Source: an uncultured Pseudomonadota bacterium (GTDB lineage Bacteria; Myxococcota_A; UBA796; SXON01). From it: DNA of 60,724 nt. The DNA is taken from contig CAIXRH010000009.1 of assembly GCA_903921785.1 (NCBI GenBank), positions 1 through 60,724 of the forward strand, in the 5' to 3' direction. A program made the translations under genes and the position numbers. The notes below the pieces were generated by a model. That model ran no database searches. It had not been told where the DNA came from and saw only the letters and a list, made by a program, of their open reading frames with translations. Positions 1 through 60,724 of the stretch are shown in pieces. Every line of letters begins with the position of its first letter. Positions within the stretch are counted from its first letter, which is position 1.

Positions 1-1
1 G

Positions 2-55
2 CCGCCGCGCGCGCCCCGGAAACGAGCGGTGGACGCCGCCGCCGCGCGCGCATAG
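2..55 (+). CDS. Possible 3' end of a gene entering from the left
   Basis: An open frame runs from the left edge to a TAG at 53-55 and would encode 17 Arg/Ala-rich residues ending VDAAAARA. It lies on the same strand as the next gene and stops 10 bases before it. Any frame stays open easily at this GC content, so this is only a weak suggestion of a truncated upstream gene. No function can be given. Confidence 0.25.
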   Translation, partial: PPRAPRKRAVDAAAARA

Positions 56-65
56 CCCCGCCGCG

Positions 66-356
66 ATGGTGCCCGCTCCCGACTCCAACGCCCCCGAAGC
101 CCGCCCCGCGGCGCCGCCGGCGGCCTCCCCGAGCGCCGAGGGCGCCGAGTCGCTCGGCGAGCACCACGGCTTCGAGGCCGATCCGCGCCGCCAGCAGGAG
201 CTGCGGGCGCAGCGCTGGGCGGGGGTGATCCTGGTCGTGATCGGCACGGCCTTCGCGGTCTTCACGCTCGGCGCCCCGGTGCGCACCGGCTGGCTGGCCG
301 CCGCGCCGATCGTGGTCGGGGTGGGGTTCCTGGTCCGGACGCTGCGGAGGCGGTGA
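66..356 (+). CDS. Small two-helix membrane protein, unknown function
   Basis: This 96-residue protein has about 45 Pro/Ala/Glu-rich residues, followed by two hydrophobic segments at about residues 51-71 and 74-93 and an Arg-rich C-terminus. It looks like a small inner-membrane protein with a cytoplasmic disordered tail. I do not recognise a family. The stop codon overlaps the GTG start of the next gene (GTGA), so the two are probably translationally coupled. The ATG at 66 lacks a clear ribosome binding site. Confidence 0.6.
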   Translation: MVPAPDSNAPEARPAAPPAASPSAEGAESLGEHHGFEADPRRQQELRAQRWAGVILVVIGTAFAVFTLGAPVRTGWLAAAPIVVGVGFLVRTLRRR

Positions 357-751
357 GCGTGGCGGAGGGTTCGCGCGCCGGGACGTACGGGCGGTGTCCG
401 CACTGCGGGATTCAGGTGCGCTTCTCCGCCAGCGGGGCGTGCCCGTCGTGCGGGCGCGCCGAGGGCGCCCCCGTCACCGCGGCCGATGCGGCCCGCGCCG
501 CCGGCAACCGCGCCGACGACGCGCGGCGCGCCCACCAGGACAAGGTCGGCGTTCCCCGAACGATGTCGAGCAGCGACTGGATGTCCATCGGCGCGGGGGT
601 CTTCGGGCTGTTGGTGGGCTGCGCGCTCACCGTGGTGACGTACCTCCAGCGGGACGAAACCGAGCGCCACGTGTTCTTCTCGCCGCTGCTCGTGATCGGC
701 GGCGTGCTGCTCATCGGCCGCGGGCTCGTCGGGGCGCCTCGGGGGCGGTGA
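353..751 (+). CDS. Zinc-ribbon membrane protein
   Basis: The 132-residue product starts with a short zinc ribbon: CPHCG at residues 15-19 and CPSCG at 30-34, two knuckles suited to binding one zinc ion. An Ala/Arg-rich linker follows, then two predicted membrane helices at about 75-98 and 107-127. The GTG start overlaps the stop of the upstream membrane protein, so the two form a small operon. Zinc-ribbon plus membrane-helix proteins are common and mostly uncharacterised. The ribbon should face the cytoplasm; the partner is unknown. Confidence 0.7.
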   Translation: MSVAEGSRAGTYGRCPHCGIQVRFSASGACPSCGRAEGAPVTAADAARAAGNRADDARRAHQDKVGVPRTMSSSDWMSIGAGVFGLLVGCALTVVTYLQRDETERHVFFSPLLVIGGVLLIGRGLVGAPRGR

Positions 752-792
752 GCCGCCCGGGTCGACGCGCCCCAACGTCGGATTCGACCCAC

Positions 793-816
793 GCGGCCCC
801 GCGGCCCCGCGGCCCC
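793..816. repeat. Three tandem GCGGCCCC octamers
   Basis: The octamer GCGGCCCC occurs three times head to tail, followed by a degenerate GCCGCCCC. It lies in the 190-bp gap between the zinc-ribbon gene and the next secreted protein. This is a simple repeat likely to arise by slippage. No promoter is evident in the gap. Confidence 0.6.
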
Positions 817-941
817 GCCGCCCCACCGCGACGACCGCGCCACATCACCACGCGTGCTCGCCACCACGATCCAGGTTGACCGAGGGCTTCCTCCGTCGGC
901 ACGCCGCTTGCTGCTCTCTACGGCACACCCCGGACGCTCCG

Positions 942-1679
942 ATGCTCCTCCTCCTCGCCGCCTCCGCCTTCGCCGACGTCGCCTACTGCGCCCCCGGCTC
1001 CGTCGAATACCTCTGGCCCGAGGCCAACGCCGTGGAGGTGCCGACCAACGCCGTCCCGTTCGCCATCGCGAGCCCCTGCCCCGACGAAGGCGGGGACGTC
1101 GTCGGCAGCCTGAAGGACGCCGCGGGCGTCGAGCTCGCCACCGCCACGGTCACCCTGAAGGCGGGGGGCTACTCGGACCTGGTCACCGTCGCGCCCGGGC
1201 CGCTCACGGCCGGCGCCCACTACGACTTCGGGGTGTCCTCTCGCGCGAACGAGGTGGACAGCGGGTTCACCGTCGGCACCGCCGAAGCGGAGGCGCTCAC
1301 TGAGGGCCCCTCGCTCACCCTCTCGGAGGTCACGGTCGAGGGCGAAGGCGGCGGCAATGCCAGCGTCACCGTCGAGGCTCCGGCGGGGGCGCTGGCGATC
1401 GCCGTCTTCGGCAACTCCGGCGACCGCGAGCACCTGATGTCCGCGGCGGACGCCACGAGCTACGCGCTCGCCCTGCAGGTCCTCGTCGCGCCCGGCGAAG
1501 AGTTCTGCGCCTCGGCCTCCGCGCTCGACGCCACCGGCACCTGGACCGACGGCGAGGAGGTCTGCACCACGGCAAAGTCCGGGTACACCTCGATCTGCGG
1601 GGTCACCGGCGCGTCGAGCGTGTCGATGCTCGGCCTCGGGATCGGGGCGCTCCTCGTGGGGCGGCGGCGCGGGCGGTAG
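942..1679 (+). CDS. Secreted Ig-like protein with MYXO-CTERM-like tail
   Basis: The protein has 245 residues when started at the ATG that opens the signal peptide MLLLLAASAFA; an upstream in-frame TTG would bury that signal behind a charged leader. The body suggests Ig-like beta domains: a WPEANAVEVPTN stretch resembling bacterial Ig-like repeats, then Thr/Val/Ala-rich strands. It ends with one Cys (SICG), a hydrophobic helix and an Arg cluster (VGRRRGR), the layout of MYXO-CTERM or related sorting tails, though with a single Cys. It is probably exported and processed at the envelope. Ligand and role are unknown. Confidence 0.65.
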   Translation: MLLLLAASAFADVAYCAPGSVEYLWPEANAVEVPTNAVPFAIASPCPDEGGDVVGSLKDAAGVELATATVTLKAGGYSDLVTVAPGPLTAGAHYDFGVSSRANEVDSGFTVGTAEAEALTEGPSLTLSEVTVEGEGGGNASVTVEAPAGALAIAVFGNSGDREHLMSAADATSYALALQVLVAPGEEFCASASALDATGTWTDGEEVCTTAKSGYTSICGVTGASSVSMLGLGIGALLVGRRRGR

Positions 1680-1700
1680 GGCGCCCGGGGCGTGAGCCCC

Positions 1701-1739
1701 TTGCGCAAGGTTGGTCCGATGGACTAAGCTCAGCGGACC
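1701..1739 (+). promoter_or_regulatory. Promoter and operator-like inverted repeat of the Phd/VapC operon
   Basis: A -35-like TTGCGC at 1701-1706 and a -10-like TAAGCT at 1725-1730 are 18 bp apart. An inverted repeat GGTCCG (1713-1718) / CGGACC (1734-1739) brackets the -10 and ends immediately before the antitoxin ATG. Toxin-antitoxin operons of this type are normally autorepressed by the antitoxin, so this is the likely operator. The placement is seen directly; the function is inferred. Confidence 0.45.
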
Positions 1740-1982
1740 ATGCACCAGTACAACGTCCACGAGGCCAAGACCCAACTGTCGGCGCTGCTGGAGCGGGTGG
1801 AGGCGGGCGAAGAGATCCTCATCGCGCGTGCGGGCTGCCCGATCGCGCGGCTCGTGCCGCTCGCGCCCCAGCGTCAAGCCCGGGTCTTGGGACGCTACGC
1901 CGGCCAGCCGTTCGCCATCGCGGACGACTTCGACGCCCTCCCTCGGGACCTCGTCGACGCCTTCGAAGGCGAGACGCCGTGA
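1740..1982 (+). CDS. Phd/YefM-type antitoxin
   Basis: This is an 80-residue antitoxin of the prevent-host-death family. The N-terminal segment (YNVHEAKTQLSALLERVEAG) is the classic Phd fold opening that dimerises and binds operator DNA. The following EEILIARAGCPIARLVPL is also typical. The C-terminal part should wrap the toxin. Its stop overlaps the GTG of the PIN toxin gene, the usual coupled arrangement with the antitoxin first. The upstream inverted repeat is the likely autoregulatory site. Confidence 0.9.
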   Translation: MHQYNVHEAKTQLSALLERVEAGEEILIARAGCPIARLVPLAPQRQARVLGRYAGQPFAIADDFDALPRDLVDAFEGETP

Positions 1983-2365
1983 GGCTCCTCCTCGACACGC
2001 ACGTGCTGCTGTGGAGCCTCCTCGCGCCGGATCGGCTCTCCCCTGCAACCGCCGATGCCCTCCGGGACCCCGCGAACGTGCTGCTCGCCAGCGCCGTGTC
2101 CGCGTGGGAGATCGCGATCAAACAGTCACTCGGCAAGCTCACCCTCCCCGGCCCCGCCGACCTTTGGCTGCCCGAGGCCTGCTTGTCCACCGGCATCGAC
2201 TGGCTGCCTGTCTCGCCCGCGGACGCGCTGGCGGTGACGCGGCTCCCCTGGCACCACCGGGACCCGTTCGACCGGCTGCTCGTCGCACAGGTTCGGGGTG
2301 GGCTCACGCTCGTCACCCACGACCGGGCGATGGCGCCCTACGGCGTTGCGGTGATGTGGGCCTGA
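1979..2365 (+). CDS. VapC-type PIN-domain toxin ribonuclease
   Basis: The 128-residue PIN-domain protein is probably a metal-dependent RNase neutralised by the adjacent antitoxin. Visible motifs are LLLDTHVLLW with the first acidic residue, SAWEIAIK with the central Glu, and HHRDPFDRLL with the third Asp. This pattern belongs to the PIN subgroup usually paired with Phd antitoxins. It starts with a GTG overlapping the antitoxin stop. All catalytic acids appear intact, so the pair is probably functional. It ends three bases before the convergent YjjJ-like gene. Confidence 0.9.
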   Translation: MRLLLDTHVLLWSLLAPDRLSPATADALRDPANVLLASAVSAWEIAIKQSLGKLTLPGPADLWLPEACLSTGIDWLPVSPADALAVTRLPWHHRDPFDRLLVAQVRGGLTLVTHDRAMAPYGVAVMWA

Positions 2366-2368
2366 CCG

Positions 2369-3688
2369 CTACCCCGGCAGCCGCTCCAACAGCTCCCCGA
2401 ACCGACTGAGCCGTTCGCCGGCCTCCGCCGCGATCCCCCCGAGGCTCCCGCCCACCTCCTCCGCCACGCTCCCCCAGAACCCGAGCGCCGCCGCCAGCGC
2501 CGAGCGTTGCACCGCCGCGTAGCTTGGCGCCGGCTCCGGCAGGGGGAACGGAAGGTCCACGATCGAGCCCGCCCGCGGGAAGTAGTTCATCGGCAGCATG
2601 TCGTAGACCGGCGCCAGCTCGCCGACGACGCCGGCCTCGAAGCGGAAGGAGAGGTTGCCCCCGTGTCGATCGGTGTTGGCGATGAGGGCGCCGAACGTGT
2701 CCAGCCAGCGGGTCGCCGCCACCGCGGACACCGGCACTCGGCGCGACCGCGCCAGCCCAACCACGGAGCTCGTCCAGTCCCGGAGCCCGCCGACGAACGC
2801 TGAATCGAGGGAGAGGAGCGAGACCACGCCCGACCGACCGCCCCCGACCGTACGGTCGAAGCGCTCCACCTCGAGGAAAACCCGGCCGTCCCCCTCGACG
2901 ACGCGACTGCGGGCCGCCGTGAAGCCCGCGGCGGCCACCGCCTCCAAGGCGAGGTGTTCGGCGCGGAGGAGGTCCGCCACGCGCGCTCCCGCACGATCCG
3001 CCACCGGGGGCGAGAACTTCACCAGGACCGGGATTCCCGACCGGGTGGCGAGGAACTTCGGCTGCTCGCCCGCCGCGGAAGAGCCGGGCAGCCCGTCCGC
3101 CAGCGCGCGCTCGGCGAGGGCCGCGTACTCCACCGCGGTTCCGTGCACCGGGTTCACGGGCGCGGCGGTGAGCGCCCGGACCAGCGCCGTGTCTCCCACC
3201 ACGAGGTTCCCCACCGTGTCCACGCCCTCGTGGCGGAGCCAGGCGAGCACGTGATCCCCGGACCAGTAGCGCACGTCGGCGGGGAGGCCGAGCTGCGGCA
3301 CCTCCAGCGGGACCCGGCGCCCGAGGAACCCCGACGGGCGCAGATCGTTGAGGAACCAGGGGAGGTCGTCGTGCCACCCGCCGAGGCCTCCCGCCGGCTC
3401 CACGTAGAACCCCCGGGGACGCACCGGGCAGAGCGTGGCGAGGTGCCGCGAGCCGCGGGCGGTGACCTCGTAGACCGGCAACGGGTCCTCCACGCCGGGG
3501 ATGACCCGGCGTGCCGCGTACCGCGTCGCGCGCGCCCTCCCGGCCACGAGCACCGCCGGCTCCTCCCGCACCACCCGCGAGAACGTGGGCTGGCTGACCC
3601 CGAGCGCCTGGACCAACTCCGGCGCCCCGGACGGCCCCCGCGCCCGGAGCTGCACGAGGAGGGACTGCGCGAGCGGTGAACGTTCCAT
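2369..3688 (-). CDS. HipA-family kinase, YjjJ/HipH-like
   Basis: The 439-residue protein begins with a winged-helix segment (PELVQALGVSQPTFSRVVRE, about residues 23-42) and continues into a HipA-type kinase fold. ATP-loop-like GEQPKFLATRSG and the catalytic loop NTDRHGGN (Asp340, Asn345) are present, followed by VYDMLP as the metal-binding Asp motif. N-terminal HTH plus HipA kinase is the layout of E. coli YjjJ (HipH), which lacks a HipB partner. No hipB-like gene adjoins this one. The start at 3688 was preferred over an upstream one because it follows a good AT-rich promoter. Confidence 0.8.
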   Translation of the reverse strand: MERSPLAQSLLVQLRARGPSGAPELVQALGVSQPTFSRVVREEPAVLVAGRARATRYAARRVIPGVEDPLPVYEVTARGSRHLATLCPVRPRGFYVEPAGGLGGWHDDLPWFLNDLRPSGFLGRRVPLEVPQLGLPADVRYWSGDHVLAWLRHEGVDTVGNLVVGDTALVRALTAAPVNPVHGTAVEYAALAERALADGLPGSSAAGEQPKFLATRSGIPVLVKFSPPVADRAGARVADLLRAEHLALEAVAAAGFTAARSRVVEGDGRVFLEVERFDRTVGGGRSGVVSLLSLDSAFVGGLRDWTSSVVGLARSRRVPVSAVAATRWLDTFGALIANTDRHGGNLSFRFEAGVVGELAPVYDMLPMNYFPRAGSIVDLPFPLPEPAPSYAAVQRSALAAALGFWGSVAEEVGGSLGGIAAEAGERLSRFGELLERLPG

Positions 3689-3702
3689 GAATAGATTTAT
3701 GG

Positions 3703-3730
3703 ATACTAAGAGCCCTGGATCAAGAGTCAA
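3703..3730 (-). promoter_or_regulatory. Sigma-70-like promoter of the YjjJ/HipA-like gene
   Basis: On the minus strand TTGACT (3730-3725) and TAGTAT (3708-3703) are separated by 16 bp, a near-consensus housekeeping promoter 15 bp upstream of the ATG. The surrounding 80 bp are strikingly AT-rich compared with the rest of the window. Confidence 0.6.
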
Positions 3731-3777
3731 TCATTCCAAAGGCTGTCGCCCCATATCGCCCGAGAATGAATCGATAC

Positions 3778-4464
3778 TCAAGCCCCGGCCAACCCCCGGA
3801 CCAACGCGAGGATCCACCCATGCCCTGCCGCGAAGTCGGGCACCTGCAGGTCGGGACCGGCGGCCGCCAAGACCTCGGGCGTGGCGAAGCCGGTCTCCAC
3901 CACCACGACCCGGGCGCCGCCCGCACGGGCACAGCGGACGTCTGCCGCGGTGTCGCCGATGACCACGACCTCGCCCACGGAGAGGCCGAGGGCGGCGGCG
4001 CGGGCCCGGGCGGCAGGGACGAGCCCGTCCCGGTCGAGCGCGTCTTCGGAGTACACGCCCCAAGAGAAGGTCCCGCCGAGGCCGGCGGCGGCCAGCTTCA
4101 CGGCGGCGCCGGGCGACCAATTGCCGGTGAGCAGCGCCACGTGGGCGTGGCCGGCGAGCGCGTCGAGCAGCTCGAAGATGCCGGGGAGCCGCTCGGTACG
4201 CGATGGATCGGTGAGCAGGCGCGCCAATGCCGAGAGGTACCGCGCCTGGAGCGCGGGCGTCTGCACCGGCGCCCACTTCACCCCGAAGCGCGCCGCCACG
4301 TCCTGGCAGATCACGTCGTCCGTCGCGCCGGCGATGTGGACGCCCTCGGTGGCGTCGGGCCAGCCGTGGAGCTCGGCGAACGCTTCGTCCAGCGCCACGC
4401 GGCCGGCGCCGCGGGTGCGCAGGAGCGTCCCGTCGATGTCGAAGAGCACCAGGGGGAGGGCCAT
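3778..4464 (-). CDS. HAD-superfamily phosphatase, phosphoglycolate phosphatase-like
   Basis: This 228-residue HAD hydrolase has motif I DIDGT near the N-terminus (nucleophile and acid Asp), motif II LLTGN, a Lys in the following helix, and motif IV VIGDTAADV. An alpha-helical cap lies between motifs I and II. It resembles the phosphoglycolate phosphatase/beta-phosphoglucomutase-like branch that removes phosphate from small metabolites in the cytoplasm. The substrate cannot be told from sequence. It is transcribed divergently from the next gene. Confidence 0.8.
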   Translation of the reverse strand: MALPLVLFDIDGTLLRTRGAGRVALDEAFAELHGWPDATEGVHIAGATDDVICQDVAARFGVKWAPVQTPALQARYLSALARLLTDPSRTERLPGIFELLDALAGHAHVALLTGNWSPGAAVKLAAAGLGGTFSWGVYSEDALDRDGLVPAARARAAALGLSVGEVVVIGDTAADVRCARAGGARVVVVETGFATPEVLAAAGPDLQVPDFAAGHGWILALVRGLAGA

Positions 4465-4564
4465 CGCCGCGGTCTACCTCAGCGACGTGAACCGGCCCAC
4501 CGCCCGAATCCGAAACGCGCCGGAACCGCTCGCCGCGGCCGTTGTCGGGTGTACACTCGGAGGC

Positions 4565-5044
4565 ATGGCGACCCGCGTGCGTGTATGGCATCCGGACTAC
4601 CCGCCGAGCTGGACCGAGCGACTGCTCGACCTGTTCCACGGGTTCGTCCCCGAGCCGGCCCCCGCCGGGGTCGACCTCACGCTCATGGCCAACCGCGAGC
4701 TGCGCACCGTCCGCGCCTTCCTCGACGAGTGCGGGCCGGTCGTGCTCCTCGGCCACGAGATGGTGAAGGCCGACAGCCGTTGGGCCATGCCGCAAGGTGC
4801 CGCCGAGCGCCGCGCCGCCGCCGAATCGCTCGCGCTCCGCCTCCGCTTCGGCCAGGTCCACCCCGGCGAGCTCCGCCTGCCGATGGCCACCCGCTGGTTC
4901 GAGCTCCTGGAGCTCCCCAACGGTGGCACCCGCTGCCTCATCCGCCTCGTCGACGGGCCGTCGCCCCACCTCCGCAGCTTCCTCGCCGCGAACCTGGGCA
5001 CCGACCCGCGCGGCCCGTGGACCGAGGTCGCGGTCGGCGGGTAA
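4565..5044 (+). CDS. Conserved-looking hypothetical protein
   Basis: The 159-residue soluble protein has no signal peptide. The start at 4565 is supported by a CGGAGG sequence just upstream; longer upstream readings enter the divergent gene. The protein contains VVLLGHEMVKADSRWAMPQG followed by a basic Ala/Leu-rich helix and a C-terminal alpha/beta stretch. I do not recognise a family. It is followed by a gap holding a copy of the dispersed intergenic repeat. Confidence 0.6.
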   Translation: MATRVRVWHPDYPPSWTERLLDLFHGFVPEPAPAGVDLTLMANRELRTVRAFLDECGPVVLLGHEMVKADSRWAMPQGAAERRAAAESLALRLRFGQVHPGELRLPMATRWFELLELPNGGTRCLIRLVDGPSPHLRSFLAANLGTDPRGPWTEVAVGG

Positions 5045-5056
5045 CGACGCCGGGTG

Positions 5057-5147
5057 CCAAGGGGCGGGTGGCGCTTCACCGGCCTTCCCCCCGGACCCCT
5101 CGGCGGTCGAGGCACCACCGGCGGCGAGAATGGGCGTGCGGGCGGCT
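5057..5147 (+). repeat. Dispersed intergenic repeat, copy A
   Basis: This belongs to a family of roughly 90 bp seen at least six times in the window. It opens with CCAAGGGGCGGGTGG, contains GGCGGTCGAGG at 5102-5112, and then GGCGGCGAGAATGG at 5120-5133 followed by a GCGGGCGG tail. It lies in the 209-bp gap before the arsR-type gene. No reading frame is needed to explain it. Confidence 0.7.
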
Positions 5148-5253
5148 GAGCCCACGGCGGCGCCCCGCCCGTGGAGCGGGACCGACCACGCGCCTCCACG
5201 CCGACGCGTCGGAAAAAGTTGACCGGTTGGCGCCGCCGGCGTAGAGCGGCTGC

Positions 5254-5565
5254 GTGTCCCCCGACGTCTTCGACGCGATCGGCAACCCGATCCGCCGCGA
5301 CCTGCTCGCGCTGCTCCGCGCCGGCCCCAAGCCGGTGAACGTGCTCGCCGCCCACTTCGATCGCGGTCGCCCCGCGATCTCGGAGCATCTTCGGGTGCTC
5401 CGCGAGGTCGGGCTCGTGCGCGAGGAGCCGCGTGGGCGCGAGCGCTACTACCACCTCGACGCCGCGCCCCTGCGCGACGTGGAGGCGTGGCTGCGCGAGT
5501 ACCAGACCTTCTGGGCCACGAAGCCCACCGATCTGTCCACCCTCCTCGACGGAGAGACCCCGTGA
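5254..5565 (+). CDS. ArsR-family winged-helix regulator
   Basis: The 103-residue ArsR/SmtB-type repressor starts with GTG. The winged-helix DNA-binding region is clear: FDAIGNPIRRDLLALL, then FDRGRPAISEHLRVLREVGLV (recognition helix) and the wing REEPRGRERYYHLD. No Cys cluster for metal sensing is visible. This subgroup is commonly followed by an SRPBCC (AHSA1-type) gene, as here, where the stop overlaps the next GTG (GTGA). It probably autoregulates this two-gene operon. Confidence 0.9.
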   Translation: MSPDVFDAIGNPIRRDLLALLRAGPKPVNVLAAHFDRGRPAISEHLRVLREVGLVREEPRGRERYYHLDAAPLRDVEAWLREYQTFWATKPTDLSTLLDGETP

Positions 5566-5963
5566 CCACCGCCATCGTCGCCGACACCTTCTTCGCGCAC
5601 CCGCCCGCCCGCGTCTGGGCCGCCCTCACCGACCCCGCGAAGCTCTCCCGGTGGCTGATGCCCACCGACTTCCGGGCCGAGCTCGGCGCCACCTTCACCC
5701 TGGACGCCGGGCAGTGGGGCAAGATCCAGTGCGAGGTCCTTGAGCTGGTCCCCGAGTCCACCCTCAAGATCTCCTGGAAGGCCCAGATGCTCGACACCAC
5801 TGTCACGTGGCGGCTGGTGGCGGAGGGGGCCGGCACCCGCCTGCACCTCGAGCACGCCGGGTTCGACCTCGCCAACCCCATGCACCAGTTCGCCTACAAC
5901 GGGATGAAGGGCGGGTGGTCCGGGAACATCCCCGAGCGGCTGGCGGCGATCCTGGCGGAGTGA
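5562..5963 (+). CDS. SRPBCC/AHSA1-type ligand-binding protein
   Basis: This 133-residue START/SRPBCC-fold protein has the AHSA1 signature FAHPPARVWAALTDPAKLSRW at the N-terminus and a C-terminal helix GGWSGNIPERLAAIL that closes the hydrophobic cavity. The family binds hydrophobic ligands; the ligand is unknown. The GTG start overlaps the stop of the ArsR gene, and the pairing is common across bacteria. Confidence 0.9.
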   Translation: MTTAIVADTFFAHPPARVWAALTDPAKLSRWLMPTDFRAELGATFTLDAGQWGKIQCEVLELVPESTLKISWKAQMLDTTVTWRLVAEGAGTRLHLEHAGFDLANPMHQFAYNGMKGGWSGNIPERLAAILAE

Positions 5964-6033
5964 TCGTCCGGCGGAGCTGCGACAGCGGCCCGACCGCCGC
6001 ACGCCACGCCGAAGTCGCCGACTCGCTGCGGCA

Positions 6034-6114
6034 GGGATTGAGCGGAGGGCCGCAGGCCCGCAGCGAAAGCCCGGCGACCGCCGCAGGCGGGCGGCCGCCA
6101 CGCCCAGGAATCCC
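6034..6114. repeat. Structured intergenic element with three stems
   Basis: An outer inverted repeat GGGATT (6034-6039) / AATCCC (6109-6114) encloses two short hairpins, GGGCC-gca-GGCCC (6047-6059) and CCGCC-gca-GGCGG (6078-6090). Together they form a three-way-junction-like fold of 81 nt placed just beyond the M14 carboxypeptidase stop. From memory, similar REP-type elements with a GAGCGGAGGGCCGCAGGCCC core occur in other Proteobacteria. It may also act as a terminator between the convergent genes. Confidence 0.55.
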
Positions 6115-6117
6115 GGG

Positions 6118-7629
6118 CTACCGCACCCGCCACACGTCCAGGTCCGACCCCGGATCCGCGGCGTCCACCAACCCGTTCTCGATGGGCCCGTCGTCGCTCT
6201 CCGGCTCGCAGAGGTACACCGCCACCGCGCCGTGCGGCTGGTCGGTCTTCACCACGCCCCAGCCGGCCGGGACACTACGGGTTTGCCGCGACCACGACAC
6301 CCGCACGTCCTCCGTGCGCGCGGCCTCCAGGATGCCGCGGCCCGCCGTGGCACCGTAGCCCTCCACCTTGGGGATCTCCGCCTCCACCGCGCCCTCTGCT
6401 CCCTCCACCACCAGCCCGTGGCCGCGCAGCTTCGCCGCCAGCCGCGGCGAGACCGCATACGCCCGCGGCCGGTCCACCACGGTGGTTCCGACGAAGCGGT
6501 GCACCAAGGGGAGCGTCACCTCGCTGGGGGCGCCGTCGAGCGTGCGCGGGGTGCGGGTGAGGATGGTGGTGGGCTCAGGGAAAGCCGTGAGCTTGTATCG
6601 CACCGCCACCCGCGCAGGTGGGGTGCGGGCTCCGGCCACCACGTCCCGGACCGTGTCCGCGTTTGCCGCGACGAATCGGAGCGACTCCCACATCCAGGCG
6701 TAGGCCACCCCGACCCGGTCTGCGAAGGAGATGTAGCTGTACGCTTCGAGCAGGAGGTCCATGCGCCCACAGAGGCCGCGGTAGTTGCTGCCGAAGCGGG
6801 GGTGATGGGGGTAGGTGACCCAGCCCTCGCCCACGCGGGAGGCGGGGTCCACGTCAGCGTCGGCTTCCATCAGCCGCTCGTCTTCCAGGAAGTTCCCGTA
6901 CCAACCCGAGTCGTAGCCGTGGTCGGCCCTCACGGCCGCCGCGACGGCGGGGGTGAGGAGCTGCCGCATGTAGTCGATGGGCTCCGCTCGACCGCTCTCC
7001 ACCGTGTGGGGAATGTCGTACGTCATCGCGAAGCGGTGCACGCTGCCGTTGGTGGCGTGGTTGTCGATGCTGAGCTCCGGCTCCCAGCGTTGCCACAGCC
7101 GGGTCGCCCAGTCGCGCATCTCCGCGGCGTCCTGCCGGAGGTAGTCCCGGTTGAGGTTGATCTTGGCGGCGTTCACCCGCGTCCCGACGCCGGAGTCGGG
7201 GCCGAGCTGGCCGGTGAGCTTGGGGAGCTTCAGCTCGCGATTGCCCGGGTCGATCGCGTCGTTGCCGTCGGGGTTGAACAGCGGGAGCACCAGCAGGGTG
7301 AGGCTGCGCAGCACGTCGCCGCGGGTCGACGAGAGCAGGTCTCGAACCAGCATCAAGCAGCCTTCTTTGCCCTCCACCTCACCCGCGTGGATTCCGCTCT
7401 GGATGAGCACCACGGGCACCCCGGCGCGGCGGCTCGCTTCGGGCGTCGTGAACCCGTGCGCCGAGAGCACGAGCAGCGGGAGGTCCCGGCCACCGGGGCT
7501 GGTCCCGATCGACGTGACGTGAAGCCGGCGATCGCCAAGGGCTTTGAGCCCCTCCACGAACGCCATCACGTCGGCGTGGCGGGAGGTCTCCTGGTAGCGG
7601 GTGCTTTCGGCGCGGGTGAGGAGCGGCAT
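6118..7629 (-). CDS. M14-family zinc carboxypeptidase
   Basis: The 503-residue protein carries the zinc motif HAGEVEGKE (HxxE) after a VVLIQSGI strand, then NLNRDYLRQD and DNHATNG, which supply substrate-binding residues and the third zinc ligand. FNPDGND is also typical of M14 peptidases. No signal peptide is obvious at MPLLTRAEST, so the location is uncertain. The C-terminal 150 residues form an extra beta-rich domain. It probably removes C-terminal residues from peptides. It is convergent with the SRPBCC gene. Confidence 0.85.
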   Translation of the reverse strand: MPLLTRAESTRYQETSRHADVMAFVEGLKALGDRRLHVTSIGTSPGGRDLPLLVLSAHGFTTPEASRRAGVPVVLIQSGIHAGEVEGKEGCLMLVRDLLSSTRGDVLRSLTLLVLPLFNPDGNDAIDPGNRELKLPKLTGQLGPDSGVGTRVNAAKINLNRDYLRQDAAEMRDWATRLWQRWEPELSIDNHATNGSVHRFAMTYDIPHTVESGRAEPIDYMRQLLTPAVAAAVRADHGYDSGWYGNFLEDERLMEADADVDPASRVGEGWVTYPHHPRFGSNYRGLCGRMDLLLEAYSYISFADRVGVAYAWMWESLRFVAANADTVRDVVAGARTPPARVAVRYKLTAFPEPTTILTRTPRTLDGAPSEVTLPLVHRFVGTTVVDRPRAYAVSPRLAAKLRGHGLVVEGAEGAVEAEIPKVEGYGATAGRGILEAARTEDVRVSWSRQTRSVPAGWGVVKTDQPHGAVAVYLCEPESDDGPIENGLVDAADPGSDLDVWRVR

Positions 7630-7672
7630 CCACGCAAGCTATTCCGCTGCCGGGCGGTCGCCCCCTCCGCCC

Positions 7673-9937
7673 TCAGCCCGTCCGGCCGCCCTGCGCCGCC
7701 ACGATCCGCTCGATCAGCCTCCGCTCCGAGCTGGCGGGAAGCTCCGCTGACGGCACCTCGGGCCCTAGCCCCGCTGCGTACAACCATGCGCCGACGAGCC
7801 CCCGCGACTCGGGGTCCGCCGCCGCCGCGAGGCTCCGAGCCCGCTCGGCCGCGGCGAGGGCCTCGCCGCCGAGCTGGCTGCGCAGCCACGCCACCAGCGC
7901 CCACGCCATCGCCCCCTCCCCCGCCGCCTCGCCCGCGCTCGGGAGCAGCGGTTCGACCAACGTAAGCGCCTCCCGGAGCACCCCCCGGCCCGCGACCACC
8001 ACGGCGAGCATCCGCTCCGCTGCGAACGCGTGGAGGATGAACCCCACCGCCCGCCGCTCGGCGGCCGAATCCCGGAGCACCCGTTCGGCCTCCTCCAGGC
8101 GACCCTGATCCATGAGCGCCGCGGCGAGCACACGTTGCGCCAACGAGGCGCTCGCGAGGGCGCCGAGCGCCTGGAATTCCGCGATGGCCGCCTCGGCCGC
8201 CTCGACAGCCCGAGGGTCGGCGCGGTGCTGAAGCGCCTGTGCCAGGTAGTGGCGGGCCCGGGCGATCTCCCGGCGGTCCCCCTCGCGGCCCCACGCATCG
8301 AGCACGACGCGGATCCGCTCCTCCACCCCGGCGAACTGCCCGGCCTCCGAGTCGATGAGGGCGGCGAGGATCCGCCCGTGGCGGGCGCCGGCGTCGTCGT
8401 GGCCGGCCAGGGCGGCGAAGTCGGCGCGCGCTTCGTCCAGACGACCAAGGCGGTGGCGGATGAGCCCGCGCAGCGCGAGGAGGTCGGTGTCAAAACCGAG
8501 GGCGGCCGCCCGGTCGAGCGCGGCGAGCGCCGCTTCGGCGTGGTTGAGCTGCCAGCGGGCCTCGCCGCGGGCGAACCACAGGGCGTGGTCGCAGCGGTCG
8601 TCCGGCAGCCGCTCGAGCGCCGCGCCGTACGAAGGCCAGCCGCCGCGCACCCGGCACGCGTGGTGCAGCGAAGCCAGCAGCGGCGCCGACTCCACAGGGG
8701 GAAGCTCCGTGGCTGCGGCCAGGGCGATCTCCAGCTCGCGCTGCCGGGCAACGACGGACAGCCCCGCCAGCCACCCCGCTACGCCCGCCGGCACCGCGGT
8801 CGGCCGCGGCAGCTCCCCCACCAGCCTCAGGCGGATCTCCCCTCGCGCCGACCACCGCGGCACGAGGAACCCGGCCAAAACGAGGTCGTCCAGCGGCTCC
8901 GTCGCGCCCGCGACCGCCTCCGCTGCGGCGAACGGAAAATCCCCGGGAAACCAGGCCAGTGCGGCGGCTGCCGCGCGAGCGGCCGGCCCGAGTCGGGCCA
9001 GCGCTTCGGCCCACTCCGGGTCCGGCGGCAGCACGTCGGGAAGCGCGTCGAGCACGGCGGGCGCCCCCTCGTAGCGCAAGCGCCGCGCGAGCCGGGCCAG
9101 GGCGGCCGGCGCGCCGCGCGATCGCGAGACGAGCCCCTCAACCGCCGCTTCTTCCTCCTCCCGCAACGAGCGCGGCACCAAAAGTCGGAGCGTGGCCCGG
9201 GCCGCTGCCGCGTCGAGCGGGCCGACCGAGACGGTGAGCGCGCCCTCCACCCCGCCCCCGACCACGAGGCGTCGCGGGCCGAGAGGGAACGGCAGACGCC
9301 CGGCGGCGCCGTCGAAGACCAGGAGGCCGGGCCACGCGGCGACGGCCGTGAGGACGTTCGCACGCTCGGGGGCGCAGCCGAGCCGGTCGGCCACGCGGGA
9401 GACCACATCCGTGGCGCCACGAAGGTCCACCCATGCGACGACGCCGGGCCACGCCGCGGCGACGGCCCGCGCGACCGCCTGCAGGCCCATCCCCGGGAGC
9501 CCGACGATCTGGCACGGGCGCGCCGGCAACGCGGCCAGCAGCTCCGCGACCTCGGCCTCGCGGCCGATCACCGGGTGATCGACCGGCGGCGGCGCGGCGG
9601 CGATCGGTTCGAGAGGCGCTTCGGCCGTCTGGGGGAGGCGGAGACGATACCCCTCCCCGCGCGTGGTCAGGAGGTACTGCGGATCCCCAGCGTCCACCTC
9701 GATCTTCACCCGGAGCCGGGCGAGGGTGACGTCCACCGTCCGGGTGACCATCGTGGCGCGGTAGCCCCAGGCGCGCTCCAGGAGCTCTCCCCGGGGCACC
9801 GGCGCACCCGCCGCGTCGAGCAGCACCCGGAGCACCCGACATTCGAGGTCCGAGAGTCGGCTTTCCCCCACCGGACCCCGGAGGTGGCCGGTGTCGAGGT
9901 CGATCTGGACCGCACCAAACGCGAGCAGCTGGGCCAT
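7673..9937 (-). CDS. Winged-helix / NTPase-like / TPR regulator
   Basis: The protein is 754 residues from the ATG at 9937; longer readings add an Arg-rich leader with no coding character. Residues 5-100 are an OmpR/PhoB-type winged helix (LSDLECRVLRVLL, then TRTVDVTLARLRVKIE). Residues about 122-400 resemble an AAA/STAND ATPase, but the P-loop position reads GLPGMGLQ (146-153), lacking the Lys and Thr needed for nucleotide binding. The C-terminal half is helical and TPR-like. The layout resembles AfsR-type or MalT-like regulators. The target may be the divergent neighbouring gene. Confidence 0.75.
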   Translation of the reverse strand: MAQLLAFGAVQIDLDTGHLRGPVGESRLSDLECRVLRVLLDAAGAPVPRGELLERAWGYRATMVTRTVDVTLARLRVKIEVDAGDPQYLLTTRGEGYRLRLPQTAEAPLEPIAAAPPPVDHPVIGREAEVAELLAALPARPCQIVGLPGMGLQAVARAVAAAWPGVVAWVDLRGATDVVSRVADRLGCAPERANVLTAVAAWPGLLVFDGAAGRLPFPLGPRRLVVGGGVEGALTVSVGPLDAAAARATLRLLVPRSLREEEEAAVEGLVSRSRGAPAALARLARRLRYEGAPAVLDALPDVLPPDPEWAEALARLGPAARAAAAALAWFPGDFPFAAAEAVAGATEPLDDLVLAGFLVPRWSARGEIRLRLVGELPRPTAVPAGVAGWLAGLSVVARQRELEIALAAATELPPVESAPLLASLHHACRVRGGWPSYGAALERLPDDRCDHALWFARGEARWQLNHAEAALAALDRAAALGFDTDLLALRGLIRHRLGRLDEARADFAALAGHDDAGARHGRILAALIDSEAGQFAGVEERIRVVLDAWGREGDRREIARARHYLAQALQHRADPRAVEAAEAAIAEFQALGALASASLAQRVLAAALMDQGRLEEAERVLRDSAAERRAVGFILHAFAAERMLAVVVAGRGVLREALTLVEPLLPSAGEAAGEGAMAWALVAWLRSQLGGEALAAAERARSLAAAADPESRGLVGAWLYAAGLGPEVPSAELPASSERRLIERIVAAQGGRTG

Positions 9938-9972
9938 GCCGCGACGGCCTATCTCGCGACGCGGGGGTCGGC

Positions 9973-9988
9973 TGTTGCGTGCCGTTAC
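9973..9988. promoter_or_regulatory. Inverted repeat in a divergent promoter region
   Basis: GCGTG and CACGC flank a 6-bp spacer in the 116-bp gap between the winged-helix regulator and the divergent secreted-protein gene. It could be an operator, but there is no independent support. Confidence 0.25.
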
Positions 9989-10053
9989 ACGCTGTTCGTC
10001 GTCGCCAGCGCCGGGCACGAGTACCCGGTCACCTCCGATCACCCCGGTGCTCC

Positions 10054-11085
10054 GTGACGTTCTTCCTCCTTGCATCGTTCGCCTCCGCCAACGACACCGG
10101 CAGCCTGCGCTTCGCCTACACCCAGTCCGCCGCGGTGCCCGACGGCGTCCGCACCCTCGCCCCCAAGGACGCCGTGCGCACCGCCGAGTCCCGGGAGCTC
10201 CTCCGCCTGGTGTCGATGGACCGCGCCACCCTCGCGGTGGACGTCCTGCCCCCCGCCTTGGGGAAGACGCCGGACCCGACCTGCGCGTCCGGCGCACAGG
10301 GCTTCCTCTCGTTGGAGGCGGTGGCCTGGAACGGCACGACCACCCACGAGAGCGTGCAGATCGCCGACCGCGGCGTGGACGTGGCCTCGCAGTCCGCCGA
10401 GCACAGCGTCTCCACGTACTCGGAGCGGCGCACCGTGGGCGACTTCGCCCTGGCCGCCCAGACCACCCGCCCCGGCGTGCGCGCCACGTACACCCTCCAG
10501 GCCGACGCGGAGTGGGCGATCCGCGCCTGCGATGGTTCGGTGCTCCGCGGCTGGACCGACCGCCAGACCGTGAGCCGCGTGGTGGAAGCGACCAGCACGA
10601 AGGCGGCGGACGCGATGCTCGATCCCGACGGGCTCCGTCGCACCGACGGCCTCGCCAGCCTCGCCGCCGCTGCGCAGCACGCGCTCTCCCGCGGCCGCGG
10701 CGACGTCGTCTCTCGAAAATACTTCGACGCGGGCGCGCCGGAGCTCATCGCCGCCGCGCGCTTGCTCCGCGGCTCGACCGCGACGACCTTCCAAGAGCGG
10801 CTGGCCGATCTCCGCCAGCACGCGCGCGGCGACGACCCGACGCCCGACGAAACCGCCTGGTCCGCCGCCCGGAAGCTCTGGACCGATCTGAGCGAAGCGC
10901 CCACCCGCTTCAGCGACCGCGGCCGGGTCTCGGCGATGGCCCGCTACGATCTCGCGCTCGCCGCGGAGCACGACGGCGACTTCGCCACCGCCGCCCGGGA
11001 CGCCCAGCTGGCCAACGAGACCCTCGGCCAGGACTGGATCGCGGTGTACGCGGCCGAGATGGAGGCGATGGCCGCCGTTCGTTGA
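10054..11085 (+). CDS. Secreted hypothetical protein
   Basis: The product is 343 residues from a GTG that opens the short signal peptide MTFFLLASFASA. The mature protein has a beta-rich first half and a helical second half from about residue 190, with a TPR-like helix pair near the end (ARYDLALAAEHDGDFATAAR). Two Cys residues in the first half could form a disulfide. I do not recognise the family. The gene is divergent from a winged-helix regulator, so it may be regulated by it. Confidence 0.65.
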   Translation: MTFFLLASFASANDTGSLRFAYTQSAAVPDGVRTLAPKDAVRTAESRELLRLVSMDRATLAVDVLPPALGKTPDPTCASGAQGFLSLEAVAWNGTTTHESVQIADRGVDVASQSAEHSVSTYSERRTVGDFALAAQTTRPGVRATYTLQADAEWAIRACDGSVLRGWTDRQTVSRVVEATSTKAADAMLDPDGLRRTDGLASLAAAAQHALSRGRGDVVSRKYFDAGAPELIAAARLLRGSTATTFQERLADLRQHARGDDPTPDETAWSAARKLWTDLSEAPTRFSDRGRVSAMARYDLALAAEHDGDFATAARDAQLANETLGQDWIAVYAAEMEAMAAVR

Positions 11086-11100
11086 GCAGGGACGAACCTA

Positions 11101-11191
11101 CCCAAGGAGCTGCGGTCGAGCCGCGGCCTTCCCGGCGGGAGCGCCGCGATCGAGGAGCCATGGGCGGCGAGAATGGCGAGGCGCGCGCGCC
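11101..11191 (+). repeat. Dispersed intergenic repeat, copy B
   Basis: This copy includes GGTCGAGCCGCGGCCTTCCC, then GATCGAGGAGCC, then GGCGGCGAGAATGGCGAGG. It fills the whole gap between the secreted-protein gene and the convergent beta-helix gene, whose stop is only a few bases away. Confidence 0.75.
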
Positions 11192-11197
11192 CGCGAA

Positions 11198-12547
11198 TCA
11201 GCGCCGGCGGCGGGCGAGGAGGCCGGCGGCCCCGAGGAGGGCGAGACCAAGGTTGGCGGCCGTGGGAGGTCCGGAAGCGCAGCCGAGGCAGCCGCGGGCC
11301 TCACCGTCCTCGCCCTCGTCGGGCCAGTAGGGGCCGTCGTCCACGTCGGCCCCGGGCGCGGCGCAGGCGAAGGTCGCCTTCAGCGCCACGCCAAGCGGGC
11401 CGGGTTGCGAGTCGGCCTCCAGCGCGCCGACCGTGGGAGGCTCCGCGCGGTGGATCCCGCAGAAGTCGTCGGACAGGGTGACCTCGCCGACCCCGGCCCC
11501 GACGAGGGGGCCGTCCGCCACGGCGCCGAAGTCCCAGCTCGCGGCGTCGACCCAGCATTCGGCGGGCGTGGCGCAGGTGACGTTCGCGTCGGCCGCCGCG
11601 GCGCCGAGGGAGAACGGGGCGCCCGACGGAGAGTAGCCGGCGTTGTCCAGAACCCGGACGTCGGTCGCCTCGGCAGAAACGCGCAGGCCGCCCGACCCCT
11701 CATCGACGAGCGTGTTGCCCGCCACGACGACGTCGTGGACCGCGTCCCAGTAGGCGTAGACATAGATGGCGCCGTCGCCGCCGCCCACCACGACGTTGTT
11801 TACCACCCTCACGTTCGGGCCACCCACCTCGATGCTGCCGTTGTTCACCGAGCGCGCCACGAGGTTGCCCTGCACGGTCACCCGGTAGGCGTCGTCTTCG
11901 CCGCCGAAGACCTCGATGCCGGGGCCCTGGGTGTCCACCACCACGTTGTCGGCGATGAGCCCCCAAGAGTCCTTCTTCAGCTCCAGGCCGTAGCCGACGG
12001 CCGAGGAGACCACTCCGTCGATGAGGTTGCCGCGTACGACCACATCCTTCGCCACGCAGCTCCCAGCGCCTTCGTGGCAGCCCAGGTAGAGCGCGGTGGC
12101 GTTCATGTCCTGGAAGGTGTTGCCCTCGATCGTGAGCCCGACGGTGTCCACCGAGTTCGCGGAGACCCCGATGCCGCCCACGCCGGTGAACGTGTTGTCG
12201 ACGATCGAGACGTGGTCGCCCGACTTCACCTTGATCGCGTCGATGTCGGCCTCGGTAGGGCCGAAGGCGAGCCCCTGCACGGTGACCCAGCTCGCCGTGA
12301 CGTCGATCACGTTGCTGCTGGTCCCGGTGTAGACGATGCGGGGCAGCTCGTGGCGAACGGCTCCGCGGACGGTGATCGGCGCGCCCTCCTCGCCACCGAC
12401 GCTCAGCGTACACGGTCCCGCGTAGTCGCCCTCCGCGAGCAGGACCTCGTCGCCCGGGGCGGCCGCGTTGGCCGCGCCACACCAGTCCTCCCCCGGGGCA
12501 ACGTTGACCGTGGCGGCGAACGCCGGGACCAGGAGGGCGAGGATCAT
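11198..12547 (-). CDS. Right-handed beta-helix surface protein with MYXO-CTERM tail
   Basis: The 449-residue protein has the short signal peptide MILALLVPAFA. About residues 50-320 are parallel beta-helix coils rich in V/I/N/G (VSIVDNTFTGVGGIGVSAN, VRVVNNVVVGGGDGAIYVY), as in pectate-lyase-like proteins; Asn ladders are visible. The C-terminus is a good MYXO-CTERM signal: CLGC, a hydrophobic helix and the Arg cluster ARRRR. It is probably exported and anchored on the cell surface. Catalytic residues of a named lyase family cannot be assigned, so it may be structural or carbohydrate-binding. Confidence 0.8.
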   Translation of the reverse strand: MILALLVPAFAATVNVAPGEDWCGAANAAAPGDEVLLAEGDYAGPCTLSVGGEEGAPITVRGAVRHELPRIVYTGTSSNVIDVTASWVTVQGLAFGPTEADIDAIKVKSGDHVSIVDNTFTGVGGIGVSANSVDTVGLTIEGNTFQDMNATALYLGCHEGAGSCVAKDVVVRGNLIDGVVSSAVGYGLELKKDSWGLIADNVVVDTQGPGIEVFGGEDDAYRVTVQGNLVARSVNNGSIEVGGPNVRVVNNVVVGGGDGAIYVYAYWDAVHDVVVAGNTLVDEGSGGLRVSAEATDVRVLDNAGYSPSGAPFSLGAAAADANVTCATPAECWVDAASWDFGAVADGPLVGAGVGEVTLSDDFCGIHRAEPPTVGALEADSQPGPLGVALKATFACAAPGADVDDGPYWPDEGEDGEARGCLGCASGPPTAANLGLALLGAAGLLARRRR

Positions 12548-12591
12548 CGGGCTCCGCGGGGGGTGGGCGTCCTAACCTGCACCGCGGACGG

Positions 12592-13467
12592 TCAGCGCGG
12601 CTTCTCCGCCACCACCCTCACGTAGTCGAAGGGGTACACCAGGTAGGGCAGGGACGCCGCGATGTAGGCGAGGTCGTAGCGGAGGTACACGCCCGGGGGC
12701 CGCGTCAACATCCAGCGCCGGAAGGCCGGGAAGACCCGATCGACGATGGACTCCGACTCGCGCACGACGAAGCCGGCGGCGCGGAGATCGGCGAGCCACG
12801 CGTCACGATCCCCGAGGTTGGCGCCCGGGATCGACTGTGACCGGCAGATGAGGTCGCAGGCGAGGCGTTGCCAGAAGCTCCGCGGCGGCGGTACCACGAG
12901 GTCCACCACCGAGAGGCGGCCCCCCGGCTTGAGCACCCGGTAGGCCTCCGCGAAGAACGCCCGGCGGGGATCGAAGTGGAAGGCCGCCTCCACCGAGACC
13001 ACGGCGTCCACCGAAGCGTCGGCGGCGCGGAGCGCCAGCACGCTCCCGTGATGCAGGTCCACGGCACCGGAGAGCCCGGCCGCCGCTACGCGCGTCGCGG
13101 CCGTCGCCAGCTGCACCGCCGACACATTGACCCCGGTCACGCGCGCGCCGGTGGTCGACGCGAGCTGGATGGCGTTGGTGCCGAAGCCACAGCCGGCGTC
13201 CACCACGTGGTGACCCTCGCGAGCGTCCGCGCCGCGGATCACCAGGTCGAACATGGCGTAGTTCGCTCGTTCCAGCGAGCGGGGCTCGCGCGGGTGCAGG
13301 TCGGCCCAGTACCCCATGTTGACCACCGGGGTCTCCCCGGTGCCCTCGATCGCGCCGTCGCCGCGCAGATCGTAGAGCTCCCCCGCGCTCCCCCGGCCGA
13401 GGAGGAAACGAGGCCACGCGCGCATACGCGTCCACCAGCCGGGACGGCGAGGAAGGTCGGGGGTCAC
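12592..13467 (-). CDS. SAM-dependent methyltransferase
   Basis: The class I methyltransferase has motif I VVDAGCGFGTNAIQLA, followed by an acidic loop and DLHHGSVLALRAADASVDAV (motifs II/III) and LKPGGRLSVVDLVVPP. It resembles the UbiE/sterol/tocopherol C-methyltransferase group, and small-molecule or lipid methylation is likely. The start chosen is a GTG at 13467 (291 residues); an ATG at 13425 is equally possible. It lies downstream of the MFS transporter on the same strand, separated by a repeat copy. Confidence 0.8.
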   Translation of the reverse strand: MTPDLPRRPGWWTRMRAWPRFLLGRGSAGELYDLRGDGAIEGTGETPVVNMGYWADLHPREPRSLERANYAMFDLVIRGADAREGHHVVDAGCGFGTNAIQLASTTGARVTGVNVSAVQLATAATRVAAAGLSGAVDLHHGSVLALRAADASVDAVVSVEAAFHFDPRRAFFAEAYRVLKPGGRLSVVDLVVPPPRSFWQRLACDLICRSQSIPGANLGDRDAWLADLRAAGFVVRESESIVDRVFPAFRRWMLTRPPGVYLRYDLAYIAASLPYLVYPFDYVRVVAEKPR

Positions 13468-13513
13468 GGGGTGGAGAGTATCACCGCCACGCCTGGGCGT
13501 TCGGAGCCGCTTC

Positions 13514-13600
13514 GGCGCCCGCCCCGCCAGGCTCGCCGCGGCGGCTCCTCGACCGCGGCGTTCCCGGGAGGCAAGCCGGGGCTCGACCACCCGCCCCTCG
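13514..13600 (-). repeat. Dispersed intergenic repeat, copy C
   Basis: On the minus strand it reads GGGTGGTCGAGCCCCGGC, then CGCGGTCGAGGAGCCGCCG, then GCGAGCCTGGCGGGGCGGG. The GAGCCTGG variant, instead of GAGAATGG, is shared only with copy D. It lies between the MFS transporter stop and the methyltransferase start. Confidence 0.75.
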
Positions 13601-13611
13601 ACGTCCTTCGT

Positions 13612-14907
13612 TTAGGGATTCGCGGGAAACCCGTACGAATCTGCACCCGGGGCCACCGACGGAACGGAGCCGTCTTCTGGCACCGTCGCCCACACCCGGG
13701 CGAGCAAGGAGCGTACCGGCCACGCGGCGCCGAGGGCGACGAGGCCGAGTACGGCGAGGATCCCGGCCGCGATCAGCGTGGCGACCATGCCGAAGGTGGG
13801 TCCCACCAACGCGGTGAGCGGCGACGTGATGAGGCTCACCGCCTGCATCGCCAGGGGCCCAACCGGCGCGAGGCGGCGGTGAACGCCCCGGGTCATCGCC
13901 GTGATGAACCCGCCCCACACCAGGGGCTCACCGGCGCCGCTGAGCGCCTGCCCGAGCAGGAGCGTGGAGGGCCCCAAGCCGGTCAGCGCGAAGCCGACGG
14001 CCGCCACGACGAGGCCGAGCCCCGCCACCCCCAACGCCGGGACCTCAAAGCCCGCGGCCGAAGCCCCCGCCAACGCCACCGCGGCGAGCACGCCCACCAC
14101 CACGGCCCCGAGCGGGTTGGCGGCGAACGCCAGCGACGAGGAGAACGTGGACGGATCGTTGAGCGTCCACCCGAGGTCGGTGGCCGCCATGTCCACGCCC
14201 CACGCCAGGGCGCCGACGGCGAGCGCGGCGGCGGAGACGCCCAGGACGATCGGGCTCCAGGCCACGCGTCCCTCGTCCGGACCCGGCGCCGGCAGAAGGT
14301 ACTCCGCGACGGGGAGGCCGAGCCCCAGCAGTCCGACGACGCCGGAGAGCGCGGCGCAGGCCAGGACGACCGGCGTAGGGCCGAGCGCCTGGCCCGCGGC
14401 GCCGAACAGGAGGTTGGACAAGAAGGCGCCGGCGTTCACTGCGGCGTAGATTGCCACACAGATCGCCGCGATCGCGCCCTCCCGGCGCCCGAGGAACAAC
14501 CGCGCCGCGAGGCACGGCAAGCCGACGGAGAGCCCCACGCGGCCCGCGTTGGCGAGGACGACCCCCACGCTCACCCCGCCCGCTCCCGCGATCCCGTGCC
14601 CCACCGCCGTGGCGAGCAGGCCGAGGGCGGCGACCGCGCCTCCGCCGAGCAGCGGCGTGAGCGCCAGGAAAACGAGGACCCCGAGGAAGAACCCGCCGGT
14701 GGTGGCCGTACCGTAGCCGGAGAGGTCGACACCCTCGTTCATGAGCAGGAAGACGTACTGGCCACGGGCGCCGTAGTGCGCGAGGGCAGCCAGGAACGCC
14801 ACGATCGGCAGCCCCGCGATCACCCCCCAGCGCCGCGCCGTCGCCGCGCCCGGCTCCCCGGAGACGGAGGACCACACCGACGCGTCGACTGGCGCTTCCA
14901 AGGACAT
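13612..14907 (-). CDS. MFS/POT-like 12-helix transporter
   Basis: The 431-residue integral membrane protein has about 12 Ala/Gly/Leu-rich helices. The short motif YAAVNAGAFLSNLLFG resembles the signature of proton-coupled oligopeptide (POT) members of the major facilitator superfamily, and GRREGAIAA sits at the expected cytoplasmic loop. It is probably a proton-driven importer or exporter of a small solute in the inner membrane. The substrate is unknown. About 25 hydrophilic residues precede the first helix. Confidence 0.65.
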   Translation of the reverse strand: MSLEAPVDASVWSSVSGEPGAATARRWGVIAGLPIVAFLAALAHYGARGQYVFLLMNEGVDLSGYGTATTGGFFLGVLVFLALTPLLGGGAVAALGLLATAVGHGIAGAGGVSVGVVLANAGRVGLSVGLPCLAARLFLGRREGAIAAICVAIYAAVNAGAFLSNLLFGAAGQALGPTPVVLACAALSGVVGLLGLGLPVAEYLLPAPGPDEGRVAWSPIVLGVSAAALAVGALAWGVDMAATDLGWTLNDPSTFSSSLAFAANPLGAVVVGVLAAVALAGASAAGFEVPALGVAGLGLVVAAVGFALTGLGPSTLLLGQALSGAGEPLVWGGFITAMTRGVHRRLAPVGPLAMQAVSLITSPLTALVGPTFGMVATLIAAGILAVLGLVALGAAWPVRSLLARVWATVPEDGSVPSVAPGADSYGFPANP

Positions 14908-15011
14908 CCCCAGGGACTAACGGGCCGAACCGCCGCCGTCGTCACGCACCGACCCGCGCAGGTGCAACGACGCGACGCGACGTCCCCGCCAAGCCGGTTA
15001 GCCGGCCGCGG

Positions 15012-17162
15012 ATGTCGCCCCTCCTCCTCCTCGTCGCCGCCGCCTTCGCGCTCGAAGGCATGTGGCTCCCCGCGCAGCTCCCCGATCAGGCCCCTGCGCT
15101 GCGCTCCGCCGGCTTCTCCGGGGACCCCGCCGCGCTCGCCGACCTCCACGGCGCCCCGCTCGGCGCCGTCGTCAGCCTCGGCGGCTGCACCGCGACCTTC
15201 GTGAGCGACACCGGGCTGCTCATCACCAACCACCACTGCGTCACCGGGATGCTGCAGCGGGCGCAGAAGGAGGGGGAGAACCTGGAGGAGACCGGGTTCT
15301 ACGCCGCCACGCGCGACGATGAGCGTCCCGGCGGCGCCGGCGCCCGGGTGTGGATCACCCAGTCCACCGAGGACGTCACCGCCAAGGTGGTCGGCGCGCT
15401 CTCGCCCAAGCTCGGCGATCGTGCCCGCAACGACGCGATCGACGCGGCGAGCAAGCGCCTCGTCGCCGCCTGCGAGCGTACACCCGGCACCCGCTGCCGC
15501 GTGGCCTCCTACTACGAAGGCCTGCAGTACTCGCTCATCCGCCAGCTCGAACTGCGCGACGTGCGCGTCGTCATGGCGCCGCCCGACATGGTCGGCAACT
15601 ACGGCGACGAGGTCGACAACTGGCACTGGCCGCGCCACGCCGGGGACTTCGGCTTCCTCCGCGCCTACGTGGGCAAGGACGGGAAGCCGGCGGACTACTC
15701 CCCGGAGAACGTGCCGTACACGCCGCCGCAGCACGTCACTGTGGCGCCCCGCGGCCCCGAGCCGGGCGAGTTCGTGATGGTGGCCGGCTACCCGGGCCGC
15801 ACGCAGCGCTGGCGCACGGCGCTGGAGGTCGAGCGGGAGGCCACGCTGCGGATCCCCTCGGTGCTCGAGCATGGCGGCTGGGTCTTGCAGACGTTGCAGG
15901 ACCGCATCACCGCCGAGCCCGCGCTCGCGGCGAAGCTCACCGTCCCGCGGCTCGGCCTGGGCAACTCGGTCTTCAAGAACAAGGGGATGCTCGAGGGGTT
16001 CGCCCGCGCCGGCGCGGTGGAGCATGCCCGCGCCCGCGACGCCGCGCTCGACGCCTGGGTCGCCGCCGACCCGGCGCGCGCAGCGAAGTGGGCCGCGCCG
16101 ATCGCCGAGCTCCGCGCCGTCATCACCCGCCGCGACGCCACCCGCCTCGCCGATGAGCGTATGGACTGGCTCGGCCGATCCACGCTCCTCTCCGCCGCCC
16201 GCGCGCTGTATTTGTGGAGCCACGAGCAGCAGAAGCCCGACGCGCTCCGGGAGCTCGGCTACCAGGACCGCGACGCCCCGCGCACCAAGGCGTGGATCGG
16301 CGACCTCGACGCCTCCCTGGAGCCGGGCACCGAACGGGTCGTCTTCGAACATTTCCTCCGCCTCGTCCTCGCCCTCCCCGTGGACCAGCAGCCGCCGGAG
16401 CTCGTGGCCTGGCTCGCGCAGTCGCCGGGCGCCACCGCCGACGTGGACGGTACCGTCGCCGCCGCGCTCACCCGCCTCTACGGCGCGCCCACCCTCACCG
16501 ACAAGGCCACCCGGCTCGCGCTCTTCGGGAAGAAGCCAGCCATCTTCAACGCGTCCCACGACGGCTTCGTGTCCCTGGCCGTGGCGCTCTCGGCGTACGA
16601 CGAGCGCCGCCGCGACGCCGACAAGGCGGATCAAGGCGCCTTCTCACGCCTGCGCCCCGCGTACGCCGACGCGCTGCGCACCTTCGACCCTGCCCGCGCC
16701 TACCCCGACGCCAACAGCACCCTCCGGGTCAGCTTCGGCACGGTCCAGGGCTACCAGCCGCGGGACGCCGTCACCTACACCCCGCAGACGACGGTCCGCG
16801 GCATCGTGGAGAAGGCTGGGGCGTGGCCGTTCGCCGCCCCGCCGCCGCTGCTCGCGGCGATCCAGGCAGGCCAGTGGGGCGCCTGGGCGGACCCCGCGCT
16901 CGGCACGGTGCCCGTCGATTTCCTCGCCGACCTCGACATCACCGGCGGCAACAGCGGCTCCGCCACGCTCGACGCACAGGGGCGCCTCGTCGGCCTGGTG
17001 TTCGACAGCAACTACGAGGGCATCGGCAGCGACTGGCTCCACGAGGCCACGATGGCCCGCTCGGTGCACGTCGATGTCCGGTACGTGCTCTGGTACCTCG
17101 ACGCGGTGGCCGGGGCAGACAGCCTGCTCCGCGAGATGGGCATCCTGCCCAGCGTCGGATAG
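15012..17162 (+). CDS. S46-family dipeptidyl-peptidase
   Basis: The 716-residue secreted serine peptidase resembles DPP7/DPP11. After the signal peptide MSPLLLLVAAAFA come the S46 hallmarks: GGCTATFVSDTGLLITNHHC (catalytic His), EVDNWHWPRHAGDFGFLRAY (Asp region) and TGGNSGSA with nucleophile Ser648. The length matches the family. Eighteen residues after the Ser, the position that sets P1 specificity in Porphyromonas enzymes (Gly in DPP7, Arg in DPP11) is Ser666. It probably releases dipeptides in the periplasm or outside the cell for amino-acid nutrition. Confidence 0.9.
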   Translation: MSPLLLLVAAAFALEGMWLPAQLPDQAPALRSAGFSGDPAALADLHGAPLGAVVSLGGCTATFVSDTGLLITNHHCVTGMLQRAQKEGENLEETGFYAATRDDERPGGAGARVWITQSTEDVTAKVVGALSPKLGDRARNDAIDAASKRLVAACERTPGTRCRVASYYEGLQYSLIRQLELRDVRVVMAPPDMVGNYGDEVDNWHWPRHAGDFGFLRAYVGKDGKPADYSPENVPYTPPQHVTVAPRGPEPGEFVMVAGYPGRTQRWRTALEVEREATLRIPSVLEHGGWVLQTLQDRITAEPALAAKLTVPRLGLGNSVFKNKGMLEGFARAGAVEHARARDAALDAWVAADPARAAKWAAPIAELRAVITRRDATRLADERMDWLGRSTLLSAARALYLWSHEQQKPDALRELGYQDRDAPRTKAWIGDLDASLEPGTERVVFEHFLRLVLALPVDQQPPELVAWLAQSPGATADVDGTVAAALTRLYGAPTLTDKATRLALFGKKPAIFNASHDGFVSLAVALSAYDERRRDADKADQGAFSRLRPAYADALRTFDPARAYPDANSTLRVSFGTVQGYQPRDAVTYTPQTTVRGIVEKAGAWPFAAPPPLLAAIQAGQWGAWADPALGTVPVDFLADLDITGGNSGSATLDAQGRLVGLVFDSNYEGIGSDWLHEATMARSVHVDVRYVLWYLDAVAGADSLLREMGILPSVG

Positions 17163-17173
17163 CCGAGCCCCGC

Positions 17174-17479
17174 ATGCCGACCTGGAACGTCCGTCTCCAC
17201 AACCCCGCCCAGGGGCTCGACGTGGTGGTCCCCTGCCGGGACGATCAGCCGATCCTCGAAGCCGCCGAGGCCCGCGGCCTCGCGCTGCCGTACTCCTGCC
17301 GCTCCGCCGCGTGCGGAACCTGCGCCGCGAAGGTGGAGTCCGGAAAAATCGAGCTCGAGGATCAGTACATCCTCTCCGACGGCGACGTCGAAGCGGGCTA
17401 CACCCTCCTCTGCTCCGCCCACCCCCGTGGCGACTGCACCATCCTCACCCATCAGCGCGACAACATCGAGACTGTTTGA
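17174..17479 (+). CDS. Plant-type [2Fe-2S] ferredoxin
   Basis: The 101-residue ferredoxin has cluster ligands Cys42, Cys47, Cys50 and Cys80 in the standard C-x4-C-x2-C...C arrangement (YSCRSAACGTC and LLCSAHP). Acidic helices around residues 60-75 are typical partner-docking surfaces. It is a cytoplasmic one-electron carrier; the partner is not encoded nearby. It starts 11 bases after the S46 stop and precedes rpsR. Confidence 0.9.
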   Translation: MPTWNVRLHNPAQGLDVVVPCRDDQPILEAAEARGLALPYSCRSAACGTCAAKVESGKIELEDQYILSDGDVEAGYTLLCSAHPRGDCTILTHQRDNIETV

Positions 17480-17532
17480 CGGTTCGCCCCGTCTGAGATA
17501 GCCGCGCTGGCTCGATCGTTTCTGGAGAATTC

Positions 17533-17739
17533 ATGTCCGACGCCCCGACCACCAAGAAGCCCTCCGACGACATCTCGGACTACAAGGATGCCGCTCGCCT
17601 GAAGCGCTTCCTCACCGAGCGCGGCAAGGTCCTCCCCCGCCGCATGACTGGCCTGAGCGCGCTGCAGCAGCGCGAGGTCGGGCTCGCGATCAAGCGCGCT
17701 CGTCACCTCGGCCTGCTCCCCTACGTCAACCGCGAGTAA
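17533..17739 (+). CDS. rpsR: 30S ribosomal protein S18
   Basis: This 68-residue S18 contains the conserved core [25 protein letters not shown] and the C-terminal [19 protein letters not shown]. It binds the small-subunit platform with S6. No Cys residues are present, so it is the zinc-free form. CTGGAGAA just upstream of the ATG is a good ribosome binding site. The usual neighbours rpsF, ssb and rplI are absent here, so the gene stands alone and may be a second copy. A strong terminator follows. Confidence 0.93.
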
Positions 17740-17768
17740 TCGCGGCGCGTAGGCGCCCTGCCACCTTA

Positions 17769-17795
17769 CCCGCTCCGGCGGGTTTTGGTGTTTTT
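17769..17795 (+). terminator. Intrinsic terminator after rpsR
   Basis: CCCGC-tccg-GCGGG forms a 5-bp stem followed by TTTTGGTGTTTTT. It lies 30 bp past the rpsR stop and is the clearest Rho-independent terminator in the window. Confidence 0.8.
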
Positions 17796-17948
17796 CTGGG
17801 CTGCGGCGAGCGGACCGGTTGACGACTCCTGGAAAACCCCTGACGTTGAGGGTCGCCCGGAACACCCCGAGGGCTGCGGAGCCGGCGCCTGCGGATTGCG
17901 GGCGCAGCTCCGGCCTCCGAGGTGCGCCCCACCCATGACGGAGTCCTG

Positions 17949-19355
17949 ATGTTCGCCCTGATCCTGGTCGCCTGCGGCACCCGCTCCCCCGATCCCGGCG
18001 ACGCCCCCACCGACACGGCCGGTTCCGGAGCGGACACGGCCGACACCGCGGCCGACACCGCCGACACCACGGACACCGGCCCCGACGACCTCCCCATCCC
18101 CGAGGACAACGTCGCGAACGTGCTCGGCGACTGCGAGGGCAGCTTCCGCGAGCCGGACGAGTACCCCAACCAGCTCAGCGCCGGCGACGAGCTCGAGCGC
18201 TACACGCTCCACACCCCCGAGGCGGTGTGCAACGACGGCTCACGCGCCGTGATGTATGTGCGCCCCAGCACCGACCCCGAGTTCGCCAACGTCTGGTCGA
18301 TCCACCTCCAGGGTGGAGGCGGCTGTTCGAGCTGGGAAGAGTGCGCGGCGCGCTACTGCGGCCTCGCGTACTACGACGCTTCGAAGATGTCGTCGGCGTA
18401 CGCCCCCCTGGAGATCGGCGGCCACGGCATCTTCGCGGAAGACGACGCCAACGTGCTCTCCGGCGCCAACCAGGTCTTCTTCTACTACTGCTCCTCGGAC
18501 GGGTGGAACGGCCAGGGGACGGTCGCCTACACCCCGGACGACGGCACCTCCGCCCCCTACACGATGTTCGAGCACGGCCACACCATCGTCACCTCGGGCA
18601 TCGCCGAGCTTCAAGCCGGCGTCACGGCGGACGGTGGCACCACGATGCCCTCGCTCGACGACGCCGAGATGGTCGTGCTCAATGGCACTTCCGCCGGGGC
18701 CACCGGCGTGCGGTCCCACCTCGACTGGCTGAGCACCACGCTCGCGCCGTCCCACACCAAGGTCCTCGGCATCATCGACGCCGCGAACGACCCCGCCCGC
18801 GACGTGCTCCCCGAGGCGCTCAAGCCGCAGTGGGATCAGGTCTACTCCCAGCTCTGGACGTTCAACCAGCAGGGGCGGGACTTCCGCCCGTGGACCGACG
18901 AGAGCTGCTGGACGATCAACGGCGGGGGTGAAAACGAGTGGCTCTGCGGCGCCGACTCCTACGTGATCCGCAACCACGTCACCACGCCGTTCTTCCTCCG
19001 CCAGGACCTCTCCGACACCACCGGTCTCGCCGAAGTGATCGGGATCCCCCTCGAAGAGTACCAGGTCTACACCCACGACTCCCTGGTCACGCTCCCGGAC
19101 GCCGGCGCGACCTCGGTCGAGCCGATGACCGTGGCTCCGGGCGTATACGGGCCGAACTGCGCCCAGCACGTCGCCCTGGAGACCGACGACTGGTGGCGCG
19201 TGGCGACCGTGGAGTACGACGGGGTTGCCTACACCTTCCAGGACGCGGTGATCCGCTGGTACCAGGGCAACCCGGTAGCGGTGGTGGACCTCCCAGCCGC
19301 CGCGGGCGAGCACGGCGCGAAGTCCGACTGCGCGGCAGTGGACGGCGAGCGGTAG
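17949..19355 (+). CDS. Pectinacetylesterase/Notum-family lipoprotein
   Basis: This 468-residue lipoprotein starts at the ATG giving MFALILVAC (lipobox LVAC). A low-complexity Asp/Thr/Ala linker (about residues 18-45, DTADTAADTADT) follows, as in many myxobacterial lipoproteins. The catalytic domain shows QGGGGCSSWEEC (oxyanion loop and disulfide Cys) and NGTSAGATGV with the nucleophilic Ser, matching the pectinacetylesterase/Notum alpha/beta-hydrolase family. It probably removes acyl groups from a polysaccharide or other extracellular substrate. GGAG lies just upstream of the ATG. Confidence 0.8.
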   Translation: MFALILVACGTRSPDPGDAPTDTAGSGADTADTAADTADTTDTGPDDLPIPEDNVANVLGDCEGSFREPDEYPNQLSAGDELERYTLHTPEAVCNDGSRAVMYVRPSTDPEFANVWSIHLQGGGGCSSWEECAARYCGLAYYDASKMSSAYAPLEIGGHGIFAEDDANVLSGANQVFFYYCSSDGWNGQGTVAYTPDDGTSAPYTMFEHGHTIVTSGIAELQAGVTADGGTTMPSLDDAEMVVLNGTSAGATGVRSHLDWLSTTLAPSHTKVLGIIDAANDPARDVLPEALKPQWDQVYSQLWTFNQQGRDFRPWTDESCWTINGGGENEWLCGADSYVIRNHVTTPFFLRQDLSDTTGLAEVIGIPLEEYQVYTHDSLVTLPDAGATSVEPMTVAPGVYGPNCAQHVALETDDWWRVATVEYDGVAYTFQDAVIRWYQGNPVAVVDLPAAAGEHGAKSDCAAVDGER

Positions 19356-19454
19356 GTCCGAATCGACCTCCGCGCCGGCCGGGCCGGACGAGCGCTTCAC
19401 CGCCGGGCCGGCGCCGCTCCGGGAGCGCGGTCCCGCCGAAGCCGGCGCGCTGCC

Positions 19455-20222
19455 CTACTGGTACTTCGGCGCCCGCTTCTCCACCCAGGCGTCGTAAGCC
19501 GCCCGGAAGTCGGGGTGCGCCATGCAGATCGCCTGGGCCTGGGCCTCCATCTCGAGCGCCGTGTCGAGCGACACGTCGAGCTCGCGGTTGAGCGCCTCTT
19601 TCGTCATCCCGTTGGCGAAGGCGGGGCCGTCGGCGATGCGCTTCGCGAGCGCCTGGGCGTCCGCGAGCAGCGACTCCTCGGGGACGACGCGGTTGAAGAG
19701 GCCGTAGCGCTCGGCGGTCGGGGCGTCGATCACGTCGCCGAGGAGGAGGAGCTCCGTGGCGCGGCCGAAGCCGATGATCCGCGGGAGGAGGTGCGCCGCG
19801 CCCATGTCGGCGCCGCAGAGTCCCACCTTGTTGAACAAGAAGGCGACGCGCCCCCGCGGCGAGGCGACGCGGAGGTCGCTGGCCATCGCGATGATCGCGC
19901 CCGCCCCGGCGGCCACGCCGTTGATCGCCGCGATGATCGGGGCGCGGCAACCGCGCATGGCCCGCACGAGGTCCACCGTCATCCGGGTGAAGGCCAGGAG
20001 GCCCGCCATGTCTCGGGCGAAGAGCTGACCGATGATGTCCTCCACGTCCCCGCCCGAGCAGAACGCCCGGCCGCTGCCCGTGATCACCACTGCGCGCACC
20101 TCGGGCGGCGGCTCGCGGAACCACCGGACCAACGAAGCGTACTCCTCGAAGGTGAGCGCGTTGAGGCGGTCGGGGCGGTCGAGGGTGACGGTGGCGACGC
20201 GGTCGGTGATCGTGACGAGCAC
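19455..20222 (-). CDS. Enoyl-CoA hydratase/isomerase-family protein
   Basis: The 255-residue crotonase-fold enzyme starts from a GTG at 20222; longer readings run through a repeat. The oxyanion-hole segments SGRAFCSGGDVEDI and AAINGVAAGAGAIIAMASD are present, then GLCGADMGAAHLLPRIIG. The two Glu residues used by true enoyl-CoA hydratases appear replaced (AGAGA instead of a CE motif, and LFN where PE is expected), so it may be a hydrolase, isomerase or dehydratase variant on a CoA thioester. It follows RidA and SDR genes on the same strand. Confidence 0.8.
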   Translation of the reverse strand: MLVTITDRVATVTLDRPDRLNALTFEEYASLVRWFREPPPEVRAVVITGSGRAFCSGGDVEDIIGQLFARDMAGLLAFTRMTVDLVRAMRGCRAPIIAAINGVAAGAGAIIAMASDLRVASPRGRVAFLFNKVGLCGADMGAAHLLPRIIGFGRATELLLLGDVIDAPTAERYGLFNRVVPEESLLADAQALAKRIADGPAFANGMTKEALNRELDVSLDTALEMEAQAQAICMAHPDFRAAYDAWVEKRAPKYQ

Positions 20223-20296
20223 GGGGGCCTCGGGGAGCGCCGCACCGTTATCATCGTGGCCGGACCCGGCGCGGGAGCCCCCTCCCGACACAGGTG

Positions 20297-20388
20297 TCAA
20301 GGGGCGGACGCGGCTGCACCGGCTCGCCCACCGGTCGACGTCGGCGGTCGAGGAGCCAGGATCGGCGAGCCTGGCGAGGCGGGCGGCG
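20297..20388 (+). repeat. Dispersed intergenic repeat, copy D
   Basis: This copy reads TCAAGGGGCGGACGCGG, then GGCGGTCGAGGAGCC at 20343-20357, then GGCGAGCCTGGCGAGGCGGG. It lies in the 185-bp gap between ridA and the enoyl-CoA-hydratase-like gene, splitting an otherwise tight operon. Confidence 0.75.
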
Positions 20389-20407
20389 TGGCCGCAACGG
20401 CGCTCCG

Positions 20408-20803
20408 TTACGGGAAAACCGCCGTGGCCTCGATCTCGACCATCGCACCCGGCTCCAGCAGGTCCGCCACCTGCACCAGCGCCATCGCCGGGTAGTGCCG
20501 CCCGAGGCAGTCGCGCCACGCGCGGCCGACCTCCTTGCCCGCCGCGAGGTACGCCTGCTTGTCGGTGACGTACACCGTGACCCGCCCGACCCGCTCCGGG
20601 GGACACCCGGCCGCGTCGAGCACCGCGCGGACGTTGCTGAGCGCCTGACGGAATTGCGCCGCGAAGTCGCATACACCCACGAGCTCGCACCGTTCATTCC
20701 AGGCGATCTGCCCGGCCACGAAGAGCACGTTCCCCAATCGATACCCGTTGCTGTAGCCACGGGGGGCGGCCCAGCCCGGAGGCTGGACCGGACCTTCAGA
20801 CAT
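20408..20803 (-). CDS. RidA-family protein
   Basis: The 131-residue RidA/YjgF-fold protein opens with the typical GYSNGYRLGNVLFVAGQIAW and has NVRAVLDAAGCPPERVGRVTVYVTD in the middle. Family members hydrolyse reactive enamine/imine intermediates; degradative clusters often carry a specialised paralogue. The usual Arg near residue 105 is not obvious (PAMALVQVADLL), so substrate use may differ. Its start overlaps the SDR stop by 8 bp, so the two are cotranscribed. Confidence 0.87.
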   Translation of the reverse strand: MSEGPVQPPGWAAPRGYSNGYRLGNVLFVAGQIAWNERCELVGVCDFAAQFRQALSNVRAVLDAAGCPPERVGRVTVYVTDKQAYLAAGKEVGRAWRDCLGRHYPAMALVQVADLLEPGAMVEIEATAVFP

Positions 20804-21542
20804 TCAGCTCGCCGCCGCAGATGGACATCGCCTGGCCGTTGACGCCGCGGGCCTCTTCGCTGGCGAGGAAGACGCACATGGCGGCGATCTCGCTGGCTTC
20901 GAGGAAGCGGTGCTGCGGGCTGCGATCGGCCAGCTCCTGGCGGACCTCGTCCTCGTCCCGACCCGTCTTGTCGACGATGTTGGTGATCGAGTGGGTGAGC
21001 AGGGGGGAATCCACGTACCCCGGGCAGATGGCGTTGACCGTGACGCCCTTGTCGGCGTACTCGACGGCCAGCGCGCGGGTGAGGCCGATGAGGCCGTGCT
21101 TCGAGGCGCAGTACGCCGCGAGGTACGGATAGCCCTTGAGGCCGGCCACGCTCGCGATGTTGATGATCCGGCCGTTTCCACGGCTGGCCATGCCCGGGAG
21201 CACCTTGAGCGCGCACAGGAACGAACCGGTGAGGTTCACCTTGAGGTGCTCCTCCCACACCCGCACGTCGGTCTTGAGGATCGGCGACGAGCGGGCGACA
21301 CCCGCGTTGTTGATCAGCACATCCACGGGACCTGCGGCCATGAACGCCGCCTCCACGCTGGCGGGCTCACCGACGTCGCACCGGACGCCGTAGCCCCCGA
21401 CCTCGTCGGCCACCTTCTCGACTTCTTCCCGGGTACGGGCGAGGACCGTGATGCGATCCCCCAGCGCAGCGAATCGGCGTGCGATCTCCGCTCCGATTCC
21501 GCGGCCTCCACCAGTGATGACGACGTGACGACGCTTGGGCAT
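20796..21542 (-). CDS. Short-chain dehydrogenase/reductase
   Basis: The 248-residue classical SDR has the cofactor motif TGGGRGIG at the N-terminus, NNAG in the middle, the catalytic Ser in INIASVAG and YCASKHG (Tyr and Lys), and a CPGYVDSPLL loop. Arg and Thr after the second strand (ARTREE) suggest NADP or NAD. The substrate is probably a 3-hydroxyacyl compound given the crotonase-fold neighbour. A TTGACA promoter lies directly upstream. It is the first gene of an SDR-RidA-crotonase group. Confidence 0.9.
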   Translation of the reverse strand: MPKRRHVVITGGGRGIGAEIARRFAALGDRITVLARTREEVEKVADEVGGYGVRCDVGEPASVEAAFMAAGPVDVLINNAGVARSSPILKTDVRVWEEHLKVNLTGSFLCALKVLPGMASRGNGRIINIASVAGLKGYPYLAAYCASKHGLIGLTRALAVEYADKGVTVNAICPGYVDSPLLTHSITNIVDKTGRDEDEVRQELADRSPQHRFLEASEIAAMCVFLASEEARGVNGQAMSICGGELNV

Positions 21543-21561
21543 GAGGCCACTCCGGCCGCCC

Positions 21562-21590
21562 CATATGCGGGATCTTGGGGCCACTGTCAA
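21562..21590 (-). promoter_or_regulatory. Sigma-70-like promoter of the SDR operon
   Basis: On the minus strand a perfect TTGACA (21590-21585) and CATATG (21567-21562) are 17 bp apart, ending 19 bp before the SDR ATG. This is one of the best promoter matches in the window. Confidence 0.6.
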
Positions 21591-21699
21591 GCCGCGGGGC
21601 TCCCCGAGCCTCAGGCTTGGCCGTCGTTTCACCAGCCGCAGCGCCGGCTGTGGGCTGTCTGTACTCTCTTTCCCGGTTACCGCGCAAGCGGAGGCGACC

Positions 21700-22137
21700 A
21701 TGGGCGCGTGGGGAACGGGGCACTTCGAGAACGATGCGGCGCTCGACTGGGTCGAGGAGGCGGTGGAGGCCGACAGCCTGGAGTCCCTGGTGGACCACCT
21801 GGTCGACGAGATGGACGGCGAGGTGGAGCTCGAGGCGCCTCTGGCGCGCACGGCGCTCTGCCTGGGCGAGCTGGTCGCGGCAGCCGGGGGGCGTCCCGGG
21901 GGGCGGCTCCCGGGGGCGCTCACCCGTTGGCTCGAGGGCGCGGACGTGGACCTGCCTCGGGCCAAGGCCGAGGCGCTGCTCGTCGCCGTGGCGGACGCAG
22001 CGGATCCTGCCCGCTCCGAGCTGGCGCGCGAACACGCCGCGTCCGGGCAGCTCGGGCCCTTCCTGGAGGAGGTGCGCGGGCTCACCCTGCGGCTCCGACC
22101 CCTGGCCACCGGTCCGCGCCCGCTGAGTGAGGCGTAG
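21700..22137 (+). CDS. DUF4259-domain protein
   Basis: The 145-residue protein has the family's hallmark opening MGAWGTGHFENDAALDWVEE. The rest is helical and acidic with repeated LVDHL/ALCLGELV patterns. The function of DUF4259 is unknown; members are cytoplasmic. The ATG at 21700 follows GGAGG at about 21690. It overlaps or abuts the next gene, suggesting cotranscription. Confidence 0.88.
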   Translation: MGAWGTGHFENDAALDWVEEAVEADSLESLVDHLVDEMDGEVELEAPLARTALCLGELVAAAGGRPGGRLPGALTRWLEGADVDLPRAKAEALLVAVADAADPARSELAREHAASGQLGPFLEEVRGLTLRLRPLATGPRPLSEA

Positions 22138-22756
22138 CGGCGGCGTGCCCGATTCGGTCCGGTTCACGGAGACGATGGCGGGTTGGGTCTCCCCGGCGGT
22201 CACCGAAACGCACGAAGCGGCCGCCGCGGTCGGGCGCGCTTCGGGCCAACGCGCCAGCTTCACCCTGACCATGCTCACCCCCGACGTCGACCGGATGGTC
22301 GCCGATCCCGAGCACCGCAGCCCCGCGTTCGGGCTCGTCCAGTGCCCGGCGCTGCATCCCCTCCCCCTCCGCGTCGACGACGGCCACCTGGACCTCTTCG
22401 TGGACGTGGCGCCCGGCGTCCTCCACATGCGGTACCAGCTCGGCCTCACGGCGGTGGATGGCGTGCGCTACCGCCTCAACGGCTACAAAGAGGTCGTTCG
22501 CCGGCGTTGGTGGCCGACCGTGCTCACCGACACCACCACGCTGTTCGTGGACGTCGCCGCCGACGGCGCGCCCCGCCTCCGCGGCATCCTCACCATGGGC
22601 CCCGGCGGGGTGACCGCCCAGGGGCTCACCTTCCGCGGCGAAGGCGCCGTCTTCGGGCTCGCGGGCATCGTGCGGTACCTCGCCTACTACGTGCGCCGGT
22701 GCGTCGGGGTGTACCTCGGACCACGCCGCGCCCCACTCCGCCGCCCCGACGCGTGA
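22127..22756 (+). CDS. Stand-alone domain resembling the C-terminal module of GMC oxidoreductases
   Basis: The protein has 209 residues from a GTG at 22127, or 203 from a GTG at 22145. The sequence [11 protein letters not shown], then [30 protein letters not shown] and DTTTLFVDV resembles, from memory, a beta-rich module found C-terminal to cholesterol-oxidase-like GMC oxidoreductases and some lipases in Actinobacteria and Myxococcota. Here it stands alone with no oxidoreductase beside it. A hydrophobic C-terminal helix might touch the membrane. A role in lipid or sterol handling is conjecture. Confidence 0.6.
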
Positions 22757-22787
22757 CCTCGGCCGCGGGGGCGCTATCTTCCGCGGC

Positions 22788-23810
22788 ATGACCCGCTACC
22801 TCAAGCCGGACGAGGCCACCCTCCGCCGGACGCTCACCCCGCTGCAGTACCAGGTGACCCAGGCCGACGCGACGGAGCCGCCCTTCCGCAACGCCTTCTG
22901 GGACCACCACGGCGAGGGACTCTACGTGGACGTCGTCAGCGGCGAACCTCTGTTCCTCTCCACCGAAAAGTTCGACTCCGGCACCGGCTGGCCGAGCTTC
23001 ACCCGCCCCGTCACCCCGGACGCGGTGACGGTCCACGAAGACCGGGGCCTCTGGTCCGTGCGGGTGGAGGTGCGCTCGGCGGCGGCGGATTCGCACCTCG
23101 GCCACGTCTTCCCCGATGGGCCGAAGCCGACCGGGATGCGCTACTGCATCAACTCCGCCTCGCTGCGGTTCGTCGCCCGCGATCGCCTGGTCGACGAAGG
23201 CTACGGCGACCTCGCGTGGCGCTTCGAAGGCGGGGTCCTGCCGCCCGCGCCCCACACCGACAACGCCTGCGCCGTGCCCGCGCCCGGCCAAGGCCCGAGC
23301 TGCGAGGCCACCCTCGCCACGGCGGTCCTCGCCGGCGGCTGCTTCTGGGGCATGGAGGAGCTCCTCCGGAAGATCCCGGGGGTGATGGACACCGAGGTCG
23401 GCTACACCGGCGGCACCTTCCCCAACCCGACCTACGCGGACATGCGCACCGGCCGCACCGGCCACGCCGAGGCCGTCCGCATCACGTTCGACCCCGCAGT
23501 CCTCCCGTTCACCACGCTCCTGGAGGACTGGTTCTTCCGGATGCACGACCCCAGCACCAAGAACCGCCAGGGCAACGACGTCGGCACCCAGTACCGCTCG
23601 GCGATCTTCTACACCGACGACGCCCAGAAGGCCGACGCGGAGGCCACGATCGCGCGGGTGGACGCCTCCGGCCAATGGCCGCGGCCCATCGTGACCGAGG
23701 TGGTGCCCGCGGGCCCGTTCACCCGGGCCGAGGACTACCACCAGCGGTACCTCGAAGACAATCCAGGAGGGTACACCTGTCACTTCATGCGGCCCAAGCG
23801 ACGAGTGTGA
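22788..23810 (+). CDS. Bifunctional methionine sulfoxide reductase MsrB-MsrA
   Basis: The 340-residue fusion has MsrB at about residues 10-150 and MsrA at about 175-335. MsrB has [10 protein letters not shown] and the catalytic Cys120 in [12 protein letters not shown]. MsrA has GGCFWGMEE with Cys185, and [13 protein letters not shown]. The enzyme repairs R- and S-methionine sulfoxide using thioredoxin. The two CxxC zinc sites of MsrB are missing and the usual resolving Cys is Thr66. No signal peptide is seen, so it is cytoplasmic. Confidence 0.93.
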
Positions 23811-23816
23811 ATGGTC

Positions 23817-23853
23817 CTCACATCGATGTGAGCGGTTCTCACATCGAAGTGAG
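23817..23853. promoter_or_regulatory. Two tandem operator-like palindromes
   Basis: A perfect 16-bp palindrome CTCACATCGATGTGAG (23817-23832) is followed by a near-identical CTCACATCGAAGTGAG (23838-23853). Starts are exactly 21 bp apart, two DNA turns, so both would face the same side of the helix. They lie 7 bp after the msrBA stop. This looks like a binding site for a dimeric regulator, but no promoter or downstream target is obvious. Confidence 0.5.
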
Positions 23854-23920
23854 CGGCGGGCGCGGGACGCAGACGCCCGAGGGGTGCCGCCTCGTGTTTC
23901 CACCCGGTTGGCCCCTTGCC

Positions 23921-23975
23921 CTCTCCGTGTCCTCCGCGCCCTCCGTGGTGACCCTCTTCGCCTCCGCGGCCCGAC
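23921..23975. repeat. Nine-base-periodic CCTCCGYG repeat
   Basis: CTCTCCGTG, TCCTCCGCG and CCCTCCGTG follow each other with 9-bp period, then GTGACCCTC and TTCGCCTCCGCGG. From memory, intergenic repeats of this style recur in many unrelated bacterial genomes and give rise to spurious ORFs rich in TTEGTEDTE-like peptides; the minus strand here indeed reads TTEGAEDTE. It lies in the 380-bp gap between msrBA and a lipoprotein gene. Confidence 0.55.
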
Positions 23976-24002
23976 GATGGGGACTCCGGAAGAGAGGGTG
24001 GA

Positions 24003-24088
24003 AAAGGGCGGTGGCCCTACACGGTATTTCCACGTAGCCGGCCTCGGTGGTCGAGGAGCCGCCGCGGGGAGAATGGCGGGACGGGCGG
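24003..24088 (+). repeat. Dispersed intergenic repeat, copy E
   Basis: This copy reads AAAGGGCGGTGG, then CTCGGTGGTCGAGGAGCC (24043-24060), then GGGGAGAATGGCGGGACGGG. It is about 100 bp upstream of the following lipoprotein ATG. Confidence 0.7.
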
Positions 24089-24190
24089 AGGTGCCGTCGG
24101 GGAACTCCAGGCCGGCGCCGTGGTCAGCGCGCCCCGCTCGCGGCTCCTCCCGCGGTTGCCGTTCCCACCCGCCCGGAGGCGACGGAGACG

Positions 24191-25255
24191 ATGGCGCCTT
24201 CCCGCACCTCGCGCATCCGCTGGGCCGGCGTCTCGCGCGCGCTGGCGGCGCTCGCGGTCGCGATCGTGGTCGCCTGCGCCCACTCGACCGCCGGACCGGG
24301 CGAGCCGGCCTCCGCGGCGCCCCGTCTCGCCGCTTCGGGCGCCGACCCCTCCACGAGCGCCGCCCCCGCGGACGAGGCCCTCGTCGCCGACGCGATGGAC
24401 CGGCGCGCCGCGTGGCTGAAGGCCGGTTGCCCCGAGCAGTCCCGGTCGGACGGCCTCCCCGAGGCCGCGGCCACCTTGCGCGAGGCTGCCGGCGGCGCCC
24501 CGCCCTCGCGCGCCCGTGCCGTCAATGCCGCCGCCCGCGCCCTCACCGTCGCCGCGGCCGAGACCTACCTCTGCGCGGCGCCCGAGCCCGCCCGGAGCGG
24601 CCGGCACGTTCTCCGGGCCAACGATTTCTCGATCGGGGACTTGAGCCCCGCCGCCGAGCTCACTGCGGGGAGCGGCCACCTCCGCGCCTGGGGCGAGCCC
24701 GAAGCGGCCGCCGCGTGGGCGCGCCTCGCCTCGCTGGCCATCCAACCGCGCGAGGTGCCAAGCTACCCCAGCATCTGCCGCTGTATGGCCCAGCCCACGC
24801 GCGGGACGCCGATCGCCTACGGCTACCCGAGCGACACCATGTCGCTGGCCTCGGCGATGGGCGAGGTCGTGTTGGGCGGCTGCGTGGTCAGCGAGACGAG
24901 CCCGCGGTTCCTCTGCGCGCCGGGCTGCCGCCCCGACCGCCTGGGTCTCAGCGAGTCCCTGCCGCCTTCGGAGCGCCGGGACCTCGACGTCCACGAGGGC
25001 GGCCGTGTGCTCCTCGCCCTCGCCGGCGCCCCTCCCGCCGTGGACACCGGCCGCCGCACCCGCCTCGGGTCCGCCGACTACACGGCGCTCGCCACGTGCG
25101 TCGGCGTCGACGCGGAGGCCCGCGCGGTCCGCCGCGACGGAGCCTGGACGCCCCAGCGCGACCGCGCGCCCGACCGCTGCCTCGCCGACTGGCTCAGGCC
25201 GCGCTTCCCCGACCCGGGCCTCGACAACGCCGGCGCCCGGACCCGGTCCCCGTAA
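24191..25255 (+). CDS. Hypothetical lipoprotein
   Basis: The product is 354 residues from the ATG at 24191, chosen because it begins a proper signal (Arg-rich n-region, then LAALAVAIVVAC with lipobox VVAC). The mature part starts with a Ser/Ala/Pro linker and contains an Ala-rich helical domain and then a beta-rich region with several Cys residues (SICRCMAQP, GGCVVSE, FLCAPGCRPD), probably disulfide-bonded. I do not recognise a family. Upstream frames run through the repeat copy and are not credible. Confidence 0.65.
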   Translation: MAPSRTSRIRWAGVSRALAALAVAIVVACAHSTAGPGEPASAAPRLAASGADPSTSAAPADEALVADAMDRRAAWLKAGCPEQSRSDGLPEAAATLREAAGGAPPSRARAVNAAARALTVAAAETYLCAAPEPARSGRHVLRANDFSIGDLSPAAELTAGSGHLRAWGEPEAAAAWARLASLAIQPREVPSYPSICRCMAQPTRGTPIAYGYPSDTMSLASAMGEVVLGGCVVSETSPRFLCAPGCRPDRLGLSESLPPSERRDLDVHEGGRVLLALAGAPPAVDTGRRTRLGSADYTALATCVGVDAEARAVRRDGAWTPQRDRAPDRCLADWLRPRFPDPGLDNAGARTRSP

Positions 25256-25332
25256 GCGGGCCGGCACCCGCGACACGCCGCCCGCGATCGCCCGGCCCGC
25301 CCGGTTACCTTCCGCCCCTCCCCGGAGCTCCC

Positions 25333-26547
25333 ATGTCTGCCATCCGTCCGTTCCGCGCCTGGCGCGCGCCCAAGGCCGTCGCGGCCGACGTCATCGCCCC
25401 TCCGTACGACGTGATGAGCGAGGACGAAGCCCGCGTCATCGTGCAGCAGAACCCGCGCTCCTTCGTGCGGGTGAGCCGGCCGGAGGCGGTGATGCCCCCC
25501 GGCAGCGACAGCCACTCCGCCGAGGCCTACGCCACCGCCCACCGGGAGTACGAGAAGCTCAAGAACCAGGGTCTCATCGTGCAGGACCCGCAGGAGGGCT
25601 ACTACCTCTACGGGCAGAAGATGGGCGAGCAGGTGCAGGTCGGCCTCGTCGCGTGCTTCTCCACCGAGGAGTACGACTCGGGGCTCATCAAGCGCCACGA
25701 GTTCACCCGCCCCGACAAGGAGCAGGACCGCATCGCCCACATCGAGGCCACCAACGGCCAGACCGGCATGGTCTTCCTCGCCTACCGTGACGACGTACAC
25801 CTCAACACCCTCCTCGTCGAAGGGCAGAAGCGGGAGCCCGAGTTCCAGGTCACCACCGAAGACGGCGTGGTGCACACGCTCTGGCGCATCGCCGACCCGG
25901 ACGCCGTGAACCGGATCACCGCCGCCGCCCGGGCGCTCCCCGCGACGTACGTCGCGGACGGCCACCATCGCTCCGCCGCCGCCAGCCTGATCCACAAGAA
26001 GCGCGCCGGTCAGCCCGGCCGCCATGGCTGGTTCGTGGCCTGCCTGTTCCCCTCCTCGGCGCTGAAAATCCTCGCCTACAACCGCGCGGTGAAGGACCTC
26101 AACGGCCACACCCCCGCCGGCCTCTTGGAAGCCATCTACAAGGCCGGGTTCGACGTGGCGCCGACGTCGCTCACCGTGCCGCCGCGCCGCGGCTCGGCCA
26201 CGATGTACATGGCCGGCGGCTGGTACCTGCTCACCGCGCGGGACGTCCCGGCCGACCCCGTAGCGTCGCTTGACGTGTCCATGCTCCAGGACCGCGTGCT
26301 CGGTCCGCTCCTGAACATCGACAACCCGCGCACCAACAAGCGGATCGACTTCATCGGCGGCATCCGTGGCTGGCAGGAGCTCGTGAAGCTGGTCGACGCT
26401 GGCGGTCACGCCGTGGCCTTCCACATGTTCCCCACCCAGATGGACCAGCTCCTCGACGTGGCGGACGCCGGTCAGGTCATGCCCCCGAAGTCCACGTGGT
26501 TCGAGCCGAAGCTCCGCGACGCCGTCGCGATGCACGAGCTGGAGTGA
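25333..26547 (+). CDS. DUF1015-family protein
   Basis: This 404-residue protein of the DUF1015 family opens with IRPFRAWRAPKAVAADVIAPPYDVMS, a diagnostic start. ATYVADGHHRSAAA (DGHHR at residues 209-213) resembles the nucleotide-binding loop of ParB/Srx-fold proteins such as archaeal free-serine kinase. The family often sits near serine-synthesis genes, and a role in serine phosphorylation is a hypothesis. It is followed after 2 bp by a ferredoxin and then by a cystathionine beta-synthase-like gene. Cytoplasmic. Confidence 0.88.
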   Translation: MSAIRPFRAWRAPKAVAADVIAPPYDVMSEDEARVIVQQNPRSFVRVSRPEAVMPPGSDSHSAEAYATAHREYEKLKNQGLIVQDPQEGYYLYGQKMGEQVQVGLVACFSTEEYDSGLIKRHEFTRPDKEQDRIAHIEATNGQTGMVFLAYRDDVHLNTLLVEGQKREPEFQVTTEDGVVHTLWRIADPDAVNRITAAARALPATYVADGHHRSAAASLIHKKRAGQPGRHGWFVACLFPSSALKILAYNRAVKDLNGHTPAGLLEAIYKAGFDVAPTSLTVPPRRGSATMYMAGGWYLLTARDVPADPVASLDVSMLQDRVLGPLLNIDNPRTNKRIDFIGGIRGWQELVKLVDAGGHAVAFHMFPTQMDQLLDVADAGQVMPPKSTWFEPKLRDAVAMHELE

Positions 26548-26549
26548 GC

Positions 26550-26855
26550 ATGAAGGCCGTCAAGCGTCCCTACGAGGTCCGGCAGGTGCTCGTCTGCGCG
26601 AACGTCCGCGATCCGGGCGCCGGCAAGCCCTCGTGCGGCGGCAACGGTGCGCAGGCGATGGTGGACGAGCTCAAGAAGACGCTCAAGGCGCGCGGCCTCA
26701 AGGGCCGGGTGATCGCCACGAAAGCGGGCTGCATGGACATCTGCCCCGACCAGGGCTGCATCGTCGCGTTCAACCCCGGCGGCGAGTTCTTCCACGTGGA
26801 CACCACGCCGGAGGGTACGGCGGAGGTCCTGGCGAGGCTGACCGAGGGCGTGTAG
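26550..26855 (+). CDS. Thioredoxin-like [2Fe-2S] ferredoxin
   Basis: The 101-residue protein has Cys16, Cys29, Cys61 and Cys65 in the pattern of thioredoxin-fold ferredoxins (VLVCANVRDPGAGKPSCG and AGCMDICPDQGC), with an additional Cys70. The family carries electrons or stabilises clusters; partners vary. The ATG is 2 bp after the DUF1015 stop, with GGAGTGAG as ribosome binding site inside the upstream gene's end, so the two are cotranscribed. Confidence 0.9.
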   Translation: MKAVKRPYEVRQVLVCANVRDPGAGKPSCGGNGAQAMVDELKKTLKARGLKGRVIATKAGCMDICPDQGCIVAFNPGGEFFHVDTTPEGTAEVLARLTEGV

Positions 26856-26910
26856 CGACCCCTCCGCCACCAGAGAAGGCCCCCCATGTCCGAGACCTTC
26901 GAGCACGAAG

Positions 26911-27201
26911 ATGGTTGACATGTCCCCCGAGGCCGTCTCCGCGCGGCTCCGGCTCGCGCTCGAAGGCATCCGGAACCCGGTCCTCGGGCCGGACCCGGAG
27001 CATCCCACCCCGGAGCAGGTGGGGGCGCGCCTGCGCGAGGCCTGCGGGCTCTGGGCCGCCTGCGTCCGGTTGGAAGCGGCCGTGGCGGCCCCGAGCGCAC
27101 CGGCCGCTCCGCCGCCCGATCTCGCCATTCTCGCCGTCGATGGCCGCTCGACCACCGACGCCGACCGGCCGGCACGCCGGGGCTCGACCACCACCCCTTG
27201 A
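26911..27201 (+). CDS. Small hypothetical protein ending in repeat copy F
   Basis: A 96-residue frame whose first 60 residues look like a helical protein (SPEAVSARLRLALEGIRNP, VGARLREACGLWAACVRLE). The last 30 residues are encoded by the antisense of a dispersed repeat copy, and the stop lies in the repeat's first bases. Either the repeat inserted into and replaced the original 3' end, or the frame is fortuitous. No family is recognised. Confidence 0.4.
   Translation: MVDMSPEAVSARLRLALEGIRNPVLGPDPEHPTPEQVGARLREACGLWAACVRLEAAVAAPSAPAAPPPDLAILAVDGRSTTDADRPARRGSTTTP
27110..27201 (-). repeat. Dispersed intergenic repeat, copy F
   Basis: On the minus strand it reads TCAAGGGGTGGTGGTCGAGC, then CGTCGGTGGTCGAGCGGCC, then GGCGAGAATGGCGAG. 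It overlaps the 3' end of a small open frame and is followed by two hairpins and a heptad array before the cystathionine beta-synthase-like stop. Confidence 0.75.
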
Positions 27202-27230
27202 CCCAGGATCAAGGTTCGACGCAGTCGAAC
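27196..27230. terminator. Two adjacent perfect hairpins
   Basis: CCTTGA (27196-27201) pairs with TCAAGG (27209-27214) around a 7-nt loop. GTTCGAC (27214-27220) pairs with GTCGAAC (27224-27230) around gca. They lie between convergent genes and may terminate both, although there is no T-run. The first hairpin reuses the edge of repeat copy F. Confidence 0.4.
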
Positions 27231-27233
27231 GCC

Positions 27234-27268
27234 GCCTCCGGCCTCCCGCCTCCGGCCTGAGGCCTAAA
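27234..27268 (-). repeat. Heptad array NNNAGGC beginning at a stop codon
   Basis: On the minus strand five perfect heptads follow each other: TTTAGGC, CTCAGGC, CGGAGGC, GGGAGGC, CGGAGGC. The TAG stop of the cystathionine beta-synthase-like gene is bases 3-5 of the first heptad. A second array in the same register lies at 36611-36652. Confidence 0.7.
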
Positions 27269-28622
27269 GCGGCGCCCGCGTGAGGTAATCGACGAGGTCG
27301 AGCTTGGTGACGATGCCCTTCACCGCCTTCGCGTCGTCCACAACGACGGCCACCAGGCCCTCGCCGAAGAGCTTGGTCAGGGTGCTGGCGTCGTCGTCCT
27401 CGGTGACGGTCTTCACGTTGCGGAACATCACCTCGGCCACCTTGCTGTCGAGGCCAGCGCGACCGTCCACCAGCTTGCCCAGCACGTCGGACTCGGTGAG
27501 GATGCCGACCAGACGCCCGTTCTCCACGACCGGGAGCTGGCTGATGCCGCGGGCCTTCATGGTGCGCACGGCGTCGGCCACCGTCTGGGCGCTCTCCGCC
27601 GTGACCAGCTCGTGGCGCGGGAGGGCGCGCAGGAGGTCGCCCACCGAGGCCGCCTCCCAGCCCTGCTCGAAGAAGCCGTTGGACTTCATCCAGCCGTCGT
27701 CGATGAACTTGGTCATGTAGTTGCGCACGCCGTCGGCCGCGAGGGTGACGATGCGCTTGTTCGGCCCGTACTTCTTGGCGATCTCCACCGCCGCCCACAC
27801 CGCAGAGCCGGCGCTGCCGCCCACGAGCAGGCCCTCCTTGCGGATGAGCTTACGGGACATCTGGAAGCTCGGGCGATCCTCGGTCTTCACCCACTCGTCC
27901 ACGATCGAGAGGTCGAGCACGTCGGGGATGAAGTCGTACCCGATGCCCTCCACCTTGTAGCTGCCGATGGGGCCGGGGCCGGCGAGGATCGATCCCACCG
28001 GATCGACGCCGATGATCTTCACGCCGGGGATGGCCTCCTTCACGCGCTTCGCGGTGCCGGTGAGGGTGCCGCCGGTGCCCGCGGTGAGCACGAGGTAATC
28101 GAGCTTGCCCCCGCACTGCTCCACGATCTCCGCGCCGGTGCCGTAGTAGTGCGCCAGCGGGTTGTCGGGGTTGCCGTACTGATCGAGGATGTGGGCGTTG
28201 GGGAGGATCTTCTGGAGCTGCTGGGCCACGCCGATGTGGCTCTCGGGTGCGTCCCACGCCGCCTCCGTGGGAGTACGGATGATCTCCGCGCCGAGCGCCT
28301 CGAGCACCACCTGCTTCTCCCGGCTCATCTTCTCGGGCATGGTGATGACCATGCGGTAGCCCCGGACGGCGGCCGCGAGCGCGAGGCCGATGCCGGTGTT
28401 CCCGCTGGTGGGCTCGATGAGCGTGTCCCCCGGGTGGATGCGGCCGGCCTTCTCGGCTTCGAGGAGCATCCGGCGCCCGATGCGGTCCTTCACGGAGCCG
28501 CCAGCGTTGAGGTATTCGCACTTCACCAGGATCTCGCAGCCGGTTTCCTTGCCGACCGAGCGCAGCCGCACGAGGGGGGTGTTGCCGATCGCGTCGAGGA
28601 TGGAGTCGTAGATGCCGGCCAT
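27264..28622 (-). CDS. Cystathionine beta-synthase / cysteine-synthase-like PLP enzyme with CBS pair
   Basis: The 452-residue fold-type II PLP enzyme has Lys45 in GGSVKDRIG (Schiff base), the phosphate-binding TSGNTGIGLA and AGTGGTLTGTA, and a Ser loop GGSAGSA. Residues about 335-450 form two CBS domains, which bind adenylates or SAM. Length and layout match bacterial cystathionine beta-synthase; O-acetyl- or O-phosphoserine sulfhydrylase activity is the alternative. AGGAG precedes the ATG. It converges with the DUF1015-ferredoxin pair, which may hint at serine-linked sulfur metabolism. Confidence 0.9.
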   Translation of the reverse strand: MAGIYDSILDAIGNTPLVRLRSVGKETGCEILVKCEYLNAGGSVKDRIGRRMLLEAEKAGRIHPGDTLIEPTSGNTGIGLALAAAVRGYRMVITMPEKMSREKQVVLEALGAEIIRTPTEAAWDAPESHIGVAQQLQKILPNAHILDQYGNPDNPLAHYYGTGAEIVEQCGGKLDYLVLTAGTGGTLTGTAKRVKEAIPGVKIIGVDPVGSILAGPGPIGSYKVEGIGYDFIPDVLDLSIVDEWVKTEDRPSFQMSRKLIRKEGLLVGGSAGSAVWAAVEIAKKYGPNKRIVTLAADGVRNYMTKFIDDGWMKSNGFFEQGWEAASVGDLLRALPRHELVTAESAQTVADAVRTMKARGISQLPVVENGRLVGILTESDVLGKLVDGRAGLDSKVAEVMFRNVKTVTEDDDASTLTKLFGEGLVAVVVDDAKAVKGIVTKLDLVDYLTRAPL

Positions 28623-28714
28623 GCGGGGCTCCTGCGGGGGGCGCCGCGCGTAACGTGGCGTACGGTTGGGCGCCGCCCCGCGCGCCGGTCCCCCTCACGC
28701 GTGGCCGCCGCGCC

Positions 28715-29941
28715 TCAGCCCGGACCCGGACGGGTGAACCGCCGCCACCGAACGATCGCCGCAGCCACCGCGAAGCCCGCCCAGATCGCAGTTCGTACCC
28801 ACGGATCTTCGTGCCACGTGCCGTCCGCCCACACCAGGTAGGCCAGCGGCGCCAGCGCCGCCAACCACGCCCAGGCCTCCGCCCCCAACCACAACGCCGG
28901 CACCAGCGGCCAGAGCACGTACCAGGGGTGGACCGTGGGAGAGAGCAGGACGAACGCCCCACAGGTCCACAAGAGCAGGCTGGCGCGGGAGCGCCGGGTG
29001 AGGAGCGCCCAGGCGACCGCCGCCGCGCCGACCACCAGGAGCACCCGCCGCGCGATGTCATCGCCCAGGACCGGCTCCAGGAGCGGCCAGAACGCCCCGT
29101 TGAACGACCATCGCTCGCCGTAGGTGGTGAAGCCGCGGGTGAGTCCGCCGCCGACCAACGGCGCGAAGGCGGCTGCCGTGAGCACCAACGCGCCGAGCCG
29201 CACCGGCCAGGGCCGCCGCACCAGCAGCACGCCGGGGAGCAGCTTCAGCAACGCCCCGAGCCACGCTGCGGCGTCCGCGACCAGGCCGCGCTCTCCCAGC
29301 GCCAACGCCATCAAAAGTGCCCCCACGGCCTCCAGGTGCCCGTTCGCCGCGGACTCCACCGCCGACAGCGGCAACAGCGCCCACAACCACCCCAGCCGCG
29401 GGTTGCGGCGCCAGAGCACCGCCGCCGTGGCGAGGTCCGCCGCGGACATCGCCAATTTCCACCCCGGCACCCCGAAGCGGGTGAGCGCGACGAACAGCAG
29501 CTGCGCGAGCGGAGGGTAGATCGAGGACACGTCCTTGTGGTTCACCGCCTCCCAGGTGGCGTCCCGCAGCGCGGCGAGGGACGGGTCGGAGGGCGCTTGG
29601 GCGAACGGGGAGGCGCCGGCCAGCCACACGCGGCCTTCCCAGAGGTAGCGGTAGACGTCGTCGGAGAGCGTCGGCGGCCAGGTGTAGAGGGGAATGCGCA
29701 CGATCGCGGCGAGGGCGAGGAGGCGGAAGAGGGCGCGCCGCCGCGCGTCGGCGGCTTCGTCGGGCGGCAGGGGCTCCGCGGCCTCGGCCCCGCCCTCTCG
29801 ACCGAGGAGCCACACCACCACCAGCCCCCACGCCGTGAGCCCCAGCGCCACCGGCACCGCGTGTAGGCGAGGGTCCCCGAGCTGGCCGAGCGCGAGGCTG
29901 GCCAGGAGGGCGACGAAGGCGGCGGTGGCGATGCGACCCAC
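28715..29941 (-). CDS. Polytopic GT-C-like glycosyltransferase
   Basis: This 408-residue membrane protein has about ten helices. After the first two helices and a charged loop comes LSDDVYRYLWEGRVWLAG, an acidic-pair motif typical of GT-C transferases (GT87/DUF2029 or PIG-M-like), and IYPPLAQLLF. Such enzymes move a sugar from a polyprenyl-phosphate carrier on the outer face of the inner membrane. The substrate is unknown. No partner genes for a named pathway are adjacent. Confidence 0.7.
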   Translation of the reverse strand: MGRIATAAFVALLASLALGQLGDPRLHAVPVALGLTAWGLVVVWLLGREGGAEAAEPLPPDEAADARRRALFRLLALAAIVRIPLYTWPPTLSDDVYRYLWEGRVWLAGASPFAQAPSDPSLAALRDATWEAVNHKDVSSIYPPLAQLLFVALTRFGVPGWKLAMSAADLATAAVLWRRNPRLGWLWALLPLSAVESAANGHLEAVGALLMALALGERGLVADAAAWLGALLKLLPGVLLVRRPWPVRLGALVLTAAAFAPLVGGGLTRGFTTYGERWSFNGAFWPLLEPVLGDDIARRVLLVVGAAAVAWALLTRRSRASLLLWTCGAFVLLSPTVHPWYVLWPLVPALWLGAEAWAWLAALAPLAYLVWADGTWHEDPWVRTAIWAGFAVAAAIVRWRRFTRPGPG

Positions 29942-29974
29942 GGGTGGCGCTCATACCGTCTCTTCGTGGACCCC

Positions 29975-30145
29975 GCTCACCCGGCAGGACGCGGCGCCGG
30001 AGGAGCGGGCGCTCCGAGCGCGCGCGCGGGGCCTCGCCCGCCCGGTCACCGCCCCCGGCACCGTCGGTGTTGAATCGACATGCTTCGCCGCGCCTCGGAG
30101 CGCCCCAGAATGGCTTGCCGCACGGGTTCGCTCACCCGGCAGGAC
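29975..30145 (+). repeat. 16-bp direct repeat GCTCACCCGGCAGGAC, 155 bp apart
   Basis: The same 16 bases occur at 29975-29990 and 30130-30145 in the 215-bp gap between two same-strand minus genes. The intervening GC-rich DNA contains no convincing gene. It may be the remains of a small duplication or the ends of a deleted element. Confidence 0.45.
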
Positions 30146-30156
30146 ACGCCGAGCGC

Positions 30157-30756
30157 TCAGCCCCCCGACCGATCACCGCGGAACCACCCGCCCGCCCGGA
30201 CCTCGAGCATCGTCCGCAGCCCCACCGGCAACGGACGGAGACACGCCTCCAACGCGCTGAAGGCAAGCTCCACCCGGCGTTCCGCCTGGAGCGCGGCGGC
30301 GTCGGGCTCGCCGGCGGCGATCCAGGCGCGTTCGCGCGCGTCGGCCCATCGCCACAAGGCCATGGGCGCGTGCACCTCCGCGGGGGCCACCGCCTCCGCG
30401 AACAGCCGCCTCGACCGGGCCACGTGGTAGCCGGCCGTGATCACCAGGCCCCGCCGCACCCGTTGCTCCGCGAAGACCGCCGTCCCGATCCACGCTTCTT
30501 CCCGCGTGCTCCGGGAGACGTCCCGCACGAGGATCTTCTCCTCCGGCACGCCCAGGTCCACGAGCAGCGTGCGCATCAACGCGGCACCGGACTCCGCCTG
30601 CCCGTCGAGCTTCGCTTCGAGCGTGGCCACGAACGGCGCGCCGGCACGAACGGCGGCTGCGGCCGCGGCCGCGCGCGCGGCGAGCTCCCTGCGGGCCCGC
30701 TCAGGGTCCCGACGCAGCTCCTTTCCGAGGACCAGCACGCCGTCGAAGGTGAACAC
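30157..30756 (-). CDS. DUF218 / SanA-YdcF-ElyC-family protein
   Basis: The 199-residue protein starts from a GTG directly before the first strand (VFTFDGVLVLGKEL). Family signatures are an ESGAALMRTLLVDLGVP helix, ILVRDVSRSTREEAW and VITAGYHVARSRRLF. DUF218 proteins in E. coli affect envelope integrity and polysaccharide synthesis; the catalytic role is unclear. The usual N-terminal membrane helix is absent with this start, and the upstream DNA does not supply one. Divergent from the next gene. Confidence 0.8.
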   Translation of the reverse strand: MFTFDGVLVLGKELRRDPERARRELAARAAAAAAAVRAGAPFVATLEAKLDGQAESGAALMRTLLVDLGVPEEKILVRDVSRSTREEAWIGTAVFAEQRVRRGLVITAGYHVARSRRLFAEAVAPAEVHAPMALWRWADARERAWIAAGEPDAAALQAERRVELAFSALEACLRPLPVGLRTMLEVRAGGWFRGDRSGG

Positions 30757-30906
30757 GGACGCGCGGTAACCGGCGCGGCGGCCGGCCGCCCCGACGGGGA
30801 CGCCCCAAGAAAAACGCGTATCGCCCTCAAGCCGGCGGGCAACGATCCGAAACGCGGCCTCACGTCCGGGGCCCGTCGCGCCGATCCAGGGAGCGGAGAC
30901 CAAACC

Positions 30907-31512
30907 ATGGTCCTCTTCCTCATCCATTCCGCGGTCGCCGCGGACCCCGTCTTCGTTGCCGCCGTCGCCACCCGAGACACGTTGGAGGTGGAGATGCCCT
31001 CCGTCCACGTGCGGGCCACGCCGGGGGGCATCACCCCCTGGCGGCGCCTCTCTGACGGCATGGCCGCGGAGTTGGCGCTGGCCGGCGCGGGCGTGGACCC
31101 CCAAGACGCCTCCGTCATCACCGTCGACCGCGGCGAAGACCGCACCCGCGTCGCGTGGACCGAGCTCACCACCGGCGACGTACGCCTCCGCGTGGACCGC
31201 CCCAGCGGCAGCACGGTGTGCACCGCGATGGTCCGCGGCGGCATCTGGAGCGGCGCGGGCTCGGTGGAGGTCTATCAGCCCACGCCCGGCCGCGAAGAGG
31301 CCGTGCGCAACGACCTGGGCTTCCTCCTGGTGGAGGATCACCCCGAGCTCGGCGCGCTGGTGGCCCTCGCCCCCGGCGACAGCGTCACGGTCACCAACGA
31401 GCGCCGGAGCGGCGTGCTGATCCACGAGTGGGTCACTGTTCAGCGCCCGGGCGGGAAGGTCGTGGTGGACCGGAAGGCCCAGGGCGAACGGATCTGCTAC
31501 CAGTCGCGGTGA
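30907..31512 (+). CDS. Secreted hypothetical protein
   Basis: The product is 201 residues from the ATG at 30907, starting with the signal-like MVLFLIHSAVAA. The mature protein shows two halves: a strand-rich domain with PWRRLSDGMAAELALAGAGV, and a C-terminal domain with LVALAPGDSVTVTNERRSG and VTVQRPGGKVVVDRK. The second half is reminiscent of flagella basal-body P-ring-formation (FlgA/SAF-like) proteins, but I would not assign it. GGAG precedes the ATG. Confidence 0.6.
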   Translation: MVLFLIHSAVAADPVFVAAVATRDTLEVEMPSVHVRATPGGITPWRRLSDGMAAELALAGAGVDPQDASVITVDRGEDRTRVAWTELTTGDVRLRVDRPSGSTVCTAMVRGGIWSGAGSVEVYQPTPGREEAVRNDLGFLLVEDHPELGALVALAPGDSVTVTNERRSGVLIHEWVTVQRPGGKVVVDRKAQGERICYQSR

Positions 31513-31528
31513 CGCCCGGCGGCGCCGC

Positions 31529-31574
31529 GATGCCGCGCGGACCCCGCCCGTTTCCGGACCGGGCCCGCGGCATC
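31529..31574. terminator. Hairpin between convergent genes
   Basis: GATGCCGCG (31529-31537) pairs perfectly with CGCGGCATC (31566-31574), with a partial inner stem of CCCCG/CGGG type. It lies between the stop of the secreted protein and that of the convergent oxidase and could serve as a two-way terminator, without a T-run. Confidence 0.5.
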
Positions 31575-31599
31575 GCCCAGATGGACTGTCCCTCCTCGC

Positions 31600-33381
31600 C
31601 TACTTGAAGGCGAGCCGGTCCGAAGCCACGTTCCCGAAGAGCCCCTTCGGGTCGAAGTCGCTGCGGACCTTCTCAAAGGCCGCCACCCGATCCGCACCGT
31701 AGAACTTCAGCATCTGCGCCCGATCGATCTTGTGGTACTGGCCCCAGTGCAGGCGCGCCTCGATCCCGGCGGCGCCGAGGCTGGCGAAGATGTCGAGGAG
31801 GAGCTGCTCGGCGTTGGAGCCGGCCCAGCCCTTGTCGGCGGCGTTGAGCAGGATCGGCACCTCGATGCTGAGCGTGTGCGAGCCGTCCGCCCAGTCGTAG
31901 GTGGAGAGCGGCCCCTTGGTCGGCGCGATGACGCGAACGCCCATCGGGGAGTTCACCACCCGACATGGCGTGTCGTGGGCGAACTTGCGTACGGCGGCGA
32001 GCAAGGTGTCGAGCATCTTGATCCCGTCCGAGAGCCGGACGTGGATCTCGCAGCTTTTGGCCCGGAAGTGGTTGCCGTAGGGGAGGAGGAGGATGTTCGG
32101 CGGCGCCGAGCTGAAGTCCTTCACCTGCATGCCGGCGAGGGCGTTGTGCACGAACGCGCCGATCCCGCCCACGCCCGCGAAGGTCTGGATGACGTCGGCC
32201 GCGGCGGAGATGCCGCGGGGATCGTTCTTCACCAGGTTGTCCACGTTCCCCATGAACTTGTTGGTCGGCCAGCGGGGGTTGGTGCCCGCGGGGACCTGAT
32301 CGCGGCGGATGGTGAGGCAGCTGTGGTCGAAGGTGCCGTCTTCCTGCCAGCAGGGCATTGGGGACAGCGCCAGCTCGTAGTTCCGGTGGGCCTGGAAGTC
32401 CGCGAGCAAGGTCTGCTTCGCCGCCGACCAGGTCTTCATCTCCTTGGTCTGCTTCAGCCAGTAGTTACGCGCGGTCCGGATGGTCATGGCGTAGACCGCG
32501 CCGACCCAGCCCACGCCCTGGCACACCGCCTGGAACGTCACGTCGTCGGTGATGTGCACCCGGCGGACTTCGCCAGGCTTTACCACGTCGGCCGCGAACG
32601 CCGCCGGGTCGCTGAACCCCTTGGAGGGCTCCACGATCCGTAGCTCGGGCTTGCCGTCCGCCGCGATCACCACGATCCAGATCGACTGGATCACGCTGTA
32701 GAGCGCGCCGATGTTGTAGCCGGAGCCGTGGGTGCCGGTGCAGAGCGCGCCCGCGGCGGTCTGCCCGTTGTACCCGCCCATGTTGAGCATGGCCTGCCCG
32801 CGCGCGGCGAGCCGCTTGTTGAGCTCCACGATGCGCACGCCGCCGCCGATCCACGCCAGCGTGGACTTGTCGGCGGTCGCCGGGAGATAAGGCGCGTCGA
32901 GCACCTGGTGGAAGTCGTCCACCTGGAGGAGCTGCCCGTCGGCATCGGGCTTGCACACGTCGCCCGCGGCGTGGGCACCGCCGATCGGGCGGATCCGCTT
33001 CTTCGCCTCGGCGGCGTCGATCAGGGTGTTCCCCAGTTCCTTCACCTGGCCCTTCCAGGAGCCGGCGAAGTCATTCGCCCAGTCCACCTGCGGGTTGGGG
33101 CGTCGCCACGCGCTCACCTTCGTCTGGAACTGGTCGAGGTAGTTTTGCCACTGACGCTGACCCACGGACCACGGGTCGGGATGCGGCGTCGGTCCTTGCG
33201 CGTCGGGGATGCCCGCGTCGATCGGCGGGGGCGCGAAGCTCGGGACGTTGGTCACGTAGCGCAGCACGAGCGCGGCCGAATAGTCAACCTTGTGCGCCGA
33301 CGATGCGGCCTTCACGTCCGCGGGTCCGTCCCCGACCTTTCCCGTCGCCTCCCACGCCTTCATCGAGTCGAACAAGCCCAT
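31600..33381 (-). CDS. FAD-linked sugar-lactone oxidase family protein
   Basis: This 593-residue VAO-type flavoprotein starts at MGLFDSMKAW. The FAD domain has RPIGGAHAAGDVC, IGGGVRIVELNKRLAARG and CTGTHGSGYNIG. The C-terminus has LHWGQYHKID and the closing FDPKGLFGN typical of L-gulono/D-arabinono-1,4-lactone oxidases. No signal peptide is visible. It oxidises an alcohol or lactone, passing electrons to oxygen or a cytochrome. It is divergent from a cytochrome c gene, whose product could be its acceptor, though that one is a lipoprotein and so in a different compartment unless the flavoprotein is exported. Confidence 0.85.
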   Translation of the reverse strand: MGLFDSMKAWEATGKVGDGPADVKAASSAHKVDYSAALVLRYVTNVPSFAPPPIDAGIPDAQGPTPHPDPWSVGQRQWQNYLDQFQTKVSAWRRPNPQVDWANDFAGSWKGQVKELGNTLIDAAEAKKRIRPIGGAHAAGDVCKPDADGQLLQVDDFHQVLDAPYLPATADKSTLAWIGGGVRIVELNKRLAARGQAMLNMGGYNGQTAAGALCTGTHGSGYNIGALYSVIQSIWIVVIAADGKPELRIVEPSKGFSDPAAFAADVVKPGEVRRVHITDDVTFQAVCQGVGWVGAVYAMTIRTARNYWLKQTKEMKTWSAAKQTLLADFQAHRNYELALSPMPCWQEDGTFDHSCLTIRRDQVPAGTNPRWPTNKFMGNVDNLVKNDPRGISAAADVIQTFAGVGGIGAFVHNALAGMQVKDFSSAPPNILLLPYGNHFRAKSCEIHVRLSDGIKMLDTLLAAVRKFAHDTPCRVVNSPMGVRVIAPTKGPLSTYDWADGSHTLSIEVPILLNAADKGWAGSNAEQLLLDIFASLGAAGIEARLHWGQYHKIDRAQMLKFYGADRVAAFEKVRSDFDPKGLFGNVASDRLAFK

Positions 33382-33409
33382 CGGGTGCTCCAGTTGCGGC
33401 CGCGTCGTA

Positions 33410-33423
33410 CCACAGATGTGTGG
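33410..33423. promoter_or_regulatory. Operator-like palindrome CCACA-gatg-TGTGG
   Basis: A perfect 5-bp inverted repeat sits in the 122-bp divergent promoter region between the oxidase and cytochrome c genes. It lies inside a minus-strand promoter candidate (TTGCTC, 17 bp, GTACGA). A single regulator could control both genes. Confidence 0.35.
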
Positions 33424-33503
33424 ATGTGAGCAAGCGCACAGCACCGAGCGATCCCCCCGGGAGATTTGTGATACGCTCGCGTCGCTTCCCTCCCCGGACC
33501 CCC

Positions 33504-35942
33504 ATGAAGATCTACGTGCAGAGCGCCGCATGGTGTGCGGCCTCGCTCACCTTGGTCGCGTGCGCCTCCCGCCTCCCTCGGGATTGGGGGACGTACGATT
33601 CGCTGAAGGACCCGACCCCGCCGCCCCCCCTGCAATTGCGTGGTGTCGACGTCGCTCCCGAGGACTACAAGGCCCTCCTGGACATGGGCGAGGGCTGGTT
33701 CCGCCACGGCGCGTTCGGGAACGAGCGCACCGTGTCAGACGTGATGGGCGTGTTCGGCGGCAACGTCGATGTCCCGAAGGCCGGCGGCGGCACCGACTCC
33801 GTGCCCGTGCTCCCCATCTTCTTCGCCGCGATCGACGATCTCGACGGCGTGCAGGGCAACCTCTTCACCGGCAACGGCGGCCCTGAAGGCAAGGGCTACA
33901 CCTCCGACCTCGTGCTGAAGTTCCCTCCGGGCACCACGCTCTACGGCACCATCCCCGTGCCCGAACAGCTCCACACCGGCCTGGAGATCGACGCCGGCTC
34001 GGCCTTCCCCATCGGCGTGGACCCTGTGCGCGCTCCCCCGGAAGACGAAGGCAAGACCTGGATTCCCAAGCCAAGCGACCTTGGCTACGCCGGCGCCCCC
34101 GAGGGCCGCTACCGCCTCCGGCTCGCGTGCGCGGCCTGCCATTACTCGCTGGACATCGACAACGACGGCCACGCCGACATGCGCTCCACCGAGCGCACCA
34201 ACCCCACCCCCGGCGCCAAGTGGAAGCCGCAGGACGGGTGGGGCGTGGGCAACCAGGACATCTCCTTCGGCTGGCTCTTCGGGCTCGCCGCCAACCCGCT
34301 CCTCGGCACCCCGGTGCTCGCGGGCGTGGTCGGCGCTCCCGGCGCAGAGGACTCCCGCGAGTTCATCGACTGGGTGCTGGCGAACTACAAGACCGACCGG
34401 GTGGGGGTTCAGCGCGAGGTCGTGGCGGCGATGCTCGCCCAGCCGCGCGGCTTCGCCGACGTGACGACGGACGGGATCCTCAACCCGATGCAGATCCCCA
34501 CGCTGTACACCCGGAACAACTGGCCTTCGAACTCGGAAGGGGCCCAGTCCAACGACTCCGATCGCAACAACACGGTGTGGACCGGCGCGCTCGACTTCAC
34601 CGGGCTCATCGACCTGTGCGCCGAGCGCGGCTCGTCCACCGTGCTCCCCTGGGAGCCGACCACCGTCTTCAGCAACCTCAAGTGCGAAGACTTCGCCGAC
34701 CTGATGACTCGCTACTCGCCCGAGGTCACCACCGACCCGAGCAGCCAGCGCGCGCTCATGGACGACATCCTCGGCATCAGCGACGGCGTGCCCGGGCTCC
34801 TGAACCCCGAGGCGATGGTCGTCACCCAGACGCTCACGATCCCCAAGGAGATCGTGCAGAACCCCCACAACGCCGAACGCACCATCCAGCCGGCCGACCT
34901 CGGTGGCGACGCTGGCAAGCGCGGCGCCGGCATCGCCGCGCTCGGGATGCGCATCGCCGTGGAGCCGAAGGAGCGCGCAAAGCTCCAGCCCTACGCCGAC
35001 AAGTACAAGGTGGACGTGCGCGACATCATGAGCGCCTCCGTCTCGCTCGCCCTGGACTGGATGGACCCGCCCGCCAACAACACGCCGCTGCTCGCCGCGT
35101 CCACCGGCCTGGTGGAGAAGGGCCACACCGTCTTCCGCGAAGCCGGCTGCGAGGGCTGCCACCGCGGCCCCTTCGCCACCGACAACGTCATCCACAACCT
35201 CTCCGACGACCCCGCCAAGGAGTACGGCCTCCCCCGCGCGCCCACCACCGCCGGCTGGCGCGTGCTCGACCGGGGCGCAGGTCCCGCGATCGAGACCGAG
35301 CCGCAGCGCACCTGGAACACCCGCAACCTGCGCCGGCTGATCTCCCCGCCCTACGACCCGGCCACGGGCGTGACCACCCGCGCTGGCGGCCCGATCTCCG
35401 GCTTCTTGTCCGTACAGAACATCGGGTACAAGACCACCGCGCTGCGCTTCCTCTGGGCGTCCGCGCCGTACCTGCACGACGGCGGCGTCGCCATCGGCCT
35501 CGACCCCGCGGGGGCGCCCGAGGGCACCGATCTGAAGGCGCTGCTGGGCCGCGCCAGCAGCGGCACCGGGCTGGTCTACGGCACCGGAAAGCTGCTCACG
35601 ATGGCGGAGGGCTCGGCCGACCTCAACCCCCGGGCGAACGCCGCCCTCTCCCTGCAGGCCCTGGTGCTTCGCAGCGAGCGGGAGAAGGTGGTGGAGGCCA
35701 ACGCGCGCCCCGAGTACACGGTGTGGAAGGGCGCCACCAAGAACGTGGTCGACGGCGGTCCGCCCGCCACGACGATCTCGGCGGCCTCCATCGGGATCGC
35801 CGGGTACGGGCACGACTTCTACCTTGAAGGAGAGGCCGTCGGCGGGGACCGTGTCACCGCCCTCGTGGCCTACCTCCTCGCGCTCGACGACTGCCCCCGG
35901 GACCTCCCGGGTGCTGCGTCCAGCCTCCCCTGCACCCCCTGA
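33504..35942 (+). CDS. Di-haem cytochrome c lipoprotein, peroxidase/RoxA-like
   Basis: The 812-residue lipoprotein has signal MKIYVQSAAWCAASLTLVAC (lipobox LVAC). Two c-type haem sites are CAACH at about residue 211 and CEGCH at about 549. ASAPYLHDGGVAIG near residue 660 matches the YLHDG loop seen in cytochrome c peroxidase, MauG and RoxA-like proteins. It is anchored in the periplasm or outer membrane and probably handles peroxide or an organic substrate. Its length is well above that of classic peroxidases. It is followed after 16 bp by an outer-membrane protein gene. Confidence 0.85.
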   Translation: MKIYVQSAAWCAASLTLVACASRLPRDWGTYDSLKDPTPPPPLQLRGVDVAPEDYKALLDMGEGWFRHGAFGNERTVSDVMGVFGGNVDVPKAGGGTDSVPVLPIFFAAIDDLDGVQGNLFTGNGGPEGKGYTSDLVLKFPPGTTLYGTIPVPEQLHTGLEIDAGSAFPIGVDPVRAPPEDEGKTWIPKPSDLGYAGAPEGRYRLRLACAACHYSLDIDNDGHADMRSTERTNPTPGAKWKPQDGWGVGNQDISFGWLFGLAANPLLGTPVLAGVVGAPGAEDSREFIDWVLANYKTDRVGVQREVVAAMLAQPRGFADVTTDGILNPMQIPTLYTRNNWPSNSEGAQSNDSDRNNTVWTGALDFTGLIDLCAERGSSTVLPWEPTTVFSNLKCEDFADLMTRYSPEVTTDPSSQRALMDDILGISDGVPGLLNPEAMVVTQTLTIPKEIVQNPHNAERTIQPADLGGDAGKRGAGIAALGMRIAVEPKERAKLQPYADKYKVDVRDIMSASVSLALDWMDPPANNTPLLAASTGLVEKGHTVFREAGCEGCHRGPFATDNVIHNLSDDPAKEYGLPRAPTTAGWRVLDRGAGPAIETEPQRTWNTRNLRRLISPPYDPATGVTTRAGGPISGFLSVQNIGYKTTALRFLWASAPYLHDGGVAIGLDPAGAPEGTDLKALLGRASSGTGLVYGTGKLLTMAEGSADLNPRANAALSLQALVLRSEREKVVEANARPEYTVWKGATKNVVDGGPPATTISAASIGIAGYGHDFYLEGEAVGGDRVTALVAYLLALDDCPRDLPGAASSLPCTP

Positions 35943-35958
35943 TCCGGCCGGAGTGACC

Positions 35959-36615
35959 ATGTCCCGCTCTCTTCTCCTGCTCGCGGCCACGCTCCTTCCC
36001 GGCGCCGCCTTCGCCCAATCCGCCCCCAAGCTCCCGGCCCACGGCTGGGTGCGCGCCGACTTCGACGTCAGCTCGGTCACCCCCAAACTCACGCTCGGGG
36101 GCGCGTTCGCGCTCTCGCGGGTCACCGCGATGACGCTCGAGGGCACCGCCACCGACACCGCCGCCACCGTCGCGGTGGGCGCCTCGGTGGAGATCGGCGC
36201 CCTCTACCTCGATTTCGGCGTCGGTCCCGAGATCGGCTACACCGGCGGGATGGGCGTCGGCGGCGACGCACGGGCGGTGGTGGAGATCCCCCCCCTCCCC
36301 ATCTACTGGGAGGGCAACTTCCGCCCGACCTTCCGGAGCCCCTTCGGCGGCGCCGATGACTGGACCGACCGCAACCTGCTCTTGTGGACGTTCGGGAAGG
36401 CCATTGCCGCCGGCTACGAGCACGACGGCCTCCACGCGATCACGGCCGGCACCGCGGCCTACGATCGCCACGGCGTCGCCGCGAACATCCGCCTCTGCAA
36501 GCCCGCCATCCTCGGGCTCTTCGTCGGCTACGAGGCCGACGCCAACGCCCGCTCCCGGGTGGAGGTCGGGCCGGACTGGCTGGCTGCGCAGGCGACGCTG
36601 ACGTTCGCGTTCTAG
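35959..36615 (+). CDS. Secreted outer-membrane-barrel-like protein
   Basis: The 218-residue protein has signal MSRSLLLLAATLLPGAAFA. The mature protein alternates hydrophobic residues in strand-like blocks (TLGGAFALSRVTAMTLEG, AVGASVEIGALYLDFGVG) and ends in Phe (TLTFAF), typical of an outer-membrane beta-barrel. It lies 16 bp after the cytochrome gene, so the two are probably cotranscribed. Function unknown. The TAG stop begins a heptad repeat array. Confidence 0.7.
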   Translation: MSRSLLLLAATLLPGAAFAQSAPKLPAHGWVRADFDVSSVTPKLTLGGAFALSRVTAMTLEGTATDTAATVAVGASVEIGALYLDFGVGPEIGYTGGMGVGGDARAVVEIPPLPIYWEGNFRPTFRSPFGGADDWTDRNLLLWTFGKAIAAGYEHDGLHAITAGTAAYDRHGVAANIRLCKPAILGLFVGYEADANARSRVEVGPDWLAAQATLTFAF

Positions 36616-36652
36616 GCTTTAGACGTCAGGCTTTAGGCTTCAGGTCCGAGGT
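36611..36652 (+). repeat. Heptad array NNNAGRY beginning at a stop codon
   Basis: Six heptads in a row: TCTAGGC, TTTAGAC, GTCAGGC, TTTAGGC, TTCAGGT, CCGAGGT. The stop codon TAG of the barrel gene is bases 3-5 of the first heptad, the same register as the array at 27234-27268. The rest of the 213-bp gap to 36828 is GC-rich with no gene seen. Confidence 0.65.
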
Positions 36653-36828
36653 GGCCGGGCGGCGGGGGTGCGCGGGGGGGAGGCCGTGCCCAGGGCGAGG
36701 GTCAGGGGGGCGCCATACACCGTGGGTGCCCGCACCACCCGGGTCAGGCGCAACGACCGTCAGCGCTCCGCGTCGGGGCGCCTCCGCCGGGGCGACCGGG
36801 CCGGGATGGACGCCGAAAAACCATCTCG

Positions 36829-38079
36829 TCAGTACAGCTCGTCGCCCGAGTACACCCGCAATGCGCAGCCCGTCTCGCTGCTGCCGGGCGTGCCCACCAG
36901 CAGGTCCGGGACGCCGTCCCCGTCGACATCCCCTGCATTGGCGACGAGGCGCTCCCAGGGTCGTTCTTCTCGGTTGGGGGAGCCTTCCTCCGGTACGAAG
37001 ACGGCGGAAGGGGCGTCGCCCAGGCCCCCTCCCGCATCCACGTAGACGGAAAGCGCGATGTCGGTGGAGATGCCTGTGGCCACGACGACCACGCCGCGCC
37101 CAGGCAGCTCCAGGCCGGCGACCGACGCCGCGAACTCGTCGTTGGACGCCTCGGGGTCCCCGATGAGCTCCGGCGCTTCGACGAGGCCGTCTGGACTCCC
37201 ATGCAGGAGCCAGACAACCCCTTCCGTGCCCCCGAGCGCGATGTCGTCCGTCCCGTCGCCGTCCACATCGCCGACGGACACCAGGCCGGAAGGAAGCCCA
37301 TCGAACTCGCCGGCCGGAAGCTCCACGGGCACCGACGCGAGGCCTTCGGCACTCCCGGGGTAGACCTCCCCCAAAACCGAATCGGATGGAACCCCGACGA
37401 CCACCAGATCGGAGAACCCATCGCCATCCACGTCGGCCACGGCCACCGACGCCTCAAACGCGCGGACGGTGTTGCTCTGAACCTCGGGGATCGTCGAGCG
37501 AACCGGCCCGCCCCCGGAGCCTGTGTAGACGGCGATGGAGGTCCACCAGTCGCCCCAGGTCAACTCCACCAGGTCCGAGCGCCCATCCCCGTCAAGGTCG
37601 CCGGAGAGCATCTCGTCGGCCCACGTGTCGCCGAACGCCGCGTAGGGCAGCGGCCCGTCTGCCGCCCCCCGCCGCCAGGTGTTGCCCGCCGCCAGATCGT
37701 CGAACCCGTCCCCGTCGACGTCGCCGACGCCGACGCCGAGGTGCGCGCTGGGGAGGCCATCGGCGTCGATCACCGAGTCTCCCATCTCAAACGCCGTGAG
37801 CCCGTCCGGCCCCCCGAAGTAGAGCACCTCTTCGGTCGCCACGCTGTCGCGGCCCTTGGCCAGCTGGGCGGTGATGTCGGCGTAGCCGTCGCCGTTGACG
37901 TCCCCCGCCGCCGCTACGTGCACCACGCGAGCAGGAGCCGGAAGGGACACCGACCACATCGGGCTGAGCTCGTGGGTGCACCCCCCGAGCACGAGGAGCC
38001 CGACCACGGGCAGCTCCGCCCCGCGCCGCGCCACCCGACCCAGCATGAGCCCCGATGGGACCGGACCGATTGACCGCAT
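36829..38079 (-). CDS. FG-GAP/VCBS-repeat lipoprotein
   Basis: The 416-residue protein is predicted exported, with a lipobox GLLVLGGC at about residue 34; AGGAG lies 6 bases before the ATG. At least six Ca-binding-like repeats are visible: GDVNGDGYADI, GDVDGDGFDDL, GDLDGDGRSDL, ADVDGDGFSDL, GDVDGDGTDDI, GDVDGDGVPDL. They form a seven-bladed-propeller-like integrin-alpha fold. It is probably a surface-exposed binding protein. The upstream in-frame ATG region is not credible because it is Arg-rich. Confidence 0.85.
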   Translation of the reverse strand: MRSIGPVPSGLMLGRVARRGAELPVVGLLVLGGCTHELSPMWSVSLPAPARVVHVAAAGDVNGDGYADITAQLAKGRDSVATEEVLYFGGPDGLTAFEMGDSVIDADGLPSAHLGVGVGDVDGDGFDDLAAGNTWRRGAADGPLPYAAFGDTWADEMLSGDLDGDGRSDLVELTWGDWWTSIAVYTGSGGGPVRSTIPEVQSNTVRAFEASVAVADVDGDGFSDLVVVGVPSDSVLGEVYPGSAEGLASVPVELPAGEFDGLPSGLVSVGDVDGDGTDDIALGGTEGVVWLLHGSPDGLVEAPELIGDPEASNDEFAASVAGLELPGRGVVVVATGISTDIALSVYVDAGGGLGDAPSAVFVPEEGSPNREERPWERLVANAGDVDGDGVPDLLVGTPGSSETGCALRVYSGDELY

Positions 38080-38173
38080 GGACGGCTCCTGCGCCCTGCC
38101 TATCTTCGGTGCGCATCGCCCGCACCGGGTGACCACAACCGCCCACCGACGTCCGTCTCGGCTCGCGACGATG

Positions 38174-38215
38174 GAGGAGGGCCGGGAGGTGGAACCCCCT
38201 TCCCTCGCCCTCCTC
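38174..38215 (-). terminator. Terminator-like hairpin at the end of the envelope operon
   Basis: GAGGAGGGC (38174-38182) and GCCCTCCTC (38207-38215) pair perfectly, with an extended inner stem of GGGAGGTGG against CCCCCTTCCC. The proximal arm overlaps the stop codon of ispA. No T-run is present. Confidence 0.55.
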
Positions 38216-39029
38216 AAACCGTCCGTTCGACCGTGAACCGCGCCAGCGCCACCAGCACGTGCGGGTTCGGCAGCTCCTGGGCTGCCGTGATCGCGTCCAC
38301 CGCGAGGCGGTGCGCTTCGGCGCGCGTGGCCTCGAGCCCGAGGAGCCGCACGTAGGACGGCGGGCCGCCCTCGCCCGCGTCCTGATCCGCGTCGAGCACG
38401 TCGTCCGCCACCTGGAACGCGAGACCGACCGCCGCGCCGTAGCGGGTGAGCGCGACGAGCTGGTCGGCGTCCGCGCCGCCGCAGAAGCCGCCCATCCGGC
38501 ACGCGGCCCGGATCAGCGCGCCGGTCTTGAGCTCGTGGAGGTGCACCAGCTCGTCCAGCGAACGGACCTGCGCTTTGATGTCGAGGTACTGGCCGCCCAC
38601 CATCCCCGCAGGGCCGGCCGCACGCGCGAGCTCCTTCACCAGCGCCGACGAGTCCGCCACGCGCTCGAACGCGGCGGTGAGCAGGCCGTCGCCGACCAGG
38701 ATCGCGGTCGCGTCGCCGTAGACCACGTGCACCGTGGGCCGGCCACGACGCTCGTCGTCATCGTCCATCGCCGGCAGGTCGTCGTGCACCAGCGAGTAGG
38801 TGTGGATCATCTCCAGGGCAATCGCCGCGTCCAACGCGGCCTCCGCCGAACCACCCACCGACTCGGCTGCGGCGAGCGCCAGGAGCGGGCGGATGCGCTT
38901 GCCGCCAGTGCGCAACGGGTAGAGCAGCGCCTCACGGAAGGGCCCGGTCACCTCCGGCATCACCCGGGCGAGCTCGGCTTCGATCCGGGCGACGTGCGGG
39001 GCGGTCCACCCGGCGAGTTCGGCGTTCAT
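38214..39029 (-). CDS. ispA: Farnesyl-diphosphate synthase-type prenyltransferase
   Basis: The 271-residue polyprenyl synthase has the first Asp-rich motif HDDLPAMDDDD (Asp83, Asp84, Asp89), KRIRP for diphosphate binding, and the second motif FQVADDVLD. It condenses isopentenyl diphosphate with allylic diphosphates to C15 (or C20) in the cytoplasm, feeding undecaprenyl and quinone synthesis. It is slightly shorter than usual at the N-terminus. The ATG overlaps the stop of the upstream lipoprotein gene, the last step of a five-gene envelope operon. Confidence 0.9.
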   Translation of the reverse strand: MNAELAGWTAPHVARIEAELARVMPEVTGPFREALLYPLRTGGKRIRPLLALAAAESVGGSAEAALDAAIALEMIHTYSLVHDDLPAMDDDDERRGRPTVHVVYGDATAILVGDGLLTAAFERVADSSALVKELARAAGPAGMVGGQYLDIKAQVRSLDELVHLHELKTGALIRAACRMGGFCGGADADQLVALTRYGAAVGLAFQVADDVLDADQDAGEGGPPSYVRLLGLEATRAEAHRLAVDAITAAQELPNPHVLVALARFTVERTV

Positions 39030-39724
39030 GGGGTGAGCTCCTTCTGCACGATGGCGAGGTTCTGGGCCACGTCGGCGGCGTAGCGGTTCTGGGGGAAACG
39101 TTCGTTGATCGCGGCGAGGCGCGTCGCGACCGCCTGGAGCGCCGCGGACCGGTCCGCGCCAGCCGGGAGCGCCCGTGCCGCGAGGAAGGCGGCGCCGGCG
39201 GCCTCGCGCTCGTCGTGTGCCCACGCGTCCGCGGCGGCGGCGCGCAGCTCGGCGGCGCCCGGGAGGTTGGGGTTCGCGGCGAGCGCGGCGTCCACCACCG
39301 CGACGGCGTCGAGCGGCTTGCCGGCAGACAGCGCCGCGCGGGCGGGCGCGAGCGCATCCACCGGCTCGGGCACCACCTCTTCGGTGACCGTGTCGAACGC
39401 GCTGGCCATCTCCATCGGGCTCTCGGCCATGGTGAACGGCCGGCTGCGCTCCTCGATCGCCAGGACCCGCCCGGCGTACCGGAGCACCGCCTCTTGCGCC
39501 GCCGGGCTGCCCACCTGCACGCTCAGCAACAGCTCCCGCAGCTCCACGAGGCGGTCCCGCGTGTCCGTCTCGGTCGTGGAGGCGAGCGCGCTGTCCACCC
39601 GCTTCAGGAGCGGCGCAAGGTCCACCGAGAGGGTGGCCACGGGCTCCGGGGGCACCGGCGACACCACGAGCGGCTTCTGGTAGGGGACCACCGCGCAGGC
39701 CACGAGCAGCAGGAGGAACGGCAC
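39026..39724 (-). CDS. Lipoprotein with helical repeats
   Basis: This 232-residue protein starts from a GTG; MPFLLLLVAC gives a lipobox but no positive charge. The N-terminal part is Pro/Val-rich, followed by helices and a TPR-like C-terminal region (LSAGKPLDAVAVVDAALAAN, PQNRYAADVAQNLAIVQKEL). It lies 9 bp after the penicillin-binding protein stop and overlaps ispA by 4 bp. A role as an envelope partner of the synthase is plausible but unproven. Confidence 0.7.
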   Translation of the reverse strand: MPFLLLLVACAVVPYQKPLVVSPVPPEPVATLSVDLAPLLKRVDSALASTTETDTRDRLVELRELLLSVQVGSPAAQEAVLRYAGRVLAIEERSRPFTMAESPMEMASAFDTVTEEVVPEPVDALAPARAALSAGKPLDAVAVVDAALAANPNLPGAAELRAAAADAWAHDEREAAGAAFLAARALPAGADRSAALQAVATRLAAINERFPQNRYAADVAQNLAIVQKELTP

Positions 39725-39733
39725 GGGCGCGCG

Positions 39734-42700
39734 TTATCCCGGCAACAGCAATCCCGGCTCCTCCGCGTCGTCCGCGGGCGGCGCGACGGGAGTTGCCGGG
39801 GCGGCGGCGGGGTCTACGCCCTCGTCGGGCTCAGGGGGGCCGAACTCGGCGTCATTGGGCAGGGCCACCGCGCCGCTGGGAGGCGCCTCGGCGGCGGGCT
39901 GCGCGGCCTCAGCCTGGAGCCCAAACGGGGCGAAAAGGCGCTCGGGAGGCTCGCCGGGCAGGCGCAGCGCGGTGAGCGGTTGGCCGTCGAACCCGAGGCC
40001 CTCCGGGCTGTCCACCCGCTGCAGTCCCTCGGGGAGCGCGTACTCCCCGGGGCCGCCGCTGCCGAGCAGTCCGGCCGTGGACATCCCCTGGATCGTCGCG
40101 ATCCACGCCGGCAACGCCCCGTTGGCCCCCTGCACCCGCAGCGACCCGCGCCGCATGGAGGTGTTGTCGTCGTAGCCCACGTAGGCCGCTACGGTGAACG
40201 CCTTGCCCCAGGTCGAACCGCCCGCGCGGATCGGCACGAACCCGATGAACGCCGCGTTGCGGTAGTCATTGGTGGTCCCGGTCTTCCCGGCAAGCGGCAC
40301 GCCCTCCAGGCCGGTCACCGAGGCCGCGCGCCGGCCCGTGCCGTGGAGCACGACGTTCCGGAGCACGTCCCCGACCATCGCGCCCGCCCGCGGGTCGACC
40401 TTGACCTCAGGCGTGCTGGAGAGGCGGTACAGCACGTTGCCGCCCGCGTCGCGGATCTCCTGGATGAGCGCCGTCGGCTCGGTCGACGGGGGCAGCTCGA
40501 AGGTGGAGCGGAGCCCGGTCACCGAGCCCTCCACGAAGCCCTGGCCCTGGAACGTGTACCGCGCGCCCGAGAGCATCCCCTGGTACGCGCCCGCCATCTG
40601 CATGAGCGTCGTGTCGGCGCCGCCGAGGGGGAGCGTGAGGTTCTCCGGGAGCCCGGCCTCGATGCCCAGCTCCTTGGCCATCTTGGTGAAGGTCCGCACG
40701 CCCACCAGCACCCGCCAGTCGGGGTGCAGGCGGAGCACCTCGGGATCGTAGGGGTCCTTCCCGGCGATCGCCGCGGCGTCCGCGTCCAACGCCGCGCGGA
40801 GGGCGCGGAGCGTCGAGAGGTGCAGGCGCGCGTCGACGAGCAGGTCGTCCTGCGCTTCCGGGGCGAGCGCGAGCTTCACGTCCGGCGAGGTCGCCACGGC
40901 GAGCGCCTCCGGCGGCAGCGGCACAAAGCCGGCCGGAGCGCGCCCACAGGCCAGCGCTTCCGTGACCGGGTCCCAGGTCAGCGACGCGAGCTGCCCATCC
41001 AGGCACCGGGTGGCCGTCGCTTCCATCGAGAGCAGCGTGTCCTCCAGCGCGATGAGCCGCGCTTCCCGCTCGGCCGACGCCGCGGTGCGCGCCACGCGGG
41101 CCCGCTCCGCCGTCGCCCCGTACCCGTAGAGCAGCGACCGAGCCGGCAGCGCGTCCTCCGGATGACGGCTGGCGCCGAGCCCGGCGACGACCTCCCCGCG
41201 GGCACGGGTGAACGCGTACTCTTCGAAACGTTCCGGCGAGCTGCGGATCACCGCTTCGTCCCGCATCCGGGTGGCGAAGTCAGCGGGCGCCTCGCCAGCG
41301 CGGGGAGCGAGGTCCACCTGGGCGGCGAGGGCATCGAGTTGGGCGTCGCTCAGGCGGTCCACCAGGTGGTAGAGCAGCCAGACGCTCGCGAGGTTCTCGG
41401 ATCGGGTGCCGGTGGCCGTCATCGAGAGGTAGGCGTCCGAAGCGTGATCCGCGTGGGGGTAGTACCAGACGCCCCGGAACGGGAAGACGTTGCGGCGGTT
41501 GTCGAGCACGTCGGTCGGCAGCCAGCCGAGCTGTGTCGAGCTGAGGAACAGGAGCGGCTTCCAGGTGCTCCCGAACTGCCGGTCGGCGGTGGTCACCCGG
41601 TCGAGGTTGCGGTTGTCGTTCCCGCCGACGAGCGCCCGGATGAGCCCGTCTTCGAGCACCAGGAGCGCGCCCTGCAGGCGGGGACGCAGCTCCAGATCGC
41701 AGCCCTTCCCGTCCGGGCGCACGCTGCTGAGCACATACTTGCCCGCCGGCAACGCCGCGACGACCTCGGCGTCCTTGGCGCCGACCGCCTTGGCCACGCG
41801 CGTGATCCCGGCAGCGTCCACCGCGCAGCTCCGCCCCCCCACGTCCAGCGTGAGGCCGTCCCCCTCGGCGCCGGTCACCCGCGCAACGGAGAACGAACGA
41901 GGAACCAAGGGCTGATTCGGGGACGCCTCCACGGTCGTGTCGTCGGCGAGGCGGAGCGCCGTGGCGCCCGGGCGTTCGAGGTCGCCGCCGAGCTCGGTGA
42001 GGTGGTGCCACAGGCCGTAGGTGGCCGCGGCCTCCGCGTCCTTGTCGACCGTGGTCACGATCTGCAGGCCGGCGGTGCTGGGGTTGTCGATTCCAGCCTG
42101 CTCGAAGAGCGCGATGAACTCCGGTTCTTCGAGGCGGTGTTGCACCTCGTCGAGCACGACGCTGCGATCGTACCGGAAGCTGCCGCGGCGGAACTCCAGG
42201 GGCTCCGCAGCCAGCTCGACCCGGCGCCCCTCGCTGAGGTAGCCGAGCTCCGCCATCCGACGGAGCACGTAGCCGGTACGATCCTCCGCCTTCTTCCTTG
42301 CCTCTTCGCGCCGCTCCTCCGTCTGGCCGATGAACGGGTTGTAGCGGCTGGGCGCCTTCACCATCCCCGCGATGAACGCGCACTCCTTGGTGGTCAGCGC
42401 CTCCGGGGACTTGTCGAAGAAGTACCGGGCGGCGATCCCGATGCCCCGGCCGTTGGCGCTCACGTGGAATTGGTTGGCGTAGAACTCGAGGATGTCCTTC
42501 TTCGAGAAGTGGGCTTCGAGCCGCAGCGCGTCTACCAGCTCCACCGCCTTGCTCTTCATCGAGCGGTCCGGGCGGTAGAACAGGTTCTTGGCGGTCTGCT
42601 GGGTGAGCGTGGAGCCCCCGGCCACCACGGCGCCGGCCTTCACGTTCTGCACCACCGCGCGGAGGAGGTGCTTGGGGTCCACGCCGTGGTGGGTGAAGAA

Positions 42701-42985
42701 GTTCCCGTCTTCTGCGGCCACGATCGCGTGCACCCAGTCTTCCGGGAGCCGGTCGTAGGGCACGTAGCTCCGGTGCTCCTGGTCGAAGAAGACCCCCATC
42801 GGGGTCACGCCGTCGCGGTAGTAGACCGGCGATTCCTGCGCGATGATCGCCAACACCGCCTCTCGGGTGAACCCGGGGCCCGGGTCGTCCACGACGTAGC
42901 GCTGGTAACCCCACGCCCCGACGCCGAGACCCACGAAGATCACCACCGCGAGCACCTGCGCGGACCGACGAAGGAACCGTTTCAT
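39734..42985 (-). CDS. Class A penicillin-binding protein, unusually long
   Basis: The 1083-residue bifunctional murein synthase has one N-terminal membrane helix (about 10-27), a GT51 domain with Glu92 in AAEDGNFFTHHG and GGSTLTQQTAKNLF, and a transpeptidase with STWK (Ser473), SEN and KTG (Lys901). The SxxK-to-KTG distance is about 428 residues, much longer than usual, with extra helical and Ala-rich sequence after SEN. A Pro/Ala/Glu-rich C-terminal tail follows. It acts in the periplasm on lipid II. Its start overlaps the GT4 stop (ATGA). Confidence 0.93.
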   Translation of the reverse strand: MKRFLRRSAQVLAVVIFVGLGVGAWGYQRYVVDDPGPGFTREAVLAIIAQESPVYYRDGVTPMGVFFDQEHRSYVPYDRLPEDWVHAIVAAEDGNFFTHHGVDPKHLLRAVVQNVKAGAVVAGGSTLTQQTAKNLFYRPDRSMKSKAVELVDALRLEAHFSKKDILEFYANQFHVSANGRGIGIAARYFFDKSPEALTTKECAFIAGMVKAPSRYNPFIGQTEERREEARKKAEDRTGYVLRRMAELGYLSEGRRVELAAEPLEFRRGSFRYDRSVVLDEVQHRLEEPEFIALFEQAGIDNPSTAGLQIVTTVDKDAEAAATYGLWHHLTELGGDLERPGATALRLADDTTVEASPNQPLVPRSFSVARVTGAEGDGLTLDVGGRSCAVDAAGITRVAKAVGAKDAEVVAALPAGKYVLSSVRPDGKGCDLELRPRLQGALLVLEDGLIRALVGGNDNRNLDRVTTADRQFGSTWKPLLFLSSTQLGWLPTDVLDNRRNVFPFRGVWYYPHADHASDAYLSMTATGTRSENLASVWLLYHLVDRLSDAQLDALAAQVDLAPRAGEAPADFATRMRDEAVIRSSPERFEEYAFTRARGEVVAGLGASRHPEDALPARSLLYGYGATAERARVARTAASAEREARLIALEDTLLSMEATATRCLDGQLASLTWDPVTEALACGRAPAGFVPLPPEALAVATSPDVKLALAPEAQDDLLVDARLHLSTLRALRAALDADAAAIAGKDPYDPEVLRLHPDWRVLVGVRTFTKMAKELGIEAGLPENLTLPLGGADTTLMQMAGAYQGMLSGARYTFQGQGFVEGSVTGLRSTFELPPSTEPTALIQEIRDAGGNVLYRLSSTPEVKVDPRAGAMVGDVLRNVVLHGTGRRAASVTGLEGVPLAGKTGTTNDYRNAAFIGFVPIRAGGSTWGKAFTVAAYVGYDDNTSMRRGSLRVQGANGALPAWIATIQGMSTAGLLGSGGPGEYALPEGLQRVDSPEGLGFDGQPLTALRLPGEPPERLFAPFGLQAEAAQPAAEAPPSGAVALPNDAEFGPPEPDEGVDPAAAPATPVAPPADDAEEPGLLLPG

Positions 42986-43995
42986 CGGGCAGTCTCCACG
43001 AGCAACTCCAGGGCGCGGCGGTAGCTGCGCTCGGGCGGGAAGGCCTCGGCGACGGCGCGGCAGCGCTCGCCAAGCTCAGGGGTCACGCGGGCGAAAGCGG
43101 CGGAGAACGCCGCCACGTCGTCGCAGATCATCCAGGGTTCAGGGAGCACCTCGGCGGCGCCGTTGGCGGAGGTGGTCAGCGCCGGCACCCCGCACGCCAT
43201 CGCCTCGAAGCAGGCGTTGGCGAAGGGGTCGTAGCGAGTCGGGAGGATCATGGCGTCCGCCGCTTGCAAGAAACGTTCCGGCTGGCGTTGGGCGCCGAGG
43301 AACCGCACGCGGGCCGGCGCCGGGACCGGCGAGTCACCGCCGATCACCCAGAGCGCCCAGTCGGACGGGAGCGCCGCGATCGCCACGTCCAGGCCCTTGC
43401 GAACGAAGCCGTTGCCCAGGAAAACCGCCACCTTCCCCTGGACCCCGAGGTCGGCACGCACCTCCGCACGCACCTCCGGATCGGGCCGGAACCGCGCGAG
43501 GTCCACCCCGTTGTAGACCACCTCCACGCGTCGCGCGCCGTAGTCGTCGCGCAGGCCGCGCGCACCGAGCTCGCTGTTGGCGATGCAGAGCGTGGCGCTT
43601 CGCACCGCGGCCCGGTCGAGGGCGAGGTCGATCCAGTCGCCCGGGGAGAGCCAGCGGCGGATCGGGTGGGTCCGTCGGAGATAATCGGCGTGAGAGCCGC
43701 CACCTGCCCGATACACGGAGTGCCCGAGGTGGCGGCCCAGGCCCAGCACGGCGTCGAAGCGCTCGGCGGCGAGCGCACGGCGCACCGACCACGCGAGGCT
43801 CAGGGCCTTGGCGGGGCGCCACATCGGCAGGTGCACGAATCGCACGCCCGGTTCGGCGCGGAGATCCTCGCGGACCTCGTTGCAGAGCACGGTGGGTTCG
43901 TGCCCCACGCGCACCAGGAAACGGGCCAGACCCACGAGGTAGCGCTCGGTGCCGCCGTTGGTCGTGAACCGGCGATGGACGAGCGCGATCTTCAC
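42982..43995 (-). CDS. GT4-family glycosyltransferase
   Basis: The 337-residue GT-B enzyme starts from a GTG. MKIALVHRRFTTNGGTERYLVGLARFL is the usual acceptor-domain start, YNGVDLARFRP and FLGNGFVRKGLD lie at the domain junction, and PFANACFEAMACGVPALTT is the nucleotide-sugar-binding motif. It resembles the WaaG/RfaG-type LPS-core transferases. Cytoplasmic, peripheral to the inner membrane. It overlaps both neighbours by 4 bp, so the operon is translationally coupled. Confidence 0.9.
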   Translation of the reverse strand: MKIALVHRRFTTNGGTERYLVGLARFLVRVGHEPTVLCNEVREDLRAEPGVRFVHLPMWRPAKALSLAWSVRRALAAERFDAVLGLGRHLGHSVYRAGGGSHADYLRRTHPIRRWLSPGDWIDLALDRAAVRSATLCIANSELGARGLRDDYGARRVEVVYNGVDLARFRPDPEVRAEVRADLGVQGKVAVFLGNGFVRKGLDVAIAALPSDWALWVIGGDSPVPAPARVRFLGAQRQPERFLQAADAMILPTRYDPFANACFEAMACGVPALTTSANGAAEVLPEPWMICDDVAAFSAAFARVTPELGERCRAVAEAFPPERSYRRALELLVETAR

Positions 43996-44705
43996 GGGTC
44001 CGCCTCGTGGCCGCGGGTCCACTTCAGGAGCACGTACAACGCGCCGAGGGCGGCGAAGACCAGCCCGGCGCGACCGTCCAGGAACCCGAGCTTGAGGATG
44101 TACGCCCGGAAGAAGTGCCAGGGCGGACGTACGAGCACATCGAGCCACGAACCACGCCGCGCGTCCAGGCGCGTGTAGCGGTCGATCGTGTGGAGGTGCT
44201 CGCGGAGCGATCGGTACGGAGTGTGCACCAGCTCCCCGGGCAGGGTCGGCGTCGGGCCGCGCGCGTCGAGGCGATCGTGCGGGTCCTTGCCCACCCAGGT
44301 TGCGGAAGCCTTCTTCACCAGCCTCACCCGCGGGTCGGGCCACGCAAAACCACCGTCGAGCCGGTGCCCCAACCAGATCGTCCTCCGGCGCACCACGTAT
44401 CCTTCCGCTTCGGGTGCAGCGACGGCGGCCCGGATGGCGGCGGCGAGGACGTCGTCCACCACCTCGTCCGCGTCGATGGAGAGCACCCAATCGCCCTCCG
44501 CCTGGGACAACGCCCGGTTCTTCTGCGCGACGAAGCCCGGCCAATCCGTGCGCACCACCCGAGCGCCGGCCGCTTCGGCGCGCGCGACGGTGTCGTCCGC
44601 GCTCCCCGAGTCGAGCACCAGCACCTCATCGGCGAACGCGACCGAGCGGATCGCCGCTTCGATCCGGTCCGCCTCGTCGCGGGCGATGATCACGGCGGAG
44701 AGCAC
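43992..44705 (-). CDS. GT2-family glycosyltransferase, WaaE/KdtX-like
   Basis: The 237-residue GT-A enzyme has SAVIIARDEADRIEAAIRSV, LVLDSGSADDT and the metal-binding DADE in VLSIDADEVVDD. GHRLDGGFAWPDPRVRLVKK matches the WaaE/KdtX LPS-core subgroup. A hydrophobic C-terminal helix (LVFAALGALYVLLKW) may tether it to the membrane. It is the first gene of the operon GT2-GT4-PBP-lipoprotein-ispA, which suggests LPS core and murein synthesis are expressed together. Confidence 0.9.
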   Translation of the reverse strand: MLSAVIIARDEADRIEAAIRSVAFADEVLVLDSGSADDTVARAEAAGARVVRTDWPGFVAQKNRALSQAEGDWVLSIDADEVVDDVLAAAIRAAVAAPEAEGYVVRRRTIWLGHRLDGGFAWPDPRVRLVKKASATWVGKDPHDRLDARGPTPTLPGELVHTPYRSLREHLHTIDRYTRLDARRGSWLDVLVRPPWHFFRAYILKLGFLDGRAGLVFAALGALYVLLKWTRGHEADP

Positions 44706-44792
44706 GGGCGCTCGGTAACCCGGCTCGGGTCGGGGGTGCCGGCTCCCTTCGGTCGCCGTCGGTCTCCCTCCGGGCTCGGGCCAGTGGCCCTC

Positions 44793-44819
44793 GGAGCCGG
44801 CGCTGCGCGCGCCGGCTCC
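44793..44819. promoter_or_regulatory. 10-bp perfect inverted repeat
   Basis: GGAGCCGGCG and CGCCGGCTCC flank a 7-nt loop in the 215-bp divergent gap between the GT2 and DUF2817 genes. A further partial copy of GCCGGCTCCC lies at about 44739. It could be an operator or a leader hairpin. Confidence 0.35.
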
Positions 44820-44920
44820 GGGCGCGGCCGGGATCCCTTGGCCGCAGCGGCCGCCCGAGCCGCGCCCGCCCTCCGGTCCACCTCACCCGGCGCCGCCGGC
44901 ACCTTGCTATCTTCCGTAGC

Positions 44921-45958
44921 ATGAGCGCGATCGCCGAGAGATTCAGCCCCGACTACGCCGAGGCCCGCCGCCGCTTCCGCGCCGCGACCGCGGCCGTGGA
45001 GCACGGCGCGCTCCCGGTGGGAGACGACCTCACCATCGACTGGGCGTGGTTCGGCCCCGAGAACGCCAGTCGGGTCCTGGTGTACTCCAGCGGGATGCAC
45101 GGCGTGGAGGGCTTCGGCGGGGGCGCGGCCCAGCTCGAGGTGCTCGCGGCAGAGGACCGATCCGTGGCGACGCTCTACATCCACGCGATCAACCCCTTCG
45201 GCTGGGCGAACCTGCGGAGGGTCAACGAGCACAACGTCGACCTCAACCGCAACTTCCTCCCCGCCGGCGGCTACGCCGGCGCCGACCCCGCCTACGCCCG
45301 GCTCGACGGGCTCCTCAACCCGACCTCGCCGCCGGGTGGCCTCGATCTCTTCTGGGTGCAGGCCGGCTGGGCGCTGCTCCGCCAGGGCTTCGGGGCGCTG
45401 CGCAATGCGGTCGTCAGCGGGCAATACGAGTTCCCCAAGGGGCTGTTCTACGGCGGCGCCGGTCTCGAAGCCGGACCGGCCGCGCTGCTCCCCCTCCTGG
45501 TGGAGCGCCTCCGGGGCCGCGAGCGGGTCGTCCATGTGGACTGGCACAGCGCGCTCGGCGCCTACGGCGGCCGAACCCTGCTCCTCGAAGGTAAGGTGAG
45601 CGCGGAAGAGATCGCGAGGGTGAAGGGGGCCATGGCCGAGGACGTGCGCAGCTGGGACCCCGCCGATCCCCAGGGCTACCTCATCCGGGGCGGCCTCACC
45701 GGCGCCCTCCTCGAAGCGCTCCCCGGCGTCCGGTATGACGGGCTCACCTGCGAATTCGGCACCCTGCCCAACCTCGGGGTGCTCACCCGCCTCCGCGCCG
45801 AGAACCGCCTCCACCACTGGGGCACGCCTACCCTTGATCACGCTGCGAAGCGCGGCATGCGGGAGGCGTTCGCGCCGCTCGACCCCGCCTGGCAGGAGCA
45901 CGTGCTCGTCCACGCGCGCGAAGTGCATCAAGGATGTAAGCGGCTTCTCGAGAGCTGA
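44921..45958 (+). CDS. DUF2817 (M14-like) peptidase-family protein
   Basis: The 345-residue protein has zinc-ligand-like SSGMHGVEGFGG (HxxE), NPFGWANLRRVNEHNVDLNRNF, VHVDWHSALG (third ligand) and LTCEFGT with a candidate catalytic Glu, the pattern of DUF2817, an M14-carboxypeptidase-like family. No signal peptide, so cytoplasmic. It probably cleaves a C-terminal amino acid or an amide from a small peptide. A -10-like TATCTT lies just upstream. Confidence 0.87.
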   Translation: MSAIAERFSPDYAEARRRFRAATAAVEHGALPVGDDLTIDWAWFGPENASRVLVYSSGMHGVEGFGGGAAQLEVLAAEDRSVATLYIHAINPFGWANLRRVNEHNVDLNRNFLPAGGYAGADPAYARLDGLLNPTSPPGGLDLFWVQAGWALLRQGFGALRNAVVSGQYEFPKGLFYGGAGLEAGPAALLPLLVERLRGRERVVHVDWHSALGAYGGRTLLLEGKVSAEEIARVKGAMAEDVRSWDPADPQGYLIRGGLTGALLEALPGVRYDGLTCEFGTLPNLGVLTRLRAENRLHHWGTPTLDHAAKRGMREAFAPLDPAWQEHVLVHAREVHQGCKRLLES

Positions 45959-45983
45959 GCGCCCTGCGCTGCGCCCTGCCCCC

Positions 45984-46012
45984 TTGCCGACCCGGCCGGC
46001 AGGCCTTAGACA
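45984..46012 (+). promoter_or_regulatory. Promoter of tRNA-Cys
   Basis: TTGCCG (45984-45989) and TAGACA (46007-46012) are 17 bp apart, and transcription would start a few bases before the mature tRNA 5' end at 46024. Confidence 0.5.
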
Positions 46013-46023
46013 TGGGCCCGGCC

Positions 46024-46098
46024 GGTGACGTAGCCAAGTGGTAAGGCCATGGTTTGCAAAACCATCATACGGCGGTTCGACTCCGCCCGTCACCTCCA
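46024..46098 (+). tRNA. tRNA-Cys (anticodon GCA)
   Basis: GGTGACG pairs with CGTCACC to form the acceptor stem; the anticodon loop TTGCAAA carries GCA at 46056-46058 on an ATGGT/ACCAT stem; the T arm is GGCGG-TTCGACT-CCGCC. The discriminator is T (46095), the identity base of tRNA-Cys, and CCA is encoded (46096-46098). It folds as a canonical 72-nt body plus CCA. Confidence 0.97.
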
Positions 46099-46552
46099 GC
46101 TCCTCTGCGCGTTGATCCTCGGTTGTAGCGATCCGCCCTCCCCTCCGCCGGCGTCGACCTCCCCGTCGACCGCCCGGTGGGTGCAGTGGCATGCCGACGC
46201 CGACGCGGTCAACGCCCCCGTCGCCATCTTCGTGGATGTTCCCGGTGGCCCGGTCGATCGGCTCGCCGCCGACGCCGACGTCACCACGTTCCTCAACGAC
46301 CGCTTCCATCCGCTGTTCCATCCGTCTGATCCGGCTCAGCCCGCGGGCACGGTGCAGTTCTACACCGCCGACGGGTGTGCTTTCGGCCCCGCGGGCACCC
46401 CGTCCTCGGCGCAAGCGCTGATCGACGCGGCCAACGCGGTGATCGTGCGCCCAGAGGCTTCGGGACGTCGCGCCGCACGGTTCTCCCGAGCGTGTCCCGG
46501 GCCGCCGATCTCCCCGGAAGTGAGCCCCGGCGCGAATCCCAACCCGGGTTAG
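46049..46552 (+). CDS. Lipoprotein with thioredoxin-like fold, starting inside tRNA-Cys
   Basis: The 167-residue frame starts at an ATG in the tRNA-Cys anticodon stem. Residues 1-26 form a credible lipoprotein signal (basic KTIIRRFDSARH, hydrophobic LQLLCALIL, lipobox LILGC). The only later in-frame start, TTG 46112, leaves just four residues before the Cys. The mature part resembles the thioredoxin-like fold of DUF255 proteins (PVAIFVDVPGG, TTFLNDRFHPLF, VQFYTADGCAF) but lacks CxxC. It might therefore be translated from a read-through of the tRNA transcript, or be a broken gene. Confidence 0.5.
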   Translation: MVCKTIIRRFDSARHLQLLCALILGCSDPPSPPPASTSPSTARWVQWHADADAVNAPVAIFVDVPGGPVDRLAADADVTTFLNDRFHPLFHPSDPAQPAGTVQFYTADGCAFGPAGTPSSAQALIDAANAVIVRPEASGRRAARFSRACPGPPISPEVSPGANPNPG

Positions 46553-46576
46553 CCTTCGCCCCGCCGAGGGGACGTG

Positions 46577-47197
46577 ATGCTGGCCAAGGCGATGCTGAAC
46601 TTCGCGCTCCTGGGCGCGGAATGGGTGCTCTGGCTCCTCGTGGGCCTGTCCTTGGCGTGCATCGCCATCGGCCTGGAGCGCTTCATCTACCTGGAAGTGA
46701 ACCGCACGCCGGCCGGTCCGTTCGAGGCGGCCGTCGGGAAGTACCTCTCCGGGGGTGAGAAGGGCGAACTGGAAGGCGCGCTGGCCGGCCAGAAGGGCGT
46801 CGAGGCGCGCGTGATCCTCGCCGGACTCCGGGCGAGCATCGCCGAGGCGGCCCAGCACGCGATGCAGGGCACGCTGCTGTTCGAGAAGCTCCGCATGGAG
46901 CGCGGGCTCCTCGTGGTCGGCACCGTGGCGGCCACCGCGGCGTTCATCGGCCTGTTCGGCACCGTGGTGGGCATCATCGGCGCCTTCCACAACCTCAGCC
47001 TCGGCTCCGACGAAGCCGCCAAGCACGTCATGGCCAGCATCTCCGAGGCGCTCGTCTCCACGGCGTTCGCGCTCATGGTCGCGATCCCCGCGGTCGTGCT
47101 CTACAACATCCTCCAGCGCCGGGTGAAGGCGCTCGTCAACCGCATCGAGAGCCTCGCCGAGCTGGTCGTGGCGCGCATGCGCGCGGCCGGGGACTGA
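46577..47197 (+). CDS. exbB: ExbB/TolQ-family proton-channel protein
   Basis: The product is 206 residues from the ATG at 46577 (GAGGGGA upstream; a GTG at 46574 is possible). Three membrane helices are visible: about 13-36, then VVGTVAATAAFIGLFGTVVGIIGAF, and STAFALMVAIPAVVLYNIL. The conserved GLFGTVVGI and STAFAL motifs line the proton path. Works with ExbD to power TonB. First gene of a five-gene operon with short spacing or overlaps. Confidence 0.93.
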   Translation: MLAKAMLNFALLGAEWVLWLLVGLSLACIAIGLERFIYLEVNRTPAGPFEAAVGKYLSGGEKGELEGALAGQKGVEARVILAGLRASIAEAAQHAMQGTLLFEKLRMERGLLVVGTVAATAAFIGLFGTVVGIIGAFHNLSLGSDEAAKHVMASISEALVSTAFALMVAIPAVVLYNILQRRVKALVNRIESLAELVVARMRAAGD

Positions 47198-47200
47198 GCC

Positions 47201-47632
47201 GTGGCCGGCAGCAAGCTCGGCGGCGACGACGACGGGATGACCGAGATCAACATCCTCCCGTTGGTCGACATCATCCTCGTCGTGCTGATCATCTTCATGG
47301 TCACCACGTCGTACATCGTGAAGCCGTCGATCAAGCTCACCTTGCCCGATGCCGCCACCGGCGATGCCACCGAGCCGTCGTCGCTCGCGATCACCGTTCT
47401 CGCCGACGGTTCGTTGCTGCTCGACGGTCAGCCGGTCGCCGAGCCCGCGCTTCGCACCGCCGTAAAAGCCGCCCACGACAAGGACAAGAACGTGGTCTGC
47501 CTCATCGCAGGCGACAAGGACGCCCGCCACGGCGACGTGACCCACATCCTCGACCTCGTGAAGCAGGAAGGGGTGGCCAAGTTCGCCATCAACATCGAGC
47601 CCATCGCCGTCCAGGGCGGGACGCCCCCGTGA
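47201..47632 (+). CDS. exbD: ExbD/TolR-family protein
   Basis: The 143-residue protein, starting from a GTG, has the signature MTEINILPLVDIILVVLIIF, in which Asp23 is the proton-carrying residue of the single membrane helix. The periplasmic domain (about 48-140) is the usual ExbD fold with DGQPV, DKDKNVVCLIAGDKDARHGDV. It starts 3 bp after exbB and overlaps tonB by 4 bp. Confidence 0.93.
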   Translation: MAGSKLGGDDDGMTEINILPLVDIILVVLIIFMVTTSYIVKPSIKLTLPDAATGDATEPSSLAITVLADGSLLLDGQPVAEPALRTAVKAAHDKDKNVVCLIAGDKDARHGDVTHILDLVKQEGVAKFAINIEPIAVQGGTPP

Positions 47633-48396
47633 ACCCCCAACCCCACCCGGCGCAGTCGGGCTCGCTCTCGCCCTTCGGAAAGGAATCGCGGGGGCGAGGG
47701 TGGGTCGTGCCCTTGGGCATCGGACTGTCGGTGGGGCTCCACGCGCTCGCGGCAGTGATCGTGGTCACCCAGCCCGAGCAGGCGAGGCAGGCCGCCCAAT
47801 GGGTGGAGATGACGGTCCAACAACCGCCTCCCCCACCCCCGCCACCACCTCCTCCTCCGCCCGAACCGGAGAAGGAGAAGCCCAAACCCAAGCCGAAACC
47901 CGTGAAGTTCAAGGATATCACGCCCCCCACGCCCGCCCCGCCCCCCGAGGCCGCCCCCAGCAAGCCCGTGCGCAGGGTGGTCCAGGGCCTCTCCGCGACG
48001 TCGTTCGCCACCGGTTCGGGCACGGGCCTGTCCGTGCGCGCGGGCAACAGCACGACGGTCGCCGCGAGCGGCAACGGCCTGGCCATCGAGGACGCCAACG
48101 GCCCCCGCTCCTTCGCCTCCGTCACCACGCCCCCCACCTGCTCGAAACGCCCGATGATGGACGTGCCGAAGGAGGCGCAGGAAGCCGAAGTGGAAGGCGA
48201 GATCAAGGTCACCTTCGACGTCGCCGCCGACGGGCAGGTTGCCAACGTCCGGGTGCTCCGAGACCTCGGGCACGGCACGGGCGAGGCCTGCGCCGGCGCG
48301 TGGCGGAAGGTCCGATGTACCCCCGGCAAGCAGGACGGCACCCCCGTCGTGGTCACCGGCGTCCCCCAGACGTGCACCGTGAGGATCGATCCATGA
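47629..48396 (+). CDS. tonB: TonB-family energy transducer
   Basis: The 255-residue protein has a short cytoplasmic tail, one membrane helix at about 25-46 with the conserved His38, then 13 consecutive prolines and a Pro/Lys/Glu spacer spanning the periplasm. The C-terminal domain (about 170-255) matches TonB_C (VEGEIKVTFDVAADGQVANVRVLRDLG). Unusually it has several Cys residues (TCSKRP, EACAGAWRKVRCT, QTCTV). It overlaps both neighbours by 4 bp, so it is dedicated to the receptor downstream. Confidence 0.9.
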   Translation: MNPQPHPAQSGSLSPFGKESRGRGWVVPLGIGLSVGLHALAAVIVVTQPEQARQAAQWVEMTVQQPPPPPPPPPPPPPEPEKEKPKPKPKPVKFKDITPPTPAPPPEAAPSKPVRRVVQGLSATSFATGSGTGLSVRAGNSTTVAASGNGLAIEDANGPRSFASVTTPPTCSKRPMMDVPKEAQEAEVEGEIKVTFDVAADGQVANVRVLRDLGHGTGEACAGAWRKVRCTPGKQDGTPVVVTGVPQTCTVRIDP

Positions 48397-51026
48397 TCCC
48401 GCTCCTCCTCGCCCTCGCGCCCCCCGCCCTCGCCGGGGATTCTCCGCCCCCCCCGCCTGCCGACGCGCCCGCCGAAGAGCTACCGCCGCTGGTGAAGAAC
48501 CCGGAGCTTCTGCAGTTCGTGCAGGCGCCGTACCCGCCCGATGCACAGGCGGAGAAGCTCGAGGGCACGGTGAAGTTGATCCTCGAGATCGACGAAACGG
48601 GCGCCGTCACCAAGGCGGAGGTGTCCGAGGCGGCTGGCCACGGCTTCGACGAAGCCGCGGTCGAGGCGGCGAAACAGTTCAAGTTCAGCCCCGCGGAGGA
48701 CGCCACCGGGCCCGTCCCGGTGGCCATCGAGTTCGCGTACGGCTTCGTGCTCGACGCCGCGACGAAGGAAGGGGCCGTGCCTGAGGCCGCCGCGGGGGAC
48801 CAGCCCCCAGCGGAACAGCCGGTGACGCTCGACGGCGTGGTGATCGAGATGGGCACGCGCCGACCCCTCGCGGACTTCGCGATCCGCATTGAGCCCGTCG
48901 GCCTGGAGACGACGACCGACGCCGAGGGCAAGTGGGCGTTCCGAGGCCTCCCACCCGGGCCGTACACGGTCCGCGCCGTGCGCCCAGGGTACGACACCCT
49001 CGAGAAGTCCGTGGAGATCGCGGCGGGGCAGGCCACCAGCGCGCGGCTGTGGGTGCGCAACCAGTCCTACGCCGACCCCGGGATCATCGGCAGCTACCAC
49101 AAGGAGTCCGCCGACGTCACCCGGCGCACCATCACCATGGAGGAGGTCCGGCGGATCCCCGGTACGTTCGGAGACCCCATCCGTGTCGTCCAGAGCCTTC
49201 CCGGTGCAGCCCGTGCCCCGCTTGGAACCGGGCTCCTCATCATCCGCGGCTCCAATCCGTCCGACAGCCGGGTCTACATCGATGGAATGTACATTCCGTA
49301 CATCTACCACCTCGGCGGCTTCGAGTCGGTGGTCAATCCCGACCTGGTCTCCGCAGTCGACTACCTCCCCGGCGGCTACGGCCCGCAGTACGGGCGGAGC
49401 ACCGGCGGCACGGTGGACGTGACCACCCGGTCGAAGTTCCCCGATCGCAACCAGATCACCTGGTCCACCGACGCGCTCGACAGCGGCGGCGTCTGGCTCG
49501 GCAGCTTCGGCGACAAGCACCAGCACGGCATCGGCGCCGCCGCCCGCATCTCCTACATCGACGCGATCCTCCCCGCGTTCCTCGCCGACGACGGCTTCAG
49601 CGTCGTCCCCCGGTGGTGGGACTTCCAGACCAAGTACCAGTACCAGGGCGACAACCCGAACAAGTTCTCCATCCTCGCCTTCGGCTTCCAGGACACCCTG
49701 CTGCTCCACACCCCCGAGGGCTACGCCCAGGGCACCGACCAGAACACGCAGGGCGACGTCGGCACCGAGTACAACACCTACCGCCTCGGCGTCACCTGGG
49801 ACCGCAACTTCGGCACCCACTGGTCCGCCCACGTCGCGCCCTCCTTCGGCAGCGACTACGCCGCGTTGGACGTTGGCAACAGCTTCCATCTCATCCAGGC
49901 CAAGTACACCCTGGAGCTCCGCGCCGAAGCCAAGTACAAACACGACGACCACTTCAGCGCCGCCGCCGGGCTCGACTTCATCGCCGGCTGGTCCGACTTC
50001 GAGATCCAGCTGCCATTCAACCCCGCCCAACTCGCCGAGATCGACGCGCTCGCCGAACGCGATCCGTACTCCCTCTCCGGCACCGCCACCGGCTTCGGCC
50101 CCGACCCCTACGTCAACGTCACCTGGAAACCCTTCACGGACGTCGACAAGCTCTCGCTCAACGGCGGCCTGCGGATGATGTACGTCATCATCCCCGGAGA
50201 AAACGAGGTCCTCGCCTTCGACCCTCGCTTCTCCGTGCGCTGGCAGGTGGTGAAGGGCACCGTGCTCAAGGGCTCCACCGGCCTCTACCACCAGCCGCCC
50301 CAGCCGTTCCAGCAGTACCGCCCCGACGACGAGCCGGTGGAGCTCGGCGCGGAGCAAGCCTGGGCCAGCTCCGTCGGCATCGAGCAGGACATCGGCCCGG
50401 AGGTGCAGGTCGAGGTCGAGGGCTTCTACAAGGACCTCACCGGCCTCATCGTCGGCAACCGGAACTTCGGCACGATCGACGACAGTTACTTCCTCAACGC
50501 CGGCGTCGGGCGGGCCTACGGCGTGGAGGTCATCGCGCGCAAGGCCCCGGTGGGCAATCTCTTCGGGTGGATCAGCTACACGCTCAGCCGCTCCGAACGC
50601 CAGGATTACCCTGACGAAGACTGGTACCTCTTCGACTACGACCAGACCCACATCCTCAGCGCCGTGGCCGGGTACAAGCTGCCCTACGATCTCACCTTCG
50701 GACTCAAGGTCCAGTACACCACCGGCAACCCCACCACGCCCTACTCCCTCGGGGTGTACGACGTGGACCAGGACTCCTACATGGCGTTCCAGACTGGCGA
50801 CGCAAACAGCGAGCGACTCCCGCCGTATTGGGCCGTGTCTGCCAGAATTGACAAGCTGTTCACCTTCAAGGCGTGGCAGCTCTTGCTCTACGTCGACGTG
50901 ATCAACGCCCTCCACGGCGACAATCCAGAGTTTGAACAGTATAATTACGACTACACCGAGAAGACGTACTTCAAGGGACTCCCGATCATCCCGAGCCCTG
51001 GCTTCGAAGCAAAGGTGGAGTTCTGA
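48393..51026 (+). CDS. TonB-dependent receptor with N-terminal TonB-C-like domain
   Basis: The 877-residue outer-membrane receptor has signal MIPLLLALAPPALA and a Pro-rich stretch, then residues about 35-120 matching the TonB C-terminal domain (PPDAQAEKLEGTVKLILEID, AAVEAAKQFKFSPAED). A carboxypeptidase-regulatory-like domain (150-225; DGVVIEMGTRRPL), a plug (240-350; IIRGSNPSDSRVYIDGMYIP) and a beta-barrel to the end follow. The ligand is unknown. It overlaps tonB and the following lipoprotein gene. Having a TonB-type domain inside the receptor is unusual outside this lineage. Confidence 0.87.
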   Translation: MIPLLLALAPPALAGDSPPPPPADAPAEELPPLVKNPELLQFVQAPYPPDAQAEKLEGTVKLILEIDETGAVTKAEVSEAAGHGFDEAAVEAAKQFKFSPAEDATGPVPVAIEFAYGFVLDAATKEGAVPEAAAGDQPPAEQPVTLDGVVIEMGTRRPLADFAIRIEPVGLETTTDAEGKWAFRGLPPGPYTVRAVRPGYDTLEKSVEIAAGQATSARLWVRNQSYADPGIIGSYHKESADVTRRTITMEEVRRIPGTFGDPIRVVQSLPGAARAPLGTGLLIIRGSNPSDSRVYIDGMYIPYIYHLGGFESVVNPDLVSAVDYLPGGYGPQYGRSTGGTVDVTTRSKFPDRNQITWSTDALDSGGVWLGSFGDKHQHGIGAAARISYIDAILPAFLADDGFSVVPRWWDFQTKYQYQGDNPNKFSILAFGFQDTLLLHTPEGYAQGTDQNTQGDVGTEYNTYRLGVTWDRNFGTHWSAHVAPSFGSDYAALDVGNSFHLIQAKYTLELRAEAKYKHDDHFSAAAGLDFIAGWSDFEIQLPFNPAQLAEIDALAERDPYSLSGTATGFGPDPYVNVTWKPFTDVDKLSLNGGLRMMYVIIPGENEVLAFDPRFSVRWQVVKGTVLKGSTGLYHQPPQPFQQYRPDDEPVELGAEQAWASSVGIEQDIGPEVQVEVEGFYKDLTGLIVGNRNFGTIDDSYFLNAGVGRAYGVEVIARKAPVGNLFGWISYTLSRSERQDYPDEDWYLFDYDQTHILSAVAGYKLPYDLTFGLKVQYTTGNPTTPYSLGVYDVDQDSYMAFQTGDANSERLPPYWAVSARIDKLFTFKAWQLLLYVDVINALHGDNPEFEQYNYDYTEKTYFKGLPIIPSPGFEAKVEF

Positions 51027-51886
51027 TGCTGATCTTCGCCCTATTCCTCGGGTGTGACACCGTGGAGATGTCCCAGGCCTGGCAGATCGACCGTCTTCGG
51101 GTCCTCGCGGTGGCCGCCGATCCCGCCGAACCCCGCCCCGGGGACGTCGTCACCTACGATGCGCTCGTGGTCTCCCCCGCCAAGCCGCTCCTCGGCAGCG
51201 CCTGGTTCGTCTGCGACGCCGGAAGCTCCACCGACTTCGGCTGCGACATCGACCCCTCCCTGTTCGACGGCATGGACGCCGGCACCGTGGACATCGCGGC
51301 CCTGGCCGCCGCCGGGATGATCGGCTTCCTCCCAGGCTACACCCCCACCTGGACCGTCCCGACCGACTACCTCGACGGGCTCCCCGCCGAAGACCAGATC
51401 GAAGGGACCTTCGCGATGACCTACATCACCGCCATCCCCGAGGTCGCCGAGGGGGAGGAGATGCAGGAAGATGACCTCGAGATCGCCTACAAGCGGGTGC
51501 CCGTCTCGCTCTCCACCACACCGAACCACAACCCGCGCGTCGCGAGCTGGTCCATCGACGGCCTCGCGATCGAAGATGGTGCAGAAGTTCGCCTCGATCC
51601 CGGTCAGGCCTACACCATCGGCGTCGATCTCACGGAGGATTCGGTCGAGTCCTACACCTTCCACAACGAGGACGGCGAGGACGAGAGTCGCACCGAAGAG
51701 CCGTACTTTTCCTGGTATCTCCAGGAGGGGGACTTCAACCAGTCCAATACCTTGTGGCCCTACACCGAGGCCGTCTACTTCGCGCCGGACGAGCCGACGC
51801 TCACCCAGCAAAGCCTGTGGGTGGTCGTACGCGACCGCCGCGGCGGCATGGCCTGGTCGGAATTGAAGCTCCGTTTCGCGGACTAG
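51026..51886 (+). CDS. TonB-operon lipoprotein
   Basis: The 286-residue protein starts with MLIFALFLGC, a minimal lipobox signal. The mature part has an Ig-like region (LRVLAVAADPAEPRPGDVVTYDALVVSP) and a beta-rich acidic domain. Its ATG overlaps the receptor's stop (TGATG), so it is translationally coupled and likely an accessory of the receptor, perhaps a surface ligand-binding protein like SusD-type partners, though it is not SusD-like in sequence. The stop TAG shares CTAG with the convergent gene. Confidence 0.75.
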   Translation: MLIFALFLGCDTVEMSQAWQIDRLRVLAVAADPAEPRPGDVVTYDALVVSPAKPLLGSAWFVCDAGSSTDFGCDIDPSLFDGMDAGTVDIAALAAAGMIGFLPGYTPTWTVPTDYLDGLPAEDQIEGTFAMTYITAIPEVAEGEEMQEDDLEIAYKRVPVSLSTTPNHNPRVASWSIDGLAIEDGAEVRLDPGQAYTIGVDLTEDSVESYTFHNEDGEDESRTEEPYFSWYLQEGDFNQSNTLWPYTEAVYFAPDEPTLTQQSLWVVVRDRRGGMAWSELKLRFAD

Positions 51887-52272
51887 GTCCCCTTCACCCG
51901 GAACGGTTCGCTGCGAACGACGTCGAGCGCCTTGCATGCACCCAATCGCAGCGGGAGCTCCGGGGCGCAACCGGCGCCCCAGGTCATCACCGCGCGGTAC
52001 TCACCCGCCGCCAGCGGCGCCTGAGAGAGCGTGAGCGAGCCTTCGACGCGGGTCGCGGGCTTCTGCGCGGCGCAAGCTTCCCGTGGCACCGGCACCCACG
52101 TCCCCGCCTCGCGCCGTTCCCACTCCACCGGCACGCACCCGTCCACCCACGCCACGCCCGGGGCGGTGAAGGAGAGCGTGACGGCGGCATGCAGACCGAT
52201 CTCGCCGCTCGGCGCGACCAGCTTCGCGGGAGGTGTCGGCGCCGCGAGCGCGACGGCCAGGGTCAAGAGCAT
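51883..52272 (-). CDS. Secreted hypothetical protein
   Basis: The 129-residue protein has signal MLLTLAVALAA. The mature protein is a single beta-sandwich-like domain with four Cys (WVDGCVPVEW, REACAAQ, WGAGCAPEL, GACKALD), probably two disulfides. I do not recognise the family. It converges on the TonB-operon lipoprotein, and the two genes' stop codons overlap in the palindrome CTAG (51883-51886). Confidence 0.65.
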   Translation of the reverse strand: MLLTLAVALAAPTPPAKLVAPSGEIGLHAAVTLSFTAPGVAWVDGCVPVEWERREAGTWVPVPREACAAQKPATRVEGSLTLSQAPLAAGEYRAVMTWGAGCAPELPLRLGACKALDVVRSEPFRVKGT

Positions 52273-52312
52273 GCGTGACCTCTCACTCCCCCTCCGTAAC
52301 CGCGCGAACCGT

Positions 52313-52320
52313 GCTATGGT
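52313..52320 (+). promoter_or_regulatory. Extended -10 promoter candidate of the Glt-like operon
   Basis: GCTATGGT preceded by GT resembles an extended -10 (TGnTATGGT) about 50 bp upstream of the first barrel gene. No convincing -35 is visible, as is common with extended -10 promoters. Confidence 0.4.
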
Positions 52321-52370
52321 GCGCCGCCCTCGGATCCCACCCGGGGCCCAGTGGCTAGCGGAGAGCTGGA

Positions 52371-53258
52371 ATGAAGCCTGCCGGACGCATCCTCGATCCC
52401 TTCACGCGTGTCGCGTGCGCACTTGCTGCGCTCGGCATGCTCGGCGCGGCCCTGTGCGCGCCCTCCTCGGCCTACGCAAAGGAGAAGAACAATGCCGTAA
52501 AGGCGCTGGAGGAGTTCAACGGGAAGAAAGCTCCCGTCGATCCGATCCGCAACCGGTTCTTCCTCAAGGCGAACCGGTTCGAGATCGCCCCCGCGCTCGG
52601 GTACGTGCCGAACAACTCGTTCGCCGATGTGTACGTCGGCGGCGCGTTCCTGGCCTACCACTTCAGCGAGTCCTTCGCGGTGGAAGCCACCGTCATGTAC
52701 TCGCCGAACACGGGCAACGCCGGCATCAAGGGCCTCACCAAGACCCTGCTCGACATCGCTTGGCAGTCCGATCCCGAGACCACCTTCCAGCAGCCGATCG
52801 ACCGGCTTCAGCTGGCCACGGCGTTCAGCGCCCGTTGGTCCCCGGTGTACGGGAAGATCAACCTCATCGGTGAGGGTGTCGTCAACTTCGACCTCTACGG
52901 TACCGGTGGCGTCGGCCTGCTCGCCATCTCCAAGGACGTCGCCACCGTGAGCGATGAGTACCGCAACAGCGGTGAGGGCGATCCAGTGGCCCTGGAAACG
53001 CAGCCGGAGACCCAGTTCAGCCCCGCGGTGAACCTCGGCATCGGGCTCGACTTCTTCATCAGCCCCACCATTGCGATCAAGCTCGATGCGCGCACCATGG
53101 CGTTCGTCGGCCCCGAAGCCGACTACATCGCCGGCGACATCGACCCCACGACGAACCAGCCGCAGCACCTCGACAACGAGCTGCAGTCCGTGTTCATCAC
53201 CACCGGCGGGGTCAGCATCTTCGTGCCGAAGATGAAGCCCCGCATCTTCAACTTCTGA
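52371..53258 (+). CDS. Outer-membrane beta-barrel protein, GltA/GltB-like
   Basis: The 295-residue protein has signal sequence ...LCAPSSAYA. After NRFFLKANRFEIAPALGYVPNNSF the mature protein is beta-barrel-like (VGGAFLAYHFSESFAVEATVMYSPN, VNLGIGLDFFISPTIAIKLD). This matches the myxobacterial outer-membrane barrel family to which GltA/GltB belong. GGAG precedes the ATG. It is the first gene of a barrel-barrel-TPR-TPR-TPR operon. The Glt assignment is by resemblance and order, not by search. Confidence 0.75.
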   Translation: MKPAGRILDPFTRVACALAALGMLGAALCAPSSAYAKEKNNAVKALEEFNGKKAPVDPIRNRFFLKANRFEIAPALGYVPNNSFADVYVGGAFLAYHFSESFAVEATVMYSPNTGNAGIKGLTKTLLDIAWQSDPETTFQQPIDRLQLATAFSARWSPVYGKINLIGEGVVNFDLYGTGGVGLLAISKDVATVSDEYRNSGEGDPVALETQPETQFSPAVNLGIGLDFFISPTIAIKLDARTMAFVGPEADYIAGDIDPTTNQPQHLDNELQSVFITTGGVSIFVPKMKPRIFNF

Positions 53259-53274
53259 GCGGCAAGGAACCCAG

Positions 53275-54189
53275 ATGCTGAGCATTGCCCTCTCCCTCGC
53301 GCTCTCCGGCCAGGCTCTCGCCCAGGAGCCGGTCGCCGCCCCGCTCAACCCGGTGTTCTCGCCCTACACCCTCGGCGTGCCGACCGAGCTGACCTCCTTC
53401 GAGGTCGACACCTCGGTGGAAGACGGCACCGCCGTCGCCGACGACGACGACGACGACGCCCCCGCCAGCTCGGTGAAGTCCGAAAAAGAAGCCGTGAAGT
53501 CCGGCAAGGCCACCGCCCAGCCGGCGCCCGGCCCGAAGCGGGTCAAGAAGATCATCAAGACCGTCCCCCCGAAGACGTTCATGAAGCTCCACCGCTACGA
53601 AGCGGGGATCTCGGTCGGCTTCGTGGCCAACGACCCCTTCCTCAACCGCTACATCATCGGCGGCGTGTTCGACTACCACGCAACCGAGATCTTCGCGATC
53701 GAGGCCCAGATCGGCTACGCGCCGGTCCTCGGGCAGGGTGGTTGCGACGACCCGGACTGGAAGCCGCTCTCCTGCCAGCTGCTCACCAAGAACAGCGTGT
53801 CGCCGGACATCTCCCGCCTCACCGCCCACGGCGCGATCGGCCTGCAGTTCGCGCCGATCTACGGCAAGGTGGCCGCGGGAGACAGCATCATCGCCTTCGA
53901 CATCTACGGCACCGTCGGCCTGGGCATCACCCAGACCGAAGACGACCTCGTCGCCCTCCAGGCCGACGACGAAGCACCGGACGGCGACGCCCACCGGTCC
54001 GCCAGCGAAGTTCACCCGACCACCGTCATGGGTGGCGGAGCCCGTATCGCCTTCTCGGAGACCGTGGCCGTGCGCGCCGAGGTCAAGTCGATGACCTACA
54101 TCGAGACCGTCAAGGCCACCACCCTCGAGATGAAGAACAACCTCATCGTCCAGGCCAACGTTTCCTTCTTCTTCCCGGGGATGAAGTGA
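53275..54189 (+). CDS. Second outer-membrane beta-barrel protein, GltB-like
   Basis: The 304-residue protein has signal MLSIALSLALSGQALA. An acidic stretch DDDDDD and a Lys-rich segment (residues about 50-95) precede the barrel, which opens with HRYEAGISVGFVANDPFLNR, parallel to the first barrel's NRFEIAPALGYVPNNSF. It starts 16 bp after the first barrel and its stop overlaps the next ATG (TGATG). The two barrels are diverged paralogues and may form a pair in the outer membrane. Confidence 0.75.
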   Translation: MLSIALSLALSGQALAQEPVAAPLNPVFSPYTLGVPTELTSFEVDTSVEDGTAVADDDDDDAPASSVKSEKEAVKSGKATAQPAPGPKRVKKIIKTVPPKTFMKLHRYEAGISVGFVANDPFLNRYIIGGVFDYHATEIFAIEAQIGYAPVLGQGGCDDPDWKPLSCQLLTKNSVSPDISRLTAHGAIGLQFAPIYGKVAAGDSIIAFDIYGTVGLGITQTEDDLVALQADDEAPDGDAHRSASEVHPTTVMGGGARIAFSETVAVRAEVKSMTYIETVKATTLEMKNNLIVQANVSFFFPGMK

Positions 54190-56039
54190 TGTCGAGCTTG
54201 CTGCTCCTGGTTCTCGCCTCCCCCGCGCACGCGCTCACGTGCGATGAGGTGATGAACATGGTCAACGTGAACGTCCCCGAGTCGATCGTCGTGCAGACGA
54301 TCGAGGGTTCGGGCGACAAGTTCACCGCCGAGTTCGTTCGCTGCCTCACCAACGAAGGCGCGCCCGACGCCGTCGTCGCCGCGGTGAAGAAGCAGATCGC
54401 CCATGATTCTGGCCCGAAGGACGAGGAGCCGGCCGAGGCCGAGCCCGAGGCCAAGCCGAAGACCAAGAGCGACGAACGTCGGGACTCCTTCGAGAAGGAC
54501 ACCGAGATCGGCGCCACGAAGGTGAAGAAGGGCCGCGCGCTCGAGGACAAGGCTGAAGCCGGCGCCGCTGACGAAGGTCGCGACCCCCAGAAGCTCGAAG
54601 ACGCCATCCAGCAGTACAAGGCCAAGAAGCCCCTGTCGGCCAGCCTCGCGCTGCACGATCTGCTCAAGGACAACACCTTCCCCGACAAAGAGACGAAGAT
54701 CCTCTACTACATGGGGATGTCGCTCTACGACCTGAAGATGTACCACTCCGCTCAGTACTACTTCATCGAAGTGCTGAAGAAGGGGACCGGGAACCAGTAC
54801 TTCAAGTACGCGCTCCCCAAGCTCGTGGCGATCTACAAGCTCACGGGCGACGTGTCCGACCTCGCGAAGGTGGTCTCCAAGATCTCCCCGGATGACTATC
54901 CGAAGAGCGCGAAGAACCCGCTCTACTACCTCCACGGCGTGCAGCTGTTCGAGGACAACAACCTGTCCGAGGCCAAGAAGGCCCTGCAGCAGGTGAGCGA
55001 GTCCTCGGACTACTACATCCAGGCGACCTACCTCATCGGCGTCATCGACAACAAGCAGGGCCTGCTCAAGTCGGCGGTGAAGGCGTTCGGCGAGGTGGCG
55101 CGGGCCCAGGCCGAGGCGCCGACGCTCCAGGAAGCCCAGAAGCTCGACCGGCTGCGTGAGCTCTCGGTGCTCAACATCGCGCGTATCTACTACTCGTTGC
55201 AGCAGTACGAAGCCGCGCAGGAGAACTACCGCCTGGTGCCCCGCTCCAGCGTGTACTGGCCCGAGGCGCAGTTCGAGGAGGCGTGGACCGCCTTCATGCT
55301 CACGGACCTGAACTATACGCTCGGCGAGATCCTCACGGTCAACAGCCCGTACTACGCCGACGTCGAGTTCATCCCCGAGACCACGGTGCTGCGCGCGCTC
55401 ACGTACTTCCAGCTCTGCGAGCTGGATGACGCCGAGCGCACCCTCATGGACTTTGAGGCGACCTACGCTCCGATCCACCAGGAGCTCAAGGACGTCATCA
55501 AGACGTACTCCACGGACGAGGGGAAGGAGCTCGCGGACCAGGCGTACGAGAAGTACTTCGAAGGCAAGGGCGACACCGTGCTTCCGAAGCCGCTGTTTGC
55601 CCGCATGCTCCGCGACCAGGAGCTGTCCGGCCTCGTGGAGCACCTCGCGCTCCTCGACCAGGAGGAGCAGCTCATCGCGTCCCAGAAGTCCCAGTGGAAG
55701 AGCGCGGTCGGCGAGGACCTCACCAAGGTCATCGCGGATAGCCGTGAGCGCCTCAAGAAGCGCGCCGGCCGGTCGCTGCTCCGCAACATGTACGAGGTCA
55801 CCAAGCAGCTTGGCGACCTCATTGGGCAGTCGCAGATCATCCGCTTCGAAGTGACGGACGCCCGCCGCGCCGACTACGGCCGGAAGCTCCAGAACATCGA
55901 CCTCAAGGAGACCTCGAAGGGCCAGGACACCGACTTCGCGACCTCGCCGAAGTTCATCTACTGGCCGTTCAACGGGGAATTCTGGAAGGATGAGCTCGGG
56001 TGGTACTACTACACCGAGCAGCCCAAGTGTGAAGAGTAG
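54189..56039 (+). CDS. Periplasmic TPR protein, GltC-like
   Basis: The 616-residue protein has signal MSSLLLLVLASPAHA. The N-terminal segment CDEVMNMVNVNVPESIVVQTI is followed by a charged linker (residues about 75-130), then TPR-like helices from about 140 to 480 (YYMGMSLYDLKMYHSAQYYFIEVLKKG). It ends with an aromatic segment, WPFNGEFWKDELGWYY. This three-part structure and the position after two barrels resemble GltC of Myxococcus. It is probably exported to the periplasm. Confidence 0.75.
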   Translation: MSSLLLLVLASPAHALTCDEVMNMVNVNVPESIVVQTIEGSGDKFTAEFVRCLTNEGAPDAVVAAVKKQIAHDSGPKDEEPAEAEPEAKPKTKSDERRDSFEKDTEIGATKVKKGRALEDKAEAGAADEGRDPQKLEDAIQQYKAKKPLSASLALHDLLKDNTFPDKETKILYYMGMSLYDLKMYHSAQYYFIEVLKKGTGNQYFKYALPKLVAIYKLTGDVSDLAKVVSKISPDDYPKSAKNPLYYLHGVQLFEDNNLSEAKKALQQVSESSDYYIQATYLIGVIDNKQGLLKSAVKAFGEVARAQAEAPTLQEAQKLDRLRELSVLNIARIYYSLQQYEAAQENYRLVPRSSVYWPEAQFEEAWTAFMLTDLNYTLGEILTVNSPYYADVEFIPETTVLRALTYFQLCELDDAERTLMDFEATYAPIHQELKDVIKTYSTDEGKELADQAYEKYFEGKGDTVLPKPLFARMLRDQELSGLVEHLALLDQEEQLIASQKSQWKSAVGEDLTKVIADSRERLKKRAGRSLLRNMYEVTKQLGDLIGQSQIIRFEVTDARRADYGRKLQNIDLKETSKGQDTDFATSPKFIYWPFNGEFWKDELGWYYYTEQPKCEE

Positions 56040-56105
56040 TCCCCCTCCCCGGGAACTTGTCCAATTCTTGACTGTCTGACGCGACGCACTCCGGAGTCGT
56101 CGATC

Positions 56106-59100
56106 ATGCTTCGCCTCACTTCTCTTCGTTCGAGCATCCTTCTGGCCGTTCTGGCGGTGCCTCTTCTGGCTCCGTCCGTCGCCCACGCACAGGATCGCAC
56201 CCAGAAGACCGAGCGTCACGTGCTCAAGAGCACGGACACCACCTCGCGCGACGCCGCCCAGAAGGAACTTGAGGAGAAAGCCCACGGGGCCCGCCTCGAG
56301 TCCATCGAGCGCCTCAAGCAGCTCCTGAAGGAGACCGAGGTTGGTGGGGACACCAAGGCGGAGATGCTCCTCCGCCTCGCCGACCTCTACTTCGAAGAAG
56401 GCCGTTTCCTCTACCAGGGGGAGATGGAGACCTACCAGGAAGCCTACGACAAGTGCTTCAACACCCAGGGCTGCAAGCCCGAGGATGTGCCGCAGGAGCA
56501 CGGGCCCTCGGTCACCTGGCAGGAGAAGAGCATCAAGCTCTATCGGCAGATCCTCCAGAACTACCCGCAGTTCGTCCGTGCCGACGAGGCCACGTTCTAC
56601 CTCGGCCAGGCGCTGAGCGAGATCTCCAACGCCACGGGGGACACCAAGCGCCGTGACGAGTCCACCACCGAGCTCACCCGGCTGGTGAAGAGCTACCCCG
56701 AGAGCCGCTTCATCCCGGATGCGTGGCTGCTCATCGGCGAGTACTACTTCGACAGCAATCAGGCGATGAAGGCGCTCATGGCGTACCAGCACGCCGCCGC
56801 CTTCCGCGAGTACGAGAAGTACGCCTTCGCGAGCTACAAGCTGGCGTGGTGCTGGTACAACGTGGGCGAGTACGGCAAGGCCATCGACACGATGAAGGCC
56901 GTCGTCGAGTACTCCAACAAGCAGCAGGCGGCAGGTGCGGGCGGCAAGGCCAACATCCAGCTCCAGGACGAAGCCCTCAAGGACCTGGTCCGCTTCTTCG
57001 CCGACGCCGGCAACCTGGATGAGGCCTACGAATACTTCAGCAAGATCGGCCGCGAGGAGCTCGTGGCGGAGATGCTCAAGCGCCTCGCCTCGACCTACTT
57101 TGAGCAGGGCAAGTTCGACCAGTCGATCGAGACCTATCGCCGGCTCATCACGCAGGACCCGACGAACGCGCACGCCCCCGAGTACGAAGACTCGATCATC
57201 CAGTGCCTCACCAAGATGGGCAAGAAGGACGACACGATCGCCGAGATCGATCGCCTCCGCACCACCTACGGCAAGAGCAGCTCCTGGGCCCGGGCGAACG
57301 CGAGCAACACCGAGGCGGTGAAGTCGGCCTCGGACCTCATCGAGCGCAACCTCCGCACGGTGGCCACCAACTACCAGATCGAAGGCAACAAGCTCACCGG
57401 CGAAGCACAGAAGAAGGTCCGGTCCCTCGCCGAAGGCGCCTACGCCACCTACCTCACCGAGTACCCGGACTCCAAGTACAGCTACGACATGCGCTACGCC
57501 TACGGCGAGCTCCTGTACAAGCTCAAGAAGTTCGACAAGGCCTACGACCAGTACATGAAGGTCGTGTCGATGGACCCCAAGGGCCAGCACAGCAAGTTCT
57601 GTGCGGAGTCCGCCATCTTCGCCGCCGATGAGTTCGTGAAGAAGGACTCCAAGGCCGGCGGCGCGACGGGTGGCCCGGGCGCCAGCACCGATCCCATCGA
57701 GCTCACCGACTGGGAGAAGAAGCTCGTCGCCGCGCTCGACCAGTACGTGAAGCTCTACCCCGACGATCAGCAGAAGATCCGGGGCATGATCTACAAGGAG
57801 GCGTACCTCCTCTACAACAAGAACCAGTTCAAGGACGCGTCCGACCGGTTCCGTATCGTCATCGGCATGGACCCGAGCTCCAAGGACGCCGAGCAGGCCG
57901 CCAACCTCATCCTCGACAGCTTCACGCTGGTGAAGGACTGGGCCGACCTCAAGGAAGTCTCCAAGGCCTTCTACGACCAGAAGGGGCTCGGCTCCGACTC
58001 GTTCAAGACCGAAGTCTACGGAATCTACGAGAACGCCTCGCTGAAGATCATCGAGGAGTCCTTCAAGAAGTCGAACGACAAGGCGAAGGGCGCGGCGGAC
58101 TACTGGGCCTTCTACCAAGAGTTCCCGAAGTCCAGCAACGCAGACCTCGCGTTGAACAACTCCAGCGTGTACTACCACGACCTCGGCCGTACCCGCGACT
58201 CCATGAAGGTTCGCCTCGAGCTCATCCAGAAGTTCCCCAAGTCGAAGTACTACAAGGATCAAGTGGCGAACCTCGGGTTCGACTACGAATCCGTGGGCGA
58301 CTTCGACTCCGCGGCGACCTGGTACGAGAAGCTCTACGGAATGGACACGGCGCACCCGGGCGCCAAGGACGCGATCTTCTCCGCGGCCCTCTTCCGCAAC
58401 TCCCTTGGTCAGTGGGAGCAGTCGATCACCGACTACCGCGCGTACACCAAGACCTTCGCGGCAGAGCCGAACATCAACGGCGTGAACCTCGAGATCGCGA
58501 AGATCTTCGAGGCCCACGGCAAGTACGCGGATGCGAGCACCATCTACCTCGGCGTGTTCACCCCGCCGGCGAAGGTTGCGAAGGGCGCTCCGCCGCCGCC
58601 GGTCTACTCGTTCGACGAGCAGATGTTCTCCCGTCTGCACTACGGCCTGATGATGGACAAGGTCGGCCAGGGCGCCAAGGTCACCCAGCACTGGAAGGAC
58701 TCGGTCGCCTTCTACGAGAAGTCCAAGGCGGCTGGCGCCACCGGCGACGTGGCCAAGGAAGCCGTCGCCCAGATGATGTTCATCCTCGCGGAGCCCGAGT
58801 ACACCGCCTACATGGCGATGAAGGTCAACGGCGCCGGGGACAAGAAGCTGCCCCAGAAGCAGGTCGACAAGCTGCTCAAGGAGCAGCTGGTGGGCAAGGC
58901 CAAGGCCATCGTCGCCCTCGAAGCGACGTACAACAAGATCATCGGCACCGGCGCCGGTGTGTGGGGTCTCGCCAGCCTCGTGCGGCTCGGGCGCGCCTAC
59001 GAAGACTTGGCGGACACCCTGCTGAACTCCTACGTTCCGACGTACCTCACCGAGGATCAGAAGGAGATCTACCACATGGCCCTTGAGGACAAGGCCTACC

Positions 59101-59306
59101 AGCCCAAGCTCAAGGCCCAGGCTGCGTACCAGGCCGCGCTCGGCAAGGCATTCGACCTCAGCATCTACAACGACGAGACCGCGATCGCGACCCGTCGCCT
59201 CGGCGTGCTGGCTCCGGACGAATACCCCGGCCTCTTCGAGACCATCCCGGCGCCGCGCTACTCGTCGCCCTCCGTCACTTCCGTGTCCTTCGAGAAAGAG
59301 CCCTAA
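56106..59306 (+). CDS. Large TPR protein, GltD/AgmU-like
   Basis: The 1066-residue protein has signal ...LLAPSVAHAQ. Nearly all of it is TPR-like helix pairs (LLRLADLYFEEGRFLYQGEM, ATFYLGQALSEISNATGDTK, YKLAWCWYNVGEYGKAIDTM, and others). It matches the layout of AgmU/GltD, a large periplasmic TPR protein of the Myxococcus gliding machinery, though slightly shorter. It lies 66 bp after the GltC-like gene. Probably a periplasmic scaffold. Confidence 0.75.
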   Translation: MLRLTSLRSSILLAVLAVPLLAPSVAHAQDRTQKTERHVLKSTDTTSRDAAQKELEEKAHGARLESIERLKQLLKETEVGGDTKAEMLLRLADLYFEEGRFLYQGEMETYQEAYDKCFNTQGCKPEDVPQEHGPSVTWQEKSIKLYRQILQNYPQFVRADEATFYLGQALSEISNATGDTKRRDESTTELTRLVKSYPESRFIPDAWLLIGEYYFDSNQAMKALMAYQHAAAFREYEKYAFASYKLAWCWYNVGEYGKAIDTMKAVVEYSNKQQAAGAGGKANIQLQDEALKDLVRFFADAGNLDEAYEYFSKIGREELVAEMLKRLASTYFEQGKFDQSIETYRRLITQDPTNAHAPEYEDSIIQCLTKMGKKDDTIAEIDRLRTTYGKSSSWARANASNTEAVKSASDLIERNLRTVATNYQIEGNKLTGEAQKKVRSLAEGAYATYLTEYPDSKYSYDMRYAYGELLYKLKKFDKAYDQYMKVVSMDPKGQHSKFCAESAIFAADEFVKKDSKAGGATGGPGASTDPIELTDWEKKLVAALDQYVKLYPDDQQKIRGMIYKEAYLLYNKNQFKDASDRFRIVIGMDPSSKDAEQAANLILDSFTLVKDWADLKEVSKAFYDQKGLGSDSFKTEVYGIYENASLKIIEESFKKSNDKAKGAADYWAFYQEFPKSSNADLALNNSSVYYHDLGRTRDSMKVRLELIQKFPKSKYYKDQVANLGFDYESVGDFDSAATWYEKLYGMDTAHPGAKDAIFSAALFRNSLGQWEQSITDYRAYTKTFAAEPNINGVNLEIAKIFEAHGKYADASTIYLGVFTPPAKVAKGAPPPPVYSFDEQMFSRLHYGLMMDKVGQGAKVTQHWKDSVAFYEKSKAAGATGDVAKEAVAQMMFILAEPEYTAYMAMKVNGAGDKKLPQKQVDKLLKEQLVGKAKAIVALEATYNKIIGTGAGVWGLASLVRLGRAYEDLADTLLNSYVPTYLTEDQKEIYHMALEDKAYQPKLKAQAAYQAALGKAFDLSIYNDETAIATRRLGVLAPDEYPGLFETIPAPRYSSPSVTSVSFEKEP

Positions 59307-59329
59307 GCCGGCTTCGGAGAGAGAGTTCC

Positions 59330-60724
59330 ATGTTCCGTACGCTCCTCATCGCGCTCGTCCTCGTCGGCTGCGGCGAGAAGAAGCCCGTCGAGAACGACCC
59401 CACCCAGCAGGTGCAGGTCGATCCGAAGGCCGAATTCGCGGCCGGGCTCAAGCTCCTCGGCGACGGGTCGGGCAAGTCCGACCTCGCCGGAGCCCTCGCC
59501 AAGTTCGAGTCCGCCACCACGGCAGACCCGACCTACACCAAGGCCTGGTTCAACGCCGGGTACGCCGCCGAGCACCTCGGCGAGCTCAAGAAGGCCGAGA
59601 CCTACTACAAGAAGGCCATCGAGCTCAAGGCTGACTACCCCGCCGCGGTGTACAACCTCGGCGCGGTGCTCCAGGCCGAGGGCAAGGCCGCTGAAGCGGT
59701 GCCCGTCATCCAGGGCTACGTCGACGGTCACCCCGACGACATCGAGGCCCGCAACACGTTGGTCGACGCGCTGGCTGCCGCCGGCCAGTTCGACGACGCG
59801 ATCGCCCAGGCCCACGAGGTCCTTGCCCGCGATCCGAAGAACGTGAGCGCGTACCGCAACCTGTCCCGCGTGTACTACGCGAAGGGTGACTACGCGATGA
59901 GCACGCTCGCCGCGGAGAAGGCGCGTACGCTCAACGACACCGACCCCGGCATCTACAACAACATGGGCGTGACCTACCTCGCCCAGAAGAACGAGCCGGC
60001 GGCGATCGTTCAGTTCAACACGGCCTTGAAGGTCGACCCGAGCAACCTCGAGGCGAACCTCAACCTCGGCTACGTGGCGCTCAACTCGGGCGACTACGGC
60101 CTCGCGCTGAAGTGCTTCGAGGCGATTGCCAAGGACCACCCGGGCAACGTCGACATCCAGATGGGCTACGCCATCGCGCTGCGCGGCAACAAGCAGTACG
60201 AGCAGGCCGAGACCATCTACGACGATCTGCTCAAGCGCGACCCGAAGAACAAGACCCTCACGATCAACGCGGTGATGCTCCACGAGCACTACACCAAGAA
60301 GTTCGAGAAGGCCGGCGCGATCCTGGACGCCCACCTCAAGGCCTCGACCGGCGTATACTCGCCGGACGACTCGATCTTCAAGCTCAAGGACGAGATCAAG
60401 AAGCTTGAGGAAGAGGAGAAGGCGCGGCTCGCCAAGAAAAAGGCGGATGAAGAGGCCGCGGCGCTTCGCAAGAAGCGCGCCGAAGAAGCCCTCGAGAAGA
60501 TGGCCAAGGACATCGCCCAGATGGAAGGCGACCTCGCCAAGTACAACGAGTGCCTCACCACCACCCGGCCCGACGTCCTCGAGCTCGTGCCGATGGTCAT
60601 CGAGCAGGCCAAGCCGGTGGTCACCGAGAAGGACACCGAGATGGTGAACGACGTGCAGACCTTCGTGGACGACGCGAAGACCCAGCTCGCCGACGCTGTC
60701 GCCGGTTGCGCCGCCGCCGCACCC
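59330..60724 (+). CDS. TPR lipoprotein, GltE/AglT-like (cut by window end)
   Basis: The open frame starts at an ATG with GGAGAGAG upstream and runs 465 residues to the window edge without a stop. The lipobox is LVLVGC. About eight TPR units follow (AWFNAGYAAEHLGELKKAET, AAVYNLGAVLQAEGKAAEAV, GIYNNMGVTYLAQKNEPAAI), then a Lys/Glu coiled coil at about 355-400. AglT/GltE of Myxococcus is likewise a TPR lipoprotein. It is the fifth gene of the block, 23 bp after the previous one. Confidence 0.8.
   Translation, partial: MFRTLLIALVLVGCGEKKPVENDPTQQVQVDPKAEFAAGLKLLGDGSGKSDLAGALAKFESATTADPTYTKAWFNAGYAAEHLGELKKAETYYKKAIELKADYPAAVYNLGAVLQAEGKAAEAVPVIQGYVDGHPDDIEARNTLVDALAAAGQFDDAIAQAHEVLARDPKNVSAYRNLSRVYYAKGDYAMSTLAAEKARTLNDTDPGIYNNMGVTYLAQKNEPAAIVQFNTALKVDPSNLEANLNLGYVALNSGDYGLALKCFEAIAKDHPGNVDIQMGYAIALRGNKQYEQAETIYDDLLKRDPKNKTLTINAVMLHEHYTKKFEKAGAILDAHLKASTGVYSPDDSIFKLKDEIKKLEEEEKARLAKKKADEEAAALRKKRAEEALEKMAKDIAQMEGDLAKYNECLTTTRPDVLELVPMVIEQAKPVVTEKDTEMVNDVQTFVDDAKTQLADAVAGCAAAAP

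Follow-up and report, generated by a model that had tools for sequence, protein, structure and literature searches.

What the Glt/Nfs-type machine of myxobacteria did before it served gliding or spore coat assembly is the question behind the interest in the gene cluster described here. The window, i.e. the whole stretch of 60,724 nucleotides that was analysed, is the entire contig C9 of a 7.48-Mb draft genome of 362 contigs. A first-pass annotation had proposed that the last five genes of the window form a merged run resembling the gliding complex Glt. We consider it probable (about 0.7) that these genes, together with three further ones (A to H), encode the envelope-spanning part of an Agl-Glt/Nfs-type machine that is Nfs-like in composition and a third branch by phylogeny. 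The relevant features of the window are as follows.

46577 to 51886, + strand: cassette of ExbB, ExbD, TonB, TonB-dependent receptor and lipoprotein (PF01618, PF02472, PF03544)
51883 to 52272, − strand: gene of a small secreted protein, separating the TonB cassette from the cluster, conserved in relatives
52371 to 53258, + strand: barrel 1, NfsA/GltA-like (TIGR04565, 91.7 bits; start at 52371 or 52437)
53275 to 54189, + strand: barrel 2, NfsB/GltB/GltA-like (TIGR04565, 89.1 bits)
54189 to 56039, + strand: GltC/NfsC homologue, periplasmic TPR protein (NF033756; start at 54186, GTG, or 54189, ATG)
56106 to 59306, + strand: GltD/NfsD (AgmU) homologue, secreted TPR protein of 1066 amino acids (alignment to M. 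xanthus proteins)
59330 to 60724, + strand: GltE/NfsE (AglT) homologue, TPR lipoprotein (NF033758; cut by the contig end)

In the profile search both barrels lie above the curated cut-off of 60 bits for OMP_myx_plus (TIGR04565), and they are related to each other (28% identity, E = 2e-25). Barrel 1 is predicted to form an eight-stranded OmpA-like barrel (pLDDT 75), with OmpA and OprF as the closest solved folds in a structure search, and is 24–27% identical to M. xanthus NfsA and GltA. The third gene matches the NCBIfam GltC model NF033756 (E = 1e-72; 245.8 bits, under the equivalog cut-off of 450), and the fifth, which bears a lipobox-like LVGC, matches the GltE model NF033758 (E = 2e-39; 136.1 against an equivalog cut-off of 225). 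Judged by these scores, the two proteins are homologous to GltC and GltE, yet outside the curated equivalogs. The GltD homologue matches general TPR models and no specific model in the profile search; alignment to M. xanthus GltD and NfsD gives 27–28% identity (E about 1e-103; NfsD 27%, E = 2e-103), and alignment to a protein of the M. xanthus gltD cluster gives 33% (E = 3e-86). Identity of the large subunits to their Myxococcus counterparts is only 23–35%. Profile matches and alignments support homology with the Glt proteins of M. xanthus, and the first description of the five genes as two related barrels, two periplasmic TPR proteins and a TPR lipoprotein is confirmed.

The GltC homologue carries a conserved C-terminal motif, WPFNGE(Y/F)W.DELG (alignments A1 and A3), and, at its N terminus, a helical domain of about 60 amino acids specific to the class (window 54189–54420, DEVMNMVNVNVP...), a stretch that is absent from Myxococcus GltC and NfsC. 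Stretches resembling this domain are found in other proteins of the genome, on contigs C131 and C45. Structure prediction yields a TPR alpha-solenoid for GltC; a structure search with this model returned generic TPR solenoids only, and a sequence search of both alignments against solved structures gave nothing past generic TPRs.

All five genes lie on one strand with gaps of 16, 0, 66 and 23 bases (5′ to 3′); a sigma-70 and terminator scan of the intergenic region gave no match. As a complete unit the five-gene set is ruled out, since the contig end at 60724 falls within gltE and contig C274 continues the set. In frame 3, C274 begins with an Ala-Pro-rich gltE tail that runs to a stop and resembles the GltE tails of relatives. 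Extension past 60724, as first proposed, thus leads to homologues of GltF, GltG and GltH:

198 to 3280 of contig C274, after the gltE tail: F (CglF/GltF), G (GltG) and H (CglE/GltH)

The 93-amino-acid product of F matches CglF/GltF (E = 2e-15), the 611-amino-acid FHA protein matches GltG (E = 4e-96), and the barrel matches CglE/GltH (95.8 bits, above the cut-off of 70). We infer the adjacency of C9 and C274 from the gltE tail and from relatives, whose single contigs show the identical order. Given that C274 opens with the gltE tail, followed by gltF, gltG and gltH, the unit reads as an eight-gene operon (A-B-C-D-E-F-G-H); window and C274 together thus hold the Nfs-type set of two barrels and C to H in a single run. 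After gltH follow a lipoprotein-like protein with ASH/HYDIN-type domains and then rplC. This lipoprotein-like protein with its immunoglobulin-like domains (L242:3329–4471) is conserved in the interval between gltH and rplC across the order.

The proteins D and E also match general TPR models, among them YbgF, MamA and LapB, which favours a rival reading of the cluster as an outer-membrane biogenesis set made up of unrelated TPR proteins and barrels. Against such an origin stand the matches specific to GltC, GltE, GltG, CglE/GltH and OMP_myx_plus, which occur in nfs order; it is already largely refuted by the gene order with the GltG and CglE matches, and we regard it as extremely unlikely.

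Homologues of GltC are present in 38 of the 38 genomes searched (genus, family and order). Eleven loci fetched from the order show barrel-barrel-C, followed by D-E-F-G-H where the contig permits. Within the class, genome G046 has the full A-H set, and in G181 the contig is cut past D. The gene order comparison across Myxococcota that had been suggested therefore shows the order to be kept in the order loci examined and in G046. Since GltC homologues are universal in this set and the genes follow one another in the same way in the order genomes that were compared, chance is excluded as the source of the five-gene arrangement. In other families of the phylum, C-D-E-F-G is followed by large TPR proteins, and the barrels are not beside C.

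Glt-like genes also occur in other settings. A barrel and a GltC-like gene form a pair by themselves, without D-H, on contig C14 (L063:8924–11169), and a probable lipoprotein of 462 amino acids on C74 matches the GltD profile (L241:9620–11008; E = 8e-43) with no other glt gene alongside. An 835-amino-acid protein (L245:7230–9737) combines a match to a marine sortase-target family with a GltG-like C-terminal domain. A record titled Comamonas sp. KCTC 72670 (L126) holds a Myxococcaceae-type glt barrel-barrel-C locus and is probably misnamed or contaminated.

For comparison with known systems, the named genomes M. xanthus AM003, Archangium lansinium and Anaeromyxobacter oryzae were used. The first-pass annotation placed the Myxococcus counterparts in separate clusters. 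This is correct for glt, which is split in M. xanthus (barrels and C on one contig, D-E on another), but overlooks nfsA-H, the sporulation operon named in 2010 (PMC2875238) that serves spore coat assembly (PMC2875238, PMC3858216). On M. xanthus contig C31 (locus L235), A-B-C-D-E-F-G-H form one run, with lengths that fit nfsA-H in Table 3 of PMC2875238. Anaeromyxobacter likewise has A-H in a single run, and the next gene encodes a very large TPR protein that is presumably GltI. The single run is hence not unusual, as "merged" had implied, for nfsA-H has these eight genes in identical order and the Anaeromyxobacter glt genes are also united (PMC2875238, PMC3169522). Luciano et al. (2011) had described nfsA-H as a single-run paralogue, together with a multi-gene cluster in Bdellovibrio, and proposed that ancient linkages were lost in glt and that an ancestral core of unknown function existed (PMC3169522).

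The closest likeness is to NfsA-H (MXAN_3371–3378), which shares with the window cluster the eight components, their order, the single run and the absence of GltI, GltJ and GltK from the cluster. The two differ in that identity is 23–42% for A-G, that they form separate clades, and that the window cluster has the extra N-terminal domain of GltC and a TonB cassette upstream. The spore coat role is known for M. xanthus Nfs; for the window cluster there is no evidence of sporulation. The Glt systems of M. xanthus (GltA-K) and Anaeromyxobacter share homologous A-H with the window cluster, and Anaeromyxobacter also the A-H order; no GltI-like gene follows H, and GltI, GltJ and GltK were not found in the cluster (window with C274, and order loci). 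Among the proteins tested, the GltJ model was matched solely via a shared C-terminal domain. The third known system is the core complex of GltC-D-E-G with AglRQS (Group B of Luciano et al., 2011). Its core proteins are common to the window cluster, which adds the barrels, F and H and is without a linked motor. A Group B-type core cluster with its own motor is found in the same genome on contig C210.

A further likeness to nfs is rplC (ribosomal protein L3), which is solitary downstream of A-H in this order, with no other ribosomal protein genes beside it (L242:4584–5237), and adjoins nfs upstream in Myxococcus and Archangium (L235:17851–18525). It is single-copy in 10 of 11 genomes checked and in pieces in G039. 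We rejected this adjacency as proof of nfs orthology and take it as only suggestive, because rplC flanks the cluster on the other side than in nfs and is away from it in G046, Anaeromyxobacter and others.

Phylogenetic analysis separates the window cluster from the gliding system. In the tree of C and D, the order and class genomes together with the cluster on contig C74 of G039 form one clade, and single-gene trees of C, D, E and G set the window cluster apart from the Glt side. The AU test was run on an alignment of C and D (1466 columns); the very divergent M. xanthus C209 cluster was left out because its inclusion pulled Nfs towards it. A grouping of the window clade with the strict Glt clade of Myxococcus, Archangium and Anaeromyxobacter was rejected (AU p = 7e-63), which argues against the initially noted resemblance to the gliding complex where this implies membership of its clade. 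Joining the window clade with Nfs gave p = 0.27, and the two alternatives 0.55 and 0.53 (range over branch orders 0.27–0.59); SH-like support for the same joining was 0.96 in the D-only tree and 0.77 for C+D+E, without a significant joining in the AU test. Genome G039, from outside the class, has one Glt-side cluster and one that groups with the window clade, which makes the two paralogues. We interpret the window cluster as a third old lineage alongside Glt and Nfs, with the order of the three left undecided by the trees. Gene order on the tree suggests that the single run, being widespread, is probably ancestral, so that the reading of a merged cluster runs backwards.

Three AglRQS-type R-Q-S triples are encoded in the genome, on contigs C127, C171 and C210 and all off the cluster; other Glt/Agl homologues thus accompany it, as the first-pass annotation would lead one to expect. 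The C127 motor groups with M. xanthus C111 (aLRT 99.9) and the C171 motor with M. xanthus C323 (aLRT 99.6), while the C210 triple sits in the core GltC-D-E cluster. The M. xanthus C111 triple (245/158/194 amino acids) is probably the true AglRQS, given its closeness to the AglR/Q/S lengths of 245/162/194 (PMC3169522). It had been remarked that the cluster is not next to AglRQS. The motors do lie elsewhere, but this carries no weight, as glt and nfs of M. xanthus are also not beside aglRQS. In M. xanthus, AglRQS powers both Glt and Nfs via contacts of AglR with GltG and NfsG; AglR binds NfsG (PMC3858216).

The genome encodes homologues of GltA to GltH, a motor of the AglR type and a homologue of MglA (50% identity), and Luciano et al. 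(2011) speculated that bacteria with AglRQS and GltA-G are potential gliders (PMC3169522). A single-run Glt machine for gliding, powered by AglRQS and steered by MglA, would fit this content. Gliding in Myxococcus requires MglA, and the homologue in the genome keeps gliding among the possibilities. However, the search for MglA found none in either G024 or G046, two genomes that keep the cluster; together with the rejected Glt clade and the lack of GltI, GltJ and GltK in the cluster, this makes gliding unlikely, if with a modest chance.

The cluster had been placed downstream of a TonB-type operon. This cassette is real, but the opposite-strand gene at 51883–52272 intervenes. Its small product has no Pfam match, is 33–48% identical in relatives and occupies the same site in G046 and G181. 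Upstream of the cluster, the cassette is present in all order genomes whose sequence reaches far enough, with the exception of G024, and also in G046 and G181, which represent two other families of the class. Such linkage may suggest that A-H, the ExbB-ExbD-TonB motor and the receptor form one transport system that does not use AglRQS. Apart from the intervening gene and the missing linkage in G024, this is countered by the neighbouring IMP dehydrogenase and CoA transferase, which are retained as well, so that the region is conserved as a whole, and by the paralogous cassettes on C132 and C340 of the same genome (three with C9), where the lipoprotein accompanies the receptor. The window ExbB itself is TonB-like, with 23% identity to the C210 AglR-type protein, and groups weakly with the ExbB of the paralogous C132 cassette (aLRT 71). 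We therefore judge a joint system of this kind very unlikely; tree and identity also rule out the window ExbB-ExbD pair as AglRQS and place it in the TonB cassette. The cassette is a separate transcription unit outside the machine as described, and its functional coupling to A-H is possible, if weakly supported. Close to the N terminus of its receptor (48393–51026) there is a TonB C-terminal domain, as seen in MxcH matches, and the lipoprotein follows the receptor.

Returning to the Agl-Glt/Nfs-type reading, the cluster most likely encodes a proton-driven, envelope-spanning surface transporter of the Agl-Nfs kind. By analogy with Myxococcus, an unlinked AglRQS proton-channel motor, for which C127 is the best candidate and whose pairing with A-H we infer, would push the inner-membrane FHA protein GltG. 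Force would then be relayed by GltD, GltE and GltF in the periplasm to GltC and to the pair of OmpA-like barrels in the outer membrane, and a surface-attached polymer, the presumed cargo and probably a polysaccharide, would be moved along the cell. In M. xanthus, GltA and GltB stabilise each other and also GltC, and NfsA and NfsB do likewise with NfsC (PMC4488436). In view of the Nfs composition and gene order (A-H, with no GltI, GltJ or GltK in the cluster), a role in arranging a coat or capsule appears likelier than gliding.

An ancestral envelope role of the machinery, as suggested at first pass, is possible; Luciano et al. (2011) had put the idea forward earlier (PMC3169522). The A-H arrangement is already known from Myxococcus; here it belongs to a distinct, old branch that a whole bacterial class has retained. 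With this clade, a class of uncultured Myxococcota provides a full A-H operon that has no motor linked to it and dates from about the time of the Glt/Nfs split; its conservation offers a comparison point for the function of the components. A further implication is that the scattering of glt genes in Myxococcus is probably derived. We consider it quite unlikely that the cluster is a third functional branch, neither gliding nor spore coat, in which the TonB receptor cassette and A-H cooperate, e.g. by exporting a surface polymer and depositing it afterwards. If true, this would show the job of the ancestral machine.
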